From: Candidatus Kapaibacterium sp.
Lineage (GTDB): Bacteria; Bacteroidota; Ignavibacteria; Kapaibacteriales; UBA2268
Reading direction: 5' to 3'
DNA: 64,000 bases
NCBI GenBank assembly: GCA_028376765.1
Contig: JAONBD010000005.1
Span: 1-64,000 of the forward strand
Below are positions 1 to 64,000 of this stretch, piece by piece. A program made the position numbers and the translations under genes. The notes under the pieces were generated by a model that was not told the origin of the DNA, did no database searches, and saw nothing but the letters and a program-made list of their open reading frames with translations. Positions within the stretch are counted from its first letter, which is position 1, and each line of letters starts with the position of its first letter.

Positions 1-16
1 AAATTTTCGGTGAGAA

Positions 17-748
17 ATGTCAAATAGAGAAGAATACAACGAAGAAAATGATATCGAGAGTATGGATCAAGATATCGAAAGTGATGAATTAGCTGAAACA
101 GCTAAAATTAAAAAGTATGGAAGTGCAATACTTGGTATTGTAGTTCTAATAGTACTAGCCTTTGCAGGTTTGAACTATATGCAAGATAAAGAAGCAAAAG
201 AATTGGAAGAAGCTACGATTAAATTAGAAAGAGTAATTCCATTGTTAGCTCAGGGGCAATACCAAGCTGCATTAGAAGGTGGTTCTCCTCAAGCGAATGG
301 ACAGCCTTTAGTAGGTTTGAGACAAATAGCTGACAGTTACAGTTCTATCGAAGCTGGCAAAACAGCATCATTTTATACTGCTAAAGCTATGGTTGAATTA
401 GGCAATACTAATGATGCTATAAGTTATTTCCAAAATGCAACTAGTTCTGAATCCGACATTATTAAAGTTGGATCTCATGCTGGTTTAGCTATGATAAATG
501 AATTGAAAAGTGATTGGGTGGCTGCTGCAGATAATTATGTAAAGGCTTCTGCCAATTTAAATTACACTGTCAAGAAAACTCAATACTTGTATTTTGCTGG
601 TAATTCTTACGAGAAAGCTGGAAACACTTCTAAAAGTGAAGAAATGTACCGCAAAGTACTTAAGCTTAATGCTAAAAACACTAGTGATGAATTTTCAAGT
701 CTATCAAGGGCTGGTCTAAATAGACTTGGCATGGAATTTGAATTGTAG
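17..748 (+). CDS. Membrane-anchored tetratricopeptide-repeat protein (YfgM/CcmG-TPR-like)
   Basis: Single N-terminal TM (YGSAILGIVVLIVLAFAGLNYM) followed by TPR-like helices. Confidence 0.7.
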   Translation: MSNREEYNEENDIESMDQDIESDELAETAKIKKYGSAILGIVVLIVLAFAGLNYMQDKEAKELEEATIKLERVIPLLAQGQYQAALEGGSPQANGQPLVGLRQIADSYSSIEAGKTASFYTAKAMVELGNTNDAISYFQNATSSESDIIKVGSHAGLAMINELKSDWVAAADNYVKASANLNYTVKKTQYLYFAGNSYEKAGNTSKSEEMYRKVLKLNAKNTSDEFSSLSRAGLNRLGMEFEL

Positions 749-828
749 TCACTGAATAATAGTATAAATTTTAAAATGAATATAAATAATATCAAATTTT
801 TAAATAATATAGTTTTGGAGGAATCTCT

Positions 829-3800
829 ATGCAACGATTGACTCATTTGAGTATATTTGCAATAATCCTGTCAATTTTCGGGGTGTCCAACGCCTCGGCG
901 GCAGATGTTATTGTCTCAGGTACTATCAAACCTAACGAGGTGATGGTATTCTTAAAAGACAATGACTATATAATCAATAAGTCTTTAGTGGTTGGCGGTA
1001 CATTAATTATCGAGCCAGGTACTAAAGTCATATTCTATCCTAATGGTAGATTAATTGATTCGACGGGTGGTAGAATCATCGCAGATGGTTTCGCAAGTGC
1101 CACTTACACATCAAACCCAGATATAGTAAACCCAAATACGTTGGATACTAATCGATTAAATCCTGTAGGGATATCTGGATTGAGCACAAATCCTAATGTT
1201 CCGACATCTTATAACGGGTACTCGGATTTGAATTATTTCTTGCACGGTCAAGGTAATAATCACGCTTATGCTGATGGTCCTGTTATAGATTTAACTGGAA
1301 CAAAAGCTGATCCAACGGTAAACCCTTTCAAATATAATGATATATTTAATGTATTGTTAGATACGGTTTCAAGATCAATCAAGAACTTGACTTATGATGA
1401 TTTTGGTTTCATCGTTCCTCCTGTTGCTAATAGAGAGGTTATTATACCTTACCAAATGGCAATGATGTTTTTAGCTAGTAAAATGGATAAAGACCCTGCT
1501 GGTGATGTAAACTTAAGAAACTTCCCTTGGAGTAGATTAGGTGATAAATCAGTTGATATTGGTGCCGGAGATACTGAAGCAAATGAAATTCAATTTATTG
1601 GTCAGCCAGCTACTAATTTCTCGAGAGAGTTAGGGCACATTGTTGTATTGCCTGGTGCTAGAGCTGCTTACTTTAGAAATTGTTCATTCGAAGGAATGAA
1701 AAAAGATACTACAGTAGATAGAGTTCCTTTGTTCTCTGAAACTCAAGCAAATGCTTTTCCTTGGGCTGTTAGTAACGACACTCCTGATTGGGATCAAATC
1801 AATAATGATTTGAGATTAGCATCAAATGGTAGTGGTGGAGCTATAACTACATTTTCAACTAGAACTTGGTTGTTAAGCTGTACTTTCGAAGACAACATCT
1901 CTAAATTTAGAGGTGGAGCTGTTCAATTCTTGCAAGCACCTAAAGGTTTCCCAATGGTGTTTAATAGTTTAAATGACTTGAAAAATAATTTAGGTGTTTA
2001 TCCATTGGATAAAAATCCTAATATTACTGATCCTGATGGAAATGCTTCTTCTGTTAATGCAGGGAATTTGAATAGAATACCTGCAATTGATTTAATTGAT
2101 GAACCAGGTTCTGAACCATTAACTGATGTTCAGAGAATGGCGTATGACGATTCAAGAATTTCAATTTTCTTAGGAAGATTTAGAAATAATACATTTATTA
2201 ATAATGAAGTAATCCTAGCTGATTATGGTTTTGTTACTATTGGTAATCAAACTGTTGGTAAAGATTTAGATGTTGCAACATACCCCTATGGGAGTGACTA
2301 CCAAAATATAGCTTATGGTGGTGCAATATATATTTCAGGTAGATCTGATAGTGAATATAGAAGAATGGAAGTTGGTTTTGGTGTTAATAACAGTATTAAT
2401 ATTGAATCAAATGGTATTTTAGGTTACCAAAGTGATGAGCTTGTAACTTTCGAAGATCCTGATACATTTAGAGCGGAATTAAACCAAGTAGAAAATAGAC
2501 AAGAACACCCTAATTCAATGGGTGCTAAAGGTGGAGCTGTTTATGTTGGAAGTTATACTTCTTTAATAGTAGCTGGTCAATTTATTGGCAATGAATCTTT
2601 AGCTAAATATTTTACAGAAATTGGAACTCCATTAGATGCTTCTAACTATTCACAGGGTGGAGCAATATTTCATGCTAATACATTAGGAAGACTTCAATTA
2701 AGAGGTGGACCTGCTAGAGATGATGTTTCTAACCCAACATTGTTTGAAAGCAACACTTCAGGTGCTGGTGGAGCAATATATGTTGATGGTAATACTAGCA
2801 ACTTTATGTCTCCAGTAATTGGTGGAACGGATAGATTATTGAATACTAGAGATTATGGATTTAATATTTTATTTAGAGATAACCGTGCATCAGTTCATGG
2901 TGGAGCAATATTCACAAAAAGAAATTTTTGGGTTAATGGTGCTGGTGGTGTTGAATCAAATCAACTAATTGGTTACGGTGGTAAATATCCTGTAAGATTT
3001 TGGAGTAATCACGCTGGTTTATCTGGTGGTGCAATTCACTCTGAAGTTCCAGATGCTCAAGTTCAACCAATTAACAAAAGAAACATAATCATTAAAAGAG
3101 CATCTTTTAGAAATAATGATGTAGCAATGAACATTGAAGAAAATACAAGAAAAGCTATCCGTGGTGGTGGTGCATTGTATGTAATCAATGGTGATTTGAA
3201 CGTAGTTCAAGGAACAGAGTTTGTTGAAAATGTTGTAAGAAATGGTAATGGTGCTGCGATTGCACAAGTAAATCCAAGATTATCTTCTGAGAAATTCTTT
3301 GTTTCTGATTTAGATAATGTTACTTACACAGATGGAATAGCTACAGATTATACATCAACAAATGGTGTGTTTACTTGGGCTGATAATGTGAATTATCCTG
3401 CTGATGTTAGAATGTTAACTAGATTTTATGAGAATGAAATTATTTTAGATTCTGACTCAGAATTTATTAATTCACAAATGGGTAATGGTTCTACTAATAG
3501 TATAACTGCTAATAATAGAATTCATGGTGATACTGATTTACAAGAAAATGGTATTGGTCTTGGTGGAGCATTATACATCTTAGGTGAAGTAAATAAAGAT
3601 TTAGATAGAACAAGAGATTCTGTACACTTTAATAGAGTTAGAATTCAAGGTAATAAGACATATTCTGGTCCTGCTGTTTATTCAGATAACTGGGATTTAA
3701 AATTAATTTTCAATAGATCATTAATTACAACTAATGAAGCTTACTCTGAAGCTGGTTCTATGCAAAATTTAATTAGAGGCCCTATCGAAAGAGACGGATC

Positions 3801-6800
3801 TGGTAATATTGAAGCTAACCAAGCATCAAGTGATTTAGCTGGTGCTGTAATATTTGGTGAGGTTCTAGGACCATTACCAAGTTCTATGTATTCAGAAGCT
3901 GCAAACTCGATATATAACAACAATTCAAGATTTTTAATCAGATTGCCTGATGCGCCTGATACAAAAGGTGTGTTAGCAGGTACTGCTGGAATTGGTTTTG
4001 GTGGAACAGATACTTTAAGAGGTAACTACTGGGGTAAAACAGAAGTTAATGTAAGAGTAGATGTTGCTAACTTAATTTATAATGATTCAACACAAGGATT
4101 TTATCCAGGTGCAGAATTTGAAACATTCTTTGTTGCTGGTGATGGTAATACATGGTTGCCAATCAATAATTCATGGGTTGCTGGTGATGATGCAAGAGCT
4201 CAAGGTCCTCACGAATCATTACAGAGATATACTTATGAGACAGTTCCTTTAAGAAACTTAGATCAAGGTTTACCAACTTATGATGAAAATACTGTTGGTG
4301 ATCTTTCTATTCCTGAAAATTTATTATTCTCAGGTCATATATATGATATTCATGATAAAGGTACAGATATTAAATCAGCAGATTATTCTGCTAGAAGAAT
4401 GAGCCCTATTGAAGATTTCGCTGTAGGTATCCCTCCAGTATTGAAAAACTTTGATAACACTGCTCTTCCTTCTAATACTAAATATGTTAAAAGATATGTT
4501 AGAGATCAGTATTGTTTAGAAGATGATAGATATTCAGACTTTATGGCAGTATTGCAAAAAGAATATAGCCCTGATACAGATGGTGATTTCTATCATCCAA
4601 TCGGACAGCCTCTTTTCTTAGAAGCTGAAGCTGATTATGATGGATTAGTTGAAAGATCAAATCACGATATGTTCATTTCTAACGAATCAGTATTCTTTGT
4701 AATCAATGAAACTACTGGTGATTTTATTAGAGTTAATTTAAATCAAGTTTCTGAAGAAGCTCCTACAAGAGAAGTTTTAAGAGGAAGAGTTGATTTTGTT
4801 CCTGATTCTACAAACAGAATTCCTAATACATTAATTAGAAGAACTACTGAAGGTTTATTAAACTTCGGTTCTGGTGATAATTTATTAAGAGCTTTAGAAG
4901 ATAATCCTTACAATGAAGATAACGCTACTTTATTAGGTAGAAAATATTCTCACAATGAAAATTCGTTTGCAGGCGTAACAAATCTATTTTCAAATAGACC
5001 AGATTTACCTGCTGATAATAATGATAGAGCAACTTTCTTTGCTGGTGAGAGATATAGAACTTTACCTGTGAACGTTGGTGATAACATTAGAGTAGTATCA
5101 AGAACAAAATTATGGCAAGATGGTGTAGTGCCTGCATTTGAACAAGGTATTGAATTTGCTATCTCAGCTGGTATCGAAGCTCCTCAATTTACTGGAGATA
5201 TTGTTAAATTAAGAGATACTCCAATTATTGAAATTAGACCTACAGAAGATCCAAACGGAACAGATTTATTAGATACTAACGAAATAGTTGAATACAGAAA
5301 TACTATTTTTGTTAGAGAAGATAGAACTTACCCAGCTAACGATGGTGCTTATGGTTCTCAAACAAGAGATTCAATCTTATCAATGACTGCAATCGATAGT
5401 AATAACTATTATGATCCAAGAGCTATATTAATTCCTTCACAAGATAAATATACTTATTTGACTTACAACTGGTCATTTAATGCTAATAGCGGTCTTGCAA
5501 ACTGGATGTCTGTTGATACATTATTTGCAGGTGACGGAACTACAAATGTTAAAGATGGTGCAATCGGATACCAACAGTTCTCTGGTCAACCAATGAATCC
5601 TTATGTAGTTCCTGGTGGAGAAGATGTAAATGTTACAGTTTATAGCTACCCTCCTCACTTTAGAACTATTGATTCATTAAAAGCAGAATATGGATGGGAT
5701 AGCGATAATGATACTTTAGCTAAATTTATAGAATTGTATCCAAGTTATTTCCACTCACAATCATATACTGATAATGCAAGATATTTACAACAAGATACTA
5801 TTGATATTGGAAATACTGCTAACCTTACTTTTGCAAATGACTATACATTCAAATTGTTTGTAGTTGATTCATTGCCAAGATGGTTAGATTGGGATTATAC
5901 TTCAGAGACAATTACAAGAAATTGGTCTGATGGTTCTCCAAGAGATATACAAGTTGTTTACGAACCTTCTGTAAGACCTTGTTTCGAAGCTGATGCAAGA
6001 CTTGATGAAGATTTAACTCCAAGAAGATTAGTAGCAAACTTAACTGATAAACTAAGATTCCAAGTTGATATTAATACTGATGATGAACTTGAAGATGAAT
6101 GGGCTGCTAGAGTTCATAACTGGCCATTTACTTATGGTAGAACTGCTTACGGTTTCCGTAACACTATCGTATCTGCTGGTGATACTGTAATTATTGATGA
6201 TACTGAGTATCTAGATGAAAATGGTGATCCTCAAGTACAGGTAAATCAAATTAGACCTTCTTGGTTAGCTAACGAATATTTATATGAATATAACTCTGAT
6301 ACTGATCAAGATGTATTGAATCAATTCTTTACAACAAGCGGTCAAATCAATGCAAGAATTGATAGACAAGATGCATTGAACTTACTTTCAAGAGAAACAG
6401 ATATTAATGGTGCATTAAACTTAGATACTACAATGACTGTTGTTGTAAACGATGGTCATGGTGGAAAAAGAGAATTAGAATTTGATATTCTAGTTAACGT
6501 TGCTCCTGAAATTACTACTACTAATTTAGATAATGCTAAAGAAGATGAAAGATACAATCCACAGTTGTTAAACTTGGACAGAGGTATTCAAGTTGCTGAC
6601 TTTAACTTCGATCAAGAACATACTTTTGAATTAATATATGATGGCGATTATGCTAATGGTATACCTAAAGATAACTGTTTCCCTGAAGCAGGAAATTGGG
6701 AACTTGGAACAGACTACTTTAACGATACTCCAGATTGGTTGTTAATTAACCGTACAAGTGGATTGTTATATGGTACTCCTAGAGTTACTGATGCTCCAAG

Positions 6801-8100
6801 AACAGAAAATGTATCTGTATTAGTTACAGATTCTGAAGGCTTAACTGCTGTAAGAGTATTCCAATTACAAGTTGATTCTACAAACCATTTACCAGACATA
6901 ACAGCTGTACCTAGTACTGATTGTTTTGATATTGGTGGTGAATATTCAGATACAATTAAAGTTACAGATATTGATTTGTTAAGAGACGAATTAGGATTTG
7001 AAGAAACTTTAACTATCGAAGTTATTGAACCTGCAACTGGATTTACAGTAACTCCTTCAACTTTAACTGGTGCTTTAGCAGATTCAATTCAAAATGTAGT
7101 AATCTCTTCTACAAGCATTCCTGATGGTTTCAGAGATGAAGATGGTAAAGGTGTTATTAGAGTAAGAGTAACAGATAAAGATGGTAATGTAATTATTAAA
7201 GAATATAGACTTAACCTTTCTGATCCAGTTAACTTCGTTTGTAAGTTAGAAATTAGTAACAGTATTGGTGCTTTTGAAGAACTATACTGGGGTGCTGCTT
7301 CTGGTAACAACCCAACAACTGGTGATGGTAAAGATGGAGATTCTGAAATTGGAAAATTAGATACTAACTTCTGTGAGTATGAATTACCTCCACTACCTAC
7401 AGTAGATGTATTTGATGCTAGATGGACATTGCCTTCAAGAAATGGTGTTGCTAGAACAATTTATCCTGATGGAACTGGTTTAGATGATACTCAATTCTTC
7501 TTGTACAAAGCTGAATTCCAACCAGGTGGTGAAAACGGTAATGTATCTAGTAGATACCCAATTACAGTTGAATGGGATAGAACTTGTATTCCTTCTGCTA
7601 CTGATACTGATAAGAATCCTTTAGGTTCTAACTGGTATATGTGGGATGGATTCTCTAATGGAGATTTCTTCACAGTAGAAATGAGAACAGGTGAAAGTAA
7701 AGGTTTTGAAACAGTAGAAATTAATGGTGATATGGTAACATTAACTATTACTAATACAACAATTAATTCAATTATTATATTAGCTGATATCCCTGGTGAT
7801 GTTGAGTCTGATGTAGCAACTGTTCAAACTGCTATTACAAGTGTTAACCCTAATCCAATTGATGAAAATGCAAATATTGAATTTGTATTAGCTGAAGCTG
7901 GAAATGTACAAATTGACATTGTTGATTTATTTGGTAACGTAGTTACAACTTTATCTAACGAAGTTTATGCAGCTGGTAACCATAACATTAATTGGGATGC
8001 GAAATCTCAAACTGGTCAAAGATTAGCAAGTGGATATTACAATGTAAGATTAGTAAGCGGTGGTAAAACATCTGCTCTACCAGTTCAAATTGTAAAATAA
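829..8100 (+). CDS. Giant secreted surface protein: beta-helix with Pmp-like GGA(I/L/V)/FxxN repeats, Ig/cadherin-like region, T9SS type A C-terminal sorting domain
   Basis: Signal peptide ending SNASA; about ten GGAI/GGAV/GGAL motifs; Ig-like APEITT...WLLINRTSGLLYGTP; C-terminal SVNPNPIDENANIEFVLAEAGNVQIDIVDLFGNVV...GYYNVRLVSGGKTSALPVQIVK; strong SD ttttGGAGGaatctctATG. Confidence 0.85.
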   Translation: MQRLTHLSIFAIILSIFGVSNASAADVIVSGTIKPNEVMVFLKDNDYIINKSLVVGGTLIIEPGTKVIFYPNGRLIDSTGGRIIADGFASATYTSNPDIVNPNTLDTNRLNPVGISGLSTNPNVPTSYNGYSDLNYFLHGQGNNHAYADGPVIDLTGTKADPTVNPFKYNDIFNVLLDTVSRSIKNLTYDDFGFIVPPVANREVIIPYQMAMMFLASKMDKDPAGDVNLRNFPWSRLGDKSVDIGAGDTEANEIQFIGQPATNFSRELGHIVVLPGARAAYFRNCSFEGMKKDTTVDRVPLFSETQANAFPWAVSNDTPDWDQINNDLRLASNGSGGAITTFSTRTWLLSCTFEDNISKFRGGAVQFLQAPKGFPMVFNSLNDLKNNLGVYPLDKNPNITDPDGNASSVNAGNLNRIPAIDLIDEPGSEPLTDVQRMAYDDSRISIFLGRFRNNTFINNEVILADYGFVTIGNQTVGKDLDVATYPYGSDYQNIAYGGAIYISGRSDSEYRRMEVGFGVNNSINIESNGILGYQSDELVTFEDPDTFRAELNQVENRQEHPNSMGAKGGAVYVGSYTSLIVAGQFIGNESLAKYFTEIGTPLDASNYSQGGAIFHANTLGRLQLRGGPARDDVSNPTLFESNTSGAGGAIYVDGNTSNFMSPVIGGTDRLLNTRDYGFNILFRDNRASVHGGAIFTKRNFWVNGAGGVESNQLIGYGGKYPVRFWSNHAGLSGGAIHSEVPDAQVQPINKRNIIIKRASFRNNDVAMNIEENTRKAIRGGGALYVINGDLNVVQGTEFVENVVRNGNGAAIAQVNPRLSSEKFFVSDLDNVTYTDGIATDYTSTNGVFTWADNVNYPADVRMLTRFYENEIILDSDSEFINSQMGNGSTNSITANNRIHGDTDLQENGIGLGGALYILGEVNKDLDRTRDSVHFNRVRIQGNKTYSGPAVYSDNWDLKLIFNRSLITTNEAYSEAGSMQNLIRGPIERDGSGNIEANQASSDLAGAVIFGEVLGPLPSSMYSEAANSIYNNNSRFLIRLPDAPDTKGVLAGTAGIGFGGTDTLRGNYWGKTEVNVRVDVANLIYNDSTQGFYPGAEFETFFVAGDGNTWLPINNSWVAGDDARAQGPHESLQRYTYETVPLRNLDQGLPTYDENTVGDLSIPENLLFSGHIYDIHDKGTDIKSADYSARRMSPIEDFAVGIPPVLKNFDNTALPSNTKYVKRYVRDQYCLEDDRYSDFMAVLQKEYSPDTDGDFYHPIGQPLFLEAEADYDGLVERSNHDMFISNESVFFVINETTGDFIRVNLNQVSEEAPTREVLRGRVDFVPDSTNRIPNTLIRRTTEGLLNFGSGDNLLRALEDNPYNEDNATLLGRKYSHNENSFAGVTNLFSNRPDLPADNNDRATFFAGERYRTLPVNVGDNIRVVSRTKLWQDGVVPAFEQGIEFAISAGIEAPQFTGDIVKLRDTPIIEIRPTEDPNGTDLLDTNEIVEYRNTIFVREDRTYPANDGAYGSQTRDSILSMTAIDSNNYYDPRAILIPSQDKYTYLTYNWSFNANSGLANWMSVDTLFAGDGTTNVKDGAIGYQQFSGQPMNPYVVPGGEDVNVTVYSYPPHFRTIDSLKAEYGWDSDNDTLAKFIELYPSYFHSQSYTDNARYLQQDTIDIGNTANLTFANDYTFKLFVVDSLPRWLDWDYTSETITRNWSDGSPRDIQVVYEPSVRPCFEADARLDEDLTPRRLVANLTDKLRFQVDINTDDELEDEWAARVHNWPFTYGRTAYGFRNTIVSAGDTVIIDDTEYLDENGDPQVQVNQIRPSWLANEYLYEYNSDTDQDVLNQFFTTSGQINARIDRQDALNLLSRETDINGALNLDTTMTVVVNDGHGGKRELEFDILVNVAPEITTTNLDNAKEDERYNPQLLNLDRGIQVADFNFDQEHTFELIYDGDYANGIPKDNCFPEAGNWELGTDYFNDTPDWLLINRTSGLLYGTPRVTDAPRTENVSVLVTDSEGLTAVRVFQLQVDSTNHLPDITAVPSTDCFDIGGEYSDTIKVTDIDLLRDELGFEETLTIEVIEPATGFTVTPSTLTGALADSIQNVVISSTSIPDGFRDEDGKGVIRVRVTDKDGNVIIKEYRLNLSDPVNFVCKLEISNSIGAFEELYWGAASGNNPTTGDGKDGDSEIGKLDTNFCEYELPPLPTVDVFDARWTLPSRNGVARTIYPDGTGLDDTQFFLYKAEFQPGGENGNVSSRYPITVEWDRTCIPSATDTDKNPLGSNWYMWDGFSNGDFFTVEMRTGESKGFETVEINGDMVTLTITNTTINSIIILADIPGDVESDVATVQTAITSVNPNPIDENANIEFVLAEAGNVQIDIVDLFGNVVTTLSNEVYAAGNHNINWDAKSQTGQRLASGYYNVRLVSGGKTSALPVQIVK

Positions 8101-8104
8101 TTTA

Positions 8105-8135
8105 TAGGGGTAGGTGAAGAACCTACCCTACTTTT
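8105..8135 (+). terminator. Intrinsic terminator-like hairpin
   Basis: TAGGGGTAGGT-gaaga-ACCTACCCTA (one bulged G) followed by CTTTT, just after the giant gene. Confidence 0.6.
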
Positions 8136-8157
8136 AAATAGATAATTAAAAAAAAAT

Positions 8158-10260
8158 ATGGAGTTTAAAATGAACTATAATATCCTTAAGCTTACTTTGG
8201 CAATAGTTGGGCTAACGCTTTTAACTAATACCAAAGCGCTAGGAAATTTATCTGGAGAATTCAATAGTCCAACCATAACTATTGTCTCTGATTATGATAG
8301 ATTAGATTTTGCTAACGCAGATGTTAGCGATTATGAAGCATCCGATTTTGAAGATATTGCTGGTTTTGGCGATGCTGATGATGGGTATGTAAAAATAAAA
8401 ATGAAATTCGATTACGATTTGGCTGGTGTTGTAACAGATGAAATCTGGGTATCAGTTAATGGTTTTGTAACATTTGTAGAACCTCTTAACTTACCTCAAA
8501 ATGATTCTGATGGATTATTTACTAATGATGCAGGAAGATTTCAACAATATGTAATTGCTCCTTTTTGGGGTGACCACTACTTTAGAGATATAAATGATGC
8601 TCCTTTAGGTTATGAACCTTCAGATCTATTAATTCAAAATTCTGATGATAAGTTAATTATCGAATGGAGAAATCTAAATATTAATGATAAAACAATTCCT
8701 TCTTCAATAGGTAATTTTCAATTAATATTATACAAATCTGAATTTGCATTTAGCCGCCAAGGAAATATCGAATTTGCTTATGGACTAGTAAATGGTGGTT
8801 CTGGTGCTACAGTTATTACTGATGGTGCTGCAATTGGTGTTAAAGCCGAAGGTGTTGACTATATTAATGGCCTTTGTTGGGATCCAGATGATATAGCTTG
8901 TAATCCTTTTGCATCAAACAGAAAAAGTAACGCTTGGCAACCTTCAGGTGGAACTAATAGAAGAATTTCTGTTCAAGTTCAACCAGTTCCTAGAGTACTT
9001 CAATCATGGGGTGATGGCGATACTGATTTATCACAAGGTGAAGGTCAAAGACACTTTAACTTGCAACAAAACAGATTTGTAACTTATAATGATGTAAGAT
9101 TAATTCTTAGATCTGTAGTTGAAAATAAAGAATTAGATTCTGCTTTAGGAAATAGAGCATTTCACGCTGATGTAGATCACGATGGAAGATTTTCGAGAGT
9201 AGATACTGTTGTTTGGGCAACTAATGATCAAGGTGCATTTATAAACAGTGCTGGTGAACTACTTTTATATAGACCTGATTCTGATAGTGATGGTATTGTT
9301 GATGATTTCAATGGTGTAACTGATGATATTGATGATGGTGGCGGACTTCAATATATCTTTTATGATAATCTTGTAGATTTTAATGCTAATCAAAATCCTC
9401 AATTACCTGATGCTTATATTCATTTGATTAATACTACATTAGTTGAAGATATTCCAATCAGAAGCGAAAGATATCAAGATGATTTACCAGACAATATTTC
9501 TAGAATTAATCAAATATTCTTTAGAGCTGATGAAAGAGATGCATCTTTAATTTCTGCTTACCTAAAAGCAAAAGTAGTTTCACTTCCTTGGAGATGGGAT
9601 ACTGTAAGTAATGGTAAAGTTACTTATGCTGAAAAAATTGCAAATGACATTACATTTGGTGAAGCTGTAGATATGAATGGTATTTATAGAATACCTGTTT
9701 ATACAAATGGAATCGCTAATGATTTAGTTAGTAGTTTCTTTAATTTTGATGCTGATATCAAAGCTGTTGAAATAACTAATAATAACGATGAATTTGCACA
9801 AGCAGAATTTGAGAATGGTAATTTTGTATTTATTGGTACAGAAACTTATTCATCAAACGAACCATTTGCTTATATCTATGTAGAAACTGCAAAGAATGAG
9901 ATAAATGTAACTAATACTAGATTTAATGATGAAAATACTGCTAATCAAACAATAGTATTAAATTCAAGTAACGAATCAGTAGTTAGCATGAATGCTACTC
10001 CTACTGTATTTAATCCTGTTAATACAAATACTACATTGAATGTAAATGTTCCTTTAGAAGGGTATTATACTTTAAATGTTTATGATATTAAGGGTAATTT
10101 AGTAAATACAATATTCAAAGGTAATTTAAACGCTAATAACTATGAGTTTAAATTTAATGGACAAAACACAACAGGTTCTTATTTGCCAGCTGGTATCTAT
10201 CTTTATAGATTAAGTGGTAATGAAATCAATATCTCAACTAAAACTGTAATTCAAAGATAA
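8158..10260 (+). CDS. Secreted T9SS cargo with nidogen/lectin-like N-terminal region and a dockerin-like Ca-binding segment
   Basis: Signal peptide; ISVNGFVTF...APFWGD-type region; NDVRLILR...ADVDHDGRFSRVDTVVWA; C-terminal T9SS-like domain ending LPAGIYLYRLSGNEINISTKTVIQR. Confidence 0.75.
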   Translation: MEFKMNYNILKLTLAIVGLTLLTNTKALGNLSGEFNSPTITIVSDYDRLDFANADVSDYEASDFEDIAGFGDADDGYVKIKMKFDYDLAGVVTDEIWVSVNGFVTFVEPLNLPQNDSDGLFTNDAGRFQQYVIAPFWGDHYFRDINDAPLGYEPSDLLIQNSDDKLIIEWRNLNINDKTIPSSIGNFQLILYKSEFAFSRQGNIEFAYGLVNGGSGATVITDGAAIGVKAEGVDYINGLCWDPDDIACNPFASNRKSNAWQPSGGTNRRISVQVQPVPRVLQSWGDGDTDLSQGEGQRHFNLQQNRFVTYNDVRLILRSVVENKELDSALGNRAFHADVDHDGRFSRVDTVVWATNDQGAFINSAGELLLYRPDSDSDGIVDDFNGVTDDIDDGGGLQYIFYDNLVDFNANQNPQLPDAYIHLINTTLVEDIPIRSERYQDDLPDNISRINQIFFRADERDASLISAYLKAKVVSLPWRWDTVSNGKVTYAEKIANDITFGEAVDMNGIYRIPVYTNGIANDLVSSFFNFDADIKAVEITNNNDEFAQAEFENGNFVFIGTETYSSNEPFAYIYVETAKNEINVTNTRFNDENTANQTIVLNSSNESVVSMNATPTVFNPVNTNTTLNVNVPLEGYYTLNVYDIKGNLVNTIFKGNLNANNYEFKFNGQNTTGSYLPAGIYLYRLSGNEINISTKTVIQR

Positions 10261-10261
10261 C

Positions 10262-11338
10262 ATGAAAACAATTATCTTTATCATATTAGCTAATGTTTGC
10301 CTATATGGTCAAGATGTTTTCATACCAAACATAACAGTTTTAGAAAATCCTAACCCATGTGGTGGATTTGAAGATAGACGAGTAACTTTAATAGTTGATA
10401 TAGGGAAGGTTCTTCCTTCCCATCAACTTTATGGTTTTGAATTTGGAATTGAATATGATTCCACAAAAATGGTCTTTGACAATTTAATTAATCAAACTAC
10501 TTTTTTAGAATTCTTTGGCGAATCGGTTTCTGTACAAGGATCAAAACATTTTGTGACTGGTGGAGGTGCCCTTTTATCAGGTGGACCAATAAGTGGAGAC
10601 AGGCCATTATTCGCAATTTCTTTTAGATATTTTGAAGATGTTTTTGATACTACATCTATCAAATTAACTTATTTGTATATGTTAGAAGAATTTACTGGAA
10701 CTATAGATTTACTAAATATAGATTATCCAAAAATAGTACCAGAGATAGAAAGTAATACATTGCGAGATATTGACATAACAGTTAAGGACTCAATAGTATT
10801 TGATTCTACTAAACAGGTAGAAGCATCTATTATGTTATCTAGTAACAATCTAAGTAGAGTTAATAATCTTTTAATGAATATTGAAATTGATAATAATTTA
10901 TATTTATTAAAAGATGCTTACTCTGATAATAGTTCTATTTTGTTGGAAAACAATAAAATATTACTTGAAGATGTAGCTGATAACACGGTCGAGATAAAAA
11001 TTGTATTAGAACAATTAACTGATTCTGTAAATTCAAAATTAGAATTTAGTATTGAAGATGTTAATCAAAGTTCTTGTATAAATATCGATACAAAAAGTGA
11101 AACTATGTTAATTGCTTATGAGGAATTAAGTACTTTTATAAGTAATGAAGAACTAGAGATTGAAATAAGTGGCGGTTTAATTAGAAATACTAAGCGATTT
11201 GATTTAAAGATATATGATCAAATTGGCAGAGTAATATATAGCGGCAACGATAATTTAATTGCTATAAATAATAACATTGTATTTCTAGAAATAGATTTAC
11301 ACGATAAAAAGATAATAAAATCATTAATTAATTTTTAA
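10262..11338 (+). CDS. Secreted protein with cohesin-like beta-sandwich
   Basis: Signal peptide MKTIIFIILANVCLYGQ; cohesin-like DRRVTLIVDIGKV..LYGFEFGIEYDSTKMVFDN...LFAISFRYFED; degenerate sorting-domain-like C-terminus. Confidence 0.6.
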   Translation: MKTIIFIILANVCLYGQDVFIPNITVLENPNPCGGFEDRRVTLIVDIGKVLPSHQLYGFEFGIEYDSTKMVFDNLINQTTFLEFFGESVSVQGSKHFVTGGGALLSGGPISGDRPLFAISFRYFEDVFDTTSIKLTYLYMLEEFTGTIDLLNIDYPKIVPEIESNTLRDIDITVKDSIVFDSTKQVEASIMLSSNNLSRVNNLLMNIEIDNNLYLLKDAYSDNSSILLENNKILLEDVADNTVEIKIVLEQLTDSVNSKLEFSIEDVNQSSCINIDTKSETMLIAYEELSTFISNEELEIEISGGLIRNTKRFDLKIYDQIGRVIYSGNDNLIAINNNIVFLEIDLHDKKIIKSLINF

Positions 11339-11358
11339 ATAAATAACGAGGTGTCCTA

Positions 11359-14300
11359 ATGCAAGGAATTACTACAAAAACATTAAACATGAGCAAGGTT
11401 GCAATATTTGCAGCTCTTATGTTTGCTTTTTTTGGAACACCAACTAATACTAACGCTCAACCTTATTTGTACCCATCAGGTGTAAATAATATTCCTAAAA
11501 TACCAGTTCTATCTTTAACTGGAGACATGAGCGATTATGTAGAAGAATGGTATCCAGATGCAGAGATTTTAGTTCCACCAAATACTAATGGAAAGAAGAT
11601 TATCTACGTTCCAGTATTTATCCAAAATGAGTGGGAACAAAAAAACACATTTGTTAATCCTGACATCGATGAATTTGATGCGGATCCAATAACAAATTTT
11701 GAGTTTTCTTTATTGTATCATACAGGTGCTCTTAAACCAATCGGTTTAACTACTGATCATCCTGAATTGTTTACAATTACTGAAAAGCCAATGACTGATG
11801 AGCTTTGTGATGCTAAAGATTGGCATTTAAGCTATTCGATGGAAGAAACAGATGAATACAAATCATTAGTTCAGACTCCATCACAAATTGATGAAAGATA
11901 TGGTAAGAGATTAAGAATATCTGGTGTATCACCTAATAAACCATTACCAGTTCACAGTGATTTTAGAATTTTATTATATGTAATGTTCGAAATGGTCCCT
12001 AATTACAAAGCAGGTTTTGAGCCAGGTGCACAAGAGTCAGCTTTAATTATACATAATGACGAAATTAGATATAACGATTTTGATGTTACTGATGAATCTC
12101 CATTTTTAGAATATTCTGATTATTTAACAAGCATTGGTAGTGACATAAATAATTTTTACGTAACAGCTAATTGGCCAAAAGTAAAAAATACATTTGATAA
12201 TACAGATCCTAACCAACCACAACCATTTACTCCTGGTATTGGTGGAATTGAAAACTGGTCATTAAATAATTCTTCAGGGTTTCCTGATCCAATTATGCCA
12301 GGTATGATTTATGTAAAAATAATGCCATTACTTGTACCTCAATTTAGATTTTCTGTTGAAGGAAGACCTGTACCGCAAGTACTACCAACTGGTCAAATGC
12401 AATTATTTGGTGAGTCTCTAGTATATGAATATACTTTAGTAGATCCAATTACTGATATTGCTTGTACTACTAACCCTAGTAATGAGTTGCCAACTAGAGA
12501 AATTATTCTTGAAAATACAGTTTCTGGAACAAGAATTGAAAACGTTGTTATCGAAACTTCGGCTGAATGGTTAGAAGTAGAAACAAACAGACAAAAAGGA
12601 TTAGACTTTGTTCCTGATAGAACAAGATTTGATGTAATCGATTATGTTGATAACGGTACATTAAGTGATCAAGCAGTTACTGTTTTAAAAGAAAGCCCTA
12701 AAGGCGATGGTGGCAAGATTATATTAGATGTAACTTGTGACCCTAGTAAATTACCTACAGATCCAGAATTTGAAGGTGTTTACGAAGCTTATATCACTGT
12801 TAAATCAGATAACGCACTTAATAATCCTTGTAGATTAAAAGTTACATTCATTTACTATAGAGCTCCTCAAGAAGGTCAAGGCGTTGCTGGAACTGATTGT
12901 GGTGTTAATTTAGTTGTAGAAAATTCAAACAGTCCAGTAGAATCTGCAAGTTTAGTATTTGGTACGGCTGATAGAGCAACTGATGGCATTGATCCATTAT
13001 TTGGTGAGGAAGCTTACGGAACTGGTATTACTGGTTTTGGAGCAAGATTTTATTTGAAAGATAGATTCGATCAAGATATTATTACTCCTAATCCTGCTCC
13101 TAATGGTCTTTCAGACTTAGCTCCTAACGATGAAAACAGAGCTTATGATTCAAGAGATATTAGAAGTATTGATGCAAATACAGAATCAATTATATATCAC
13201 GTTAAATTTAATGAGAATGGTGATAATAACTATCCAATTACTGTTTCTTGGAACATAAAAGACTTTATCGATGGTGCTCAATATTTCATTAGAGATGTTA
13301 TCAATGGAACTAGTGAATCTAGATTATTCCCATCTGTTAATATGAGAACAGCAAATGATCCTATTAATGATAATTCTAATGACATCAGAACATTTACTAT
13401 TACAGATCAAAGAGTAAACGAATTTGTTATAGAATATACATTAAGTGATGTAGTAGATTATGTTGATGCTAATGGTGATCCTATTATTAAAGAAGGTTGG
13501 AATTTCCTTTCACTTCCTGTTAAGCCAGTTAATACTGCTTGGAATAATATCTATCCAAATGCTATTAACGAACCTATTTATTTCGTACCTAACACTTACT
13601 TATCTGAAGAAGATTTAAGAGTAGGTAGAGGTTACTTTATCAAGTATTCAAACCAAGTTGATACTAGATTTGCTGGATCTTCAATCTCTGAAATTTCGAG
13701 AGATTTACAAGATTCAACTAGAGTGTATCCTGGTGAAAATGGTAATGGTGGATGGAATACAATTGGTGCTTTATCAGTTCCAGCTTGTATCGAAGGAATT
13801 AGCTTTGATGCATTTGGTACAGAAGAACCTGATCCAGATTATACAAGAAAGTTTGGTGTTTGGAGATATAACACCAGAGCTGGTTATGAAGAAGTATCGG
13901 AATTGTTACCTGGTTTAGGTTACTTTATCAAGGTAAATGAAAACGGATATTACAAATTAGAGACTTCAAACTGTAAATCAACTCCTGCAGAAGTTGCAGC
14001 TAGAGATAATATTTATTCAAATTCTGAACTAATTAGAGTGAATGACGCTTCTGATAATTCTGGTAAAGTTTATATTTCTAGAGATGGTAATGTTAATGCA
14101 AAATCTTTTGAAATGCCTCCTAAGCCTCCAGTTCAAGTATTCGATGCAAGATTTAATACTAATACTAAATTAGTTAATACTGATGAAAGTATATTGAATC
14201 TGCAAGGTGTTACTTACCCAGTATCATTAGAAATTAATTACGCAGCTGCTAATTATGAATTTACTGATGCATTAACTGGAAGAGTATTAGGTACAATCAA

Positions 14301-14655
14301 GAAAGGTGAAAACAAGACAATTGAAATTGAGCAAACTGCTACAAATTCAATTAAAATCAACTATGATATTCCTGAATTTACTGGTCATGTTAATGTATAT
14401 CCTAACCCAGTAGACGATTTTATGGCAGTTGACTATAAAACAAATAACGAAGGTAATGTTAATATTTCATTATACAGCATGGTAGGATTAAAAGTCGCTG
14501 ACTTATTTAATGGTTACCAAAGTGCAGGCACTCATAACTTGTCTGTTGATGGTGGAGTATTTAACTTGAATCAATTAGCTGAAGGTAGATATATCTTGAA
14601 AATCACTACAGTCGATGGTGATATTACAGCTATGGTAAATGTTTTAAGAAAGTAA
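11359..14655 (+). CDS. Large secreted T9SS cargo protein
   Basis: Signal peptide; GWNFLSLPV motif; C-terminal VNVYPNPVDDFMAVDYKTNNEGNVNISLYSMVGLKV...GRYILKITTVDGDITAMVNVLRK. Confidence 0.8.
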   Translation: MQGITTKTLNMSKVAIFAALMFAFFGTPTNTNAQPYLYPSGVNNIPKIPVLSLTGDMSDYVEEWYPDAEILVPPNTNGKKIIYVPVFIQNEWEQKNTFVNPDIDEFDADPITNFEFSLLYHTGALKPIGLTTDHPELFTITEKPMTDELCDAKDWHLSYSMEETDEYKSLVQTPSQIDERYGKRLRISGVSPNKPLPVHSDFRILLYVMFEMVPNYKAGFEPGAQESALIIHNDEIRYNDFDVTDESPFLEYSDYLTSIGSDINNFYVTANWPKVKNTFDNTDPNQPQPFTPGIGGIENWSLNNSSGFPDPIMPGMIYVKIMPLLVPQFRFSVEGRPVPQVLPTGQMQLFGESLVYEYTLVDPITDIACTTNPSNELPTREIILENTVSGTRIENVVIETSAEWLEVETNRQKGLDFVPDRTRFDVIDYVDNGTLSDQAVTVLKESPKGDGGKIILDVTCDPSKLPTDPEFEGVYEAYITVKSDNALNNPCRLKVTFIYYRAPQEGQGVAGTDCGVNLVVENSNSPVESASLVFGTADRATDGIDPLFGEEAYGTGITGFGARFYLKDRFDQDIITPNPAPNGLSDLAPNDENRAYDSRDIRSIDANTESIIYHVKFNENGDNNYPITVSWNIKDFIDGAQYFIRDVINGTSESRLFPSVNMRTANDPINDNSNDIRTFTITDQRVNEFVIEYTLSDVVDYVDANGDPIIKEGWNFLSLPVKPVNTAWNNIYPNAINEPIYFVPNTYLSEEDLRVGRGYFIKYSNQVDTRFAGSSISEISRDLQDSTRVYPGENGNGGWNTIGALSVPACIEGISFDAFGTEEPDPDYTRKFGVWRYNTRAGYEEVSELLPGLGYFIKVNENGYYKLETSNCKSTPAEVAARDNIYSNSELIRVNDASDNSGKVYISRDGNVNAKSFEMPPKPPVQVFDARFNTNTKLVNTDESILNLQGVTYPVSLEINYAAANYEFTDALTGRVLGTIKKGENKTIEIEQTATNSIKINYDIPEFTGHVNVYPNPVDDFMAVDYKTNNEGNVNISLYSMVGLKVADLFNGYQSAGTHNLSVDGGVFNLNQLAEGRYILKITTVDGDITAMVNVLRK

Positions 14656-14680
14656 TTTAAATTACTTGAATCTTTTCATA

Positions 14681-14716
14681 ATGGACAGGCCAAAAAAATT
14701 GGTCTGTCCATTTATT
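14681..14716 (+). terminator. Intrinsic terminator
   Basis: ATGGACAGGCC-aaaaaaatt-GGTCTGTCCAT followed by a T-rich tract. Confidence 0.75.
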
Positions 14717-14732
14717 ATTTAAGGAATAATTT

Positions 14733-15488
14733 ATGAAAGCGATATACATACTATTATTTATATCATCAGTATTGTATTCACAGAAATCAAATACAGTTAG
14801 TATTTGGGGAGAAACAGATACAGGAATTATTTCAACTCCTGTAGTATTAGGATTAAATTCTGAAGCTACAACTGGTCTTGATAAAGGCCTAGAAGTTGAA
14901 ATATTTCCTGCTAAACCTCCAGGAGATTATGGCGTGCTCTGCTGGTTGAATTATTTTGATGAAACACAAAATGCTCAAGTGTGGTCGTATACAGATTTAA
15001 TTCCATACATAGATACAAAATTCTATTATGAACATAAGTTAGATGTAAATCTTGATTATGGAAGACCTTATACACTTAAATGGGATAATATGAAGGATCT
15101 TGCAGATTCTGCTTATTTATCTTTGGGTGGAGATTTTATTAAAATAGATATGTTAGAAAATCAAAGCTATTACTCATCAAATGAAAATGTTAGTACTTGG
15201 AATTTTGTTGTTAAGATTTGGTACAATACTGAACTAATAAATCAAATCAATATCTCAGAGCAAAATGGAAATATATTGTATCCAACACTTGCAAAAGATG
15301 TTATTAATATCAATAATTATAATCAATTTAAAAGGATTGATCTTATATCAATAGATGGAAAAACAGTAATATCTACTAAGCCTATCCAAACAATAAGTAT
15401 CGCTAATCTTAAATCTGGGATATATTTTGTAAATCTCTTTAAAGAAGATGGCAATGTAATTGCAGAACAAATATTAGTAATTAAATAA
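14733..15488 (+). CDS. Small secreted T9SS-sorted protein
   Basis: Signal peptide; C-terminal GNILYPTLAKDVININN...IDLISIDGKTV...SGIYFVNLFKEDGNVIAEQILVIK. Confidence 0.7.
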   Translation: MKAIYILLFISSVLYSQKSNTVSIWGETDTGIISTPVVLGLNSEATTGLDKGLEVEIFPAKPPGDYGVLCWLNYFDETQNAQVWSYTDLIPYIDTKFYYEHKLDVNLDYGRPYTLKWDNMKDLADSAYLSLGGDFIKIDMLENQSYYSSNENVSTWNFVVKIWYNTELINQINISEQNGNILYPTLAKDVININNYNQFKRIDLISIDGKTVISTKPIQTISIANLKSGIYFVNLFKEDGNVIAEQILVIK

Positions 15489-15513
15489 TTCATTAACTGT
15501 TATTAAAAAGTAA

Positions 15514-16503
15514 GTGGAAAAGAAACACGAAAATAAAAATAGATATAATAAGAAAATTGATAGAACAAGACCGGATCAAGTTCAAATATCTGTAGTGATA
15601 CCACTACTCAATGAAGAAGAATCGTTAAAAGAATTATCAAAAAAATTAGCAATTCATTTAAAAGATAGTGCTGGAGATCAATGGGAAGTTATATTTATTG
15701 ATGATGGTTCTACTGATAATTCGTTCCGAATATTAAAAGAAATCAATAAGACAGATAAAAGATATAGAGCAGTAAGATTTAGACGTAATTATGGCAAAGC
15801 AGCAGCCCTTCAAATTGGATTTAATAAAGCCAGAGGGAATGTAATAATTACAATGGATGCAGATTTACAAGATGATCCAGCTGAAATAAAAAATCTTGTT
15901 GCCAAATTAAAAGATGGTTACGATTTAGTATCAGGTTGGAAGAAAAAACGATATGACCCTATTTCTAAAACTTTTCCTTCCAGAATATTTAATTCAATGG
16001 TTTCTACCGCAACAGGTATTAAATTGCATGACTTTAATTGTGGTTTAAAAGGATATAGAAAAGAAGCAGCTAAGTCATTGAACCTTTACGGGGAAATGCA
16101 CAGGTTTACGCCTGCATTAGCTCACCATGATGGTTTCAAGGTAACTGAAATAGTAGTTCAGCATCATCCGAGAAAATATGGTGCGTCTAAGTTTGGACCT
16201 TACCGCATGGTTAAAGGTTTTTTAGATCTAATAACTGTTACTTTTTTAACTAGATTTATGAAAAAACCAATGCACTTTTTTGGAGCGTTAGGTATTTTAT
16301 TAATTCTTGCTGGAACAGGTTTAGATTTATATTTGAGTATTGAATGGGTACTTGGTAATACATATTTGAACAATCGACCATTATTATTTTTGGGGATTGT
16401 ACTTATCATTGTAGGAGTTCAATCAGTTTCTATGGGACTAATTGGTGAAATGATGGTAAAAAACACAGAAAAGAAAATCTATAGCATAAGAGAGTATTTA
16501 TGA
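15514..16503 (+). CDS. Glycosyltransferase family 2, DPM1/GtrB-like membrane protein
   Basis: SVVIPLLNEEESLKEL, FIDDGSTDNS, MDADLQDDP, two C-terminal TM helices; GTG start. Confidence 0.85.
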   Translation: MEKKHENKNRYNKKIDRTRPDQVQISVVIPLLNEEESLKELSKKLAIHLKDSAGDQWEVIFIDDGSTDNSFRILKEINKTDKRYRAVRFRRNYGKAAALQIGFNKARGNVIITMDADLQDDPAEIKNLVAKLKDGYDLVSGWKKKRYDPISKTFPSRIFNSMVSTATGIKLHDFNCGLKGYRKEAAKSLNLYGEMHRFTPALAHHDGFKVTEIVVQHHPRKYGASKFGPYRMVKGFLDLITVTFLTRFMKKPMHFFGALGILLILAGTGLDLYLSIEWVLGNTYLNNRPLLFLGIVLIIVGVQSVSMGLIGEMMVKNTEKKIYSIREYL

Positions 16504-17225
16504 AAATTATTATAATAATATTTTTAATTAGTTGTATCACAAGCTTTTCTAAGCTAAGACAAAGCTATGAATATAGCAATAGATTTTCTTATGCATTAGG
16601 ACTAAAAACTAATTTAATAGCTGATCGTGGTCATCCAGCTAGAATTCCCTTAAGAGAATCTGGTGGCGGTGGGTTAAGATTAATGCAATCAGGTTTAGAA
16701 GCAAAGTCAACAATATATCTTGATAAAGATAGCAGATATAGAATTCCTATTGTAATTGACTATGTAAGATGGAAATCTACAGAAACAATTACATTTTCTG
16801 ATGTTGCTCTTCAATTTAAAAATCAAGTAAATGTAGTTACTTTTTCTTCTGGTTTCCATTACGCATTTGCTTACTTTTACAACTCTAATGCCTGGATATA
16901 TAGCGGTTTAGAATTTACTGGTAATTATTTTCATAACTCACAATATAGGTATAGAGAAATAGATAATCTTGATAATTCTTCGGTATTTGAAATAAACCGA
17001 GAGCCTAAAAATAATATTTGGAGATTTGGAACAAACCTAAGATTGGGAATGGAAGCTGAACTTGAAAAAAGATTAATGATTAATTTTAGTTTAAATTTAC
17101 ATATTGTAAATTTAATAGGTAGAGATGATAACGTTGGACAATTATTAGTTGTAAGTACTTTAGATAAAAAAGAAGATTTTTTACCTTTGTTCAATATATC
17201 ACTTATGTTGCAATATAGGATTTAA
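16500..17225 (+). CDS. Outer-membrane beta-barrel-like hypothetical protein
   Basis: Signal peptide and alternating beta-strand pattern; ATGA overlap with the upstream CDS. Confidence 0.5.
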   Translation: MKIIIIIFLISCITSFSKLRQSYEYSNRFSYALGLKTNLIADRGHPARIPLRESGGGGLRLMQSGLEAKSTIYLDKDSRYRIPIVIDYVRWKSTETITFSDVALQFKNQVNVVTFSSGFHYAFAYFYNSNAWIYSGLEFTGNYFHNSQYRYREIDNLDNSSVFEINREPKNNIWRFGTNLRLGMEAELEKRLMINFSLNLHIVNLIGRDDNVGQLLVVSTLDKKEDFLPLFNISLMLQYRI

Positions 17226-17231
17226 TTTATA

Positions 17232-18260
17232 ATGATTTATAGAGCAAAAGCCCCGTTAAGGTTGGGTCTCGCAGGTGGGGGAACTGATGTAAGTCCATAT
17301 TCTGATGAATTTGGTGGTGCAATATTAAATTCTACAATTAGCTTATATGCATACGCCTCAATAAAAGAAACTAATGATGGTAAAATCAAATTCAGTGCTA
17401 TGGATAGAGGCGAAAGTGCTATTGTCGATTCTAAGAATGAACTTGAAATTAATGGTGAATTAGATTTACTAAAAGGTGTTTATAACAGAATAGTAAAAGA
17501 TTTCACAAAGAAAAAATTATCTTTTGAATTAACTACCTGGGTTGATGCGCCAGCTGGATCTGGTCTTGGAACTTCATCTACATTAACTGTTGCAATCCTT
17601 GGGGCTTTTGTAGAATGGTTGAATTTGCCACTGGGTGAATACGATATTTCACATTTAGCTTATGAAATTGAAAGATTAGATTTGAATATGGCGGGCGGTA
17701 AGCAAGATCAATATGCTGCTACTTTTGGCGGTTTCAATTTTATGGAATTTTATAAAAATGACAAAGTAATTGTAAACCCATTAAGAGTTAAAAAAGAATA
17801 TATAAACGAATTAAATTTTAATTTACTTTTATACTATACAGGTACTAGCAGACTTTCTGGGAAAATAATTGACTCTCAAACTATGAATGTTATTAATAAA
17901 GAAAAGAAATCTCTCGAAGGAATGCATAAGCTAAAAGAACAAGCTATAAAAATGAAGGAATCTGTTCTCCGTGGTGAAATTAATAATGTTGGGGAGATAT
18001 TAGATTTTGGTTGGAAGTATAAAAAACAGCTTGCCAAGGAAATTTCAAACCCTGTAATTGATGATATGTATAATGCAGCTAAAAGCGCAGGAGCTCTAGG
18101 TGGTAAAATATCTGGTGCTGGTGGCGGTGGGTTTATGATGTTCTTCTGCCCTCAGAACACTAGATATAATGTCATAAATGCATTAAAAGAATATGGTGGG
18201 GAATTTCGTAGATATATGTTTACAAAAAATGGAATGAATTCGTGGAGAACCAACACATAG
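17232..18260 (+). CDS. hddA: GHMP-family sugar kinase, D-glycero-alpha-D-manno-heptose 7-phosphate kinase-like
   Basis: RAKAPLRLGLAGGGTDVSPYSDEFGGAILN; DAPAGSGLGTSS; GGKISGAGGGGF. Confidence 0.8.
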   Translation: MIYRAKAPLRLGLAGGGTDVSPYSDEFGGAILNSTISLYAYASIKETNDGKIKFSAMDRGESAIVDSKNELEINGELDLLKGVYNRIVKDFTKKKLSFELTTWVDAPAGSGLGTSSTLTVAILGAFVEWLNLPLGEYDISHLAYEIERLDLNMAGGKQDQYAATFGGFNFMEFYKNDKVIVNPLRVKKEYINELNFNLLLYYTGTSRLSGKIIDSQTMNVINKEKKSLEGMHKLKEQAIKMKESVLRGEINNVGEILDFGWKYKKQLAKEISNPVIDDMYNAAKSAGALGGKISGAGGGGFMMFFCPQNTRYNVINALKEYGGEFRRYMFTKNGMNSWRTNT

Positions 18261-18970
18261 ACACAGCAATTGTTCTTGCTGGAGGACTAGGCACAAGGTT
18301 AAAATCTGTTGTGAGTGATAAAGCAAAACCAATGGCAGATATAAATGGAAAACCATTTATTAGTTATTTAATTGAATTGCTTAAAGTCAATAGTATTAAA
18401 AAAATCATTTTTTGTGTTGGGTATCTACACGATACCGTCTTGAAGTACTTTAATGAGATTGATATTGAGGGTATTGATATTCTTTTTTCAATTGAAGATG
18501 AACCCTTAGGTACTGGCGGTGCTATTAAACTAGCAATCAATAATTTTAAAATTAAATCGGATGTACTAGTACTAAATGGTGATTCAATATTCCTTTTTAA
18601 TATCAAAGACTTAATTAAAAACCATTTTAATTTGAAATCTAAATTAACTCTATCATTAAAACAAATGCAAAATCCATATAGATATGGTACAATAGAGTTA
18701 AGTAATAAGAATGAAATAATTAAATTCAATGAAAAACAAGACATAAAAAGTGGTTTAATTAACTGTGGTGTCTACTGTTTGAATCCTGTTATATTTGATA
18801 AAGTAAACACAAATATTTTTTCTTTTGAAAAAGATATTATGGAAACTAGAGTAGATAGTGATGAATTTTATGGGATAGAATACAATGGATATTTTATTGA
18901 TATTGGTTTACCCGAGTCGTATCAAGTTGCTCAAGACAAGCTCCAAACAGAGCTATCAAAATATCTATAA
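18242..18970 (+). CDS. hddC: Sugar-1-phosphate nucleotidyltransferase, heptose-1-phosphate guanylyltransferase-like
   Basis: IVLAGGLGTRLKSVVSDKAKPMADINGKPFISYL; LNGDSIF; partner of the upstream GHMP kinase; GTG start with 19-nt overlap. Confidence 0.75.
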   Translation: MENQHIDTAIVLAGGLGTRLKSVVSDKAKPMADINGKPFISYLIELLKVNSIKKIIFCVGYLHDTVLKYFNEIDIEGIDILFSIEDEPLGTGGAIKLAINNFKIKSDVLVLNGDSIFLFNIKDLIKNHFNLKSKLTLSLKQMQNPYRYGTIELSNKNEIIKFNEKQDIKSGLINCGVYCLNPVIFDKVNTNIFSFEKDIMETRVDSDEFYGIEYNGYFIDIGLPESYQVAQDKLQTELSKYL

Positions 18971-19099
18971 TGTCCCATTATATATTACTTGATTATAAAA
19001 TAATACAAGGGCGATAAAGTTTGCAACCTTGAATTAAGAAAATTCCTTAACTTTGATTAATTATAAGTAAATCTTCCATCATATATCCAGTTAAAAATT

Positions 19100-20521
19100 T
19101 TGGCACGTAAAATAAAAAAAGAAGTAATCAACACACTTGAAATCGAAAGCATTGGCTTTAATGGTGTTTCTATTGCACGAAAAGATGAAAAAGTTCACTT
19201 TGTTAAGGGTGGTGTCCCAGGTGATAAGGTAAGCGCACTTCAAATAAGAAAAAAGAAATCTTATACGGAAAGTCTTTTGCTAGAGATTTTAGAACCATCA
19301 GAAAATAGGATAGAACCAAAGTGTAAATATTTTGGAACTTGTGGTGGTTGCAGCTGGCAAAATATGCCATATCAGTACCAACTTGATTGGAAGAAAAAAC
19401 ATGTTGAAGATGCTTTTTTTAGGCAAAATCATTTTGATAAATTTGAAGTAAACCCAACTATGGGGTCTCCAAAGCAATTCAATTATAGAAATAAAATGGA
19501 ATTTTCTTTTGGAAATTCCAGATGGTTAACCAAGCAAGAGATTAGTAGCGAAGATGATAACATCAATAGAAAATTTGCCTTTGGAATGCATATTCCAGGT
19601 AGATTTGATAAAATTTTAGATTTAGAATTTTGCCATATTAGCGATCCATTAAACGAATTTATTTTAAATACCTCTCGTGATTTAGCTCTAGAATACAATA
19701 TTAGTGGTTATGATAGAAAGCATAATACAGGATTCTTACGCAACTTTATTATTAGATCAGGATCTGATGGTGCCGAGCTACTAGCAATAATTATTACAAA
19801 CAATATCGAAACGGAAGATCAAAAAATATTTATTGAAAAATTATCAGAAGCACTTTCTACACAGGATAAAATTAGTGGTTTTATCCATGCGATTAATTCA
19901 ACTAAATCACCAGTTAGGATTGAATCATCAAACCAAAAATTTGGTAGAGATCATATTTTTCAAGAAATATTAGATATTAATTTCAGAATATCGCCTTTCA
20001 GTTTTTTCCAAACTAATTCCTTTCAATTAAATAATTTCATTGGAAAAATTCTTGAAATTTCCAGTTTAAAAGCTGATGAAATTGTTTGGGATTTATATTG
20101 TGGAACTGGTTCTATCTCACTTCCAGCTTCTAAACATTGTAAAAAAATAATTGGATTTGAACTTGTAGAAAGTTCGATCAATGATGCAAAAGTAAATGCA
20201 GATTTGAACTCAATATCAAATACTGAGTTTCATGTTGCAGATTTACATGAAGCAGAAATTCCGAAGCTATTGGGTACAATAGATCAACCCGATAAAGTTA
20301 TTGTAGACCCTCCAAGAGCTGGTATGCATAAAAATTTAATAGAGCATTTACTTAATATAAAACCAAAACAAATCATTTATGTTAGTTGCAACCCAATGAC
20401 ACAAGCTCGGGATTGCGAACTAATGAAAGAATGTTATGACATCAAATATGCTCAACCAGTAGATATGTTTCCGCATACTTACCATATTGAAAACATTGTT
20501 CTTATGGAATTGAAGAGTTAA
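19100..20521 (+). CDS. rlmD: 23S rRNA (uracil-C5)-methyltransferase RlmD family
   Basis: TRAM-like N-terminus; Fe-S motif CKYFGTCGGCSWQ; WDLYCGTGSISLP; DPPRAGMH; YVSCNPMTQARD; TTG start. Confidence 0.85.
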   Translation: MARKIKKEVINTLEIESIGFNGVSIARKDEKVHFVKGGVPGDKVSALQIRKKKSYTESLLLEILEPSENRIEPKCKYFGTCGGCSWQNMPYQYQLDWKKKHVEDAFFRQNHFDKFEVNPTMGSPKQFNYRNKMEFSFGNSRWLTKQEISSEDDNINRKFAFGMHIPGRFDKILDLEFCHISDPLNEFILNTSRDLALEYNISGYDRKHNTGFLRNFIIRSGSDGAELLAIIITNNIETEDQKIFIEKLSEALSTQDKISGFIHAINSTKSPVRIESSNQKFGRDHIFQEILDINFRISPFSFFQTNSFQLNNFIGKILEISSLKADEIVWDLYCGTGSISLPASKHCKKIIGFELVESSINDAKVNADLNSISNTEFHVADLHEAEIPKLLGTIDQPDKVIVDPPRAGMHKNLIEHLLNIKPKQIIYVSCNPMTQARDCELMKECYDIKYAQPVDMFPHTYHIENIVLMELKS

Positions 20522-23500
20522 TTAACGATTTTACATCTTTATTAAAACCATCAATATCAAAGCTTTCAGCAAAGTCTAAAATTTTGTTTAGCCGTGAATT
20601 AAGAGTTGAAAAATCACCAGTTTCTTCAATCATTAATTCTATTTTTTCTATAGCTGTATCAAGTTCAAAGGTAACAGTCAATTTTTCTAATTCGTCTTTA
20701 AATGAACTAATATATTCTATTTCGTCTTGGGTGAAACCTTTAGGTTTAACAGATTTTGTTTCTTGCAATTCTATCACTTCAAAATACCTACTCAAAGTTT
20801 CATTTAATTGAACTCTATCTATTGGTTTTGTAAGATACCCATCAAAATATTTTGAGTATTTATCTTTATTTTCGTTCATTGCAAGAGCAGTCAAAGCCAC
20901 AATAGGGATATTTTTTGTTGAGCTTTGTTGTTTCATTTTCTGAGATGCTTCTATACCATCCATTACAGGCATTTGTATATCCATAAGCACTAGGTCGGGC
21001 ATGATTTCTGGAGCTTGTTGAATAGCTTCCAAACCATCTTTTGCCCAGTGAATTTCTAAATCACTTTGTTTAGTAAGAATTGTCTTCATTAATAAAAAGT
21101 TTTCTTCTATATCTTCTGCAATTAATACTTTGCCAGTTCCAAAATTCACGTTGTTATAATTATTAGTTTCTTTAACTAATGTCCCTGTTTTGTAAGTTTT
21201 GACCTCATTAAATTCAACTGTAAATGTCGATCCCTCTCCAAATTGTGAAGTAACATTAATATCGCCATTTAACATTTCAACCAACTTTTTAGTAATAGTT
21301 AACCCAAGACCAGTTCCACCAAATTTACGAGTACTTTGATTGTCCTGCTGTGTAAATGATTGGAAAATTTTTGATGTTTGATCTTCTGGAATTCCAATTC
21401 CAGTATCCTTAACTCCAATTGATAACCTGTGAACATCATCTTGAATTTCCTTTGCTTCAACAATTAAATAGATGCCACCTGTTTCTGTGAATTTGATAGC
21501 ATTTCCAATTAGATTAAAAAGAATTTGTCTTAATCGAATTTCATCAATATCTATAAAATTTGGTATTTCACTATTATAAACAATTTCCATATTCAGATTT
21601 TTCTCACTTGCTTTTAAACTGAATATTTGTTGAATTTCCTTTAAAAATTCGGCAAGGTTCATTTTTTCATACTGAATAGTTAGCTTCCCAGCTTCAATTT
21701 TAGATAAATCTAAAATATCATTTATCAATGTTAGGAGGTTTTTCCCACTATTTATTATACTATTTACAAACTGGATTTGTTCAGAATTTACAAGTTCATT
21801 TTTTAATAAATCGCCAAAGCCTAAAATTGCATTCATTGGTGTTCTAATTTCATGGCTCATATTAGCGAGAAATGCACTCTTAGCTTTATTTGCAGATTCA
21901 GCGACTTCTTTTGCTTTTTTAAGGTCATAATTTTGCTGTTTTTCATCTGTAATATCTCTAGAGATAGCATACATTAAACCTTCATCTGGTGTCGATAGAG
22001 CATTCCAAGATAGCCATCTATATTCACCTAAATTACTTCTCATTCTATTTTCAAAAGAAATAAGTGTTTGTCCATTATTTAACTTAACGATTGCATTTTC
22101 AGTATTTTCAATGTCATCTGGATGAATATAGCTCATAAAGGAAGTGCTTAGAAGTTCATCTTTCTCCCAACCAAGGTTTTCACTCCAAGCTTCGTTTAAT
22201 TGTTTAAAGTATCCATCAAATCCTGCCACGCATATCATATCAATTGATAGGTCAAATATTTTATTTTTTTCTTCCTGAGCTCTTTTATTTTCATCAACAT
22301 CCTGAAAAGTACCTGTTAAGCCAGTTACTTTGCCTTCTTTTTCTATTGGTTTACCAATAGCTCTAACCCATTTTCTATTTCCTTTTGCTGTTAGTATTTG
22401 CAGCTCAACATCCCAATTGGTCAGATTTACAATACTTTCATTAATAATTTTTGTAATAATTGGTCTATGTTCAGGGACATAAAAATTAATACCAGTTTCT
22501 AAGCTTGGAACATAGTCCATATCTACTTCATGGATTAACTTAACTTGTTCAGACCAAATAACTTTAGCCCCAACTAAATCTACTTTCCAGCCCCCAACTT
22601 TAGCCATAAGTTGAGCCATATTAAGCTCCTCGGCATATTGTTGTAGTTTTTCAGTTTGATTTTTTTCATCTGTTACATCTCTTGCAATAGCATAAATCAA
22701 ACCTTGACCAGGTATTGGTAATGCGTTCCATGAAAGCCACCTGTATTCTCCAGATTTAGTTTTGTATCTGTTTTCAAATGACATTATAGGATTATTTTCA
22801 TCCATTAATGTATCTTCCGCATCACTAGTTATATTTAAATCGTCTGGGTGAACAAAATCAGTATATGGTACTGCCATAAGTTCTTCTTGAGTCCAACCTA
22901 AAGTATTTTCCCATGCTTTGTTTAATTGTTTAAAATAACCATTGAAATCGCTAACTGCAATCATATCAATGGAAAGATTAAAAATACGTGTTTGTTCTTC
23001 TTGCGTTCTTCTTTTTTCATCAATATCTTGAAAAGCACCAGTTAGTTTTATAGGATTACCAGTTTCATCATAAACAACTAAACCAATTGTCCTAATCCAC
23101 TTTTGTTTTCCAGTTTTAGTGAGTATTTGGAGTTCTAAATCCCAAGGATTACCTGTTTCAATAGTGTTTTGTACTGCATCTGATATTATCGGTTGGTGTT
23201 CTTCTATATAGAAATTAATACCTTCTGCTAATGTAGGTTCGTACCCTATATTTTCTTCATGGATTTTACGAACTTGATCCGACCATTTAACAGTTCCGTA
23301 AATTAAATCGACCGACCAGCCCCCAATTTTTGCCATTTCTTGAGTTAAATGAAGTTCATCAGATCTTTGTTCCAGTTCAATTTCATAATTTTTAATATCA
23401 GTAATATCTTCGGCATAGCCATAATCAAAAAGATTTCCATCTTCATCTTCTACAAGTCTTGTTCTAGCCCAAATCCACTTCTCTTTGTCATTAACTACAA

Positions 23501-26500
23501 TTCTATAATTTTGATTAAAGTCTTTTCCTTCAAAAATTTGTTGATATGCTTTGTAAACATTACCTATATCTTCGGGGTGAATTGGTTTTGTGAAATCTTC
23601 AGGATCTTTCATAATTGCATCCACAGAAGAACCCCAAATGGATTCATAATTTGGACTCATATAATTCATTTTATTATTAGTTATATCTTTAATCCAAAAT
23701 ATACCCGAAATATTTTCTACAATTTTTTGGAATCTAATTTGATTCTTTCTGATTTGTTTTTCCTGATTAACACGAACATCAATATCCGTATGTGTTCCAA
23801 TCATTCTAAGAGGTTCACCATCAAGACTTTTTTCAATTATTTTCCCTCTTGTTAGAATCCATTTATAATTCCCATCTTTAGTAAGCATCCTATATTCAAG
23901 CTGGTAGCTAGGTATTTCACTAGCTAAATATTTAGACAATAGGGTAGTGGCGTTTTCTTTATCGTTTGGATGAACAAGACGTTCCCATTCAATAAAATCA
24001 TTCGGAATTTCATCGTTATTAAAGCCTAGCATTTTTTTCCAAACCTCGGAATAGAAAACATCACCAGTTTCTATATTCCAGTCCCAGATACCATCTCCAG
24101 AACCATCTATTGCAAACTTCCATCTCTCCTCGGCTTCTTCAATTCGTTTTTGTGCATTAATCCAATCATTAATGTTGGTATGAGTACCAATCATTCTGCA
24201 AGGCTTGCCATCACTATCAAATTCGATAACTTTACCTCTATCTAGAACCCAAATGTATTCTCCACTTTTAGTTAGGATTCTATGTTCACTTACATAAGAA
24301 CTTGATTTACCCTCAATATGGTAATTGATAGAATTGTTGAAATCTTCTTTTTCTTCTGGGTGTATCCTTTCCACCCATTCCGAAATTAAATTATCAATTT
24401 CAGATTCATCATACCCTAGCATCTGTTTCCATTGCTTAGAAAAATAAACCTCATTTGTTTTTAAATTCCAATTCCAGATACCATCTCCAGCACCTTCCAG
24501 TGCATATTGCCATCTCTTTTCTGACTCTTCAAATTTCTTTTGTTCTATTTTTAAATCAGTCAAATCTTGAAATATAACAAGCAATTGTGCTATATTTCCA
24601 TCAAGTACCTGAAAAGTAGTAACATCAAGCTCAATCCATCTTTCTTCATTATTATTATCAATAATTACTAATTCAAATTTTTGCCTTTCTGTACCATTTT
24701 TTAATTCTTCTATATTATTAAAATAAAGATTAAGGTAATCTTTATGGATTATTTCGACAAATCCGTTTTCTTTGGAATTTAGTTCTTTTAGGTTATATCC
24801 CGTAATCTCTTTTATAGCATTACTAGCAAATAATATATTATTATTAGATTCAAAAACAGCTATTACAAAAGGTGATTCTGACATAATATTATCAAAAAAC
24901 TTTTGACTTGCTATTAGTTCTAGTTGAGTTTTTTTCAGTTTTGTAATATCTTCCGAAACTGTTAAAAGCTCAATTGCATTACCATCTGAATCTACTTTGA
25001 ATACTTTTGTAATTAATTTTACCCACTTTCTCTCACCAGATTTCGTAATTATCTCAAATTCATTTACCACAATATCTTTTGGATTGTTTGGGTCGCATAG
25101 TTCATCAATGCTTGTTTTATATACTAACGAGAATCCAGGTAGGAAAATACTTTGAATACCATTTTCTAATTTCTCAATCTCTTGGTTTGTATACCCAAAC
25201 AGCTCTTCAACAGACCTGTTGCTATATATTATTTTATTGGTAGTTGAATTGATTAGATATATGAAATTTGGTGTTGTAGTTGCAATTTTATTAACGAATT
25301 CTTTTTGATTTACAATTTCATTTTTTAAATTTTCTTCGCTTGTGATATCTCTAACGATTGTTAAAACTTTGTTACTTGTGTAAGAGGATAATCTTGCTTC
25401 AAAAATCAAGGTTTGATTTTCTACATTACTTGGTATTGAATAATTAACAACTTGGAGCTTGGAGCTTTTAATTACTTTTTGGTAAGCTACAGAAATAATA
25501 TCATAAACCTCTTTTGGAAGTATTTCCTCTAAAGTTCTACCGAATATTTCGTCTTTCGGCACCATCAATTGATTTTCATTATGGGTGAAAACATCTATAA
25601 AAACACCATCATAATCTGATATGAATATCAAATCTGGGTTAGCATTTAGCACAGCTTTAAGCTGGGCTTCACTTTCAGTTAAATCTAAATCTTTCCTTTT
25701 TATTTCAATCAGGGCATTTTCATAACTATGTAGGCTTTCCTGTAGCTCATAATTATTTTTTTCTATCCTTTCTAAGGCACCTTCTAATTCTTTTTGATAA
25801 ACTTTTTCGTTTGTAAAATCTTGTTCAATAATAATAAATTGAATTTGGCTGCCTTCATTTTCTAATTTTGTAATATTTATTTCGAGCCATTTATGATTAC
25901 CTTCATTATTCAAAAGCTGGACTTCAAATTTTGAACTTATTTTATTCTCAAATACATCATTGATAGCATTTTCTACATCATTGAATGATTTTTCGATTAC
26001 ATATTCTTTATAATTTACTTTTTTAGCTACATCATCTAATTTTCTACCATTTAGAAAGTGTTTATTACAATTTATTATTAGTCCATTTTCATTAGTAAAT
26101 ATTACACCATTGTTATTTTCTTCGATAGCTGTATCTAAACCTAAAAGTTGATTATTAAGATCATCCATTTCTCTTGTTTGGGCTAACAGATCTTCACGTA
26201 CATTAATTTGGTTGTTAGTTATAAACCCTACTGCCAGAGCGACACTAACTAGCAAAGGTGTTATGTTATAAATTTCTTGTGACTGATAGATGAAACCAAT
26301 TAAAAGGAATATTAAGATATTTAATATTAAAAATGGGAATAATAATTTTTTTGATTTAAAAATAAAAGAGTTAGCTAGTATTGATGCTATTAGTGAGTAT
26401 AAGTACCGCAAGCTGAAATCATTAACAATAAGAAGGAAATAAAGCCAAATATTGACTAGTAAAAAAAGAGTCACAAAAATTGAGTTAATATTCTTTGCTA

Positions 26501-26732
26501 CAAACTTACTTTTATAAAATCCAATAAATGTAAAAAAAGATAAAAGGAATAACCCAATCCTAAAACCTAATGGGTCTATCAATTCGCTTCCAGAAAAGTT
26601 ATCTCTTATTCCTAAACCTAATATGATTATTCCAATACTAATTATATAATATTGAATTGTTGGTTTCTTTTCTATTCGTTCTGGCATAGAACCCTTTGGT
26701 TTACTTCTGTGAATTTGACTATAATATTTCAA
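20502..26732 (-). CDS. Giant multi-PAS hybrid sensor histidine kinase/response regulator
   Basis: N-terminal multi-TM region; many PAS/PAC repeats; NMSHEIRTPMNAILGFGDLL (HisKA); GNAIKFT, DTGIGIP, GTGLGLTITKKLVEMLNG (HATPase); PDLVLMDIQMPVMDG (REC). Confidence 0.92.
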   Translation of the reverse strand: MKYYSQIHRSKPKGSMPERIEKKPTIQYYIISIGIIILGLGIRDNFSGSELIDPLGFRIGLFLLSFFTFIGFYKSKFVAKNINSIFVTLFLLVNIWLYFLLIVNDFSLRYLYSLIASILANSFIFKSKKLLFPFLILNILIFLLIGFIYQSQEIYNITPLLVSVALAVGFITNNQINVREDLLAQTREMDDLNNQLLGLDTAIEENNNGVIFTNENGLIINCNKHFLNGRKLDDVAKKVNYKEYVIEKSFNDVENAINDVFENKISSKFEVQLLNNEGNHKWLEINITKLENEGSQIQFIIIEQDFTNEKVYQKELEGALERIEKNNYELQESLHSYENALIEIKRKDLDLTESEAQLKAVLNANPDLIFISDYDGVFIDVFTHNENQLMVPKDEIFGRTLEEILPKEVYDIISVAYQKVIKSSKLQVVNYSIPSNVENQTLIFEARLSSYTSNKVLTIVRDITSEENLKNEIVNQKEFVNKIATTTPNFIYLINSTTNKIIYSNRSVEELFGYTNQEIEKLENGIQSIFLPGFSLVYKTSIDELCDPNNPKDIVVNEFEIITKSGERKWVKLITKVFKVDSDGNAIELLTVSEDITKLKKTQLELIASQKFFDNIMSESPFVIAVFESNNNILFASNAIKEITGYNLKELNSKENGFVEIIHKDYLNLYFNNIEELKNGTERQKFELVIIDNNNEERWIELDVTTFQVLDGNIAQLLVIFQDLTDLKIEQKKFEESEKRWQYALEGAGDGIWNWNLKTNEVYFSKQWKQMLGYDESEIDNLISEWVERIHPEEKEDFNNSINYHIEGKSSSYVSEHRILTKSGEYIWVLDRGKVIEFDSDGKPCRMIGTHTNINDWINAQKRIEEAEERWKFAIDGSGDGIWDWNIETGDVFYSEVWKKMLGFNNDEIPNDFIEWERLVHPNDKENATTLLSKYLASEIPSYQLEYRMLTKDGNYKWILTRGKIIEKSLDGEPLRMIGTHTDIDVRVNQEKQIRKNQIRFQKIVENISGIFWIKDITNNKMNYMSPNYESIWGSSVDAIMKDPEDFTKPIHPEDIGNVYKAYQQIFEGKDFNQNYRIVVNDKEKWIWARTRLVEDEDGNLFDYGYAEDITDIKNYEIELEQRSDELHLTQEMAKIGGWSVDLIYGTVKWSDQVRKIHEENIGYEPTLAEGINFYIEEHQPIISDAVQNTIETGNPWDLELQILTKTGKQKWIRTIGLVVYDETGNPIKLTGAFQDIDEKRRTQEEQTRIFNLSIDMIAVSDFNGYFKQLNKAWENTLGWTQEELMAVPYTDFVHPDDLNITSDAEDTLMDENNPIMSFENRYKTKSGEYRWLSWNALPIPGQGLIYAIARDVTDEKNQTEKLQQYAEELNMAQLMAKVGGWKVDLVGAKVIWSEQVKLIHEVDMDYVPSLETGINFYVPEHRPIITKIINESIVNLTNWDVELQILTAKGNRKWVRAIGKPIEKEGKVTGLTGTFQDVDENKRAQEEKNKIFDLSIDMICVAGFDGYFKQLNEAWSENLGWEKDELLSTSFMSYIHPDDIENTENAIVKLNNGQTLISFENRMRSNLGEYRWLSWNALSTPDEGLMYAISRDITDEKQQNYDLKKAKEVAESANKAKSAFLANMSHEIRTPMNAILGFGDLLKNELVNSEQIQFVNSIINSGKNLLTLINDILDLSKIEAGKLTIQYEKMNLAEFLKEIQQIFSLKASEKNLNMEIVYNSEIPNFIDIDEIRLRQILFNLIGNAIKFTETGGIYLIVEAKEIQDDVHRLSIGVKDTGIGIPEDQTSKIFQSFTQQDNQSTRKFGGTGLGLTITKKLVEMLNGDINVTSQFGEGSTFTVEFNEVKTYKTGTLVKETNNYNNVNFGTGKVLIAEDIEENFLLMKTILTKQSDLEIHWAKDGLEAIQQAPEIMPDLVLMDIQMPVMDGIEASQKMKQQSSTKNIPIVALTALAMNENKDKYSKYFDGYLTKPIDRVQLNETLSRYFEVIELQETKSVKPKGFTQDEIEYISSFKDELEKLTVTFELDTAIEKIELMIEETGDFSTLNSRLNKILDFAESFDIDGFNKDVKSLINSSIP

Positions 26733-26757
26733 TTAAATTACAATTTACTTATATTTG
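26727..26757 (+). promoter_or_regulatory. Near-consensus Bacteroidota promoter upstream of hppD
   Basis: TTTc-N19-TATATTTG (exact TAnnTTTG at 26750-26757), about 33 nt before the ATG. Confidence 0.4.
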
Positions 26758-26790
26758 CAAAGTAATAAAAATAAAAAATAGGTAAATTAT

Positions 26791-27957
26791 ATGGAAATGG
26801 GAATATGTTACGGAGGTATACCAAGTAGAGTTCATAATAATTCTATGGGTATAAGAGGCTATGATTACGTAGAATTTTATGTTGGCTCTGCAAAACATGT
26901 TGCCTCTTGGCATGCAAAGGCTATGGGCTTAGATTTTGTTGCATACTCTGGCCCTGAAACAGGCGATAGAAATAAAATTTCTTTTTTGATGGCATCTCCT
27001 GTTCAACCTAGTTTCAAAATTTTAATTAGTAGCTCAATTACTCCAGATAATTATGACATCCAGAGCTTTACCCAAAAGCATGGGGATGGTGTAAAAAGAT
27101 GGACAGTAGAGGTTGATGATGTAAATCATACATTTGCTAAAGCAATAAAAAATGGTGCAGTACCAATTTTAGAACCTTACAAAATTTCTGATGATGACGG
27201 ATTTATTGAGCAGGCTTCAATTAAACTTTATGATTCTTGTGAAATAAATTTTATTAATTATGATAATTACAAAGGTTTATTTAGACCTGGTTTTGAAAAG
27301 CCAAGACAAGAATGGGTTGTATCCAGAGAAGAAACTAATCTGAAAGGTATTGACCATATTGTTGGAAATGTAAATATTAACGAAATGGACTACTGGTCAA
27401 GTTATATTAACTCTGCACTAGATTTTGAAACATTTATACATTTTGGACCTGGTGATATTTCGACCCAATATTCATCACTTGTTTCTAAAGTAGTAAGATC
27501 AAAAGATGATGTTATTAAGAACCCTATTAATGAGCCTTACGAAGGCATAAAAATTAGCCAAATAGAAGAATATATTAAAGAGTATCGTGGATCAGGTATT
27601 CAACATATTGCAATTCTAACTACAGATATTATTGATACTGTAACTAATCTTAGAAAAAATGGTGTTGAGTTTTTAGCTACACCACCACAGGCATATTATG
27701 ATAATATTGCCTCTCAAGAATTTGGTTTAGAAGAAGATATTAAAAAACTTCAGGAAAATGGAATATTAATTGATGTAGAGGGTAAAGGGTATCTCCTTCA
27801 AATCTTTACCAAGCCAATTGGTGATAGACCTACATTTTTCTATGAAATTATACAAAGAAGGAAAGGTGCATCTGGTTTTGGTCAGGGAAATTTCCAAGCT
27901 TTATTTGAAGCAATAGAAGTTGAACAAGGGCTTAGAGGAAATCTAGACCGAGACTAA
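26791..27957 (+). CDS. hppD: 4-hydroxyphenylpyruvate dioxygenase
   Basis: GYDYVEFYVGSAKHVASWHAKAMG; KGIDHIVGNV; GIQHIAILTTDI; TFFYEIIQRRKGASGFGQGNFQALFEAIE. Confidence 0.92.
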   Translation: MEMGICYGGIPSRVHNNSMGIRGYDYVEFYVGSAKHVASWHAKAMGLDFVAYSGPETGDRNKISFLMASPVQPSFKILISSSITPDNYDIQSFTQKHGDGVKRWTVEVDDVNHTFAKAIKNGAVPILEPYKISDDDGFIEQASIKLYDSCEINFINYDNYKGLFRPGFEKPRQEWVVSREETNLKGIDHIVGNVNINEMDYWSSYINSALDFETFIHFGPGDISTQYSSLVSKVVRSKDDVIKNPINEPYEGIKISQIEEYIKEYRGSGIQHIAILTTDIIDTVTNLRKNGVEFLATPPQAYYDNIASQEFGLEEDIKKLQENGILIDVEGKGYLLQIFTKPIGDRPTFFYEIIQRRKGASGFGQGNFQALFEAIEVEQGLRGNLDRD

Positions 27958-27990
27958 TTTACTTTTGAAAAACATAAAATATCCTACAAG

Positions 27991-28020
27991 AAAGCTGAGA
28001 ATATATCTCAGCTTTTTTTT
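27991..28020. terminator. Terminator between convergent hppD and rodA
   Basis: AAAGCTGAGA-atata-TCTCAGCTTT followed by T run. Confidence 0.8.
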
Positions 28021-28044
28021 GTCCTAGTAAAGTTTTAAAATTGA

Positions 28045-29286
28045 TTAAATTTTTCTGATTCGTTTTTGCCTGTAGGCATTAAGCAATATGCCAATTAGAG
28101 TGAGGTTGAATATCATAGAAGTGCCGCCATAGCTCATAAATGGTAGCGGAATACCCATAACTGGCATTAATCCAATAACCATACCGATGTTAATTAAAAT
28201 GTGGTAAAAGAATATAAAAATTGCACCTGCAGATAGCAAACTTAGAAATTTACTATCAGCTTCAAATGCAGTTTTAATACTTCGCCGTAAAAGATTCATA
28301 TAGAGTAATACAATTAATGTTGCTCCTATGAAACCAAACTCTTCGGCAGGGACTGAAAAGATAAAATCTGTCCATTGGTATGGAACATATTTAAGCTGGG
28401 TTTGGCTACCTTGTAAATATCCTTCTCCTAATACGCCTCCAGAACCAACAGCAAGTTTTGATTGAATTACATTATATCCTGCTCCTCGGGGGTCGCTATC
28501 AGGATTTAAAAATACCTCGATTCGCTTTTTTTGGTGTGATGCAAGATTTTCATAGACCTTGGGAGCCGCAAAACCAGCTGATATAAATAACCCAATTACA
28601 ATTGCCGACCAGATTATTTTTTTTCTGAAAAAAAGAACTGCTACTGAAGCAACAACTAAAAATATTACAAATAGCATTTGACTTTTTAAAGAAAAAATTA
28701 CCAATATAGGTAGCATAAAAATTACATACAGAACAAATGTTTCAAATCCCGCCCAGAAAAGAACTCCTAAGTACATAAAAAGTATTACTGATGCTGATCC
28801 AAAATCTGGTTGCTTCATTATCAAATAAACTGGCAAAATACTAAGCAAAGCACTAATACCAAGATCACGAATGTTTCTTACATCAACTCCTTTGCCAGAA
28901 CCAAAGGAAGCTAATGCAAACAAAGTACCTAGTTTTGCAAACTCGGCAGGTTGGAAATTAAACCCTCCAAGCCTTATCCATCCTTTGGAGCCGTTTATTT
29001 CATCACCAACTAAAACTACTAAAACTAGAAGAAGTATGCTCAATCCATAACTAGGATATGCTGCAAGTCTTAGGAGCCTTTCTGGTGTATAAGTAATAGC
29101 AAGCATTGAAATTAATCCAATACTTGCTGCAATAATTTGTTTGCTTACATTTCCTGAGTTCGTACCACCATAGGTCGCACTAAAAATTGAAATTACGCCA
29201 ATGCATATTAACGCAAAAACGGATATAAATAGTCCGAGGTCAAATTTATTGATTTTAGGAACAAGATATTCTCTATAATCAGCCAA
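28045..29286 (-). CDS. rodA: Rod shape-determining protein RodA (SEDS)
   Basis: Multi-TM FtsW/RodA/SpoVE family; GYLQGSQTQLKYVPYQWTDFIFSVPAEEFGFIG; PLPFMSYGGTSM. Confidence 0.9.
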   Translation of the reverse strand: MADYREYLVPKINKFDLGLFISVFALICIGVISIFSATYGGTNSGNVSKQIIAASIGLISMLAITYTPERLLRLAAYPSYGLSILLLVLVVLVGDEINGSKGWIRLGGFNFQPAEFAKLGTLFALASFGSGKGVDVRNIRDLGISALLSILPVYLIMKQPDFGSASVILFMYLGVLFWAGFETFVLYVIFMLPILVIFSLKSQMLFVIFLVVASVAVLFFRKKIIWSAIVIGLFISAGFAAPKVYENLASHQKKRIEVFLNPDSDPRGAGYNVIQSKLAVGSGGVLGEGYLQGSQTQLKYVPYQWTDFIFSVPAEEFGFIGATLIVLLYMNLLRRSIKTAFEADSKFLSLLSAGAIFIFFYHILINIGMVIGLMPVMGIPLPFMSYGGTSMIFNLTLIGILLNAYRQKRIRKI

Positions 29287-29701
29287 TGTTTATAGCCTCA
29301 GTTTTGATTCGTTCTACCATTGCTCTAAGTCCGTTTGCACGGTTACTCGAAAGATGTTGTGCTAATTTTAGCTTTGCAAAAATCGCTTCAGAATCAATAT
29401 CAGCAATTTCTGATGCAGTTTTATTGGAATAAATTACAATCAAGATAGCAACTAAACCTTTTACAATCTGCGATTCGCTTTCAGCAGTAAATTCAATTGT
29501 TTTTGATTCGGGATTTGCCAATTTTGATAGAAGCCAAACTTTACTGGTGCATCCTTCTACCAGCAACTGTGGTGTTTTCAAATTATTATCAAATTCTGGG
29601 AGCATTCTACCTAGATCAATTATGTATAGATATTTATCTTCCCAATCATCAAGGAAATCAAAATTTTCAAAGATTTCTTCTAAAGTTGTATCGATTGTCA
29701 T
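29279..29701 (-). CDS. sufE: SufE family Fe-S assembly protein
   Basis: YIIDLGRMLPEF; VEGCTSKVWL; ANGLRAMVERIK. Confidence 0.88.
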   Translation of the reverse strand: MTIDTTLEEIFENFDFLDDWEDKYLYIIDLGRMLPEFDNNLKTPQLLVEGCTSKVWLLSKLANPESKTIEFTAESESQIVKGLVAILIVIYSNKTASEIADIDSEAIFAKLKLAQHLSSNRANGLRAMVERIKTEAINIG

Positions 29702-29773
29702 TTGCTTTAATTTTTATTAAGTTCAATATTATTAATATACAAAAATATGAATTTATAATTGGAATTTTAAATT

Positions 29774-30487
29774 ATGAAAGTTTTACTATTATCGACATCA
29801 ACTGTTTATGGAAAGCCATACCTCGAATACTGCAATAATTTATTGGAGGATTATTATAAAGGAATTAAGAGTCTATTATTTGTTCCTTATGCTCGCCCTG
29901 GAGGAACTTCTCACGACGATTACACAAAAGTTGCAGCTGCACGATTTGATAAGCTAGGAATCAAAACAAGAGGTATTCACGAATTTAAAAATGATAAATA
30001 TGTTCTTAACGATTTTGAAGCAATGTTCATTGGTGGTGGGAATACTTTTTTACTTTTAAAACAACTTTATAATTTTAACCTGCTTGATGCTATTAAAGAA
30101 AGAGTTGTGAATGGTAAAATGCAATACATGGGTACTAGTGCTGGTTCTAACATTGCTGGAATGAGTATTAATACAACCAATGATATGCCAATTGTATATC
30201 CCCCAAGTTTTGATTCTCTTGGTATTGTGCCGTTTAATTTAAATCCACATTATTTAGATCCAGATCCGACTTCTAAACATAAAGGGGAGACCAGAGAAAC
30301 CCGTATAAAAGAGTTTCACTCTAGGGAAGAAAACAAGCAAAAAGTAGTTGGTTTAAGGGAAGGTTCAGGTTTATTAATTGAAAATAGTAAAGTTACTCTA
30401 ACTGGAGAGTTACCAGCTAGAATTTTTACAAGTAGTTCCGATCCAATCGAATATAAAGCTAATAGTGATTTAAGTTTTCTAATGTAA
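29774..30487 (+). CDS. pepE: Peptidase S51, dipeptidase E-like
   Basis: FIGGGNTFLLLKQLY; GTSAGSNIAG; NPHYLDPDP. Confidence 0.88.
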   Translation: MKVLLLSTSTVYGKPYLEYCNNLLEDYYKGIKSLLFVPYARPGGTSHDDYTKVAAARFDKLGIKTRGIHEFKNDKYVLNDFEAMFIGGGNTFLLLKQLYNFNLLDAIKERVVNGKMQYMGTSAGSNIAGMSINTTNDMPIVYPPSFDSLGIVPFNLNPHYLDPDPTSKHKGETRETRIKEFHSREENKQKVVGLREGSGLLIENSKVTLTGELPARIFTSSSDPIEYKANSDLSFLM

Positions 30488-30498
30488 TTAGTAAAAGA

Positions 30499-31587
30499 TT
30501 AATATATCTTTTTTAAGATACTCATTGCTTTTTCTGTTTCTGGGACAGTGCCAGTGGATATTCTAACGGCATTTGGCAATCCAAACATTGGCAAATGTCT
30601 TGTAATTATACCATTATCAAGAAACCCATCAACAATTGATTTTGCTTTAGCTTCATTTTCAAAAATCATCATTGTAAAATTGGCTGCTGGAACTGTTCTT
30701 TCTATATTTAATTTATCTATACCATCACAAAGTGTGAGTATTGACTGCAAGTTGGTTTCGAGAGTATCGCTCAAATATTCTTTATCATTGAGGGCTGCAA
30801 TCGCTGCAATTTGAGCTAATGAGTGAGGTTCAAATGGTAGTTTCACTCTATAAATGTAGTTTATTAGTTCTTCTCTTGCTATAGCATACCCAATTCTTAG
30901 ACCTGCAAGTCCATAAGATTTTGACATAGTTCTAAGTACAATTATGTTAGGCAGATCATAACTTAAGCCATTTGGATATTCTTCATTTTGTTCAGCATAA
31001 ATCCAGTATGCTTCGTCCAGCACTATTAAAATATTATTAGGAACTAATTTTATGAAATCATCAAACTCTTTTTTGGTAAACATAGTTCCAGTTGGATTAT
31101 TAGGATTAGCCAAATATATTATTTTTGTTTTGTCCGAAATTGCTTTTGCTATGTTAGGTAGATCAAATCTATAATCACTAGTTAAGGGTAGTTTTTTTGT
31201 GGTTAGTCCAAATTTATTAGCATTTACATAAGTACCAATAAATGTTGCATCTGCTGTTAAAATTTCGTCTCCTTTTTCAGCAAAGGCATTAAATATATAT
31301 TGGATTAGTGAGTCTGAACCATGTCCAGTAACAATTTCTTCTGGCTTTCTATTAGTATCCTTTGCTAATGCTTCTACCAAATCTGGAGCACTAGGGTCAG
31401 GATATTTATTTAGATTCATTTGATGATTCTGTATTGCCTCCACAGCCAAGGGTGAAGGACCAAGTGGATTTTCATTTGATGCTAAATTGATTAGCTTTTT
31501 AAATTCTTCTTGACTTAATTTTTTATCTAGTTTATTGCCTGATTTATATGGCTTTAGAGTTTCAATATAACTTGGTACTTTTATCAT
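30499..31587 (-). CDS. hisC: Histidinol-phosphate aminotransferase
   Basis: ASNENPLGPSP; GHGSDSLI; NPNNPTGT; LDEAYWIYA; RTMSKSYGLAGLRIGYAIA. Confidence 0.88.
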   Translation of the reverse strand: MIKVPSYIETLKPYKSGNKLDKKLSQEEFKKLINLASNENPLGPSPLAVEAIQNHQMNLNKYPDPSAPDLVEALAKDTNRKPEEIVTGHGSDSLIQYIFNAFAEKGDEILTADATFIGTYVNANKFGLTTKKLPLTSDYRFDLPNIAKAISDKTKIIYLANPNNPTGTMFTKKEFDDFIKLVPNNILIVLDEAYWIYAEQNEEYPNGLSYDLPNIIVLRTMSKSYGLAGLRIGYAIAREELINYIYRVKLPFEPHSLAQIAAIAALNDKEYLSDTLETNLQSILTLCDGIDKLNIERTVPAANFTMMIFENEAKAKSIVDGFLDNGIITRHLPMFGLPNAVRISTGTVPETEKAMSILKKIY

Positions 31588-31728
31588 GTTTAGCTTTGGA
31601 GTTTAATTTAATGTGGGCAAAGATACTAAATAGGTGTCAATTTCACTAAAATTAGGGAGTGAATTTACACACCAATTTTATTCTTAATCATAAAAATTGA
31701 TTAATTTTATTTTTTTGGATTACAAAAT

Positions 31729-32415
31729 TTGCAAATTTCAATAATTATACCAGCTTATAACGAAGAAGATAGAATATCGGATTCGATTATATCAATCAAA
31801 GAGTTTTTAACCAAAAGCTCTTTCGACTCTGAAATTATTGTAGTTGATGATGGTTCCACAGATAATACGGTCAGTAATTGCAAGGCTCTTGGTGTTGCAG
31901 TTCTTGAACAAAAACAAAATAAAGGAAAAGGCGCAGCAGTTAGGCGTGGAATGCTAGAATCGAGTGGTGATATTAAAATATTTACTGATGCTGATTTATC
32001 TACACCTATAAAAGAAATTAATACAATTTTGCCCTATTTTAAAAAGGGGTATGATGTCGTAATCGGATCAAGAGCATTACAAAACGAATTAATAAGGGAA
32101 CATCAACCTTGGTATAGAGAGGCGATGGGTAAAATATTTAATAAAATTGTACAATTTCTTGTAATAAAGGGAATTAGAGATACACAATGTGGCTTTAAGG
32201 CTTTTACCTCGGAAGCTGCCCTGAATATATTTTCTGAATCGAAGATAGATGGTTTCGCTTTTGATGTTGAAGCATTATACTTAGCAAGTAAAAATAATTA
32301 CAGCGTGAAAGAAGTACCAGTAGAATGGTATAACGACGAAAGAAGTAAAGTCGACCCAATCAAAGATTCGATTAAAATGTTTTTTGAAATTATCAAAATA
32401 AAAGGATTGCATTAA
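31729..32415 (+). CDS. Glycosyltransferase family 2, dolichyl-phosphate beta-glucosyltransferase-like
   Basis: ISIIIPAYNEEDRI; VVDDGSTDNT; FTDADLSTP; DTQCGFKAF; TTG start. Confidence 0.85.
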   Translation: MQISIIIPAYNEEDRISDSIISIKEFLTKSSFDSEIIVVDDGSTDNTVSNCKALGVAVLEQKQNKGKGAAVRRGMLESSGDIKIFTDADLSTPIKEINTILPYFKKGYDVVIGSRALQNELIREHQPWYREAMGKIFNKIVQFLVIKGIRDTQCGFKAFTSEAALNIFSESKIDGFAFDVEALYLASKNNYSVKEVPVEWYNDERSKVDPIKDSIKMFFEIIKIKGLH

Positions 32416-32792
32416 TGATTTATGGAATAGGACACGACATTGTAGAATGCCAGCGAATCAAAAAGTCTGTTGAAAAGCTTGGAGATAGGTTCAAGGATAA
32501 GATTTTTACAGAAACAGAAAAGCAATATTGTAACCAATTCAAATTAAATGATTACCTTCATTATGCCGCTAGGTTTGCTGCCAAAGAAGCTTTTTCAAAA
32601 GCTATAGGTACTGGTTTTAGTGGTGGGTTTAATATGAAAGAAGTAGGTGTTGTCAATAAAAAAAGTGGGCAACCAGAAATAGAATTAAGTGGCTCTATGC
32701 TAGAAAAATGGGGACATTTAAAATCAAACCTAACTATGTCACACACAGATAGAAATGCAGTTGCAATTGTAATTTTAGAAACTTTAGAGTAA
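32415..32792 (+). CDS. acpS: Holo-[acyl-carrier-protein] synthase
   Basis: GIGHDIVECQRIKK; RFAAKEAFSKAIGTG; LTMSHTDRNAVAIVI. Confidence 0.9.
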   Translation: MIYGIGHDIVECQRIKKSVEKLGDRFKDKIFTETEKQYCNQFKLNDYLHYAARFAAKEAFSKAIGTGFSGGFNMKEVGVVNKKSGQPEIELSGSMLEKWGHLKSNLTMSHTDRNAVAIVILETLE

Positions 32793-33539
32793 CCTCTTTC
32801 TAATAATTTCAAATAGAATTATACCAGTAGAGACTGAGGCGTTCAAAGATTCGATTTTTCCTGGCATATTTATTTTAATAATTTCATCGCAAGCCTCTCT
32901 TGCAAAAAGACTTATTCCTTTCGATTCAGAGCCTATAACAAGCATCACCGGGAAGTTATAATCAAAGTCGGTATATAGTTTTTTTGCTTTCATATCAGTA
33001 CCTATCACCTTGTAGCCAGCTTTTTTAGCGGCATCTATAGCAGGTTCAAGGGTTTCAACTTTGGAAATTGGAACCATACCCAATGCTCCAGTGGACGCTT
33101 TAACTGCAGATGGTGTTACCCTTGCCGAAAATTTTGTTGTAAGCACCATTCCTGCTGCACCAGAAGCTTCAACACTTCTTGCAATTGCACCAAGATTTTG
33201 TGGGTCTTCTATTCCGTCCAATGCAACAATTACTGGGTATTCTGATTTCCCAAACGCCATGTCGAAAAGGTCATCGAGTGGAGTGTCCTCAACTATTTCT
33301 TTTAATGCCACAACACCCTGAGACCTGCTAGAATCTGCTCCAGCTTTTTGTTCTAGCTCTCTAAATTTACCAGCGTCATATTTTACAACTGGGATTTTAA
33401 ATTTTTTGGCTATTGTATAAATTTCATTTATAGCAGAACCCTGACTTCTAAACGAAATAAATACTTTTTCTACAACTTGGCTTGAGTTAAGAGCCTCGAT
33501 AACAGCATTTCTACCAAATATATAAGCGTTTTTTGACAT
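32784..33539 (-). CDS. rlmB: 23S rRNA (guanosine-2'-O-)-methyltransferase RlmB (SpoU)
   Basis: IFGRNAVIEAL; ALDGIEDPQNLGAIARSVEASG; VIGSESKGIS; IESLNASVSTGI. Confidence 0.9.
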   Translation of the reverse strand: MSKNAYIFGRNAVIEALNSSQVVEKVFISFRSQGSAINEIYTIAKKFKIPVVKYDAGKFRELEQKAGADSSRSQGVVALKEIVEDTPLDDLFDMAFGKSEYPVIVALDGIEDPQNLGAIARSVEASGAAGMVLTTKFSARVTPSAVKASTGALGMVPISKVETLEPAIDAAKKAGYKVIGTDMKAKKLYTDFDYNFPVMLVIGSESKGISLFAREACDEIIKINMPGKIESLNASVSTGIILFEIIRKRLL

Positions 33540-33542
33540 AAT

Positions 33543-33965
33543 TTATTCGAACCAATTTTTTGATGTTCTGTATACAACCCCACGAAATAAACCAATTATT
33601 TCTTGATCAATATTTTTGATATTAACGTCGAAAATCGCAGTTTTATTAGTGAGTGACTTTAGTTCAGTCTCTGCTACCACTTCATCTCCCAATCCTATTG
33701 ATTTGGGCCAACTTATTGATGCTTCAATTGAAACGCTTCTTCTTCCGTATGAATTTGAAGCAAATGCGAGAGCTGAATCGGCAAGGGAGAATATTATTCC
33801 ACCGTGAGCAATTCCAAATCCATTAAGCATCTCTTTACGTATTTGCATTTTTAAAATTGCTTTGCCAACTGATATATCAACTAGCTCTATACCAAGCCAT
33901 TTTGAAAAATGGTCATCTGTCATCATTTTATCAACAACATCCTTGGCAAGTGTATTGTTTGTCAT
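33543..33965 (-). CDS. PaaI-type hotdog-fold thioesterase
   Basis: NGFGIAHGGIIFSLADSALAFASN. Confidence 0.85.
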   Translation of the reverse strand: MTNNTLAKDVVDKMMTDDHFSKWLGIELVDISVGKAILKMQIRKEMLNGFGIAHGGIIFSLADSALAFASNSYGRRSVSIEASISWPKSIGLGDEVVAETELKSLTNKTAIFDVNIKNIDQEIIGLFRGVVYRTSKNWFE

Positions 33966-34267
33966 AATATATTGATTCCTGTTTTCAGAATTTGCTTAGC
34001 CAAGGGATCGTCCAAATTGAATGAATCAGTAGTAAACGGATAAAGTTCCAACTTAAAATCGATTTTCCGTTTTAGTCGGTTAAGATACTTTTGGAATATA
34101 TCCAAATCCTCAAATTCAGTAAATACAAGTGCGGTATCTATTCGCGAGCTAGCATCATATTTACCAGTCGAATAAGCTCCAAAAAGATAAACCTGCTCCA
34201 GCGGCAGGTTTTCGGATCTTATTATTAATATTAATTCTTCAAGTGTTTGTTTTACTTTTTCAGTCAT
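33962..34267 (-). CDS. Nucleotidyltransferase-fold (MNT-like) protein, degenerate motif
   Basis: QVYLFGAYSTGKYDASSRIDTALVF resembles GSxxxGxxxxxSDxDL with substitutions. Confidence 0.65.
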   Translation of the reverse strand: MTEKVKQTLEELILIIRSENLPLEQVYLFGAYSTGKYDASSRIDTALVFTEFEDLDIFQKYLNRLKRKIDFKLELYPFTTDSFNLDDPLAKQILKTGINIL

Positions 34268-35094
34268 TATAAATTTTGAATGCTTTTATATAAATCTAGA
34301 TTTGTTTTCCAAAAATCTAAAATTGCTGTTTTTTGGTCAGAAACTCCTACTATATCAGAATATTTTAAAATAGATCCTTTCCAATCTTTAGTATTCCAAC
34401 TAGCATTTTTATTTAAGGATTGTTTTAGAATATCATCATTAAATGGATTTGAAGTAACATAATAGTATGGTTCTTCTATTAACTTATCGCCAGCTGATAA
34501 TCCAAAATTCATTTGGTACATTTCTTTATTATCAGAATCAGCTCCCTTAATTAATTTTCCTGAAAACCAAAGCATTGCCAAATCAAAGTGGTGAGGCCAA
34601 AGGTTAACGTTAGATGATTCTTCATCAATCAATTCAGATTTAAATTGCTTCAGAAGTAAATCTGTAAATTGTAACATTCTCCAATACTTCGCTAGCATTT
34701 CTTGATTAATTTCAATTTCTAAAGAGCTAAAATCTTTCCCAATTTGGGTGTTTAGTTGTACTCCAAACTCAGAATAAATGCTGCGAATTTGTTCAAACAG
34801 TTCTTTTTGAGACTGGCCATCAATAGGTATTTCCTCAGATTCATTTTGAGTAGATAAAAATATAACGCAATCAATTGGGTCAAACTCTATTTCTACTGCA
34901 TCCATTCTTTTTCCAATTAACACTGGAAAAACATCTGTAGATATCATTTGGCTTGTACATACAAGGGAATGATGATACCATTGCTTATCTTTAGGTGAGT
35001 GATAAGCTTTAATTGAACCCATTACTTGTAATATTTGCTGGACATCACCTTTAGCATCAGACCAATTTTCTGTATTAAAATCTAAAATTTTCAT
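34267..35094 (-). CDS. DUF5996-like family protein
   Basis: NLWPHHFDLAMLWFSGK and WYHHSL motifs recalled for this family. Confidence 0.6.
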   Translation of the reverse strand: MKILDFNTENWSDAKGDVQQILQVMGSIKAYHSPKDKQWYHHSLVCTSQMISTDVFPVLIGKRMDAVEIEFDPIDCVIFLSTQNESEEIPIDGQSQKELFEQIRSIYSEFGVQLNTQIGKDFSSLEIEINQEMLAKYWRMLQFTDLLLKQFKSELIDEESSNVNLWPHHFDLAMLWFSGKLIKGADSDNKEMYQMNFGLSAGDKLIEEPYYYVTSNPFNDDILKQSLNKNASWNTKDWKGSILKYSDIVGVSDQKTAILDFWKTNLDLYKSIQNL

Positions 35095-35319
35095 ATTTTA
35101 CACTATGTTGTACATTAATAATCTGAAAATAGGCATTTGGAACTTATTTCCAAAAATTTATTCCAAAAAAAAATTATTTTTTTTAAAATTGAACCACTTT
35201 GTACCTTTTAAGTTACATATATAGAAAGAAGGGAGTTTTATAGGAACTTCTAACTCATACTTAATAAAGTAAATCTTGAATTAAGTAAATTTTTATTCTA
35301 CATTAACCAAGGTAAAAAT

Positions 35320-35607
35320 ATGAGAACTTACGATGTTTTTAAAGCAATAGCTGATGACACAAGAAGGAAAATATTTAATATGTTGATGGCAAGTAATGGA
35401 CTTACAATTAACGCAATTTCAGAGAACTTTGATATTTCGAGACAAGGAGTAACAAAACATTTGAAGCTTTTAGCTGCTAGTGGATTAGTCAACATAGAAC
35501 CAAAAGGACGTGAAAAATATTGTTATCCCAATACTGATGCATTAAGACGTATTAGAACTTGGATCGATCAGTATGAGCATCCTGCTAGAAGTATTTATTC
35601 TAATTAA
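35320..35607 (+). CDS. ArsR-family winged-helix transcriptional regulator
   Basis: AIADDTRRKIFNMLM...ISRQGVTKHLKLLAASGLVNIEPKGREKYCYPN. Confidence 0.88.
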   Translation: MRTYDVFKAIADDTRRKIFNMLMASNGLTINAISENFDISRQGVTKHLKLLAASGLVNIEPKGREKYCYPNTDALRRIRTWIDQYEHPARSIYSN

Positions 35608-35796
35608 AACCAACAAAAACTTACAATTCAAGAATGAGACAACCTCTCGTTCGCACGCCTAAATTGCTATTTTATAAATATATTTCCTATCCCAAAATTT
35701 TAAGAATTTATATTGCAAGTCTAAATTACAATGTCATCCTACAAAATATTAGCATTTTAAATTTTTAGGTCATAAATTGTATTTTTGGATGGAAAG

Positions 35797-36591
35797 ATGA
35801 AAATAACAATTATACTACTGATATTACTTTTAAATTTAAATGCCAATTCTTCTGATAAGATTGTAGTAATTGGTAAAAGTGCAGCAGAAATGGTTGTTGC
35901 AGCAAGCATGCAAAGCAAAGTCATTGCTTGTGATAGCAATTCCTTCACAAAGAATAAACTAGCAAATTCATTATTTTTGAATCAAAATGATGAAAATTAC
36001 CTTGATAAAATCTTGAATTTAAAACCCGATTTAGTCATGATAAGTGATGAGCTGCTTAATGGTGATGAGATACTTAGACTAACAAAACAAAACATTAAGC
36101 TTCATAAATTGAAATCACACCAAACTAAAAAAGAATTTTTAAATGATTTTAGACTTTTCGCCAAAGAAACAAATACTCTTAATAAGATAGTAGATATTGA
36201 GACTGAATGGAATTCAATGTTTACTGAAATTGATTTGTTCTTGCTCATGGGTAAGTACAAATCAAAAAAACTTGTTTTTGCAAAATATGACAAAGGAAAT
36301 TTTTGGATAGCACCAAAATCTAGCAAGGAGAATGAATTTATAAAATTAATGGGTTCTAAAAATGCAAGTACATCCGAAATGGATTGGCAATTATTAGATC
36401 AAAACGATATTCCAACTTGTGATTTTATAGTTGTTGAAAATATGACTGATACAGAATTAGAAGAAAATCTTTCAAATAATGATTTAGAAAAGATTAAAAA
36501 TAAAATTATTTGCTCTGAAACAAGCTTTGATCAGTATTTTCCAAGCACGCCAAGTGCTTTGATCAGTATATTAAAGACCATATCGAAATAA
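35797..36591 (+). CDS. Hemin/cobalamin-type ABC transporter substrate-binding protein (HmuT-like)
   Basis: MKITIILLILLLNLNA signal peptide; KIVVIGKSAAEMVVA, LKPDLVMISDELL; start moved to the internal ATG (track start is TTG at 35785). Confidence 0.7.
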   Translation: MKITIILLILLLNLNANSSDKIVVIGKSAAEMVVAASMQSKVIACDSNSFTKNKLANSLFLNQNDENYLDKILNLKPDLVMISDELLNGDEILRLTKQNIKLHKLKSHQTKKEFLNDFRLFAKETNTLNKIVDIETEWNSMFTEIDLFLLMGKYKSKKLVFAKYDKGNFWIAPKSSKENEFIKLMGSKNASTSEMDWQLLDQNDIPTCDFIVVENMTDTELEENLSNNDLEKIKNKIICSETSFDQYFPSTPSALISILKTISK

Positions 36592-36614
36592 TAAAAATAA
36601 ATATTGATAATTTA

Positions 36615-36646
36615 TTTGCACAGAAAAAAAAAGATTCTTAATTTTG
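36615..36646 (+). promoter_or_regulatory. Bacteroidota-type primary sigma promoter for tRNA-Gln
   Basis: TTTG (36615-36618), 20-nt spacer, TAATTTTG (36639-36646), about 11 nt before the tRNA 5' end. Confidence 0.75.
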
Positions 36647-36657
36647 CATCTCTCAAT

Positions 36658-36729
36658 TGGGATGTAGCCAAGTGGTAAGGCATCGGTTTTTGGTTCCGAC
36701 ATGCGTAGGTTCGAATCCTTCCATCCCAA
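36658..36729 (+). tRNA. tRNA-Gln (anticodon TTG)
   Basis: TGGGATG...CATCCCA acceptor pairing, GCC/GGC D stem, anticodon loop TTTTGGT, T loop TTCGAAT; no encoded CCA. Confidence 0.95.
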
Positions 36730-36758
36730 CTCTTTTTTACTATATTTATATAATTGTA

Positions 36759-37697
36759 ATGCCAAGATTCAAAGTAGCAGCCGGACGTTCAAATCCGGCT
36801 TTGTCAAATAAAGTAGCCCAATCATTGGGTATAGAGTTGGCAAACACTACCATCAGAAATTTTTCTGATGGGGAATTGTGGGCAAAATATGAAGAAAATG
36901 TAAGAGGGATTGATCTGTTTGTAGTCCAATCAACTTTTTCTCCATCTGATAATTTGATGGAATTATTGATATTGATTGACGCTGCAAAAAGAGCATCTGC
37001 AAAAAGGATTACAGCTGTTATTCCATATTTTGGATATGCTCGTCAGGATAGAAAGGATCAGCCAAGAGTAGCAATAACTGCTAAGCTAATCACTAATCTA
37101 TTAACTAGATCGGGAGCAGATAGAATAATCACTGTCGATTTACATTCTGCACAAATTCAAGGTTTTTTTGATATTCCTGTAGATCACCTCCATGCATCTC
37201 CAGTTTTAACAAAAGCTTTGAAAAATCATTTGAGTGGTGATGTTGTTTTTGCATCTCCAGACGTTGGTGGTGTTAGAACCGCAAGAGCTTACGCTCAGAG
37301 GTTAAATGCTGGGTTGGTACTTGTTGATAAAAGAAGACCAGAAGCAAACAAATCTGTAATTACTAATGTAATTGGTGAAGTTAAAGATAAGACAGTAGTT
37401 ATCGTTGATGATATGATAGATACTGGCGGAACTTTTGTTAACTGTGCAGAAGAGCTTAAAAATCGAGGAGCCAAAACAATATTTGGTGTTACGGTTCATG
37501 GTGTATTCTCAGGTGAAGCTTTAGAGAAAATTAATAATTCGAGTGCTATAGAAAGGTTATTTGTTACCGATACTATACCATTAAAAGAGAAAATTGAAAA
37601 AATTGAAGTAGTTTCAGTAGGCGAACTTTTAGCTGAAGCAATTATAAGAACTCATGACAATAGGTCAATTAGTTCACTTTTTGAAATAGAAAGATAA
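36759..37697 (+). CDS. prs: Ribose-phosphate pyrophosphokinase
   Basis: NFSDGELWAKYEENVRG; PYFGYARQDRKDQPR; VDLHSAQIQGFFDIPVDHL; VIVDDMIDTGGTF; start corrected to MPRFKVAAGRSNPAL. Confidence 0.95.
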   Translation: MPRFKVAAGRSNPALSNKVAQSLGIELANTTIRNFSDGELWAKYEENVRGIDLFVVQSTFSPSDNLMELLILIDAAKRASAKRITAVIPYFGYARQDRKDQPRVAITAKLITNLLTRSGADRIITVDLHSAQIQGFFDIPVDHLHASPVLTKALKNHLSGDVVFASPDVGGVRTARAYAQRLNAGLVLVDKRRPEANKSVITNVIGEVKDKTVVIVDDMIDTGGTFVNCAEELKNRGAKTIFGVTVHGVFSGEALEKINNSSAIERLFVTDTIPLKEKIEKIEVVSVGELLAEAIIRTHDNRSISSLFEIER

Positions 37698-37713
37698 TAT
37701 TTTTGAGGATAAA

Positions 37714-38286
37714 ATGGCTGATGTAGCTTTAAAAGTAGAAAAAAGAAACACGGGTAAACGTGCTTCTAAAGACGTAAGACAAGCAGGGAAAGTTCCTGGT
37801 GTTTACTATTTTAAGGGTGTAGAAGGTACTCCAATAGTAGCAGAAACACTTGCATTAAGACCAGTTGTCTATACTGCAATGACTAAAATGATTAAACTTG
37901 AAATTGATGGTGCTGAACCAGTTGACTGTGTTCTTAAAGACATTAGTTTCGACCCAGTTACCGAAAAAATTCGTCATTTTGATTTGTTAGGTGTTAAGCC
38001 TGACCACAAAATCACAGTATATGTTCCGATTAAATTTGTCGGACTATCTAAGGGTGTTGTATCTGGGGGTGTATTCAAGCCTGTAATGCATAAGCTGAAA
38101 ATTACTTGTTTACCTGGGGATTTACCAGATTACATTGAAGCTGATATATCAGACCTAGATGTTTCACAAAAATTAAATTTGGATTCACTTAGAAATGATA
38201 AACTAGAATTTGCAATCAAATCAAATCCAGTTGTTTGTCAAGTTTCTAGACCTAGAGTAAAAGCTGCTGTTGGTGCTGCTGAATAG
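37714..38286 (+). CDS. rplY: 50S ribosomal protein L25/Ctc
   Basis: RNTGKRASKDVRQAGKVPGVYY; DPVTEKIRHFDLLGV; PVKFVG..KGV-type C-terminal domain. Confidence 0.92.
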   Translation: MADVALKVEKRNTGKRASKDVRQAGKVPGVYYFKGVEGTPIVAETLALRPVVYTAMTKMIKLEIDGAEPVDCVLKDISFDPVTEKIRHFDLLGVKPDHKITVYVPIKFVGLSKGVVSGGVFKPVMHKLKITCLPGDLPDYIEADISDLDVSQKLNLDSLRNDKLEFAIKSNPVVCQVSRPRVKAAVGAAE

Positions 38287-38313
38287 TTATAAATCCACAT
38301 TGAAAATTACTAT

Positions 38314-38342
38314 AAATCCACTATTTGATAGTGGATTTTTTT
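38314..38342 (+). terminator. Intrinsic terminator
   Basis: AAATCCACTA-tttga-TAGTGGATTT plus T run. Confidence 0.8.
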
Positions 38343-38375
38343 TTAACTTTACACTATTATTAGCGTATCAAAATA

Positions 38376-39857
38376 ATGAACTGTAAAGCATATATTATAT
38401 TTCTATTAATGATTCCATTAATGTGGAGTTGTAATACTGGGATTATAGAATATGTAGATCAATTTGAAAAACAAATTGATAGTCTTAAAAACAATCAGAG
38501 AAAGTATGTTATTGGAAGAAAGAGTTACTCAAAACTTTCTAATAATTATGTTGATTCGCTAAAAAAAACTCCAAGGTCTAGTATTGCCTCGAAGTCCAAT
38601 CAAGCCTCAAAAGAGAATATCATTGATTTCAAAATTCAGAAAATTGATAGTGGGCATTATCCAGATTCAATTTCATTATATATTAGTATTAGCGACCAGT
38701 CTGGAAATAATATTACTGATCTTGGTGAACCGTATTTATTAAAACAAGATTTAAAGAAATATTGGATAGAATTGCAAGATAACTGTATTAATAAATCATT
38801 CAATTCTAATGATTTTAGTGTCCAAGAAATTAGATTTGACTCTTCACCAAAAACAGCTGTGAACTATGTATTGGATTACTCCGCCTCGATGCCAGATAAA
38901 GTAATTGAACTGCTAAGAGCATCCATAAAAAAAATGATTTTCCATACTAAAAAAAATGATGAGATTGGTTTAACATTGTTTTCAACTGAATTTAGCAAAG
39001 AGATCCCCTTAACTGATAATCTGGAATTAGCTAAATCAATAATTGTTGCTGATTCTAATAATTTTCAACGTGAGGGAACCTTCATCAAAGAGCCTGTCTT
39101 TTCTGTAATAGATGATTTAATTAAATCGGATTCAAAAAATAAAACAATTGTATTATTTACAGATGGAATTTTTGATGAGCTAACTTGTGACTCAATTATA
39201 GGAAAGGCTATTAGAAACAACGTAACTATTCATACGCTAGCTTTTATGCTTCAACCTAATAATACACAAAACTTAAAAAATATGGCAGAAAAAACAGGTG
39301 GAAGGTCTTATTTGCTTTGGAGTGAAAAGGAAATTCCTTATGTTTTTGCAGAGATATATCTTGATTTGAACAATTATTATAAAATAACCTATAAACCAGT
39401 TGCCTGTGATGGGATTCATAATGTATCAGTTAAAGCAACCTTGCCAGAGATAGGTGTCGATGATCTTATAGCTAAAGGTGATTATTCAATACCTATTTTT
39501 AAAAATCCTGAAAAAACACAGCTTATAAATTTAGACATAAATTTTTCTACAAATTCTGCAATTATAGAGCAAGATTCCTATCTAATACTTAATCAATTTG
39601 CCTTGCAGTTAGAAGCTTATCCCGAATTTAATATTTTGATTACTGGTCATACAGATGATATTGGCGATGAAATATTTAATTTAAAATTATCAAAAAAAAG
39701 AGCAGCAGCTGTCAAATCATATTTTGTAAAAATAGGAATCAAACCTAACAGAATAAAAACAGAAGGTCTTGGCGAGTCGTCCCATTTAGTTGATAATTCT
39801 AGCGAGAAAAATAGGCGAATAAATAGAAGAACTGAAATTAGGATCATTAAAAATTGA
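38376..39857 (+). CDS. von Willebrand factor A + OmpA-family C-terminal domain lipoprotein
   Basis: Lipobox-like LMWSC; VLDYSASMPDKV (MIDAS-like); ILITGHTDDIGDEIFNLKLSKKRAAAVKSYFVKIGI...RINRRTEIRI. Confidence 0.85.
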   Translation: MNCKAYIIFLLMIPLMWSCNTGIIEYVDQFEKQIDSLKNNQRKYVIGRKSYSKLSNNYVDSLKKTPRSSIASKSNQASKENIIDFKIQKIDSGHYPDSISLYISISDQSGNNITDLGEPYLLKQDLKKYWIELQDNCINKSFNSNDFSVQEIRFDSSPKTAVNYVLDYSASMPDKVIELLRASIKKMIFHTKKNDEIGLTLFSTEFSKEIPLTDNLELAKSIIVADSNNFQREGTFIKEPVFSVIDDLIKSDSKNKTIVLFTDGIFDELTCDSIIGKAIRNNVTIHTLAFMLQPNNTQNLKNMAEKTGGRSYLLWSEKEIPYVFAEIYLDLNNYYKITYKPVACDGIHNVSVKATLPEIGVDDLIAKGDYSIPIFKNPEKTQLINLDINFSTNSAIIEQDSYLILNQFALQLEAYPEFNILITGHTDDIGDEIFNLKLSKKRAAAVKSYFVKIGIKPNRIKTEGLGESSHLVDNSSEKNRRINRRTEIRIIKN

Positions 39858-40510
39858 TAGTTGTACTAATTATATTATTAAGCATTACGCTTTTTCCTCA
39901 GCAAATAAAATATGTTCCAGGCGAAGAATTATCATTTGAATTTAATTTAGAAACGCAGATTAATGATACACTAATTGTAAATATTGATAATTTTACAACT
40001 TTCTATCCTGAAGATCTTATACTAGTCAATCAACTAGATTTTATTGCAAAATCGTTTGGAGAATTTGAAGTAGGGATAACAGAAGAATTCAATGGAAACG
40101 CAGTAATAAAGGGGTTAGCGTTGTATGGAAATTCAGATTCAACAAGTGTGGAAATTGTATTAAAAAGAGAAAATGAGGTAATACTAATAAAGAATTTCCT
40201 CTTATTTAATGAACATGAGTATAATTCTAAAATATTTAGAATATCTACAATAGACAAAGTCTTCCCTAATCCTGTATCTTCTGGAAGCTTATTAAATGCA
40301 AATTATATTTCTGATTACGATACTGATTTAACTTTAAGCGTAATAGATAATGCCGGTAAATTATTGACACAAAAAAGTATTGAGTTTGTCGAAGCAGGTG
40401 TTATTAATATATCATTAAAGTTAGAAGTCAATTTAAGTTCTGGAGTATATTTTATTGTAATAAAAGATAGGTACTTTATAAATCGAAAGGGGTTTGTAAT
40501 ATTAAACTAA
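39854..40510 (+). CDS. Small secreted protein with T9SS sorting domain
   Basis: Signal peptide; IDKVFPNPVSSGSLLNANYISDYDTDLTLSVIDNAGKLL...SSGVYFIVIKDRYFINRKGFVILN; TTG start overlapping the upstream TGA (TTGA). Confidence 0.75.
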   Translation: MIVVLIILLSITLFPQQIKYVPGEELSFEFNLETQINDTLIVNIDNFTTFYPEDLILVNQLDFIAKSFGEFEVGITEEFNGNAVIKGLALYGNSDSTSVEIVLKRENEVILIKNFLLFNEHEYNSKIFRISTIDKVFPNPVSSGSLLNANYISDYDTDLTLSVIDNAGKLLTQKSIEFVEAGVINISLKLEVNLSSGVYFIVIKDRYFINRKGFVILN

Positions 40511-41448
40511 GATATATCATATTCCTTATATGTTTACTTTCAGTTTGTACATTGTCGCAAGAAAATGATTCATTATGGAATTTTGAAGATTTAGAACCAT
40601 TAGATAGTGAAGTCCCTCAATTTGAAACTGGTAAGGGTTGGTTCCCAGGTACGCCAAGTGGTATTTCAATGATATCTGGGAACATTTTGTTTGGGCTTGT
40701 ATTTACTGGGTATAAAAATATTGAGAGTGAATCTTTTGTAGATGTTGGAGGTGGATTTTCAAGATTAACTGCTGATATTGGTGATAAATTTAGAATATCA
40801 AAAAAATGGTCTGAAGAAAGTAAACGTCCAGGTATTACTTCAAGTTTATTTGGTATTGGATCTAGTATTATCAAAACTTATGATTTACCTTTTTTTATTG
40901 AATTTTCAACTAATTTAGAGTACAGATCTGATTATCTATTGAGTAACCTAGGAAACAAACCATACTTAACACATGAAAATGACATTGATTATTTTGAAGA
41001 ATTTGGTGTGATTTTATTTGAAGAGTATTTAGTTGGGTCTTATCTAGGTGTCAAAATCCCAATTTATGGCGGATTTGTAAATACACGACAAAATGAGAAT
41101 TTAATTTCTAACCAAGTATCGAGTTTATATACTTTGAATCTTGGCTTTGGTGCAGACTATACAATTTATGGTGATTTACACCAATACAACATAATTGGCA
41201 CTAAAAAGAATCATATTAGGTACGAAAGTGGCTATGATACATTATCTTACCTTAATGATGCACCAATCAAAAGTCTCAACAATTTAAGAGCGTATGTACT
41301 TTTAGGTAGTAGTTTTTTTACATCAAGCTTTGGATTTGGATTTGAAACAAGTTTTAATTTCAAGATACCATTGAACCAAATGTTAGACGATGCTAAATGG
41401 AGGCAGTTTATATTTGCTTCAGAAATTAAAATTTATTTTGATTTATAA
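40501..41448 (+). CDS. Outer-membrane beta-barrel-like protein; start extended to a candidate ATT codon
   Basis: Track ORF begins at TTG 40552; upstream in-frame codons encode signal peptide IKLRYIIFLICLLSVCTLSQ with no in-frame ATG/GTG. Confidence 0.55.
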   Translation: MKLRYIIFLICLLSVCTLSQENDSLWNFEDLEPLDSEVPQFETGKGWFPGTPSGISMISGNILFGLVFTGYKNIESESFVDVGGGFSRLTADIGDKFRISKKWSEESKRPGITSSLFGIGSSIIKTYDLPFFIEFSTNLEYRSDYLLSNLGNKPYLTHENDIDYFEEFGVILFEEYLVGSYLGVKIPIYGGFVNTRQNENLISNQVSSLYTLNLGFGADYTIYGDLHQYNIIGTKKNHIRYESGYDTLSYLNDAPIKSLNNLRAYVLLGSSFFTSSFGFGFETSFNFKIPLNQMLDDAKWRQFIFASEIKIYFDL

Positions 41449-41758
41449 TACCCTTAAGATTATCTTTACTTAAGCTATCCATATCAGTTTTTATTAGATT
41501 TCTAACTGAGTCAATTACCTTAAGAAACTCTTTACTATTTTGGGTTTTCATAAAGAATTTCTTTCTAAATTCTGGCTCACTTGTTTTGTAAAACCTAAAT
41601 ACAGAATCTATTTTAAGGCTTGCTTTTGTTGAATCTAAATTAATTTCCCTTTGAATAAGAATATCCTTGTAAATACTAATAAGCGGATACTCATTTTCTT
41701 CAGATTCTGAACAAGATATAATTAATAAAAGACAAACTATAAGAGACTTAAAAAGCAT
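41426..41758 (-). CDS. Small lipoprotein, possibly DUF4296-like
   Basis: Lipobox MLFKSLIVCLLLIISCSES. Confidence 0.55.
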   Translation of the reverse strand: MLFKSLIVCLLLIISCSESEENEYPLISIYKDILIQREINLDSTKASLKIDSVFRFYKTSEPEFRKKFFMKTQNSKEFLKVIDSVRNLIKTDMDSLSKDNLKGIINQNKF

Positions 41759-43160
41759 AAAAAAGAACTTTCATTTGACCGTAAGTGTATCCCAACATTA
41801 AAAAGCAATAAATTCCTAGTATTAAAGGGCCCCATTTTTCCCAATAAGCAAATTCAATTTTTGTATTATAAAACATAAGAAGAACAAAAGGAATCATTGG
41901 TAAAAAGTATCTGCCTTGAAGCCCAAATATCATATTAGCACCAATTGGTGAAAACCCATAAAATCCAGCTATTATTATCCCGCAACTAAGCAAACCTAAA
42001 GCAGAAACTATATATTTGGTAGTATTATTTATTGGATATTTCGATTTTCCAGCAAGTGAAGCTACAGCTATTAATACTAATCCATTAAGTTGGTAAAAAA
42101 TTTGAGGCATTTTTGAATATGAATATCCAAATTTACCAAGAATACCTGAAAGCCAATCTTGCCTAAAGTGTAATATGTTTTGATATAAAGTTCCTAATGT
42201 CCCAGTTATATTACCTAACATCTCACTTTGTCGTTCTGCCAAGCCAAACTTAAAGTCTTTTTGAAATGCATAACCTTTCTTTAAACCAGATGATAGCTCA
42301 CCATTAAAGGTTGAATTTAATAAGTCTAAACTAAAAAAACCTAGTATACAAACAGCTAATATTAATATATACATTAAGTTAGAACTTAATTTATTTCTTG
42401 GTAAAAGCAACATAATAAATGGAAGGAAAAAATACCCCTGCTTTGTTGTTCTGATTAAAAATACAAGTATAAAAAGATAAATTAATTGCTTAAATCCAAA
42501 TTTAACGTTATCAACTAAGGAGTATCTTAGAAACATAGAAAGTACTGCAAAAGTACATACTATAAGTAGGGTGTCATAGGTCACAGAAGACGCTTGATAA
42601 AGTGTCATTGGCATAAGCCCAAATAACATAAAAATTGATTTAAAAACGGGTGTATTTCTAATTATGAAAAACATACACAAAATGTAGAACATTAAACCGC
42701 CTATCCTTGCAGCGTAACCGAGATTGACGGGGTTGGCATTCCCTGATAATTTTATGGATATTGCATGAGGCAAGTATGCCCAAAATGGTGTACTGTAACT
42801 TCTGTTATGTTTAAATTCAGAATCTTTTTTATTTAATGGTACTTTGGATAAATCATCTACCATCTTTTGGCTCATTTTTTTGCCATTTTGATAAGGAAAG
42901 CCTTGGAATTGGTTAACTACAGTGTATAGATTTTTTGGAAGCAACCCACCTATCATTGTGCTATCAGGACTTAGCTCATCATAAAAACCATTATGTGCTA
43001 CATTATAAGCTTTTAAAAAGTGACGATCTTCATCATTTGAATGAAAGGGAGGATTTTGGTAAACAAACATTAATCCAAAAATGAAAGCCAAAGCTACAAA
43101 CATCCATTCATATTTAATTAGGCTTGACTGTTTTGATTGATTTGTTGACATATTAAACAA
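41748..43160 (-). CDS. DUF2142-like polytopic membrane protein
   Basis: Multi-TM; NPPFHSNDEDRHFLKAYNVAHNG; NMIFGLQGRYFLPMIPF. Confidence 0.75.
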   Translation of the reverse strand: MFNMSTNQSKQSSLIKYEWMFVALAFIFGLMFVYQNPPFHSNDEDRHFLKAYNVAHNGFYDELSPDSTMIGGLLPKNLYTVVNQFQGFPYQNGKKMSQKMVDDLSKVPLNKKDSEFKHNRSYSTPFWAYLPHAISIKLSGNANPVNLGYAARIGGLMFYILCMFFIIRNTPVFKSIFMLFGLMPMTLYQASSVTYDTLLIVCTFAVLSMFLRYSLVDNVKFGFKQLIYLFILVFLIRTTKQGYFFLPFIMLLLPRNKLSSNLMYILILAVCILGFFSLDLLNSTFNGELSSGLKKGYAFQKDFKFGLAERQSEMLGNITGTLGTLYQNILHFRQDWLSGILGKFGYSYSKMPQIFYQLNGLVLIAVASLAGKSKYPINNTTKYIVSALGLLSCGIIIAGFYGFSPIGANMIFGLQGRYFLPMIPFVLLMFYNTKIEFAYWEKWGPLILGIYCFLMLGYTYGQMKVLFYAF

Positions 43161-43962
43161 TAAATTTTATTAATAAAACTGTAATTGGTGCCGAAAATAA
43201 AAGGCTATCTATCCTATCTAATATTCCACCGTGACCGGGTATCAAATTTGAACTATCTTTTACATTAAATTCACGTTTGATTTTTGATTCGAACAAGTCA
43301 CCAATTTGTCCAAATATCCCGCCTGAAATACTCAAAATAATACCAACTTTGATATCATCGAATATCAATATAGAAAGCGGTAAAGCTATTATTAATAGAC
43401 CTATGAAACCTGATATTGTTCCTTCTATTGTTTTGTTGGGGCTTATATCCTTGGCAAGCTTTCTCCTGCCAAATGATTTCCCTCCAAAATAAGCGAGGGA
43501 ATCGCAAATCCAACTACTTGCAAATATACTAAAAATAAGCCAAGTGTTATATTCGAAATTAGTATTGTTTGGGGAGCTGAAATTTAGGAGAATCAGAAAA
43601 CTTGAAAGTGGGACAGAAATGTAGGTAAATGCAAAAATGTACTTAGATAAATCTCCAATTTTCAATTCTTTAATAAATACACTACTTATAAAGATAACTA
43701 AAGTTAAGATAAATAGGGCAAAAATGGCATATACATATTGGGTATTATATATATTGACTAAAAAAATTGTAGAAAACAAGCAAATAGAACTAAATAACAA
43801 ACTCTTAAATTTAAGGTTGAAAATATTTAACAACTCATTGATTGCAAATATGTTAGCTATTATAACTAGAATTCCAAAAGCAAATTTAGAATAGAAAATT
43901 ATCCACAATAAAATTGGGATTGCTAATACTGCAAATAAAATTCTTTTAAGCAGGTTATTCAT
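43153..43962 (-). CDS. cdsA: Phosphatidate cytidylyltransferase
   Basis: SWICDSLAYFGGKSFGRRKLAKDISPNKTIEGTISG; DSSNLIPGHGGILDRIDSLLFSAP. Confidence 0.92.
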   Translation of the reverse strand: MNNLLKRILFAVLAIPILLWIIFYSKFAFGILVIIANIFAINELLNIFNLKFKSLLFSSICLFSTIFLVNIYNTQYVYAIFALFILTLVIFISSVFIKELKIGDLSKYIFAFTYISVPLSSFLILLNFSSPNNTNFEYNTWLIFSIFASSWICDSLAYFGGKSFGRRKLAKDISPNKTIEGTISGFIGLLIIALPLSILIFDDIKVGIILSISGGIFGQIGDLFESKIKREFNVKDSSNLIPGHGGILDRIDSLLFSAPITVLLIKFIV

Positions 43963-44058
43963 AGTTTAAATTTATTAAAAAAACCATAATAAGGTTTTCT
44001 AAGTGAATTAAAAAATATATAATTTTGAAAAAGTAAAATTAAGCAAAGCGGAGAGAAT

Positions 44059-44817
44059 ATGAAAGAAGCGTACGTAAATTACACCATAGAAAATGGAATT
44101 GGCAAGATTGAGTTTTTTCATCCAAGGAGCAATTCCTTGCCAGGAACGATATTACAAGAGCTTGCAGAGACTATAACTAAGGCTGGAAAAGATGACAATG
44201 TAAAAGTTATTAGGCTTAGTTCTGGAGGCGAGAAAGCATTTTGTGCAGGAGCTTCATTTGATGAACTAAGCGAAATCAATGAATTTAGCATTGGTAAGAA
44301 ATTTTTTATGGGATTTGCTAACGTTATTAATGCAATGCGAAAAGCACCAAAATTTATAGTAACAGCTGTTCAAGGAAAAGTAGTAGGTGGCGGCGTTGGA
44401 TTAGTTGCTGCATCGGACTACGCTATTGCAACTAATGGTTCTGATATGAAATTAAGTGAACTTGCATTAGGAATAGGGCCTTTTGTAGTTGGCCCTGCTG
44501 TTGAAAGAAAAGTCGGATTGGCTGCATTTTCTCACATGTCAATTGATTATGATTGGTATTCAGCCGATTGGTCAAAAAGTTGTGGCTTTTATACAAAATT
44601 ATTTCCATCATTTGAAAAATTGCATTCAGAGGTAGACACCCTTTGTGAGAAATTCGCAAATGGCAGCCTAGATGCAATGAGTGAATTAAAGAAAGTAATT
44701 TGGGAAGGAACTGAAAATTGGGATGAGCTTTTAGAAAAAAGAGCAGAAATTAGTGGAAGGCTAGTTTTAAGTGATTTCACAAAAAATTACATTAAAGAAT
44801 TTAAAAGTAAGAAATAA
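44059..44817 (+). CDS. Enoyl-CoA hydratase/isomerase family protein
   Basis: GGEKAFCAGASFDEL; VQGKVVGGGVGLVAASDYAIA. Confidence 0.88.
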   Translation: MKEAYVNYTIENGIGKIEFFHPRSNSLPGTILQELAETITKAGKDDNVKVIRLSSGGEKAFCAGASFDELSEINEFSIGKKFFMGFANVINAMRKAPKFIVTAVQGKVVGGGVGLVAASDYAIATNGSDMKLSELALGIGPFVVGPAVERKVGLAAFSHMSIDYDWYSADWSKSCGFYTKLFPSFEKLHSEVDTLCEKFANGSLDAMSELKKVIWEGTENWDELLEKRAEISGRLVLSDFTKNYIKEFKSKK

Positions 44818-45786
44818 ATGAAAATAGTTTATTCATGTGGTGATACTAATGGAATTGGTTTGGAAATATTCCTAAAAGCAATTGGATTATTTCCTAATCA
44901 TAAACATATATTATGTTGCAATAGAGATACAATGCTCGAATATTTCCAAAAAATGTTTGAAGAAAAACCTATTCACTCAAGCGATAATATTTTTAGATTT
45001 GGGAACACAAGTTTTACTTTAATAGATTGCCAACCTTTTAACCCTGTTGATTTTGGCAAATTATCCAAAACTAGCGGCGAGTTAAGTGCTAAGTCAATTG
45101 AAGTTTCATTAAATTGCTTGGATTCTAAAGATGCAGATTGCTTTGTTACCCTGCCAATAAATAAAGCTTCGATTGCACTTTCAGGCTGGAAATTTCAAGG
45201 TCATACAGAAATGATTGCGGAAAGATATTCTTCTAAAGATTTCAATATGCTTTTAATATCTGGGGATACCAGATTAGCACCTTTAACAATACATATACCA
45301 TTAAATGAGGTTGCTTCTTCGGTCAGTTCAGAACTGATAATTAAAAGAGCAAAGTCATTAAATTCAACTTTAAAGAAAGATTTTAAGGTTAATAAACCGA
45401 AAATTGCTATATTAGGATTAAATCCACATTCAGGGGACAAAGGAAGAATTGGAAATGAAGAAATTTCTATAATTAAACCAGCAATTGAATCACTTAAAAA
45501 AGATATTTTGGTTGAAGGTCCTTTCCCTGCGGATTCATTTTTTGCATTTAAGCTTTATAAGTCGTATAATGCTATTATCTCTATGTATCATGACCAAGGT
45601 CTTATCCCAATAAAAATGATAGCAGAATCCGGTGGAGTTAATTATACATCTGGTTTGCCAATAGTGCGAACTTCACCAGATCATGGTACTGCTTTTGATA
45701 TTGGGGGAAAAAATATTGCAAATGCAGATAGCTTAATAGAGTCAATTAAAACAGCAATTTTAATCACAAATAATAGATCTTTATGA
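44818..45786 (+). CDS. pdxA: 4-hydroxythreonine-4-phosphate dehydrogenase
   Basis: GDTNGIGLEI; TLPINKASI...FQGHTEMIAERY; LGLNPHSGDKGRIGNEE; MYHDQGLIPIKM; RTSPDHGTAFDI. Confidence 0.9.
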   Translation: MKIVYSCGDTNGIGLEIFLKAIGLFPNHKHILCCNRDTMLEYFQKMFEEKPIHSSDNIFRFGNTSFTLIDCQPFNPVDFGKLSKTSGELSAKSIEVSLNCLDSKDADCFVTLPINKASIALSGWKFQGHTEMIAERYSSKDFNMLLISGDTRLAPLTIHIPLNEVASSVSSELIIKRAKSLNSTLKKDFKVNKPKIAILGLNPHSGDKGRIGNEEISIIKPAIESLKKDILVEGPFPADSFFAFKLYKSYNAIISMYHDQGLIPIKMIAESGGVNYTSGLPIVRTSPDHGTAFDIGGKNIANADSLIESIKTAILITNNRSL

Positions 45787-46904
45787 TAGATAAACAAATA
45801 TTAGAGGGCGCTAAAATTTTAATTGTAGATGATATTAATGATAATATCAAGCTACTAGGAAGACTAATAAGAAATTATAAATCTAAAATTTCTGTTGCTA
45901 CTAATGGCAAGCAAGCAGTTGAAATTGCCAGCGAAATTATTCCCGATTTGATTTTGATGGATGTAAATATGCCAGAAATGAACGGGTTTGAAGCTGCTGA
46001 AATTATTACTCAAAACGAAACAACAAAGCATATTCCCATTATATTTTTAACAGCATTAAGCGATATTAATGATGTTATTGAAGGTTTTAATAAAGGTGGA
46101 TTAGACTACGTAACAAAACCATTCAATTCTACAGTTTTGATTTCTAGAGTTAAAACACATCTTTCATTAAAATTTCAAAAGGATGAATTAAAAAAACTTA
46201 ACGATGAAATTAAAAAATCTGATAATCAAAAAACTCAATTCCTTTCAATCGTTTCACATGATCTTAGAAGCCCGATGTCTGGTTTAGTGGGTCTAGCCAA
46301 AATGATTAATAAAGATTTTGATGAATTTGAAAAAGAAGAATTAAAAGAATTAACTGTTTCAATGCAAGAAGCCTTGGAAAATCAATACCAGTTTATGGAA
46401 AATATGCTCAAGTGGGGTAATCTCCAATTTGATAAAGTACCAGTTTCCATGACAGATATTAATTTGAACTTCTTAATTGATCAAATTTTTGAAGTTTTAA
46501 AGCTAAACTCCAATGATAAAAAAGTGGAATTAAATAAACAATTTGAGGTTGAAACTGTATTTGGTGATTATAATTTAATTTACTCAATATTCCATAATTT
46601 AATTGTCAATGCTATTAAATATACCAAAGAAAATGGCCAAGTGTTAGTTACAGCAAAAGAAGAAGATAACTTTTATAAATTATCTGTGAAAGATAATGGA
46701 ATTGGTATGCCAAAAAAAGTTGCTGATAGTTTATTCCAAGTAAACAAAGTTCAATCAAGACCTGGTACTAATAATGAACAGGGAACTGGTCTTGGATTAA
46801 TAGTATCCTACGAATCAGTTTTGAAACACAATGGTAAGATTTGGGCAGAAACTGAGGAAAATGTGGGCACTGAATTTATTTTTACATTAGAGAAAGAAAA
46901 TTGA
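45783..46904 (+). CDS. Response regulator-histidine kinase fusion (REC-HisKA-HATPase)
   Basis: ILIVDDINDNIKLL...DLILMDVNMPEMNG; SIVSHDLRSPMSGL; DNGIGMP; GTGLGLIVSYESVLKHNGKI. Confidence 0.9.
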   Translation: MIDKQILEGAKILIVDDINDNIKLLGRLIRNYKSKISVATNGKQAVEIASEIIPDLILMDVNMPEMNGFEAAEIITQNETTKHIPIIFLTALSDINDVIEGFNKGGLDYVTKPFNSTVLISRVKTHLSLKFQKDELKKLNDEIKKSDNQKTQFLSIVSHDLRSPMSGLVGLAKMINKDFDEFEKEELKELTVSMQEALENQYQFMENMLKWGNLQFDKVPVSMTDINLNFLIDQIFEVLKLNSNDKKVELNKQFEVETVFGDYNLIYSIFHNLIVNAIKYTKENGQVLVTAKEEDNFYKLSVKDNGIGMPKKVADSLFQVNKVQSRPGTNNEQGTGLGLIVSYESVLKHNGKIWAETEENVGTEFIFTLEKEN

Positions 46905-47860
46905 AAAAAATTGCACTACTAACAAGTGGGGGCGATGCTCCTGGAATGAATGCCCATATAAGAGCAATCGTACGAACTTGTTTGGCTAGAGGAATAGAGC
47001 CAGTTGGTGTCTTTAATGGTTTCCAAGGTTTAATGGATGGCAATTATGTATCTATGAATCGCAAATCAACAATTAATCTGATTGATCAAGGAGGAACAAT
47101 CCTTAAAACAAGTAGATCAGAGGAATTTAGATCAAAAGAAGGTAGGCAAAAAGCATTTGAAAACCTTTGTAAATATGACATTGATGGTCTTATAACTTGT
47201 GGTGGTGATGGAACTTTTCATGGTGCTCATGCTTTATCTAATGAATTTGGTGTAAAGGTAGTAGGTACACCTGGTACTATCGATAATGACTTATTTGGGA
47301 CCTATTATACCATAGGGTATGATACAGCTATAAACACTGCTACTGAAGCAATTGATAGAATAAGAGATACTGCCGATTCTCATGGTAGAGTTTTTATAAT
47401 TGAAGTAATGGGTAGGCATGCAGGTCACATTGCTATTGATGTTGGTATTTCATGTGGTGCCGAATATATTATGGTTCCAGAAAAAGCTGATGATATACTA
47501 GATTTACAGAAAAAAATTGAGATGATGGGTGACCATACTAGAACAATAATTATTGTTGGTGAAGGTGGACAATATGGAGGAGCTAATGAATTAGCTGTTC
47601 GTCTTAAGATTAATTTTGGAATTGATGCTAAAACAACTATTCTAGGTCATATACAAAGAGGTGGTTCTCCTACTGTCAAAGATAGAGTTTTGGCATCGCA
47701 TCTAGGAATGGCATCTGTTGATGCTTTGCTAAGCGGCAAAACAGATGTCATGGTTGGAAGAATTTACCACGAAATAACCTATACACCTTTAGTTGAGACT
47801 TGGGAAAAGAAAAAAAATATACAAGATTATTTATTTAACTTAGCGGATATATTAGCCTGA
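46901..47860 (+). CDS. pfkA: 6-phosphofructokinase
   Basis: LLTSGGDAPGMNAHIRA; CGGDGTFHGA; GTPGTIDNDLFGTYYTIGYDTA; EVMGRHAGHIA; TTG start. Confidence 0.93.
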   Translation: MKKIALLTSGGDAPGMNAHIRAIVRTCLARGIEPVGVFNGFQGLMDGNYVSMNRKSTINLIDQGGTILKTSRSEEFRSKEGRQKAFENLCKYDIDGLITCGGDGTFHGAHALSNEFGVKVVGTPGTIDNDLFGTYYTIGYDTAINTATEAIDRIRDTADSHGRVFIIEVMGRHAGHIAIDVGISCGAEYIMVPEKADDILDLQKKIEMMGDHTRTIIIVGEGGQYGGANELAVRLKINFGIDAKTTILGHIQRGGSPTVKDRVLASHLGMASVDALLSGKTDVMVGRIYHEITYTPLVETWEKKKNIQDYLFNLADILA

Positions 47861-48555
47861 CAAAATACCTATACATATCGATTTTAATCTTTTTAATTAG
47901 TTCGTGCAACATAGCATCAGACTATTTTTATTTGAACAGAAGCTCTATGGAGCAAAAAACTATTACTGCCCAAATTTTGAATAATTGGAGCAAGGTTAAA
48001 CAAATCAACCAAAATTCCTTTTTAATTAAAGGTGGTGGTGCAGTAGCTATAGGGACACAAATTAAACCTATTTCTGTAAAAAAAGAGCCAGGATTTATTA
48101 GTACACTTTTTGGATTAGATGTAGTAAGTAACCGAAGCCGTGACTACAATGGTAATTATATTTATGATTTTGGGATTAAAAAATTATCTGACAGTAGCCC
48201 TTTAAAAATATACAGTAGAACTAGTCCAAATGGATTAGATAATAAAAATCTCGGAATTAACATAGAAGTGACTAATTCAACAATTGCTTTATTTGATGGA
48301 AATGAGTTAATCAATGAAGTAAATTTATCAAAATTCCAGATTGAGGAAACAAAACGAATAATTTTAATAAATAACAACAATTATATTAAAGTTTCTTTGG
48401 ATTGTGACGAAATGTTTAATTATAAAACGAATAGACCAATATCGGAGTATTTAATCTTTGAGTCCGTAGGAAGCGGAGACTGGGAAATAAACGCAGTAAC
48501 CATGGAAAAAAATATTCCAAATGGGATTTTTAAAAATCGAGTAATAATAAAATAA
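47857..48555 (+). CDS. Hypothetical lipoprotein; start extended to a candidate CTG codon
   Basis: In-frame upstream codons encode LTKYLYISILIFLISSC-NIAS (lipoprotein signal with lipobox LISSC); the track TTG start at 47932 would remove it. Confidence 0.6.
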   Translation: MTKYLYISILIFLISSCNIASDYFYLNRSSMEQKTITAQILNNWSKVKQINQNSFLIKGGGAVAIGTQIKPISVKKEPGFISTLFGLDVVSNRSRDYNGNYIYDFGIKKLSDSSPLKIYSRTSPNGLDNKNLGINIEVTNSTIALFDGNELINEVNLSKFQIEETKRIILINNNNYIKVSLDCDEMFNYKTNRPISEYLIFESVGSGDWEINAVTMEKNIPNGIFKNRVIIK

Positions 48556-48606
48556 GTTCTTTGAAATTAGGTAATTACACCTATTGAAAAATTCGAAAAT
48601 AAATAT

Positions 48607-48633
48607 TAAAGTTTATCGGTTTTATACCGATAA
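48607..48633 (+). promoter_or_regulatory. Sigma-28 (FliA) promoter of the flagellin gene
   Basis: TAAAGTTT-N11-ACCGATAA against consensus TAAAGTTT-N11-GCCGATAA. Confidence 0.88.
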
Positions 48634-48664
48634 CTAATTTAGTTTAGGAAACAATAACAAAATT

Positions 48665-48707
48665 GGCAGGATGCCCTCATAAACACATAATAACAATACA
48701 CGGAGGT
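48665..48707 (+). promoter_or_regulatory. Candidate CsrA-binding sites in the flagellin 5' leader
   Basis: GGCA-GGA-TGCC minihairpin (48665-48675) and ATACACGGAGGT overlapping the SD (48696-48707). Confidence 0.5.
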
Positions 48708-48711
48708 TATC

Positions 48712-49671
48712 ATGCCAACAGCAATATCTGGTGGTGGGAGAATACGTACGAACATTCCTGCGATGAATGCGTACAACGCGCTTTTAACGTCTGGCAACAA
48801 GATTGCCAATAGCCAGTTGAGATTATCAACAGGTAAAAGAATCAACTCAGCAGCCGATGATGTTTCGGGTTACATTACTTCGAGAAACTTATCTGCAAGA
48901 AATTCAGCGTTAAAAGCTGCTTTGAACTCAGTTGGTGATGCGAAAAATGTAACAGCAATCACTAATGATGCACTTGACAATATCGGAAATTTGTTAATTC
49001 AAATTAAAGAATCTGCAAGTATTGCTTCTTCTGGAGCAATGGGAACTGACGAAAAAGTTGCCTTAGCAAAAAGTGCTTTCAGACTTTCTGAACAAATTCA
49101 ATTTATAACTGATTCAACAGTATTTGGTGGCGAGCAATTATTACAGGGAAGTTACTCTGGTGATTGGACTATCGGTTACTATGCAAATGAAGATTTGTTA
49201 GAAATTGATATAGATTTGACAACAAATAATGCAGATTATAATGTTGAAAGTCAGAACTTTAACTTGAACGCAACAAGTGCTGCTTTAGCTTCTGCTGGTG
49301 GAAACACAGATATTTTTGCAGGTGTTACTGGTCTAAATTTACAGGCCTTGGACAGTGTAGCTGCTGATGATCTTGGTATCTTTGGCGAAACACAAGTTAA
49401 AACTACAATTACATCATTAGCAGCAGCTATTGATAATGTATCGAATGTAGCGGCTTATTTAGGTGGGATACAAGTTCGTTTAGACTCTCAAAACGACTTG
49501 TTAAATTCACAAATTACTAATTACTCTGCAGCAATCTCTAGAATTGAAGATGCTGATGTTGCTCAAGAGCAATTGAGTTTAGTTAAGAACCAGTTCTTGC
49601 AACAGGCTTCTACTATCTCTTTAGCTCAAGCAAACCAAACTCCAAGTCAGTTCCTTCAACTATTCGGTTAA
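48712..49671 (+). CDS. fliC: Flagellin
   Basis: N-terminal LRLSTGKRINSAADDVSGYITSRNL; C-terminal RIEDADVAQEQLSLVKNQFLQQASTISLAQANQTPSQFLQLFG. Confidence 0.95.
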   Translation: MPTAISGGGRIRTNIPAMNAYNALLTSGNKIANSQLRLSTGKRINSAADDVSGYITSRNLSARNSALKAALNSVGDAKNVTAITNDALDNIGNLLIQIKESASIASSGAMGTDEKVALAKSAFRLSEQIQFITDSTVFGGEQLLQGSYSGDWTIGYYANEDLLEIDIDLTTNNADYNVESQNFNLNATSAALASAGGNTDIFAGVTGLNLQALDSVAADDLGIFGETQVKTTITSLAAAIDNVSNVAAYLGGIQVRLDSQNDLLNSQITNYSAAISRIEDADVAQEQLSLVKNQFLQQASTISLAQANQTPSQFLQLFG

Positions 49672-49728
49672 TAGTTAAAGAATTTGGCAGGATTTTAGCT
49701 GCAAAGAATAATAAAGTATTACCTATAA

Positions 49729-49765
49729 GACAGCTCATTAAAATATTTTTTGGGCTGTCCTTTTG
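49729..49765 (+). terminator. Terminator-like hairpin between flagellin and fliS
   Basis: GACAGCTC-N15-GGGCTGTC followed by CTTTT. Confidence 0.6.
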
Positions 49766-49788
49766 TAAAACTAAAACGGGAAAATACT

Positions 49789-50145
49789 ATGTCTCATGCA
49801 GCTAAACAATTAGCAGCAACTAAAGCTTACGGTGGATCTGGTAAGAATGGCAAACTTCCTTCATACATAGAACAAGAAGTGATGTCATGGAGCAAAGAGA
49901 AAATTATTCTCAAAATGTATGATCTTTTTATTGTAAGCTGTAAAAGAAAAGATGTCAATAAAATGGGTAAAGTACTCATCGAATTGATGGGATCTCTAAA
50001 CTTCGATTATGGCGATATGTCGACAAGGTTATACCGATTATATGAATATTGTCAAAGATGCATATTTCAAAGAAAGTTTGATGAAGCACTTCATATAATC
50101 AAAGAATTAAGAGATACATGGTCTCAAACATTCGAATTGGAATAA
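49789..50145 (+). CDS. fliS: Flagellar export chaperone FliS
   Basis: KIILKMYDLFIVSCKRKDVNKMGKVLIELMGSLNFDYGDMSTRLYRLYEYCQRCIF; start corrected from TTG 49750 to ATG. Confidence 0.8.
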   Translation: MSHAAKQLAATKAYGGSGKNGKLPSYIEQEVMSWSKEKIILKMYDLFIVSCKRKDVNKMGKVLIELMGSLNFDYGDMSTRLYRLYEYCQRCIFQRKFDEALHIIKELRDTWSQTFELE

Positions 50146-50185
50146 TTTTAGTAGATTTAAGTACAAACTAATTTAAGATAATAAA

Positions 50186-51595
50186 ATGGCAGATATTTTT
50201 AGCACAGGTGGAACTGGGAATCAATTAGATAGTCTAATTGAAACTTATCGTTCTACTTTTGATGATCAAAAAAATAGACTTCTTAGTGAGAAATCTAATT
50301 TGGAGAGAAGTTCATCATATTTTAATGCTTTAAATGGTCGTTTAAATGGTATAATTTCTCAGCTTGATGGTTTCGAAAGAAGCGATGCTGCTGATAACTT
50401 TACTGTTAAAAAAGTAACATCATCCAATTCTGATTATGTGACTGCAACTGCCAAAGGAAATGCAATTGATGGTTTAAGTACAATAAAAGTAAAACAGCTA
50501 GCAAGAAATGATAGATTGCTTTCCGGACAAATCAAGCCTGATGAAGAATTTGGTTTATCCGGAGAACAAACAATTTCCTTCACTGTTGATGGTGAACAGA
50601 AATCTGTTACTCTCGAGCTAGATGGTACAGAAACCAAAAAAGAAGCATTAACTAAAGTTGTTGAAGCCATAAATGATGCAGAAATAAACATCTCGGCTGG
50701 ATTGTTGAATCAGAGTAGTGATGCTCTTAGATTTTCTTTGCGTGCCGATGATACAGGCGAAAAAAACAAAGTTGATTTTGCAGACAATGCAATTTTTACA
50801 GCTTTAGGTCTCACAAGAGATGCTTTGAATATGGATAACCCCGATGGCGAAAGATTACAGCAAACAGGAAATGAAGCTGGTTTTCAATCAGGTAATTTAA
50901 CTGATTTAAATGCATTGGCTGAAATAAACGGAGTTGACATTTCAAGATCTTCTAATACTTTTGACGATGTATTAACCGATGTTTCATTCAACCTTTTAAA
51001 AGTCCAAGAAGAAGATGAAAGTGAAATAACATTGAATATTGAAGTTAACCCTGATTCAGTTAAAAGTTACCTTCAACCATTTGTTGATTCTTATAACAAC
51101 CTAATAGGTTTCTTAAACTCTGATAGAACTATGTTGCGTTCAGATGCGGCAATTAGTTCATTAAGATTCCAACTAAGAGACACACTTACCCAAAACGTAA
51201 AAGGTTTATCAGAAGATGACCCAGAATACATAAGTAATTTTGGCTTTGGGATTGCAAGCAACGGAACACTATCAATAAATGATACAGAAGCACTAGAAAA
51301 TATTTTAGAATCAGATCCAGATGTTTTGTCTAATTTCTTTTTAGGCGAAGGCGGATTTGTATCAAAAATTAAAAATGTTGTTAATCGTGTAAAAAGTGAA
51401 GATAATGATCTAATTAAAGATAGAACATTGGACTTCTCGCAACGAATAGCAAGACAAGATGATAGAATAGAAACTTTAGAAAGTAGAATAGACAGGCAAG
51501 CGGCGGCTCAGAGAGAGCAATACACTTCGCTGCTATCAACCTATTATGACGCTCAGCAGCAATATTCTTCTTTTAACAGTATAAACAACTTCTAA
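50186..51595 (+). CDS. fliD: Flagellar filament cap protein FliD
   Basis: N-terminal GTGNQLDSLIETYRSTFDDQKNRLLSEKSNLE; LRFSLRADDTGEKN; C-terminal coiled coil and FliD placement after flagellin/fliS. Confidence 0.85.
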   Translation: MADIFSTGGTGNQLDSLIETYRSTFDDQKNRLLSEKSNLERSSSYFNALNGRLNGIISQLDGFERSDAADNFTVKKVTSSNSDYVTATAKGNAIDGLSTIKVKQLARNDRLLSGQIKPDEEFGLSGEQTISFTVDGEQKSVTLELDGTETKKEALTKVVEAINDAEINISAGLLNQSSDALRFSLRADDTGEKNKVDFADNAIFTALGLTRDALNMDNPDGERLQQTGNEAGFQSGNLTDLNALAEINGVDISRSSNTFDDVLTDVSFNLLKVQEEDESEITLNIEVNPDSVKSYLQPFVDSYNNLIGFLNSDRTMLRSDAAISSLRFQLRDTLTQNVKGLSEDDPEYISNFGFGIASNGTLSINDTEALENILESDPDVLSNFFLGEGGFVSKIKNVVNRVKSEDNDLIKDRTLDFSQRIARQDDRIETLESRIDRQAAAQREQYTSLLSTYYDAQQQYSSFNSINNF

Positions 51596-51613
51596 TTTAT
51601 ACAGTATAAAAAA

Positions 51614-51997
51614 ATGATTGAACCAGTTTCAAATTTAGATCAAGCTCGGCAATCAACTTATCTTAGTATGCACAAAGATAAGGAGGTAAAACTTGATACT
51701 AATTCTTTGATTACTGATTTTATTAAAGAAAATCAAATTAAAAAAATTAATGAGTCATCAAAAAAAGTTGACTCAGAAAGTGTTAAAGACTTTGAAAGTA
51801 AGCTAAACGATTTTTTAAAAGAAGAAAATCTTACTTTAGAATTTAAAAAAGATGACGATACACAAAAAATGGTGATGAAGTTAATAGATAATGAAACTGA
51901 TGAGATAATTAAACAATTCCCACCAGAGATTTCTCTGCAAATTGCTAAAATGGTATCATCATTATTAAATAATAATATAACAAGTGCTAAAGTATAA
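51614..51997 (+). CDS. flaG: FlaG-family flagellar protein
   Basis: LNDFLKEENLTLEFKKDDDTQKMVMKLIDNETDEIIKQFPPEISLQIAKMV. Confidence 0.8.
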   Translation: MIEPVSNLDQARQSTYLSMHKDKEVKLDTNSLITDFIKENQIKKINESSKKVDSESVKDFESKLNDFLKEENLTLEFKKDDDTQKMVMKLIDNETDEIIKQFPPEISLQIAKMVSSLLNNNITSAKV

Positions 51998-52003
51998 GTA
52001 GAA

Positions 52004-52336
52004 ATGGACGATATATTAATTGAAATAGAAACAAAGAATTGTGAGATAGAGAGTCTATTAGATAAGGATTACAATTTTTCTTTGGATGATGTGTCGAATA
52101 TCAATAAATTGTACGTTGAAAAAAAAGATTTAATTGAAAAGTTTGTTTCTGAACGAGTTAAAGATCATAATGTAAGTTTAGTTAATTCTAATAAATCTTA
52201 CTGGAAAAATAAATTTGACAAATACTTGAGTAAAGATAAAGAAGTCCTTGATAAATTAGATGAAAAAATCCAATATTTGGCACAGTCATTGAAACAAAAT
52301 CAGGGCAATAAGAAATTATTAATTTATAATAAGTAA
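52004..52336 (+). CDS. Small helical protein, candidate FlgN/FliT-type flagellar chaperone
   Basis: Size, predicted helical heptads and position between flaG and flgM. Confidence 0.4.
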   Translation: MDDILIEIETKNCEIESLLDKDYNFSLDDVSNINKLYVEKKDLIEKFVSERVKDHNVSLVNSNKSYWKNKFDKYLSKDKEVLDKLDEKIQYLAQSLKQNQGNKKLLIYNK

Positions 52337-52341
52337 ATAAA

Positions 52342-52593
52342 ATGAACATAAATTTAGTAAACAAGGGTGCATCTCTTTATACCACTCAAGAGAAAAAAGC
52401 TCAAGAAACAAAGCAAGAAGAAGTTGCTAGTTCTGGTGTACAAAGAGGAGAAGATAAATTGGAACTTTCTAGTCAAGCACAACAACTGTCAAATGTTCAA
52501 CAAAGAATTGAACAAGGCTTTTATGATAGACCAGAAGTATTGAGACAAGTAGCAAGAAGAATCAGTAACGAGATTGATTCTGGCGATTCTTAA
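52342..52593 (+). CDS. flgM: Anti-sigma-28 factor FlgM
   Basis: DKLELSSQAQQLSNVQQRIEQGFYDRPEVLRQVARRI resembles the FlgM C-terminal domain. Confidence 0.75.
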   Translation: MNINLVNKGASLYTTQEKKAQETKQEEVASSGVQRGEDKLELSSQAQQLSNVQQRIEQGFYDRPEVLRQVARRISNEIDSGDS

Positions 52594-52620
52594 TAATCCT
52601 TGAAAAAAATTATATAAAAA

Positions 52621-52654
52621 AAAAGCCTCTTAATTTATTAAGAGGCTTTTTTTT
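52621..52654. terminator. Bidirectional terminator between flgM and nuoK
   Basis: Perfect 13-bp stem AAAAGCCTCTTAA-ttta-TTAAGAGGCTTTT with T run. Confidence 0.9.
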
Positions 52655-52677
52655 ATATTTTTTTTGTGTTCACTACA

Positions 52678-52995
52678 TTACCATTTTAAGAGGTTAACCT
52701 CATCAATATTGATAGTTTTCATATTTCTAAAAAGTGCTAGCACAATAGCCAATCCAACTGCAGCTTCTGCTGCGGCAACAGCCATAATAAAGAATACAAA
52801 TACTTGACCGTTTGAATCGCCTAAGTAAGCAGAAAACGTAACTAATGTTAAGTTTACTGCATTTAGCATTAGCTCAACGCACATAAAAACTATGATAGCA
52901 TTTCTTCTGGTTAATACACCAATTGCACCAATTGAAAAAATAACACCAGAAAGGGTTAGATAATGTTCTATTGAAATATTATTCAAAAATTCCAT
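52678..52995 (-). CDS. nuoK: NADH-quinone oxidoreductase subunit K
   Basis: [48 protein letters not shown]. Confidence 0.95.
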
Positions 52996-52996
52996 A

Positions 52997-53530
52997 TTAA
53001 TATTCCCCTCTTAAATTTTTATCACTTGGTTTTTTTCTTGCCAAAATTAATGCTCCAACTACTGCAACTAGTAATATTAATGTAATAGCTTCAAAATGGA
53101 ACAAGTAATCTTGAATCAATATTCTACCTAATTGCTCTACAGATCCAGCTGCTACTGCTGTATTTGGTAGCATTGTCATATCAGAATCGGAGAAAATTAG
53201 TATTATAAAAAATGTTGCTGTCAAAAGAGACCCAAGAGCATATCCACTAATCTTCCTCATGGAGGAGCCTTCTTTTAGCTTTTCTTCGTTACCTAAGTTC
53301 AATAACATTATTACAAATATTACAAGAACCATTATAGCTCCAGCATAAACTAGAACCTGGAGTACTGCTATAAACTCCGCCTGCAAGGTAAGATATAGAC
53401 CTGCTAACATAAAAAAATGAAAAACCAATGCCATTGCAGAGCTAACTGGGTTCCTGGCACTAATTGTTCCAACAGCTCCTGCGATTGCTAGGATGCCTAA
53501 TATCCAAAAAAATACTGTTTGTAAAGCCAC
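52997..53530 (-). CDS. nuoJ: NADH-quinone oxidoreductase subunit J
   Basis: [53 protein letters not shown]. Confidence 0.95.
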
Positions 53531-53595
53531 TTTTAGCCAATTTTAATTGTTGTATAATTTCAAAAATAATAAAAATTTTGCTCTTGTCAATATGA

Positions 53596-55608
53596 TTATT
53601 TAATTAATCTGACACTAGCGACACCTTTTATCTCATAAATTTTGTTCATTAGCTTCCGAAGATCAAATTCAATTATAAACTTTACTGTTACTTTTGCTTC
53701 AAATTTCAGTTCATAATCCTCTAATTGTACCGATTCTATATTGAGTACATCTATGGAAACCATCATACTAAGAATATCAAAAATAATATTTTGCTTCTTC
53801 TCTCCTTTTATTATAAAGGAATAAATAAGACCCTTAGAAACTAATTCTCTATTATTTGTCTCAATATTACTAAATCCATAATCAATTTTAAACTTCAAAA
53901 AGTCAATTGCTTTATTTACAAATTCACTTCGCTCGGATAGAGATAAATAAAAATCTTCTTTTTCTTTGAAATTCATCTCCCTGTAGAGCTTTTTAAAATC
54001 CATATCATTGATTACTAAATCATGTTTTTTTAATGCTAGCTTCCAATTTTTTTCACCTTCATCGATTTTATATTTTTTTATAGATTTAAGATACTTATTA
54101 ATTCCGGACTTTGCTTTTGGAGTAATAACTAAGTTAAGATCATTTTTATCAGGAGAATGTGAGTCGTTTGTAATTATTTCTACTTGATCCCCGTTATGCA
54201 TTTTATAATCGAGCGGTACTTCCTTACCATTAACTAATGCACCTACACATTTCATTCCAAGGTCAGAATGGATTTCATAAGCAAAATCGAGAGGAGAGGA
54301 ATCTTTAGGGAAAATCAGCATTTCATTGTTTGGTGTAAAAACGTGAATTTCATCAAAGAATAGATTTTTCTTAAGGCTATCAACAAGTTGATCCGATGAT
54401 AAATTGTGTCTATTTTCAAACAAATCTTTTACTGAATCAAGCCATTGCCCAACGTGAATTTCATCAAATACACTTTTTACAGGTAATAGCCCTCTTTTAT
54501 AATTGAAATGAGCCGCCATACCCTCTTCTGCAAAATCGTGCATTTGCTCTGTTCTAATTTGAACTTCAACGGGTTTACGTTGTGGTCCTAAAACAGCAAA
54601 ATGAAGTGAACGATAGCCATTTTTTTTTGGTTTACTTACATAATCTTTAAATGTCTCTGGGATAGGTTGATATAAAGATGCAACCAAACCGTAAACATAA
54701 AATAGTGAGTTTGGATTCTCATATTTGACAATAATTCTCATTGCAATTAAATCGTACAGCTCTTCCAGTGGTTTATTCCTAGCTCTCATCTTATTAAAGA
54801 TAGAGTAGATATGTTTTGCACGTGAACTCACATCAAAAGAAATATCATTCGATTTTATGTAGGGGTCACTGTTTAATAGTTTATTTACTGGCTGAATAAA
54901 TTTTGAAGCATAATCTTCTCTTTCCTTTCTAGTGTTCAGGAGTTTATTCTTTATTTCATAAAATGCTTCTGGATTTATAAATTTAAATGATAAATCTTCT
55001 AATTGCCATTTAATATTTCTAAGTCCAAATCTATTTGCAAATGGAACATAAATTTCCATTGTTTCGTTAGCTATTTCTTTCTGATGATAAAGTTCGTTAC
55101 TCTGTAAATGCCGCATTGTATAGAGTCTCATAGCAAGTTTGAATAACAAAATTCTAACATCTGTTGATAGAGATATTAATAATTTTCTAAAGCTCTCTAA
55201 ATGTTCTAGTTCAATCTCACTTTCTTTCTCTATTGCTTTTATTTTATTCAACCCGTCTATTATAATAGAGACGGTTTCGCCAAATTCAGACCTAATTTTT
55301 TTTAAATTGAAATTAGTATCAAAATCATATAAATCGAATATAAAAGCGACAATCAAAGATTGCTCATCTAAGTGAATTTCATTAACTACTATTTGGGCAA
55401 TTTCAATATTAAATTTAACAGAATACTCACTTTCCACATTTGCTTTTATATCTAAACAAAATTGAAAAGCTTTATTAACATTATCTTCATTAAATTTACT
55501 AAAAGAATTTTTAGCACTTTCAATTATATTTTGAAATTGTATTTGAATTGTATTATCTTTAGCTTGTATGCTCATGAATTTATTTTTGAAGTTAAACTTA
55601 AATTCCAA
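53596..55608 (-). CDS. RelA/SpoT-homolog (RSH) (p)ppGpp synthetase with apparently degenerate HD domain
   Basis: Synthetase motifs YDLIAMRIIV, KPKKNGYRSLHFAVLGP, VEVQIRTEQMHDFAEEGMAAHFNYKRG; TGS EIHVFTPNNEMLIFPKDSSPLDFAYEIH; HD motifs not conserved. Confidence 0.85.
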   Translation of the reverse strand: MEFKFNFKNKFMSIQAKDNTIQIQFQNIIESAKNSFSKFNEDNVNKAFQFCLDIKANVESEYSVKFNIEIAQIVVNEIHLDEQSLIVAFIFDLYDFDTNFNLKKIRSEFGETVSIIIDGLNKIKAIEKESEIELEHLESFRKLLISLSTDVRILLFKLAMRLYTMRHLQSNELYHQKEIANETMEIYVPFANRFGLRNIKWQLEDLSFKFINPEAFYEIKNKLLNTRKEREDYASKFIQPVNKLLNSDPYIKSNDISFDVSSRAKHIYSIFNKMRARNKPLEELYDLIAMRIIVKYENPNSLFYVYGLVASLYQPIPETFKDYVSKPKKNGYRSLHFAVLGPQRKPVEVQIRTEQMHDFAEEGMAAHFNYKRGLLPVKSVFDEIHVGQWLDSVKDLFENRHNLSSDQLVDSLKKNLFFDEIHVFTPNNEMLIFPKDSSPLDFAYEIHSDLGMKCVGALVNGKEVPLDYKMHNGDQVEIITNDSHSPDKNDLNLVITPKAKSGINKYLKSIKKYKIDEGEKNWKLALKKHDLVINDMDFKKLYREMNFKEKEDFYLSLSERSEFVNKAIDFLKFKIDYGFSNIETNNRELVSKGLIYSFIIKGEKKQNIIFDILSMMVSIDVLNIESVQLEDYELKFEAKVTVKFIIEFDLRKLMNKIYEIKGVASVRLIK

Positions 55609-55663
55609 ATGTAATATACTAATTTTATAATTTAGTAAAATATCAAACTTATCTAATTAATTT

Positions 55664-56665
55664 ATGTCAGAAATTGAGTCAAGAAAGTCAAATCATCCAT
55701 TTTTAATCGGAATCTTTGTATTTAGTGCTATTGCAATTTCGATATTGGCTATATTTTGGCTTGGAGCAAATAAATTTTTTGAAGAGCGAAATTATTATGT
55801 CACCTATTTTGATTCCTCTATTGAAGGATTAGAACAGGGTTCGGCTGTAAAATACCAAGGTGTTCCAGTTGGTACAATTTATAAAGTAAATGTAGCTAGT
55901 GATGGGCAGTTGATTGAAATAATTATGCAAATTGATAAAAAAATATCTATCGATGATAGCCTACGAATTAAAACAGTTATGGCTGGGATTGCAGGTGGGA
56001 AATTTTTACAATTACACTTTACTGATAACCCCTATATGCTTAAAAATCACCCCAAAGTAGATTTTGAATTGCCAGAGGGTGTAAAATCAGTTATTAAATC
56101 TACTCCATCTGATATTGAAGAAATTACGGTCGCAACACAAAAAGTGATTAATAATTTAAAACAACTAGAAATTGCAAAGATTTCGCAAGGATCCTTAGAC
56201 TTTCTAAAAAGTTCCACACAGTTTTTAGATACAGCTACCAGCTTTTTATCAAACGATGAATTTAGAGAGATTATATTAAATATACGAGAGAGTTCGGAGA
56301 ATCTGAACCTTATGATTGAAAAATCTAACAATTCCGATGTTGTTGAAAATTTATCTATTACAGCTAATAATCTTATGGAAACCTCGAAGTCCTTGGAGTT
56401 GTTTTCTGCAAAATTACATAATCAGATTGATTCAATGCGGCTCCCATATTATCTTGACAAAATTTATAGTGATTATGATACTTTGATTTCAAAAATGGAA
56501 GTTTCAGTTTCTTTAATTACTTATAGGATGGACGAATTAATCCAAGAAAGTGGTGCGACACTAGAAGAATTTAAAAGAACAAGCAGAAGAATTAGAAATG
56601 CTGCCGAAGACATTAGTGATCAGCCAAGCAGAATATTTAGTGAACCAGCAAGAGATGAGAAATAA
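55664..56665 (+). CDS. MCE/MlaD family protein
   Basis: N-terminal TM; YVTYFDSSIEGLEQGSAVKYQGVPVGTIYKVNV. Confidence 0.88.
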   Translation: MSEIESRKSNHPFLIGIFVFSAIAISILAIFWLGANKFFEERNYYVTYFDSSIEGLEQGSAVKYQGVPVGTIYKVNVASDGQLIEIIMQIDKKISIDDSLRIKTVMAGIAGGKFLQLHFTDNPYMLKNHPKVDFELPEGVKSVIKSTPSDIEEITVATQKVINNLKQLEIAKISQGSLDFLKSSTQFLDTATSFLSNDEFREIILNIRESSENLNLMIEKSNNSDVVENLSITANNLMETSKSLELFSAKLHNQIDSMRLPYYLDKIYSDYDTLISKMEVSVSLITYRMDELIQESGATLEEFKRTSRRIRNAAEDISDQPSRIFSEPARDEK

Positions 56666-58017
56666 TGAATTTTATAAATAAGGATAAAAAACAATTAATT
56701 AAAAATGCTAGGATAATTAACCAATCGAAGATAATAAGTTCTGATTTGTTAATTGAAGGCGAAAGAATTGTTAAAATTGATAATGATATAACTGACGACC
56801 AAGCTAAGTTAATTGACGCTAAAGGTCATTATCTTATACCAGGTATTATTGACGATCAAGTTCATTTTCGTGAACCAGGTCTGACCCATAAAGCAAATAT
56901 ATATACTGAAAGTAGAGCCGCTGTAGCAGGTGGTGTTACATCATTTATGGAAATGCCAAATACAAAGCCACCAGCTTTAACAATAGAAGAACTTGAAAAG
57001 AAATATTCCATCGCAAAAGTTAATTCTCTTGGAAATTATTCCTTTTTTATGGGAACTAGTAATCAGAATGCAGATGAAGCATTAAAAATCAATCCAAAGG
57101 AAATCTGTGGAATAAAGATTTTTATGGGCAGTTCTACTGGAAATATGCTAGTTGATGATACCGAAACTTTAGAAAAAATATTTTGTAACTCACCAACTAT
57201 AACGGCTATCCATTCTGAAGATGAGCAAATAATAAATGACAATTTGCGAATCTATAAAGAAAAATATGGTGAAGAAATTCCATTTGATGCTCACCCTTTA
57301 ATTAGAAATGTAGAAGCTTGTTATAAATCGACAGTAAAAGCTATTGAAATAGCAAATAGGTGCAATGCTAGGTTACACATACTTCATATTTCTACAGGTA
57401 AAGAAACTGATTTATTTAATAATACAATTCCACTTTTGGAAAAAAATATTACAGCTGAAGTTTGCGTTCATCACCTTTGGTACGATTCAAGTGACTATGA
57501 AAAATATGGAAGTCTTATAAAATGCAACCCAGCAATTAAAGAAGCTTCTAATAAAAATAAAATATTGGAAGCGTTACTCGATGATAGAATTGATGTAATA
57601 GCATCTGATCACGCACCACATACTTGGCAAGAAAAACAAAATAAGTATTTGAGTGCACCATCTGGAATACCTTTGGTTTCTCATACGTTAAATGTGATGC
57701 TAGAGCTTTATCATGAGGGTAAAATCAGTTTAGAGAAAATAGTTGAGAAAATGTCACACTCAGTTTCTGATCTATTCAGAATAGAAGATAGAGGTTATAT
57801 AAAAGAAGGTTACTTTGCTGATCTAGCATTATTGGATATAAACGAAAAGTACGAAGTCAACAAATTTAATATCAATTACAAATGTGCATGGTCTCCATTT
57901 GAAGGTGAGACTTTTAAAGGGAAAGTTACAGATACATGGGTATCGGGTCATCATGCTTATAGTAATGGTTTATTTGATGAGTCACAAAAAGGTCATAGAT
58001 TAAAATTTAAATATTAA
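56665..58017 (+). CDS. pyrC: Dihydroorotase/amidohydrolase
   Basis: IPGIIDDQVHFREPGLTHKANI; MEMPNTKPP; HILHISTGKE; VIASDHAPHTWQEK. Confidence 0.85.
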   Translation: MNFINKDKKQLIKNARIINQSKIISSDLLIEGERIVKIDNDITDDQAKLIDAKGHYLIPGIIDDQVHFREPGLTHKANIYTESRAAVAGGVTSFMEMPNTKPPALTIEELEKKYSIAKVNSLGNYSFFMGTSNQNADEALKINPKEICGIKIFMGSSTGNMLVDDTETLEKIFCNSPTITAIHSEDEQIINDNLRIYKEKYGEEIPFDAHPLIRNVEACYKSTVKAIEIANRCNARLHILHISTGKETDLFNNTIPLLEKNITAEVCVHHLWYDSSDYEKYGSLIKCNPAIKEASNKNKILEALLDDRIDVIASDHAPHTWQEKQNKYLSAPSGIPLVSHTLNVMLELYHEGKISLEKIVEKMSHSVSDLFRIEDRGYIKEGYFADLALLDINEKYEVNKFNINYKCAWSPFEGETFKGKVTDTWVSGHHAYSNGLFDESQKGHRLKFKY

Positions 58018-58025
58018 GGTAAGAA

Positions 58026-58487
58026 ATGGAAAATATTTTTGGAAATTTGAACGCAGGAAACAAAAAGTTTGCAATAATCGTAACAAGATGGAACGAGTTT
58101 ATTGTATCCAAATTGCAAGATGGTGCAATTGATGCAATTAGTAGAACAGGTGGAGTTAAAGAGAATATTACAATTTACACTTGCCCAGGATCATTCGAGA
58201 TTCCACTACTCGCAAAAAAAGTCTGCAACACAAAAAAATACGATGCGGTTATTGCTTTAGGAACTGTTATCAGAGGGGCTACTCCCCATTTTGATATGAT
58301 AGCAGCAGAAGTTACTAAAGGGTTAGCCAATGTTTCACTTGATACTGGAGTGCCTATTTCATTTGGTGTACTTACTACTGATACAATCGAACAAGCTATT
58401 GAAAGAGCTGGAACTAAAGCTGGAAATAAGGGCTACGAAGCTGCTATGACTGCTATAGAAATGATTGATCTTTTTGATAAAATTTAA
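58026..58487 (+). CDS. ribH: 6,7-dimethyl-8-ribityllumazine synthase
   Basis: [82 protein letters not shown]. Confidence 0.93.
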
Positions 58488-58497
58488 GTCTCACAAT

Positions 58498-60774
58498 ATG
58501 AAATATTTAGCATTTTTAGTACTTTTTCTTGGTGTAGATTTGTCTGCACAATTCCAGCTTAGCGACTGGCAATTATTTACTTCTTTTAACTCGCCAAGTG
58601 GAGCCACACAGGATACAAAAGGCAACTTGTGGGTATCAACAACTGGTGGTGTTTACAGATATAACCCATCGGATAGCACTTATATTACATTCAACAAGCT
58701 AAATGGCTTATCCGATTTACAGTACACTTCAATAATATCAATGCCAGAAAACAACTGGATCATTTGTGGTTCTAATCAAGGAGCAATTGATATTATTGAT
58801 GATGAATCGCTTGAAATCCTTAATATCAATGATTTAAAAAACTTTTCTTCTGTTGGTGCTCCTATTTCCAAAATGATACCATACAATGGTATTATTTATG
58901 TCGCTTCGACAATTGGTTTATCAGAATTTAAACCACAAAAAGGAGTTGAATCAATTAATCAAACTTTTGGAGATACATATCAAACTTTAGGATTAATTGA
59001 TATAGCAGTTTTAAATAATGAAATTTATATCCTTGTTCAAAATCAAGGTATATTTAAGATTCAGATTGGAAAAATAATAACTGATCCCTCCAATTGGATA
59101 AAAGTAAATTTAAACAATGCTACAGGTTCGGACTTAATTGGGATGCTCGAATTTGATAATAAATTATATATCCAAAGTGCTAATACTATTTGGGAATATG
59201 CAGAAGACTCTGTAAAAGTAATTGACGAATTTGATACTTACGAGTACTTAAGCTTGGCAAATTTTAATCAATCATTATATGCTGTTACATTTTTTTCGGC
59301 AAAAGATATATTTACTGGAGAAATATTTTTTGACTTTTCAGTAAGATTCAAAGACGCCTTTGATTTTAAGTCAGAAGATGAAAATAACTTATTGCTATTA
59401 ACAGAAGAAAATGGTGTTAAAAATTATTCTAATGATGCTACCCAGTTAGTACCAAATTCATTGGCACTAAACACAATAAATGATATAGCAATCTATAATG
59501 ATGAAATTTGGCTTACAACTGGTCTTAAGGGTACAATGTATTTTGACGGTAGTAATTGGGATTATTTTTCTAATAATTTGAAAGATATATGGGATACAGA
59601 TATTAGTGGTATTGCACACAAATCCTTATATATCAATCCTGAAGGTACTGTTTATGTTGGTCAAAAAGGTAGTGGTTTATACGAGTTTAGTAGAAATCAG
59701 GATTCTTTTGATTTGCAAATATATTCAGATTCTAATTCAGTTTTTAAAGGGATAACTGATTTTGTACCTGGTACAACAGGTATTTTTAATGAGGTTGGAG
59801 AGTCAATTTCAGATCAAAATGGAATATTATGGTCAGTAAATAATGGTGTGAATACAAAAGGCTTTACACTCGTTGCTAAAAATGATGATCAGTTTAAAGG
59901 GTTTGGCTATATACCAGAAGGAACTTGTATAGGTCAGGATTCGAGAGGGTATTATCATATTGAAATTGATACCGATGGTACTAAATGGCTTGGCTCAGAT
60001 GAAAGCTCCGAAGTTGATGGCTTATTTCTATTTAATGAAAATGGCACCTTGGAAGATGAATCTGATGATATTTGTAAAGTAATAAGAATTTCTAATTTGA
60101 ATGATTTACCAAATAATCAAATAACTGATATTGCATTGGACAAAAATGGGTGGATGTGGGTTGGTACTCCAACAGGATTAGTATATTTTATAAATCCAGG
60201 AGCATTTCTTTATTCAGATAACCCAAATGACATGATACCAGTTACAGCATCCATATTTGATGGTTTAAATGTAGTTGATATAAAAATAGATGCCGTTAAT
60301 AATAAATGGGTAGCTACTTCAGAAGATATTCAAATATTTGATTCCGAAGGCACAGAATTACTTTATACTATAAACTCAACAAATTCACCATTACCAAATT
60401 CAGGTATAACAACATTAGAGATGATTGAAGAGACTGGTGAAGTTCTAATTGGTTCGGCAACGGGCTTGTTTAGAGTAAAAACATTAAATTCTAAACCACT
60501 TCAAGCCTATGATATCACAACTTACCCTCAACCTTTTGACCCAGAAAGAGATCTTACAATGACTATAAATGGATTAGCTGCAGATTCTGAACTTAGAATT
60601 ATTACTCCAAGTGGTGAGATTGTAAAGGTACTTGAAGCACAAGGCAAGGAAACTGTTTGGGATGGAAGAAATAAAAATGGTAGATTTGTAGATTCAGGTG
60701 TGTATTTAATAATTGCAGGCTCTGGAAAAAATGGTGCAAGATCAGTTGGTAAATTTGCAGTAATCAAAAAATAG
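58498..60774 (+). CDS. PorZ-like beta-propeller protein with C-terminal sorting/FlgD-Ig-like domain
   Basis: DTKGNLWVSTTGGVYRYNPSDSTYITFNKLNGLSDLQYTSI; CGSNQGAIDIIDDESLEILNINDLKNFS; C-terminal YPQPFDPERDLTMTI...GVYLIIAGSGKNGARSVGKFAVIKK; start corrected to MKYLAFLVLFLG. Confidence 0.75.
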   Translation: MKYLAFLVLFLGVDLSAQFQLSDWQLFTSFNSPSGATQDTKGNLWVSTTGGVYRYNPSDSTYITFNKLNGLSDLQYTSIISMPENNWIICGSNQGAIDIIDDESLEILNINDLKNFSSVGAPISKMIPYNGIIYVASTIGLSEFKPQKGVESINQTFGDTYQTLGLIDIAVLNNEIYILVQNQGIFKIQIGKIITDPSNWIKVNLNNATGSDLIGMLEFDNKLYIQSANTIWEYAEDSVKVIDEFDTYEYLSLANFNQSLYAVTFFSAKDIFTGEIFFDFSVRFKDAFDFKSEDENNLLLLTEENGVKNYSNDATQLVPNSLALNTINDIAIYNDEIWLTTGLKGTMYFDGSNWDYFSNNLKDIWDTDISGIAHKSLYINPEGTVYVGQKGSGLYEFSRNQDSFDLQIYSDSNSVFKGITDFVPGTTGIFNEVGESISDQNGILWSVNNGVNTKGFTLVAKNDDQFKGFGYIPEGTCIGQDSRGYYHIEIDTDGTKWLGSDESSEVDGLFLFNENGTLEDESDDICKVIRISNLNDLPNNQITDIALDKNGWMWVGTPTGLVYFINPGAFLYSDNPNDMIPVTASIFDGLNVVDIKIDAVNNKWVATSEDIQIFDSEGTELLYTINSTNSPLPNSGITTLEMIEETGEVLIGSATGLFRVKTLNSKPLQAYDITTYPQPFDPERDLTMTINGLAADSELRIITPSGEIVKVLEAQGKETVWDGRNKNGRFVDSGVYLIIAGSGKNGARSVGKFAVIKK

Positions 60775-60782
60775 ATATTTAT

Positions 60783-61679
60783 ATGGAACAGAAACAAAAG
60801 AATGTAATTTTAAGCTTAATTCCAGCATTTGTAGTTGCAGTACTTTTTTTAATGGCTTGGACAGAGCCAGATGTTGATTTGCAAGATCCTTGGTATAGAA
60901 CTTTAAACAAATTCAATGAAACTCGAGCTCTTCAAAAAGAGAATCCAGAATTGTATAATCAAAAAATTCAGGAAGTTGGAAAAGAGTTTGAAGAACTTGC
61001 AACTAAATATTCTTTTCATCCAAAAGTTAGAATGCTTAATGGTTATTACTTAATGAGCGTAGGTAAAAATAAAGAAGCAATCGAGGAGCTTAAAGTTGCT
61101 ATTGAAGATGGAAAAGGTGGACTCGTAAATCAAATAGAATTTCAAGCTGGGGATATGCTATCCCAAATAGCCTTGGGCAGAACTAATCAATTGTTTGAAC
61201 AAGCAAGGAATAACAAAGATCCCAAAAACATAATTTTAGCCAATAATATTTTGCTAGATGTATTGCCATATATTTCTTACAATCCAGATATACATTTTCA
61301 ATTAGGTAAAACCAATGCAGAAATGGGTGACTATTATAAAGCTTTGGAGTACTACGAGAATGCAATTAAACGAAATCCAAAACACGAAGGTGCTGGTAGA
61401 GGAAAAGCTCATCTAAACTTTTTGCTAGGTAATAAATTTATTGGTGAAAATAATTTTAATCAAGCATATATACATTACAGAATAGCACAATCTATAATTC
61501 CTAATCACCCTGATTACAATAACAATTTAGGAAATACCTGTTTAAAATTGAATAAGTTTGATGAGGCGGTTAAGCATTTTGGAAATGCTAATAAAAATTA
61601 CCCAGATAATAGAGTGTTTAAAGGTAACTTAGAAATAGCTAAAAAAGCACTTGCACAATCAAAAAATCAAAATAGGTAA
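60783..61679 (+). CDS. Membrane-anchored TPR protein
   Basis: One TM then TPR units (DIHFQLGKTNAEMGDYYKALEYYENAIKRNPKHEGAG; HPDYNNNLGNTCLKLNKFDEAVKHFGNANKNYPD). Confidence 0.85.
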   Translation: MEQKQKNVILSLIPAFVVAVLFLMAWTEPDVDLQDPWYRTLNKFNETRALQKENPELYNQKIQEVGKEFEELATKYSFHPKVRMLNGYYLMSVGKNKEAIEELKVAIEDGKGGLVNQIEFQAGDMLSQIALGRTNQLFEQARNNKDPKNIILANNILLDVLPYISYNPDIHFQLGKTNAEMGDYYKALEYYENAIKRNPKHEGAGRGKAHLNFLLGNKFIGENNFNQAYIHYRIAQSIIPNHPDYNNNLGNTCLKLNKFDEAVKHFGNANKNYPDNRVFKGNLEIAKKALAQSKNQNR

Positions 61680-62701
61680 TGTCTAATAAACTAAATGTTG
61701 GCGTAATTGGTTGCGGATATTGGGGGAATCATATTCTAAGGAATTTTAATAATTCTGAAAATTGGAATCTACACTCTGCATGCGATACTGACAAGAACCA
61801 ATTGTCTAAACAAAAGCAATTATATCCAGATACCCATTTTACTCAAGATGCTGATGAATTGTTTGATAATCCAAACATAGATGCTATTGCAATAGCTACA
61901 CCGGTTTTCTCACATTTTGAATTAGCTAAAAAAACTCTTGAATCAAATAAACACGCTTGGGTTGAAAAACCTCTTACAGCTAATTATCAAGAGGCTCTAG
62001 CACTTAATAAAATTGCCAAAGATAATAATTTATGCCTGAATGTTGACCATACCTATATCTATACGCCTTCTGTACAAATGATAAAGGAAGTAATAGATTC
62101 TGGTGAATTAGGCGATCCCCTTTACTTTGATTCTGTTAGAATTAACTTAGGATTATTTCAACATGATATTAATGTAGTTTGGGATTTAGCACCACATGAC
62201 ATTTCTATATTAGATTACTGTATTGGTAAAAAGCCTACTAGCGTTTCAGCATCTGGAGCATCAGTTATAAAATATTCCAAAAAAGAACTAGAAAATATTG
62301 CTTATTTAAATTTGAATTATAATAACGATATGATAGCTCATATTCACGTCAATTGGCTTTCACCAGTAAAAATTAGAAAAATAATAATTGGTGGAACTAA
62401 AAAAATGTTAGTCTTCGATGATATGCAGAACTCCGAAAAAATTAGAATTTATGATAGCGGAGTTAATATAAATTCAAAAGAAGATATATATAATTCTTTA
62501 GTGCAATACCGTATTGGCGATATGTACTCTCCTAAGATAGATAATAAAGAAGCATTGAAAGAAGAAGTTGATAGTTTCTATAATGCTATAATTAACAAAA
62601 GTGATACAATAACTAGCGGTCAGCTAGGTGCAGATGTAGTTAATATTTTGGAATCTGCAAATAAATCAATGAAAAATAATTCTCAATTAATTCAACTTTA
62701 A
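61679..62701 (+). CDS. Gfo/Idh/MocA oxidoreductase, WbpB/WlbA-like nucleotide-sugar dehydrogenase candidate
   Basis: NVGVIGCGYWGNHILRNF; WVEKPLTANYQEA; VWDLAPHDISILDYCIGKKP. Confidence 0.85.
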   Translation: MSNKLNVGVIGCGYWGNHILRNFNNSENWNLHSACDTDKNQLSKQKQLYPDTHFTQDADELFDNPNIDAIAIATPVFSHFELAKKTLESNKHAWVEKPLTANYQEALALNKIAKDNNLCLNVDHTYIYTPSVQMIKEVIDSGELGDPLYFDSVRINLGLFQHDINVVWDLAPHDISILDYCIGKKPTSVSASGASVIKYSKKELENIAYLNLNYNNDMIAHIHVNWLSPVKIRKIIIGGTKKMLVFDDMQNSEKIRIYDSGVNINSKEDIYNSLVQYRIGDMYSPKIDNKEALKEEVDSFYNAIINKSDTITSGQLGADVVNILESANKSMKNNSQLIQL

Positions 62702-63706
62702 ATGAGTAAATTAATAATTAAAAAGTATGAAAATACTGATTTAATCAATTGGGACAAATTCATTCAAGAGTCAATTAATGGTGGGATTTTTCATGAGCAG
62801 AAATTCATATCTTATCATCAAAATAAATTTAATGATTCATCTTTCCTTTTTTTTAAAAATGATGAATTAATTGCTCTATTTCCAGCTGCAATTATTACTA
62901 AGAACGATAAACTTGTATTAAAATCACACCCTGGAACTAGTTATGGTGGATTTGTACTAAATAAAGAACTCCCATTAAAATTGATATTTTCTCTTATTAA
63001 ATTAATTGAAGAATATTGTTTGAAAAATAGTATCAGTACAATAGAATTTAGGCATTCTCCAAATATATTCAGGAAGGAAAGCTTAGATCAGTTAGATTTC
63101 GCATTAAGCTACAATAATTATCAGAGAATTGATGAAGAGCTATCAACTTGTTTTTCACTATCGAAATATAAAGATTTATCAATAAATGAAATGATTCAAT
63201 TGTTTGATAATAGCTCAAGAAGTAAGGCTAAAAAGAATATTAACAAAGCAATAAAATTAGGATTAAGCTTTAGAAAATTAAATAAAAACGAAATTAGCTT
63301 ATTTTATGAAATCCTTGAAACAAACTTAGTAAAACATAATGCAAAACCTGTCCACTCTCTTAAGGAAATAGAATCCCTTGTTGACTTATACCCAGACAGA
63401 GTTTCTTTATTCGGTGTATTTTTAGATGAAAAATTAATTGCAGGATATTTAATATTCAATGTAAACCAAATAGGGAATCATATATTTTATGGTTCGCTTG
63501 ATTACAATTACCAAGATTATAGATCAACTAGTTATGGCTTGTTTATGCTAATGCACACCTTTGCTCAAGAAGGCCATAAGTACCTTAATATGGGAATATC
63601 AACTGAAGACGGCGGTAAAATAATTAATTGGCAATTATATGACTTTAAAGAAAGTTTTAATGGGACTGGCACAATTAGATATTATTGGCAAAAACACTTA
63701 TTATGA
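62702..63706 (+). CDS. FemAB-like/GNAT-fold acyltransferase
   Basis: NGGIFHEQKFISYH; SRSKAKKNINKAIKLGLSFRKL; GYLIFNVNQIGNHIFYGSLD. Confidence 0.75.
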   Translation: MSKLIIKKYENTDLINWDKFIQESINGGIFHEQKFISYHQNKFNDSSFLFFKNDELIALFPAAIITKNDKLVLKSHPGTSYGGFVLNKELPLKLIFSLIKLIEEYCLKNSISTIEFRHSPNIFRKESLDQLDFALSYNNYQRIDEELSTCFSLSKYKDLSINEMIQLFDNSSRSKAKKNINKAIKLGLSFRKLNKNEISLFYEILETNLVKHNAKPVHSLKEIESLVDLYPDRVSLFGVFLDEKLIAGYLIFNVNQIGNHIFYGSLDYNYQDYRSTSYGLFMLMHTFAQEGHKYLNMGISTEDGGKIINWQLYDFKESFNGTGTIRYYWQKHLL

Positions 63707-64000
63707 AATATGAGAATATCATAATTGGTGGTGGTCTTTCTGGTACTATTCTCGCTTGGCAATTTTATTTAAATAATAAATCATTTTTATTAATAGATGA
63801 TAAACCCAAAAGCAGCTCCTCGAAAGTAGCTGCGGGTCTTTATAATCCTGTTGTTTTTAAAAGGTTAACCCCTACGTGGGAAGCTGATAAAATCATTCCT
63901 TATTTAGATGAATTCTACTCTAAAATTGAAAATATATTAAACACCAAATTTCATCATAAAAGAAATATTATTAGAATTATTCCATCGGAAGAAGATAAAG
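63703..64000 (+). CDS. FAD-dependent oxidoreductase (DAO family), truncated by window end
   Basis: MKYENIIIGGGLSGTILAWQFYLNNKSFLLIDDKPKSSSSKVAAGLYNPVVFKRLTPTW; ATGA overlap. Confidence 0.75.
   Translation, partial: MKYENIIIGGGLSGTILAWQFYLNNKSFLLIDDKPKSSSSKVAAGLYNPVVFKRLTPTWEADKIIPYLDEFYSKIENILNTKFHHKRNIIRIIPSEEDK

Follow-up and report, generated by a model that had tools for sequence, protein, structure and literature searches.

Candidate CsrA sites in the flagellin leader of a Bacteroidota relative and their probable link to FliW

In Bacillus subtilis, CsrA represses translation of the flagellin gene hag and FliW antagonises this repression (Yakhnin 2007, Mukherjee 2011, reviewed in PMC7652899). 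The flaA leader of Campylobacter jejuni is likewise under CsrA-FliW control (PMC4894983). The high-affinity site of CsrA/RsmE has been defined by the SELEX consensus RUACARGGAUGU and by an ANGGAN hexaloop (PMC7652899). Campylobacter flaA and Bacillus hag are the closest known counterparts of the flagellin leader described here, which very probably belongs to a CsrA-repressed, CsrA-FliW-controlled message, judging from its sites, their conservation and the genes that accompany them.

A flagellin leader with three GGA elements

The window, that is, the whole 64-kb stretch of DNA analysed, is contig C57 of a 111-contig, 1.77 Mb genome (G000) that is 76% complete. Named relatives of its flagellin come from MAGs labelled Bacteroidetes or Ignavibacteriota, and Ignavibacteriota fall in the Bacteroidota/Chlorobiota group. 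This agrees with the preliminary description of the DNA, which had called the host Bacteroidota-like. A sequence check of the window also located every motif string of that description at exactly the position given there. The features of interest are as follows.

48607..48614, + strand: sigma-28 -35 element TAAAGTTT, part of a promoter match unique in the window
48626..48633, + strand: sigma-28 -10 element ACCGATAA, part of the same unique match and kept by relatives
48646..48649, + strand: candidate CsrA site 3, AGGA close to the 5' end as predicted, less well supported than sites 1 and 2
48663..48668, + strand: UUGGCA, 5' arm of the hairpin, able to pair with codons 1-3 (48713-48718), from the MFE fold, family prediction and a permutation test
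48665..48675, + strand: candidate CsrA site 1, minihairpin GGC-AGGAU-GCC, its loop presenting GGA, from family conservation, compensatory stems and class covariation
48696..48707, + strand: candidate CsrA site 2, AUACACGGAGGU, over the Shine-Dalgarno (SD) sequence GGAGGU (48702-48707), from conservation in family and class
48712..49671, + strand: flagellin gene behind the leader (Pfam Flagellin_N, E 6e-20; Flagellin_C, E 7e-19)
49789..50145, + strand: fliS, flagellin chaperone (Pfam FliS)
50186..51595, + strand: fliD, filament cap (Pfam FliD_N, FliD_C)
51614..51997, + strand: flaG (Pfam FlaG)

Downstream of flagellin the gene order is thus fliS, then fliD, then flaG. Two small open reading frames without a Pfam match (52004-52336 and 52342-52593) lie past flaG, at the flgN/flgM position.

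The promoter TAAAGTTT-N11-ACCGATAA (48607-48633) fits the sigma-28 consensus, TAAAG(TTT) - about 11-12 nt - (C)CGATAA, exactly. It has no mismatches and is the sole match in the 64 kb when up to two are allowed (0.44 matches expected). Most leaders of the family show TAAAG...CGATA/CGAAA. These elements predict a transcription start at about 48640, and a start near this position would place all three GGAs inside the RNA.

Site 1, GGCAGGATGCC at 48665-48675, is the only match in the window at one mismatch or fewer. Since 0.62 matches are expected by chance, about one, the weight of the hairpin lies in its conservation and not in its rarity. The preliminary description had it as a 4-bp minihairpin; the hairpin itself stands, but its fourth pair, A-U, is not kept in relatives, which retain only GGC/GCC and the loop AGGAN. 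On its own, this 11-nt stem-loop folds weakly (-3.7 kcal/mol, z -0.37), and this counts against the CsrA reading. A further GGCAGGA past the flagellin stop (49685) was dropped as a candidate, as relatives do not keep it, and no family reached its gathering score in an Rfam search of 48000-50000.

Site 2 agrees with the SELEX consensus at 10 of 12 positions, as originally proposed, and in this respect, as in the hexaloops of class relatives, resembles the CsrA/RsmE site; the window's own hairpin loop, AGGAN, differs from that site in being one base shorter (PMC7652899). Among the 42 open reading frames of at least 150 aa in the window, CANGGANG lies upstream of the start in one, that of flagellin. 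The third AGGA is present where it had been reported. Its counterpart in the family, a GGA preceding that of the hairpin by 14-26 nt, occurs in 61 of 61 leaders, compared with 45 (maximum 53) in dinucleotide shuffles.

This arrangement resembles that of C. jejuni flaA, also a sigma-28 flagellin with two GGA sites, the first in an upstream stem-loop backed by compensatory changes and the second over the ribosome-binding site (PMC4894983). The two leaders differ in the loop (ANGGA in C. jejuni, AGGAN in the window's family) and in the third GGA, which lies in codon 2 in C. jejuni and near the 5' end here (PMC4894983). Furthermore, pairing with the start codon is possible in the window leader. 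B. subtilis hag also has two CsrA sites, one of them over the SD, and a FliW antagonist encoded with csrA (PMC7652899); the window leader differs from it in phylum and in the covarying upstream hairpin.

Conservation of the leader in the family and class

The family survey covered 146 flagellin upstream regions from 50 flagellated genomes, and the flagellins fall into two types. Window-type flagellins, the fliS/fliD-type, have an N-terminus of MPTA, MPSA or similar. Their leaders carry a sigma-28-like promoter, then GGC-AGGAN-GCC mostly 40-48 nt before the start (57-61 nt in some) and ACANGGAGG about 10-15 nt before it. Leaders were sorted by protein N-terminus because sorting on the hairpin itself would be circular. 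Sorted in this way, 60/65 distinct family leaders keep GGC-AGGAN-GCC and 49/65 keep ACANGGAGG, and the five without the hairpin resemble extra or degenerate copies. Compensatory stems, GGTAGGATACC and GACAGGATGTC, were found in two family genomes. In genus g4 (L034, L035, L036, L039), one flagellin copy has GGUGGAGGAGGCACC and the SD region UUUGGGAGGGG in place of the usual sites; the loop of this diverged leader carries two GGAs.

Other families of the class share the layout, with an ANGGAN hexaloop on long, freely varying stems (for example CAAGTAAGGATACTTG, CAAGCAAGGATGCTTG and GAGCAAGGAAGCTC). Among 34 class leaders from csrA-bearing genomes, 27 have a stem of 4 bp or more closing a GGA loop, compared with 0.9 in shuffles, and CANGGANG lies at the SD in 30. 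In a covariation set of 35 class leaders chosen by loop type, double changes occur at all six stem pairs (63 cells vs 18.0 +/- 4.7 in shuffles). The proportion of stem cells that are paired in this set is 85.7%, falling to 41% or less once the partner is slid; a slide by a single position collapses the pairing. A set of 50 distinct leaders chosen by position only agrees in direction, with counts at the six pairs of 37, 42, 37, 26, 33 and 25 against permutation means of 27, 29, 19, 16, 15 and 13. Checked against relatives in this way, the GGA elements prove very strongly conserved, as the proposal of CsrA sites supposed, and the hairpin stem covaries class-wide.

Hairpins at the 5' end can stabilise mRNAs, and GGAGG is itself an SD sequence. 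The GGA elements could on these grounds be merely a strong SD and a stabilising 5' hairpin with no tie to CsrA, a reading that we regard as extremely improbable. Against it, the ANGGAN loop stays constant while every one of the six stem pairs varies, and the ACAN ahead of GGAGG is conserved in flagellin leaders and absent from the other SDs of the window. The occurrence of csrA tracks that of flagellin across genomes. Furthermore, G281, a 99% complete genome of the same order with two flagellins and neither csrA nor fliW, has leaders that lack both elements. It should also be noted that G281 is the sole clean site-less negative control, a point against the CsrA reading.

Flagellins of the second type lie in tandem. 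Sigma-54-like promoters precede 38 of 85 of their leaders (about 1 in shuffles), and a CsrA-like hairpin, CACNNGGAGGTG, covers the SD in 27 of 79 distinct leaders, with the upstream GGA hairpin mostly missing. At a second locus of the window's genome (L176:363-482, G000:C71), the SD of the first flagellin is covered by UACAC-ACGGAG-GUGUA, with a sigma-54-like TTGGCAT...TTG upstream. Flagellin control within one genome may be split between sigma-28 and sigma-54, as these promoter matches suggest.

Across 55 genomes there are 68 occurrences of the motif GGCAGGANGCCC, compared with 4 of the reversed control. A CsrB-like sponge was considered from this motif and rejected, as almost all of the extra matches examined lie within open reading frames. 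Among them, the one match outside flagellin leaders that is clearly intergenic lies in a fliD leader of G316. There a fliD-like gene (L291, G316:C54:36480-36491) has GGCAGGAAGCCC in its own leader and is a possible second CsrA target.

Distribution of csrA and fliW

Across 219 genomes of the class, 72 have both flagellin and csrA, 7 have flagellin only, 3 have csrA only and 137 have neither (Fisher p 2e-45). Nearly all csrA-bearing genomes (74/75) also have fliW. Within the family, csrA was found in 49/55 genomes and fliW in 48/55, and the two are adjacent in 46 of the 47 that have both, as in Bacillus; in Epsilonproteobacteria, by contrast, they lie apart. Both genes are almost confined to flagellated genomes. 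The five family genomes without flagellin (G306, G308, G315, G327 and G338) all lack fliW and four of them lack csrA, a pattern like that of C. jejuni, whose non-flagellated relatives are without csrA and fliW (PMC4894983).

The CsrA proteins of 34 relatives, none of them from G000, have the RNA-contact residues L4, R6 and R44 without variation, and their C-terminus is extended (length 80-111 aa). In G109, a relative from the window's genus, fliW and csrA stand in a block with motB and a response regulator, neighbours that differ from those at B. subtilis hag; by sequence, the FliW of G109 and its CsrA (residues 2-66) match the two chains of entry 5dmb. One family of the window's order has tandem or fused FliW adjoining csrA, with two FliW domains per open frame of about 290-310 aa (G023:C48:2809-3561, G193:C24:46966-47724, G169:C71:17418-18158).

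One genome of the class departs from the association. In G157, which is 99% complete, flagellins have CsrA-type leaders and csrA and fliW were not found, which counts against the CsrA reading. The genes may have been lost recently or have escaped detection, or the sites may serve a different protein.

Neither csrA nor fliW was found in the G000 assembly. The preliminary description had named absence of csrA from the genome as something that would refute CsrA control, and taken literally the assembly lacks it, but the genus has two further genomes and each of them carries csrA and fliW. A counterpart of the G109 motB-fliW-csrA-response-regulator block was looked for in G000 and is missing as a unit. 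The search through csrA neighbours found FlhA on C2 and not the block. There is no motB ortholog in G000, and the best response-regulator match is only 47% identical. The missing pair and its missing neighbours are what would be seen if the species had truly lost csrA and fliW, leaving the leader as a relic that no longer mediates repression. We consider such a loss very unlikely. The assembly, in 111 contigs, leaves 24% of the genome unseen, and among family genomes that are at least 90% complete, every one with a flagellin has csrA or fliW. In addition, the window's leader keeps both of its sites intact, and at the second locus the hairpin across the flagellin SD is intact too. Because of the unseen fraction and the presence of both genes in the other genus members, we read the absence as an assembly gap, and loss of the whole block from view fits the expectation for such a gap. 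The gap probably lies in the assembly and not in the organism.

Possible start-codon pairing and the proposed control of flagellin

The predicted fold of the full leader is a different, long-range one and not the local hairpin, a finding that counts against the CsrA reading. In this MFE fold (-15.8 kcal/mol, z -2.15), the SD and AUG are paired. The leader could accordingly be controlled by RNA alone, with UUGGCA pairing to UGCCAA of codons 1-3 to bury the SD and start, and either GGA conservation secondary or CsrA toggling the fold. We find this explanation unlikely. In 45/57 family leaders the long-range pairing is predicted to dominate (above 0.5). The complementary run is 5.49 and drops to 4.94 on permutation of the start regions (0/2000). 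Arm and start also match one another in relatives, UGAUGGCA with AUGCCAUCA and GUUGGCA with AUGCCAAC. However, these statistics ignore the relatedness of the leaders, and few double changes are seen, a control slid by +3 scoring higher on covariation. Members that start with AUGGCU keep the hairpin and lose the long-range pairing. RNAalifold does not choose the long-range fold, the local hairpin being the only structure that it finds, and the class stems covary locally.

A combination of the two is a tentative and rather doubtful possibility, for which the data are suggestive only. The CsrA hairpin may double as an anti-start element, with a closed fold that buries the SD and AUG alternating with a local hairpin that offers its GGA. 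If true, an RNA switch would be layered on CsrA-FliW control in the family.

For CsrA-FliW control itself, we propose a scheme modelled on Bacillus and Campylobacter, from which CsrA binding, the repression of translation and the partner switch of FliW are inferred. Late in flagellar assembly, sigma-28 RNA polymerase would transcribe the flagellin message. One CsrA dimer would bind the GGA of the upstream minihairpin and that of the SD site, and the bound CsrA would occlude the ribosome and repress flagellin synthesis. Unsecreted flagellin would hold FliW; export of flagellin would free FliW to bind CsrA, lifting the block on flagellin translation. The preliminary suggestion of CsrA-type control of flagellin gains support from site conservation, covariation, the co-occurrence of csrA, fliW and flagellin, the preserved RNA-contact residues of CsrA in relatives, and the lack of both sites and genes in G281.

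In the open literature, nothing was found joining FliW with Ignavibact-, and its papers joining CsrA with Ignavibacteri-, or CsrA and FliW with Bacteroidetes, appear unrelated by title. This is in line with the earlier remark that such control is little described in a Bacteroidota-like lineage. On the open literature covered, we provisionally call CsrA control of flagellin in this Bacteroidota relative undescribed so far.

Compensatory stems together with the co-loss of genes and sites are evidence as strong as sequence can give, and the leader RNA and the CsrA of relatives form a defined pair for a direct binding test. The locus would extend the flagellin-FliW-CsrA homeostasis loop into the FCB group, on its Ignavibacteriota side, and it lends support to flagellin control, not carbon storage, as the widespread role of CsrA.
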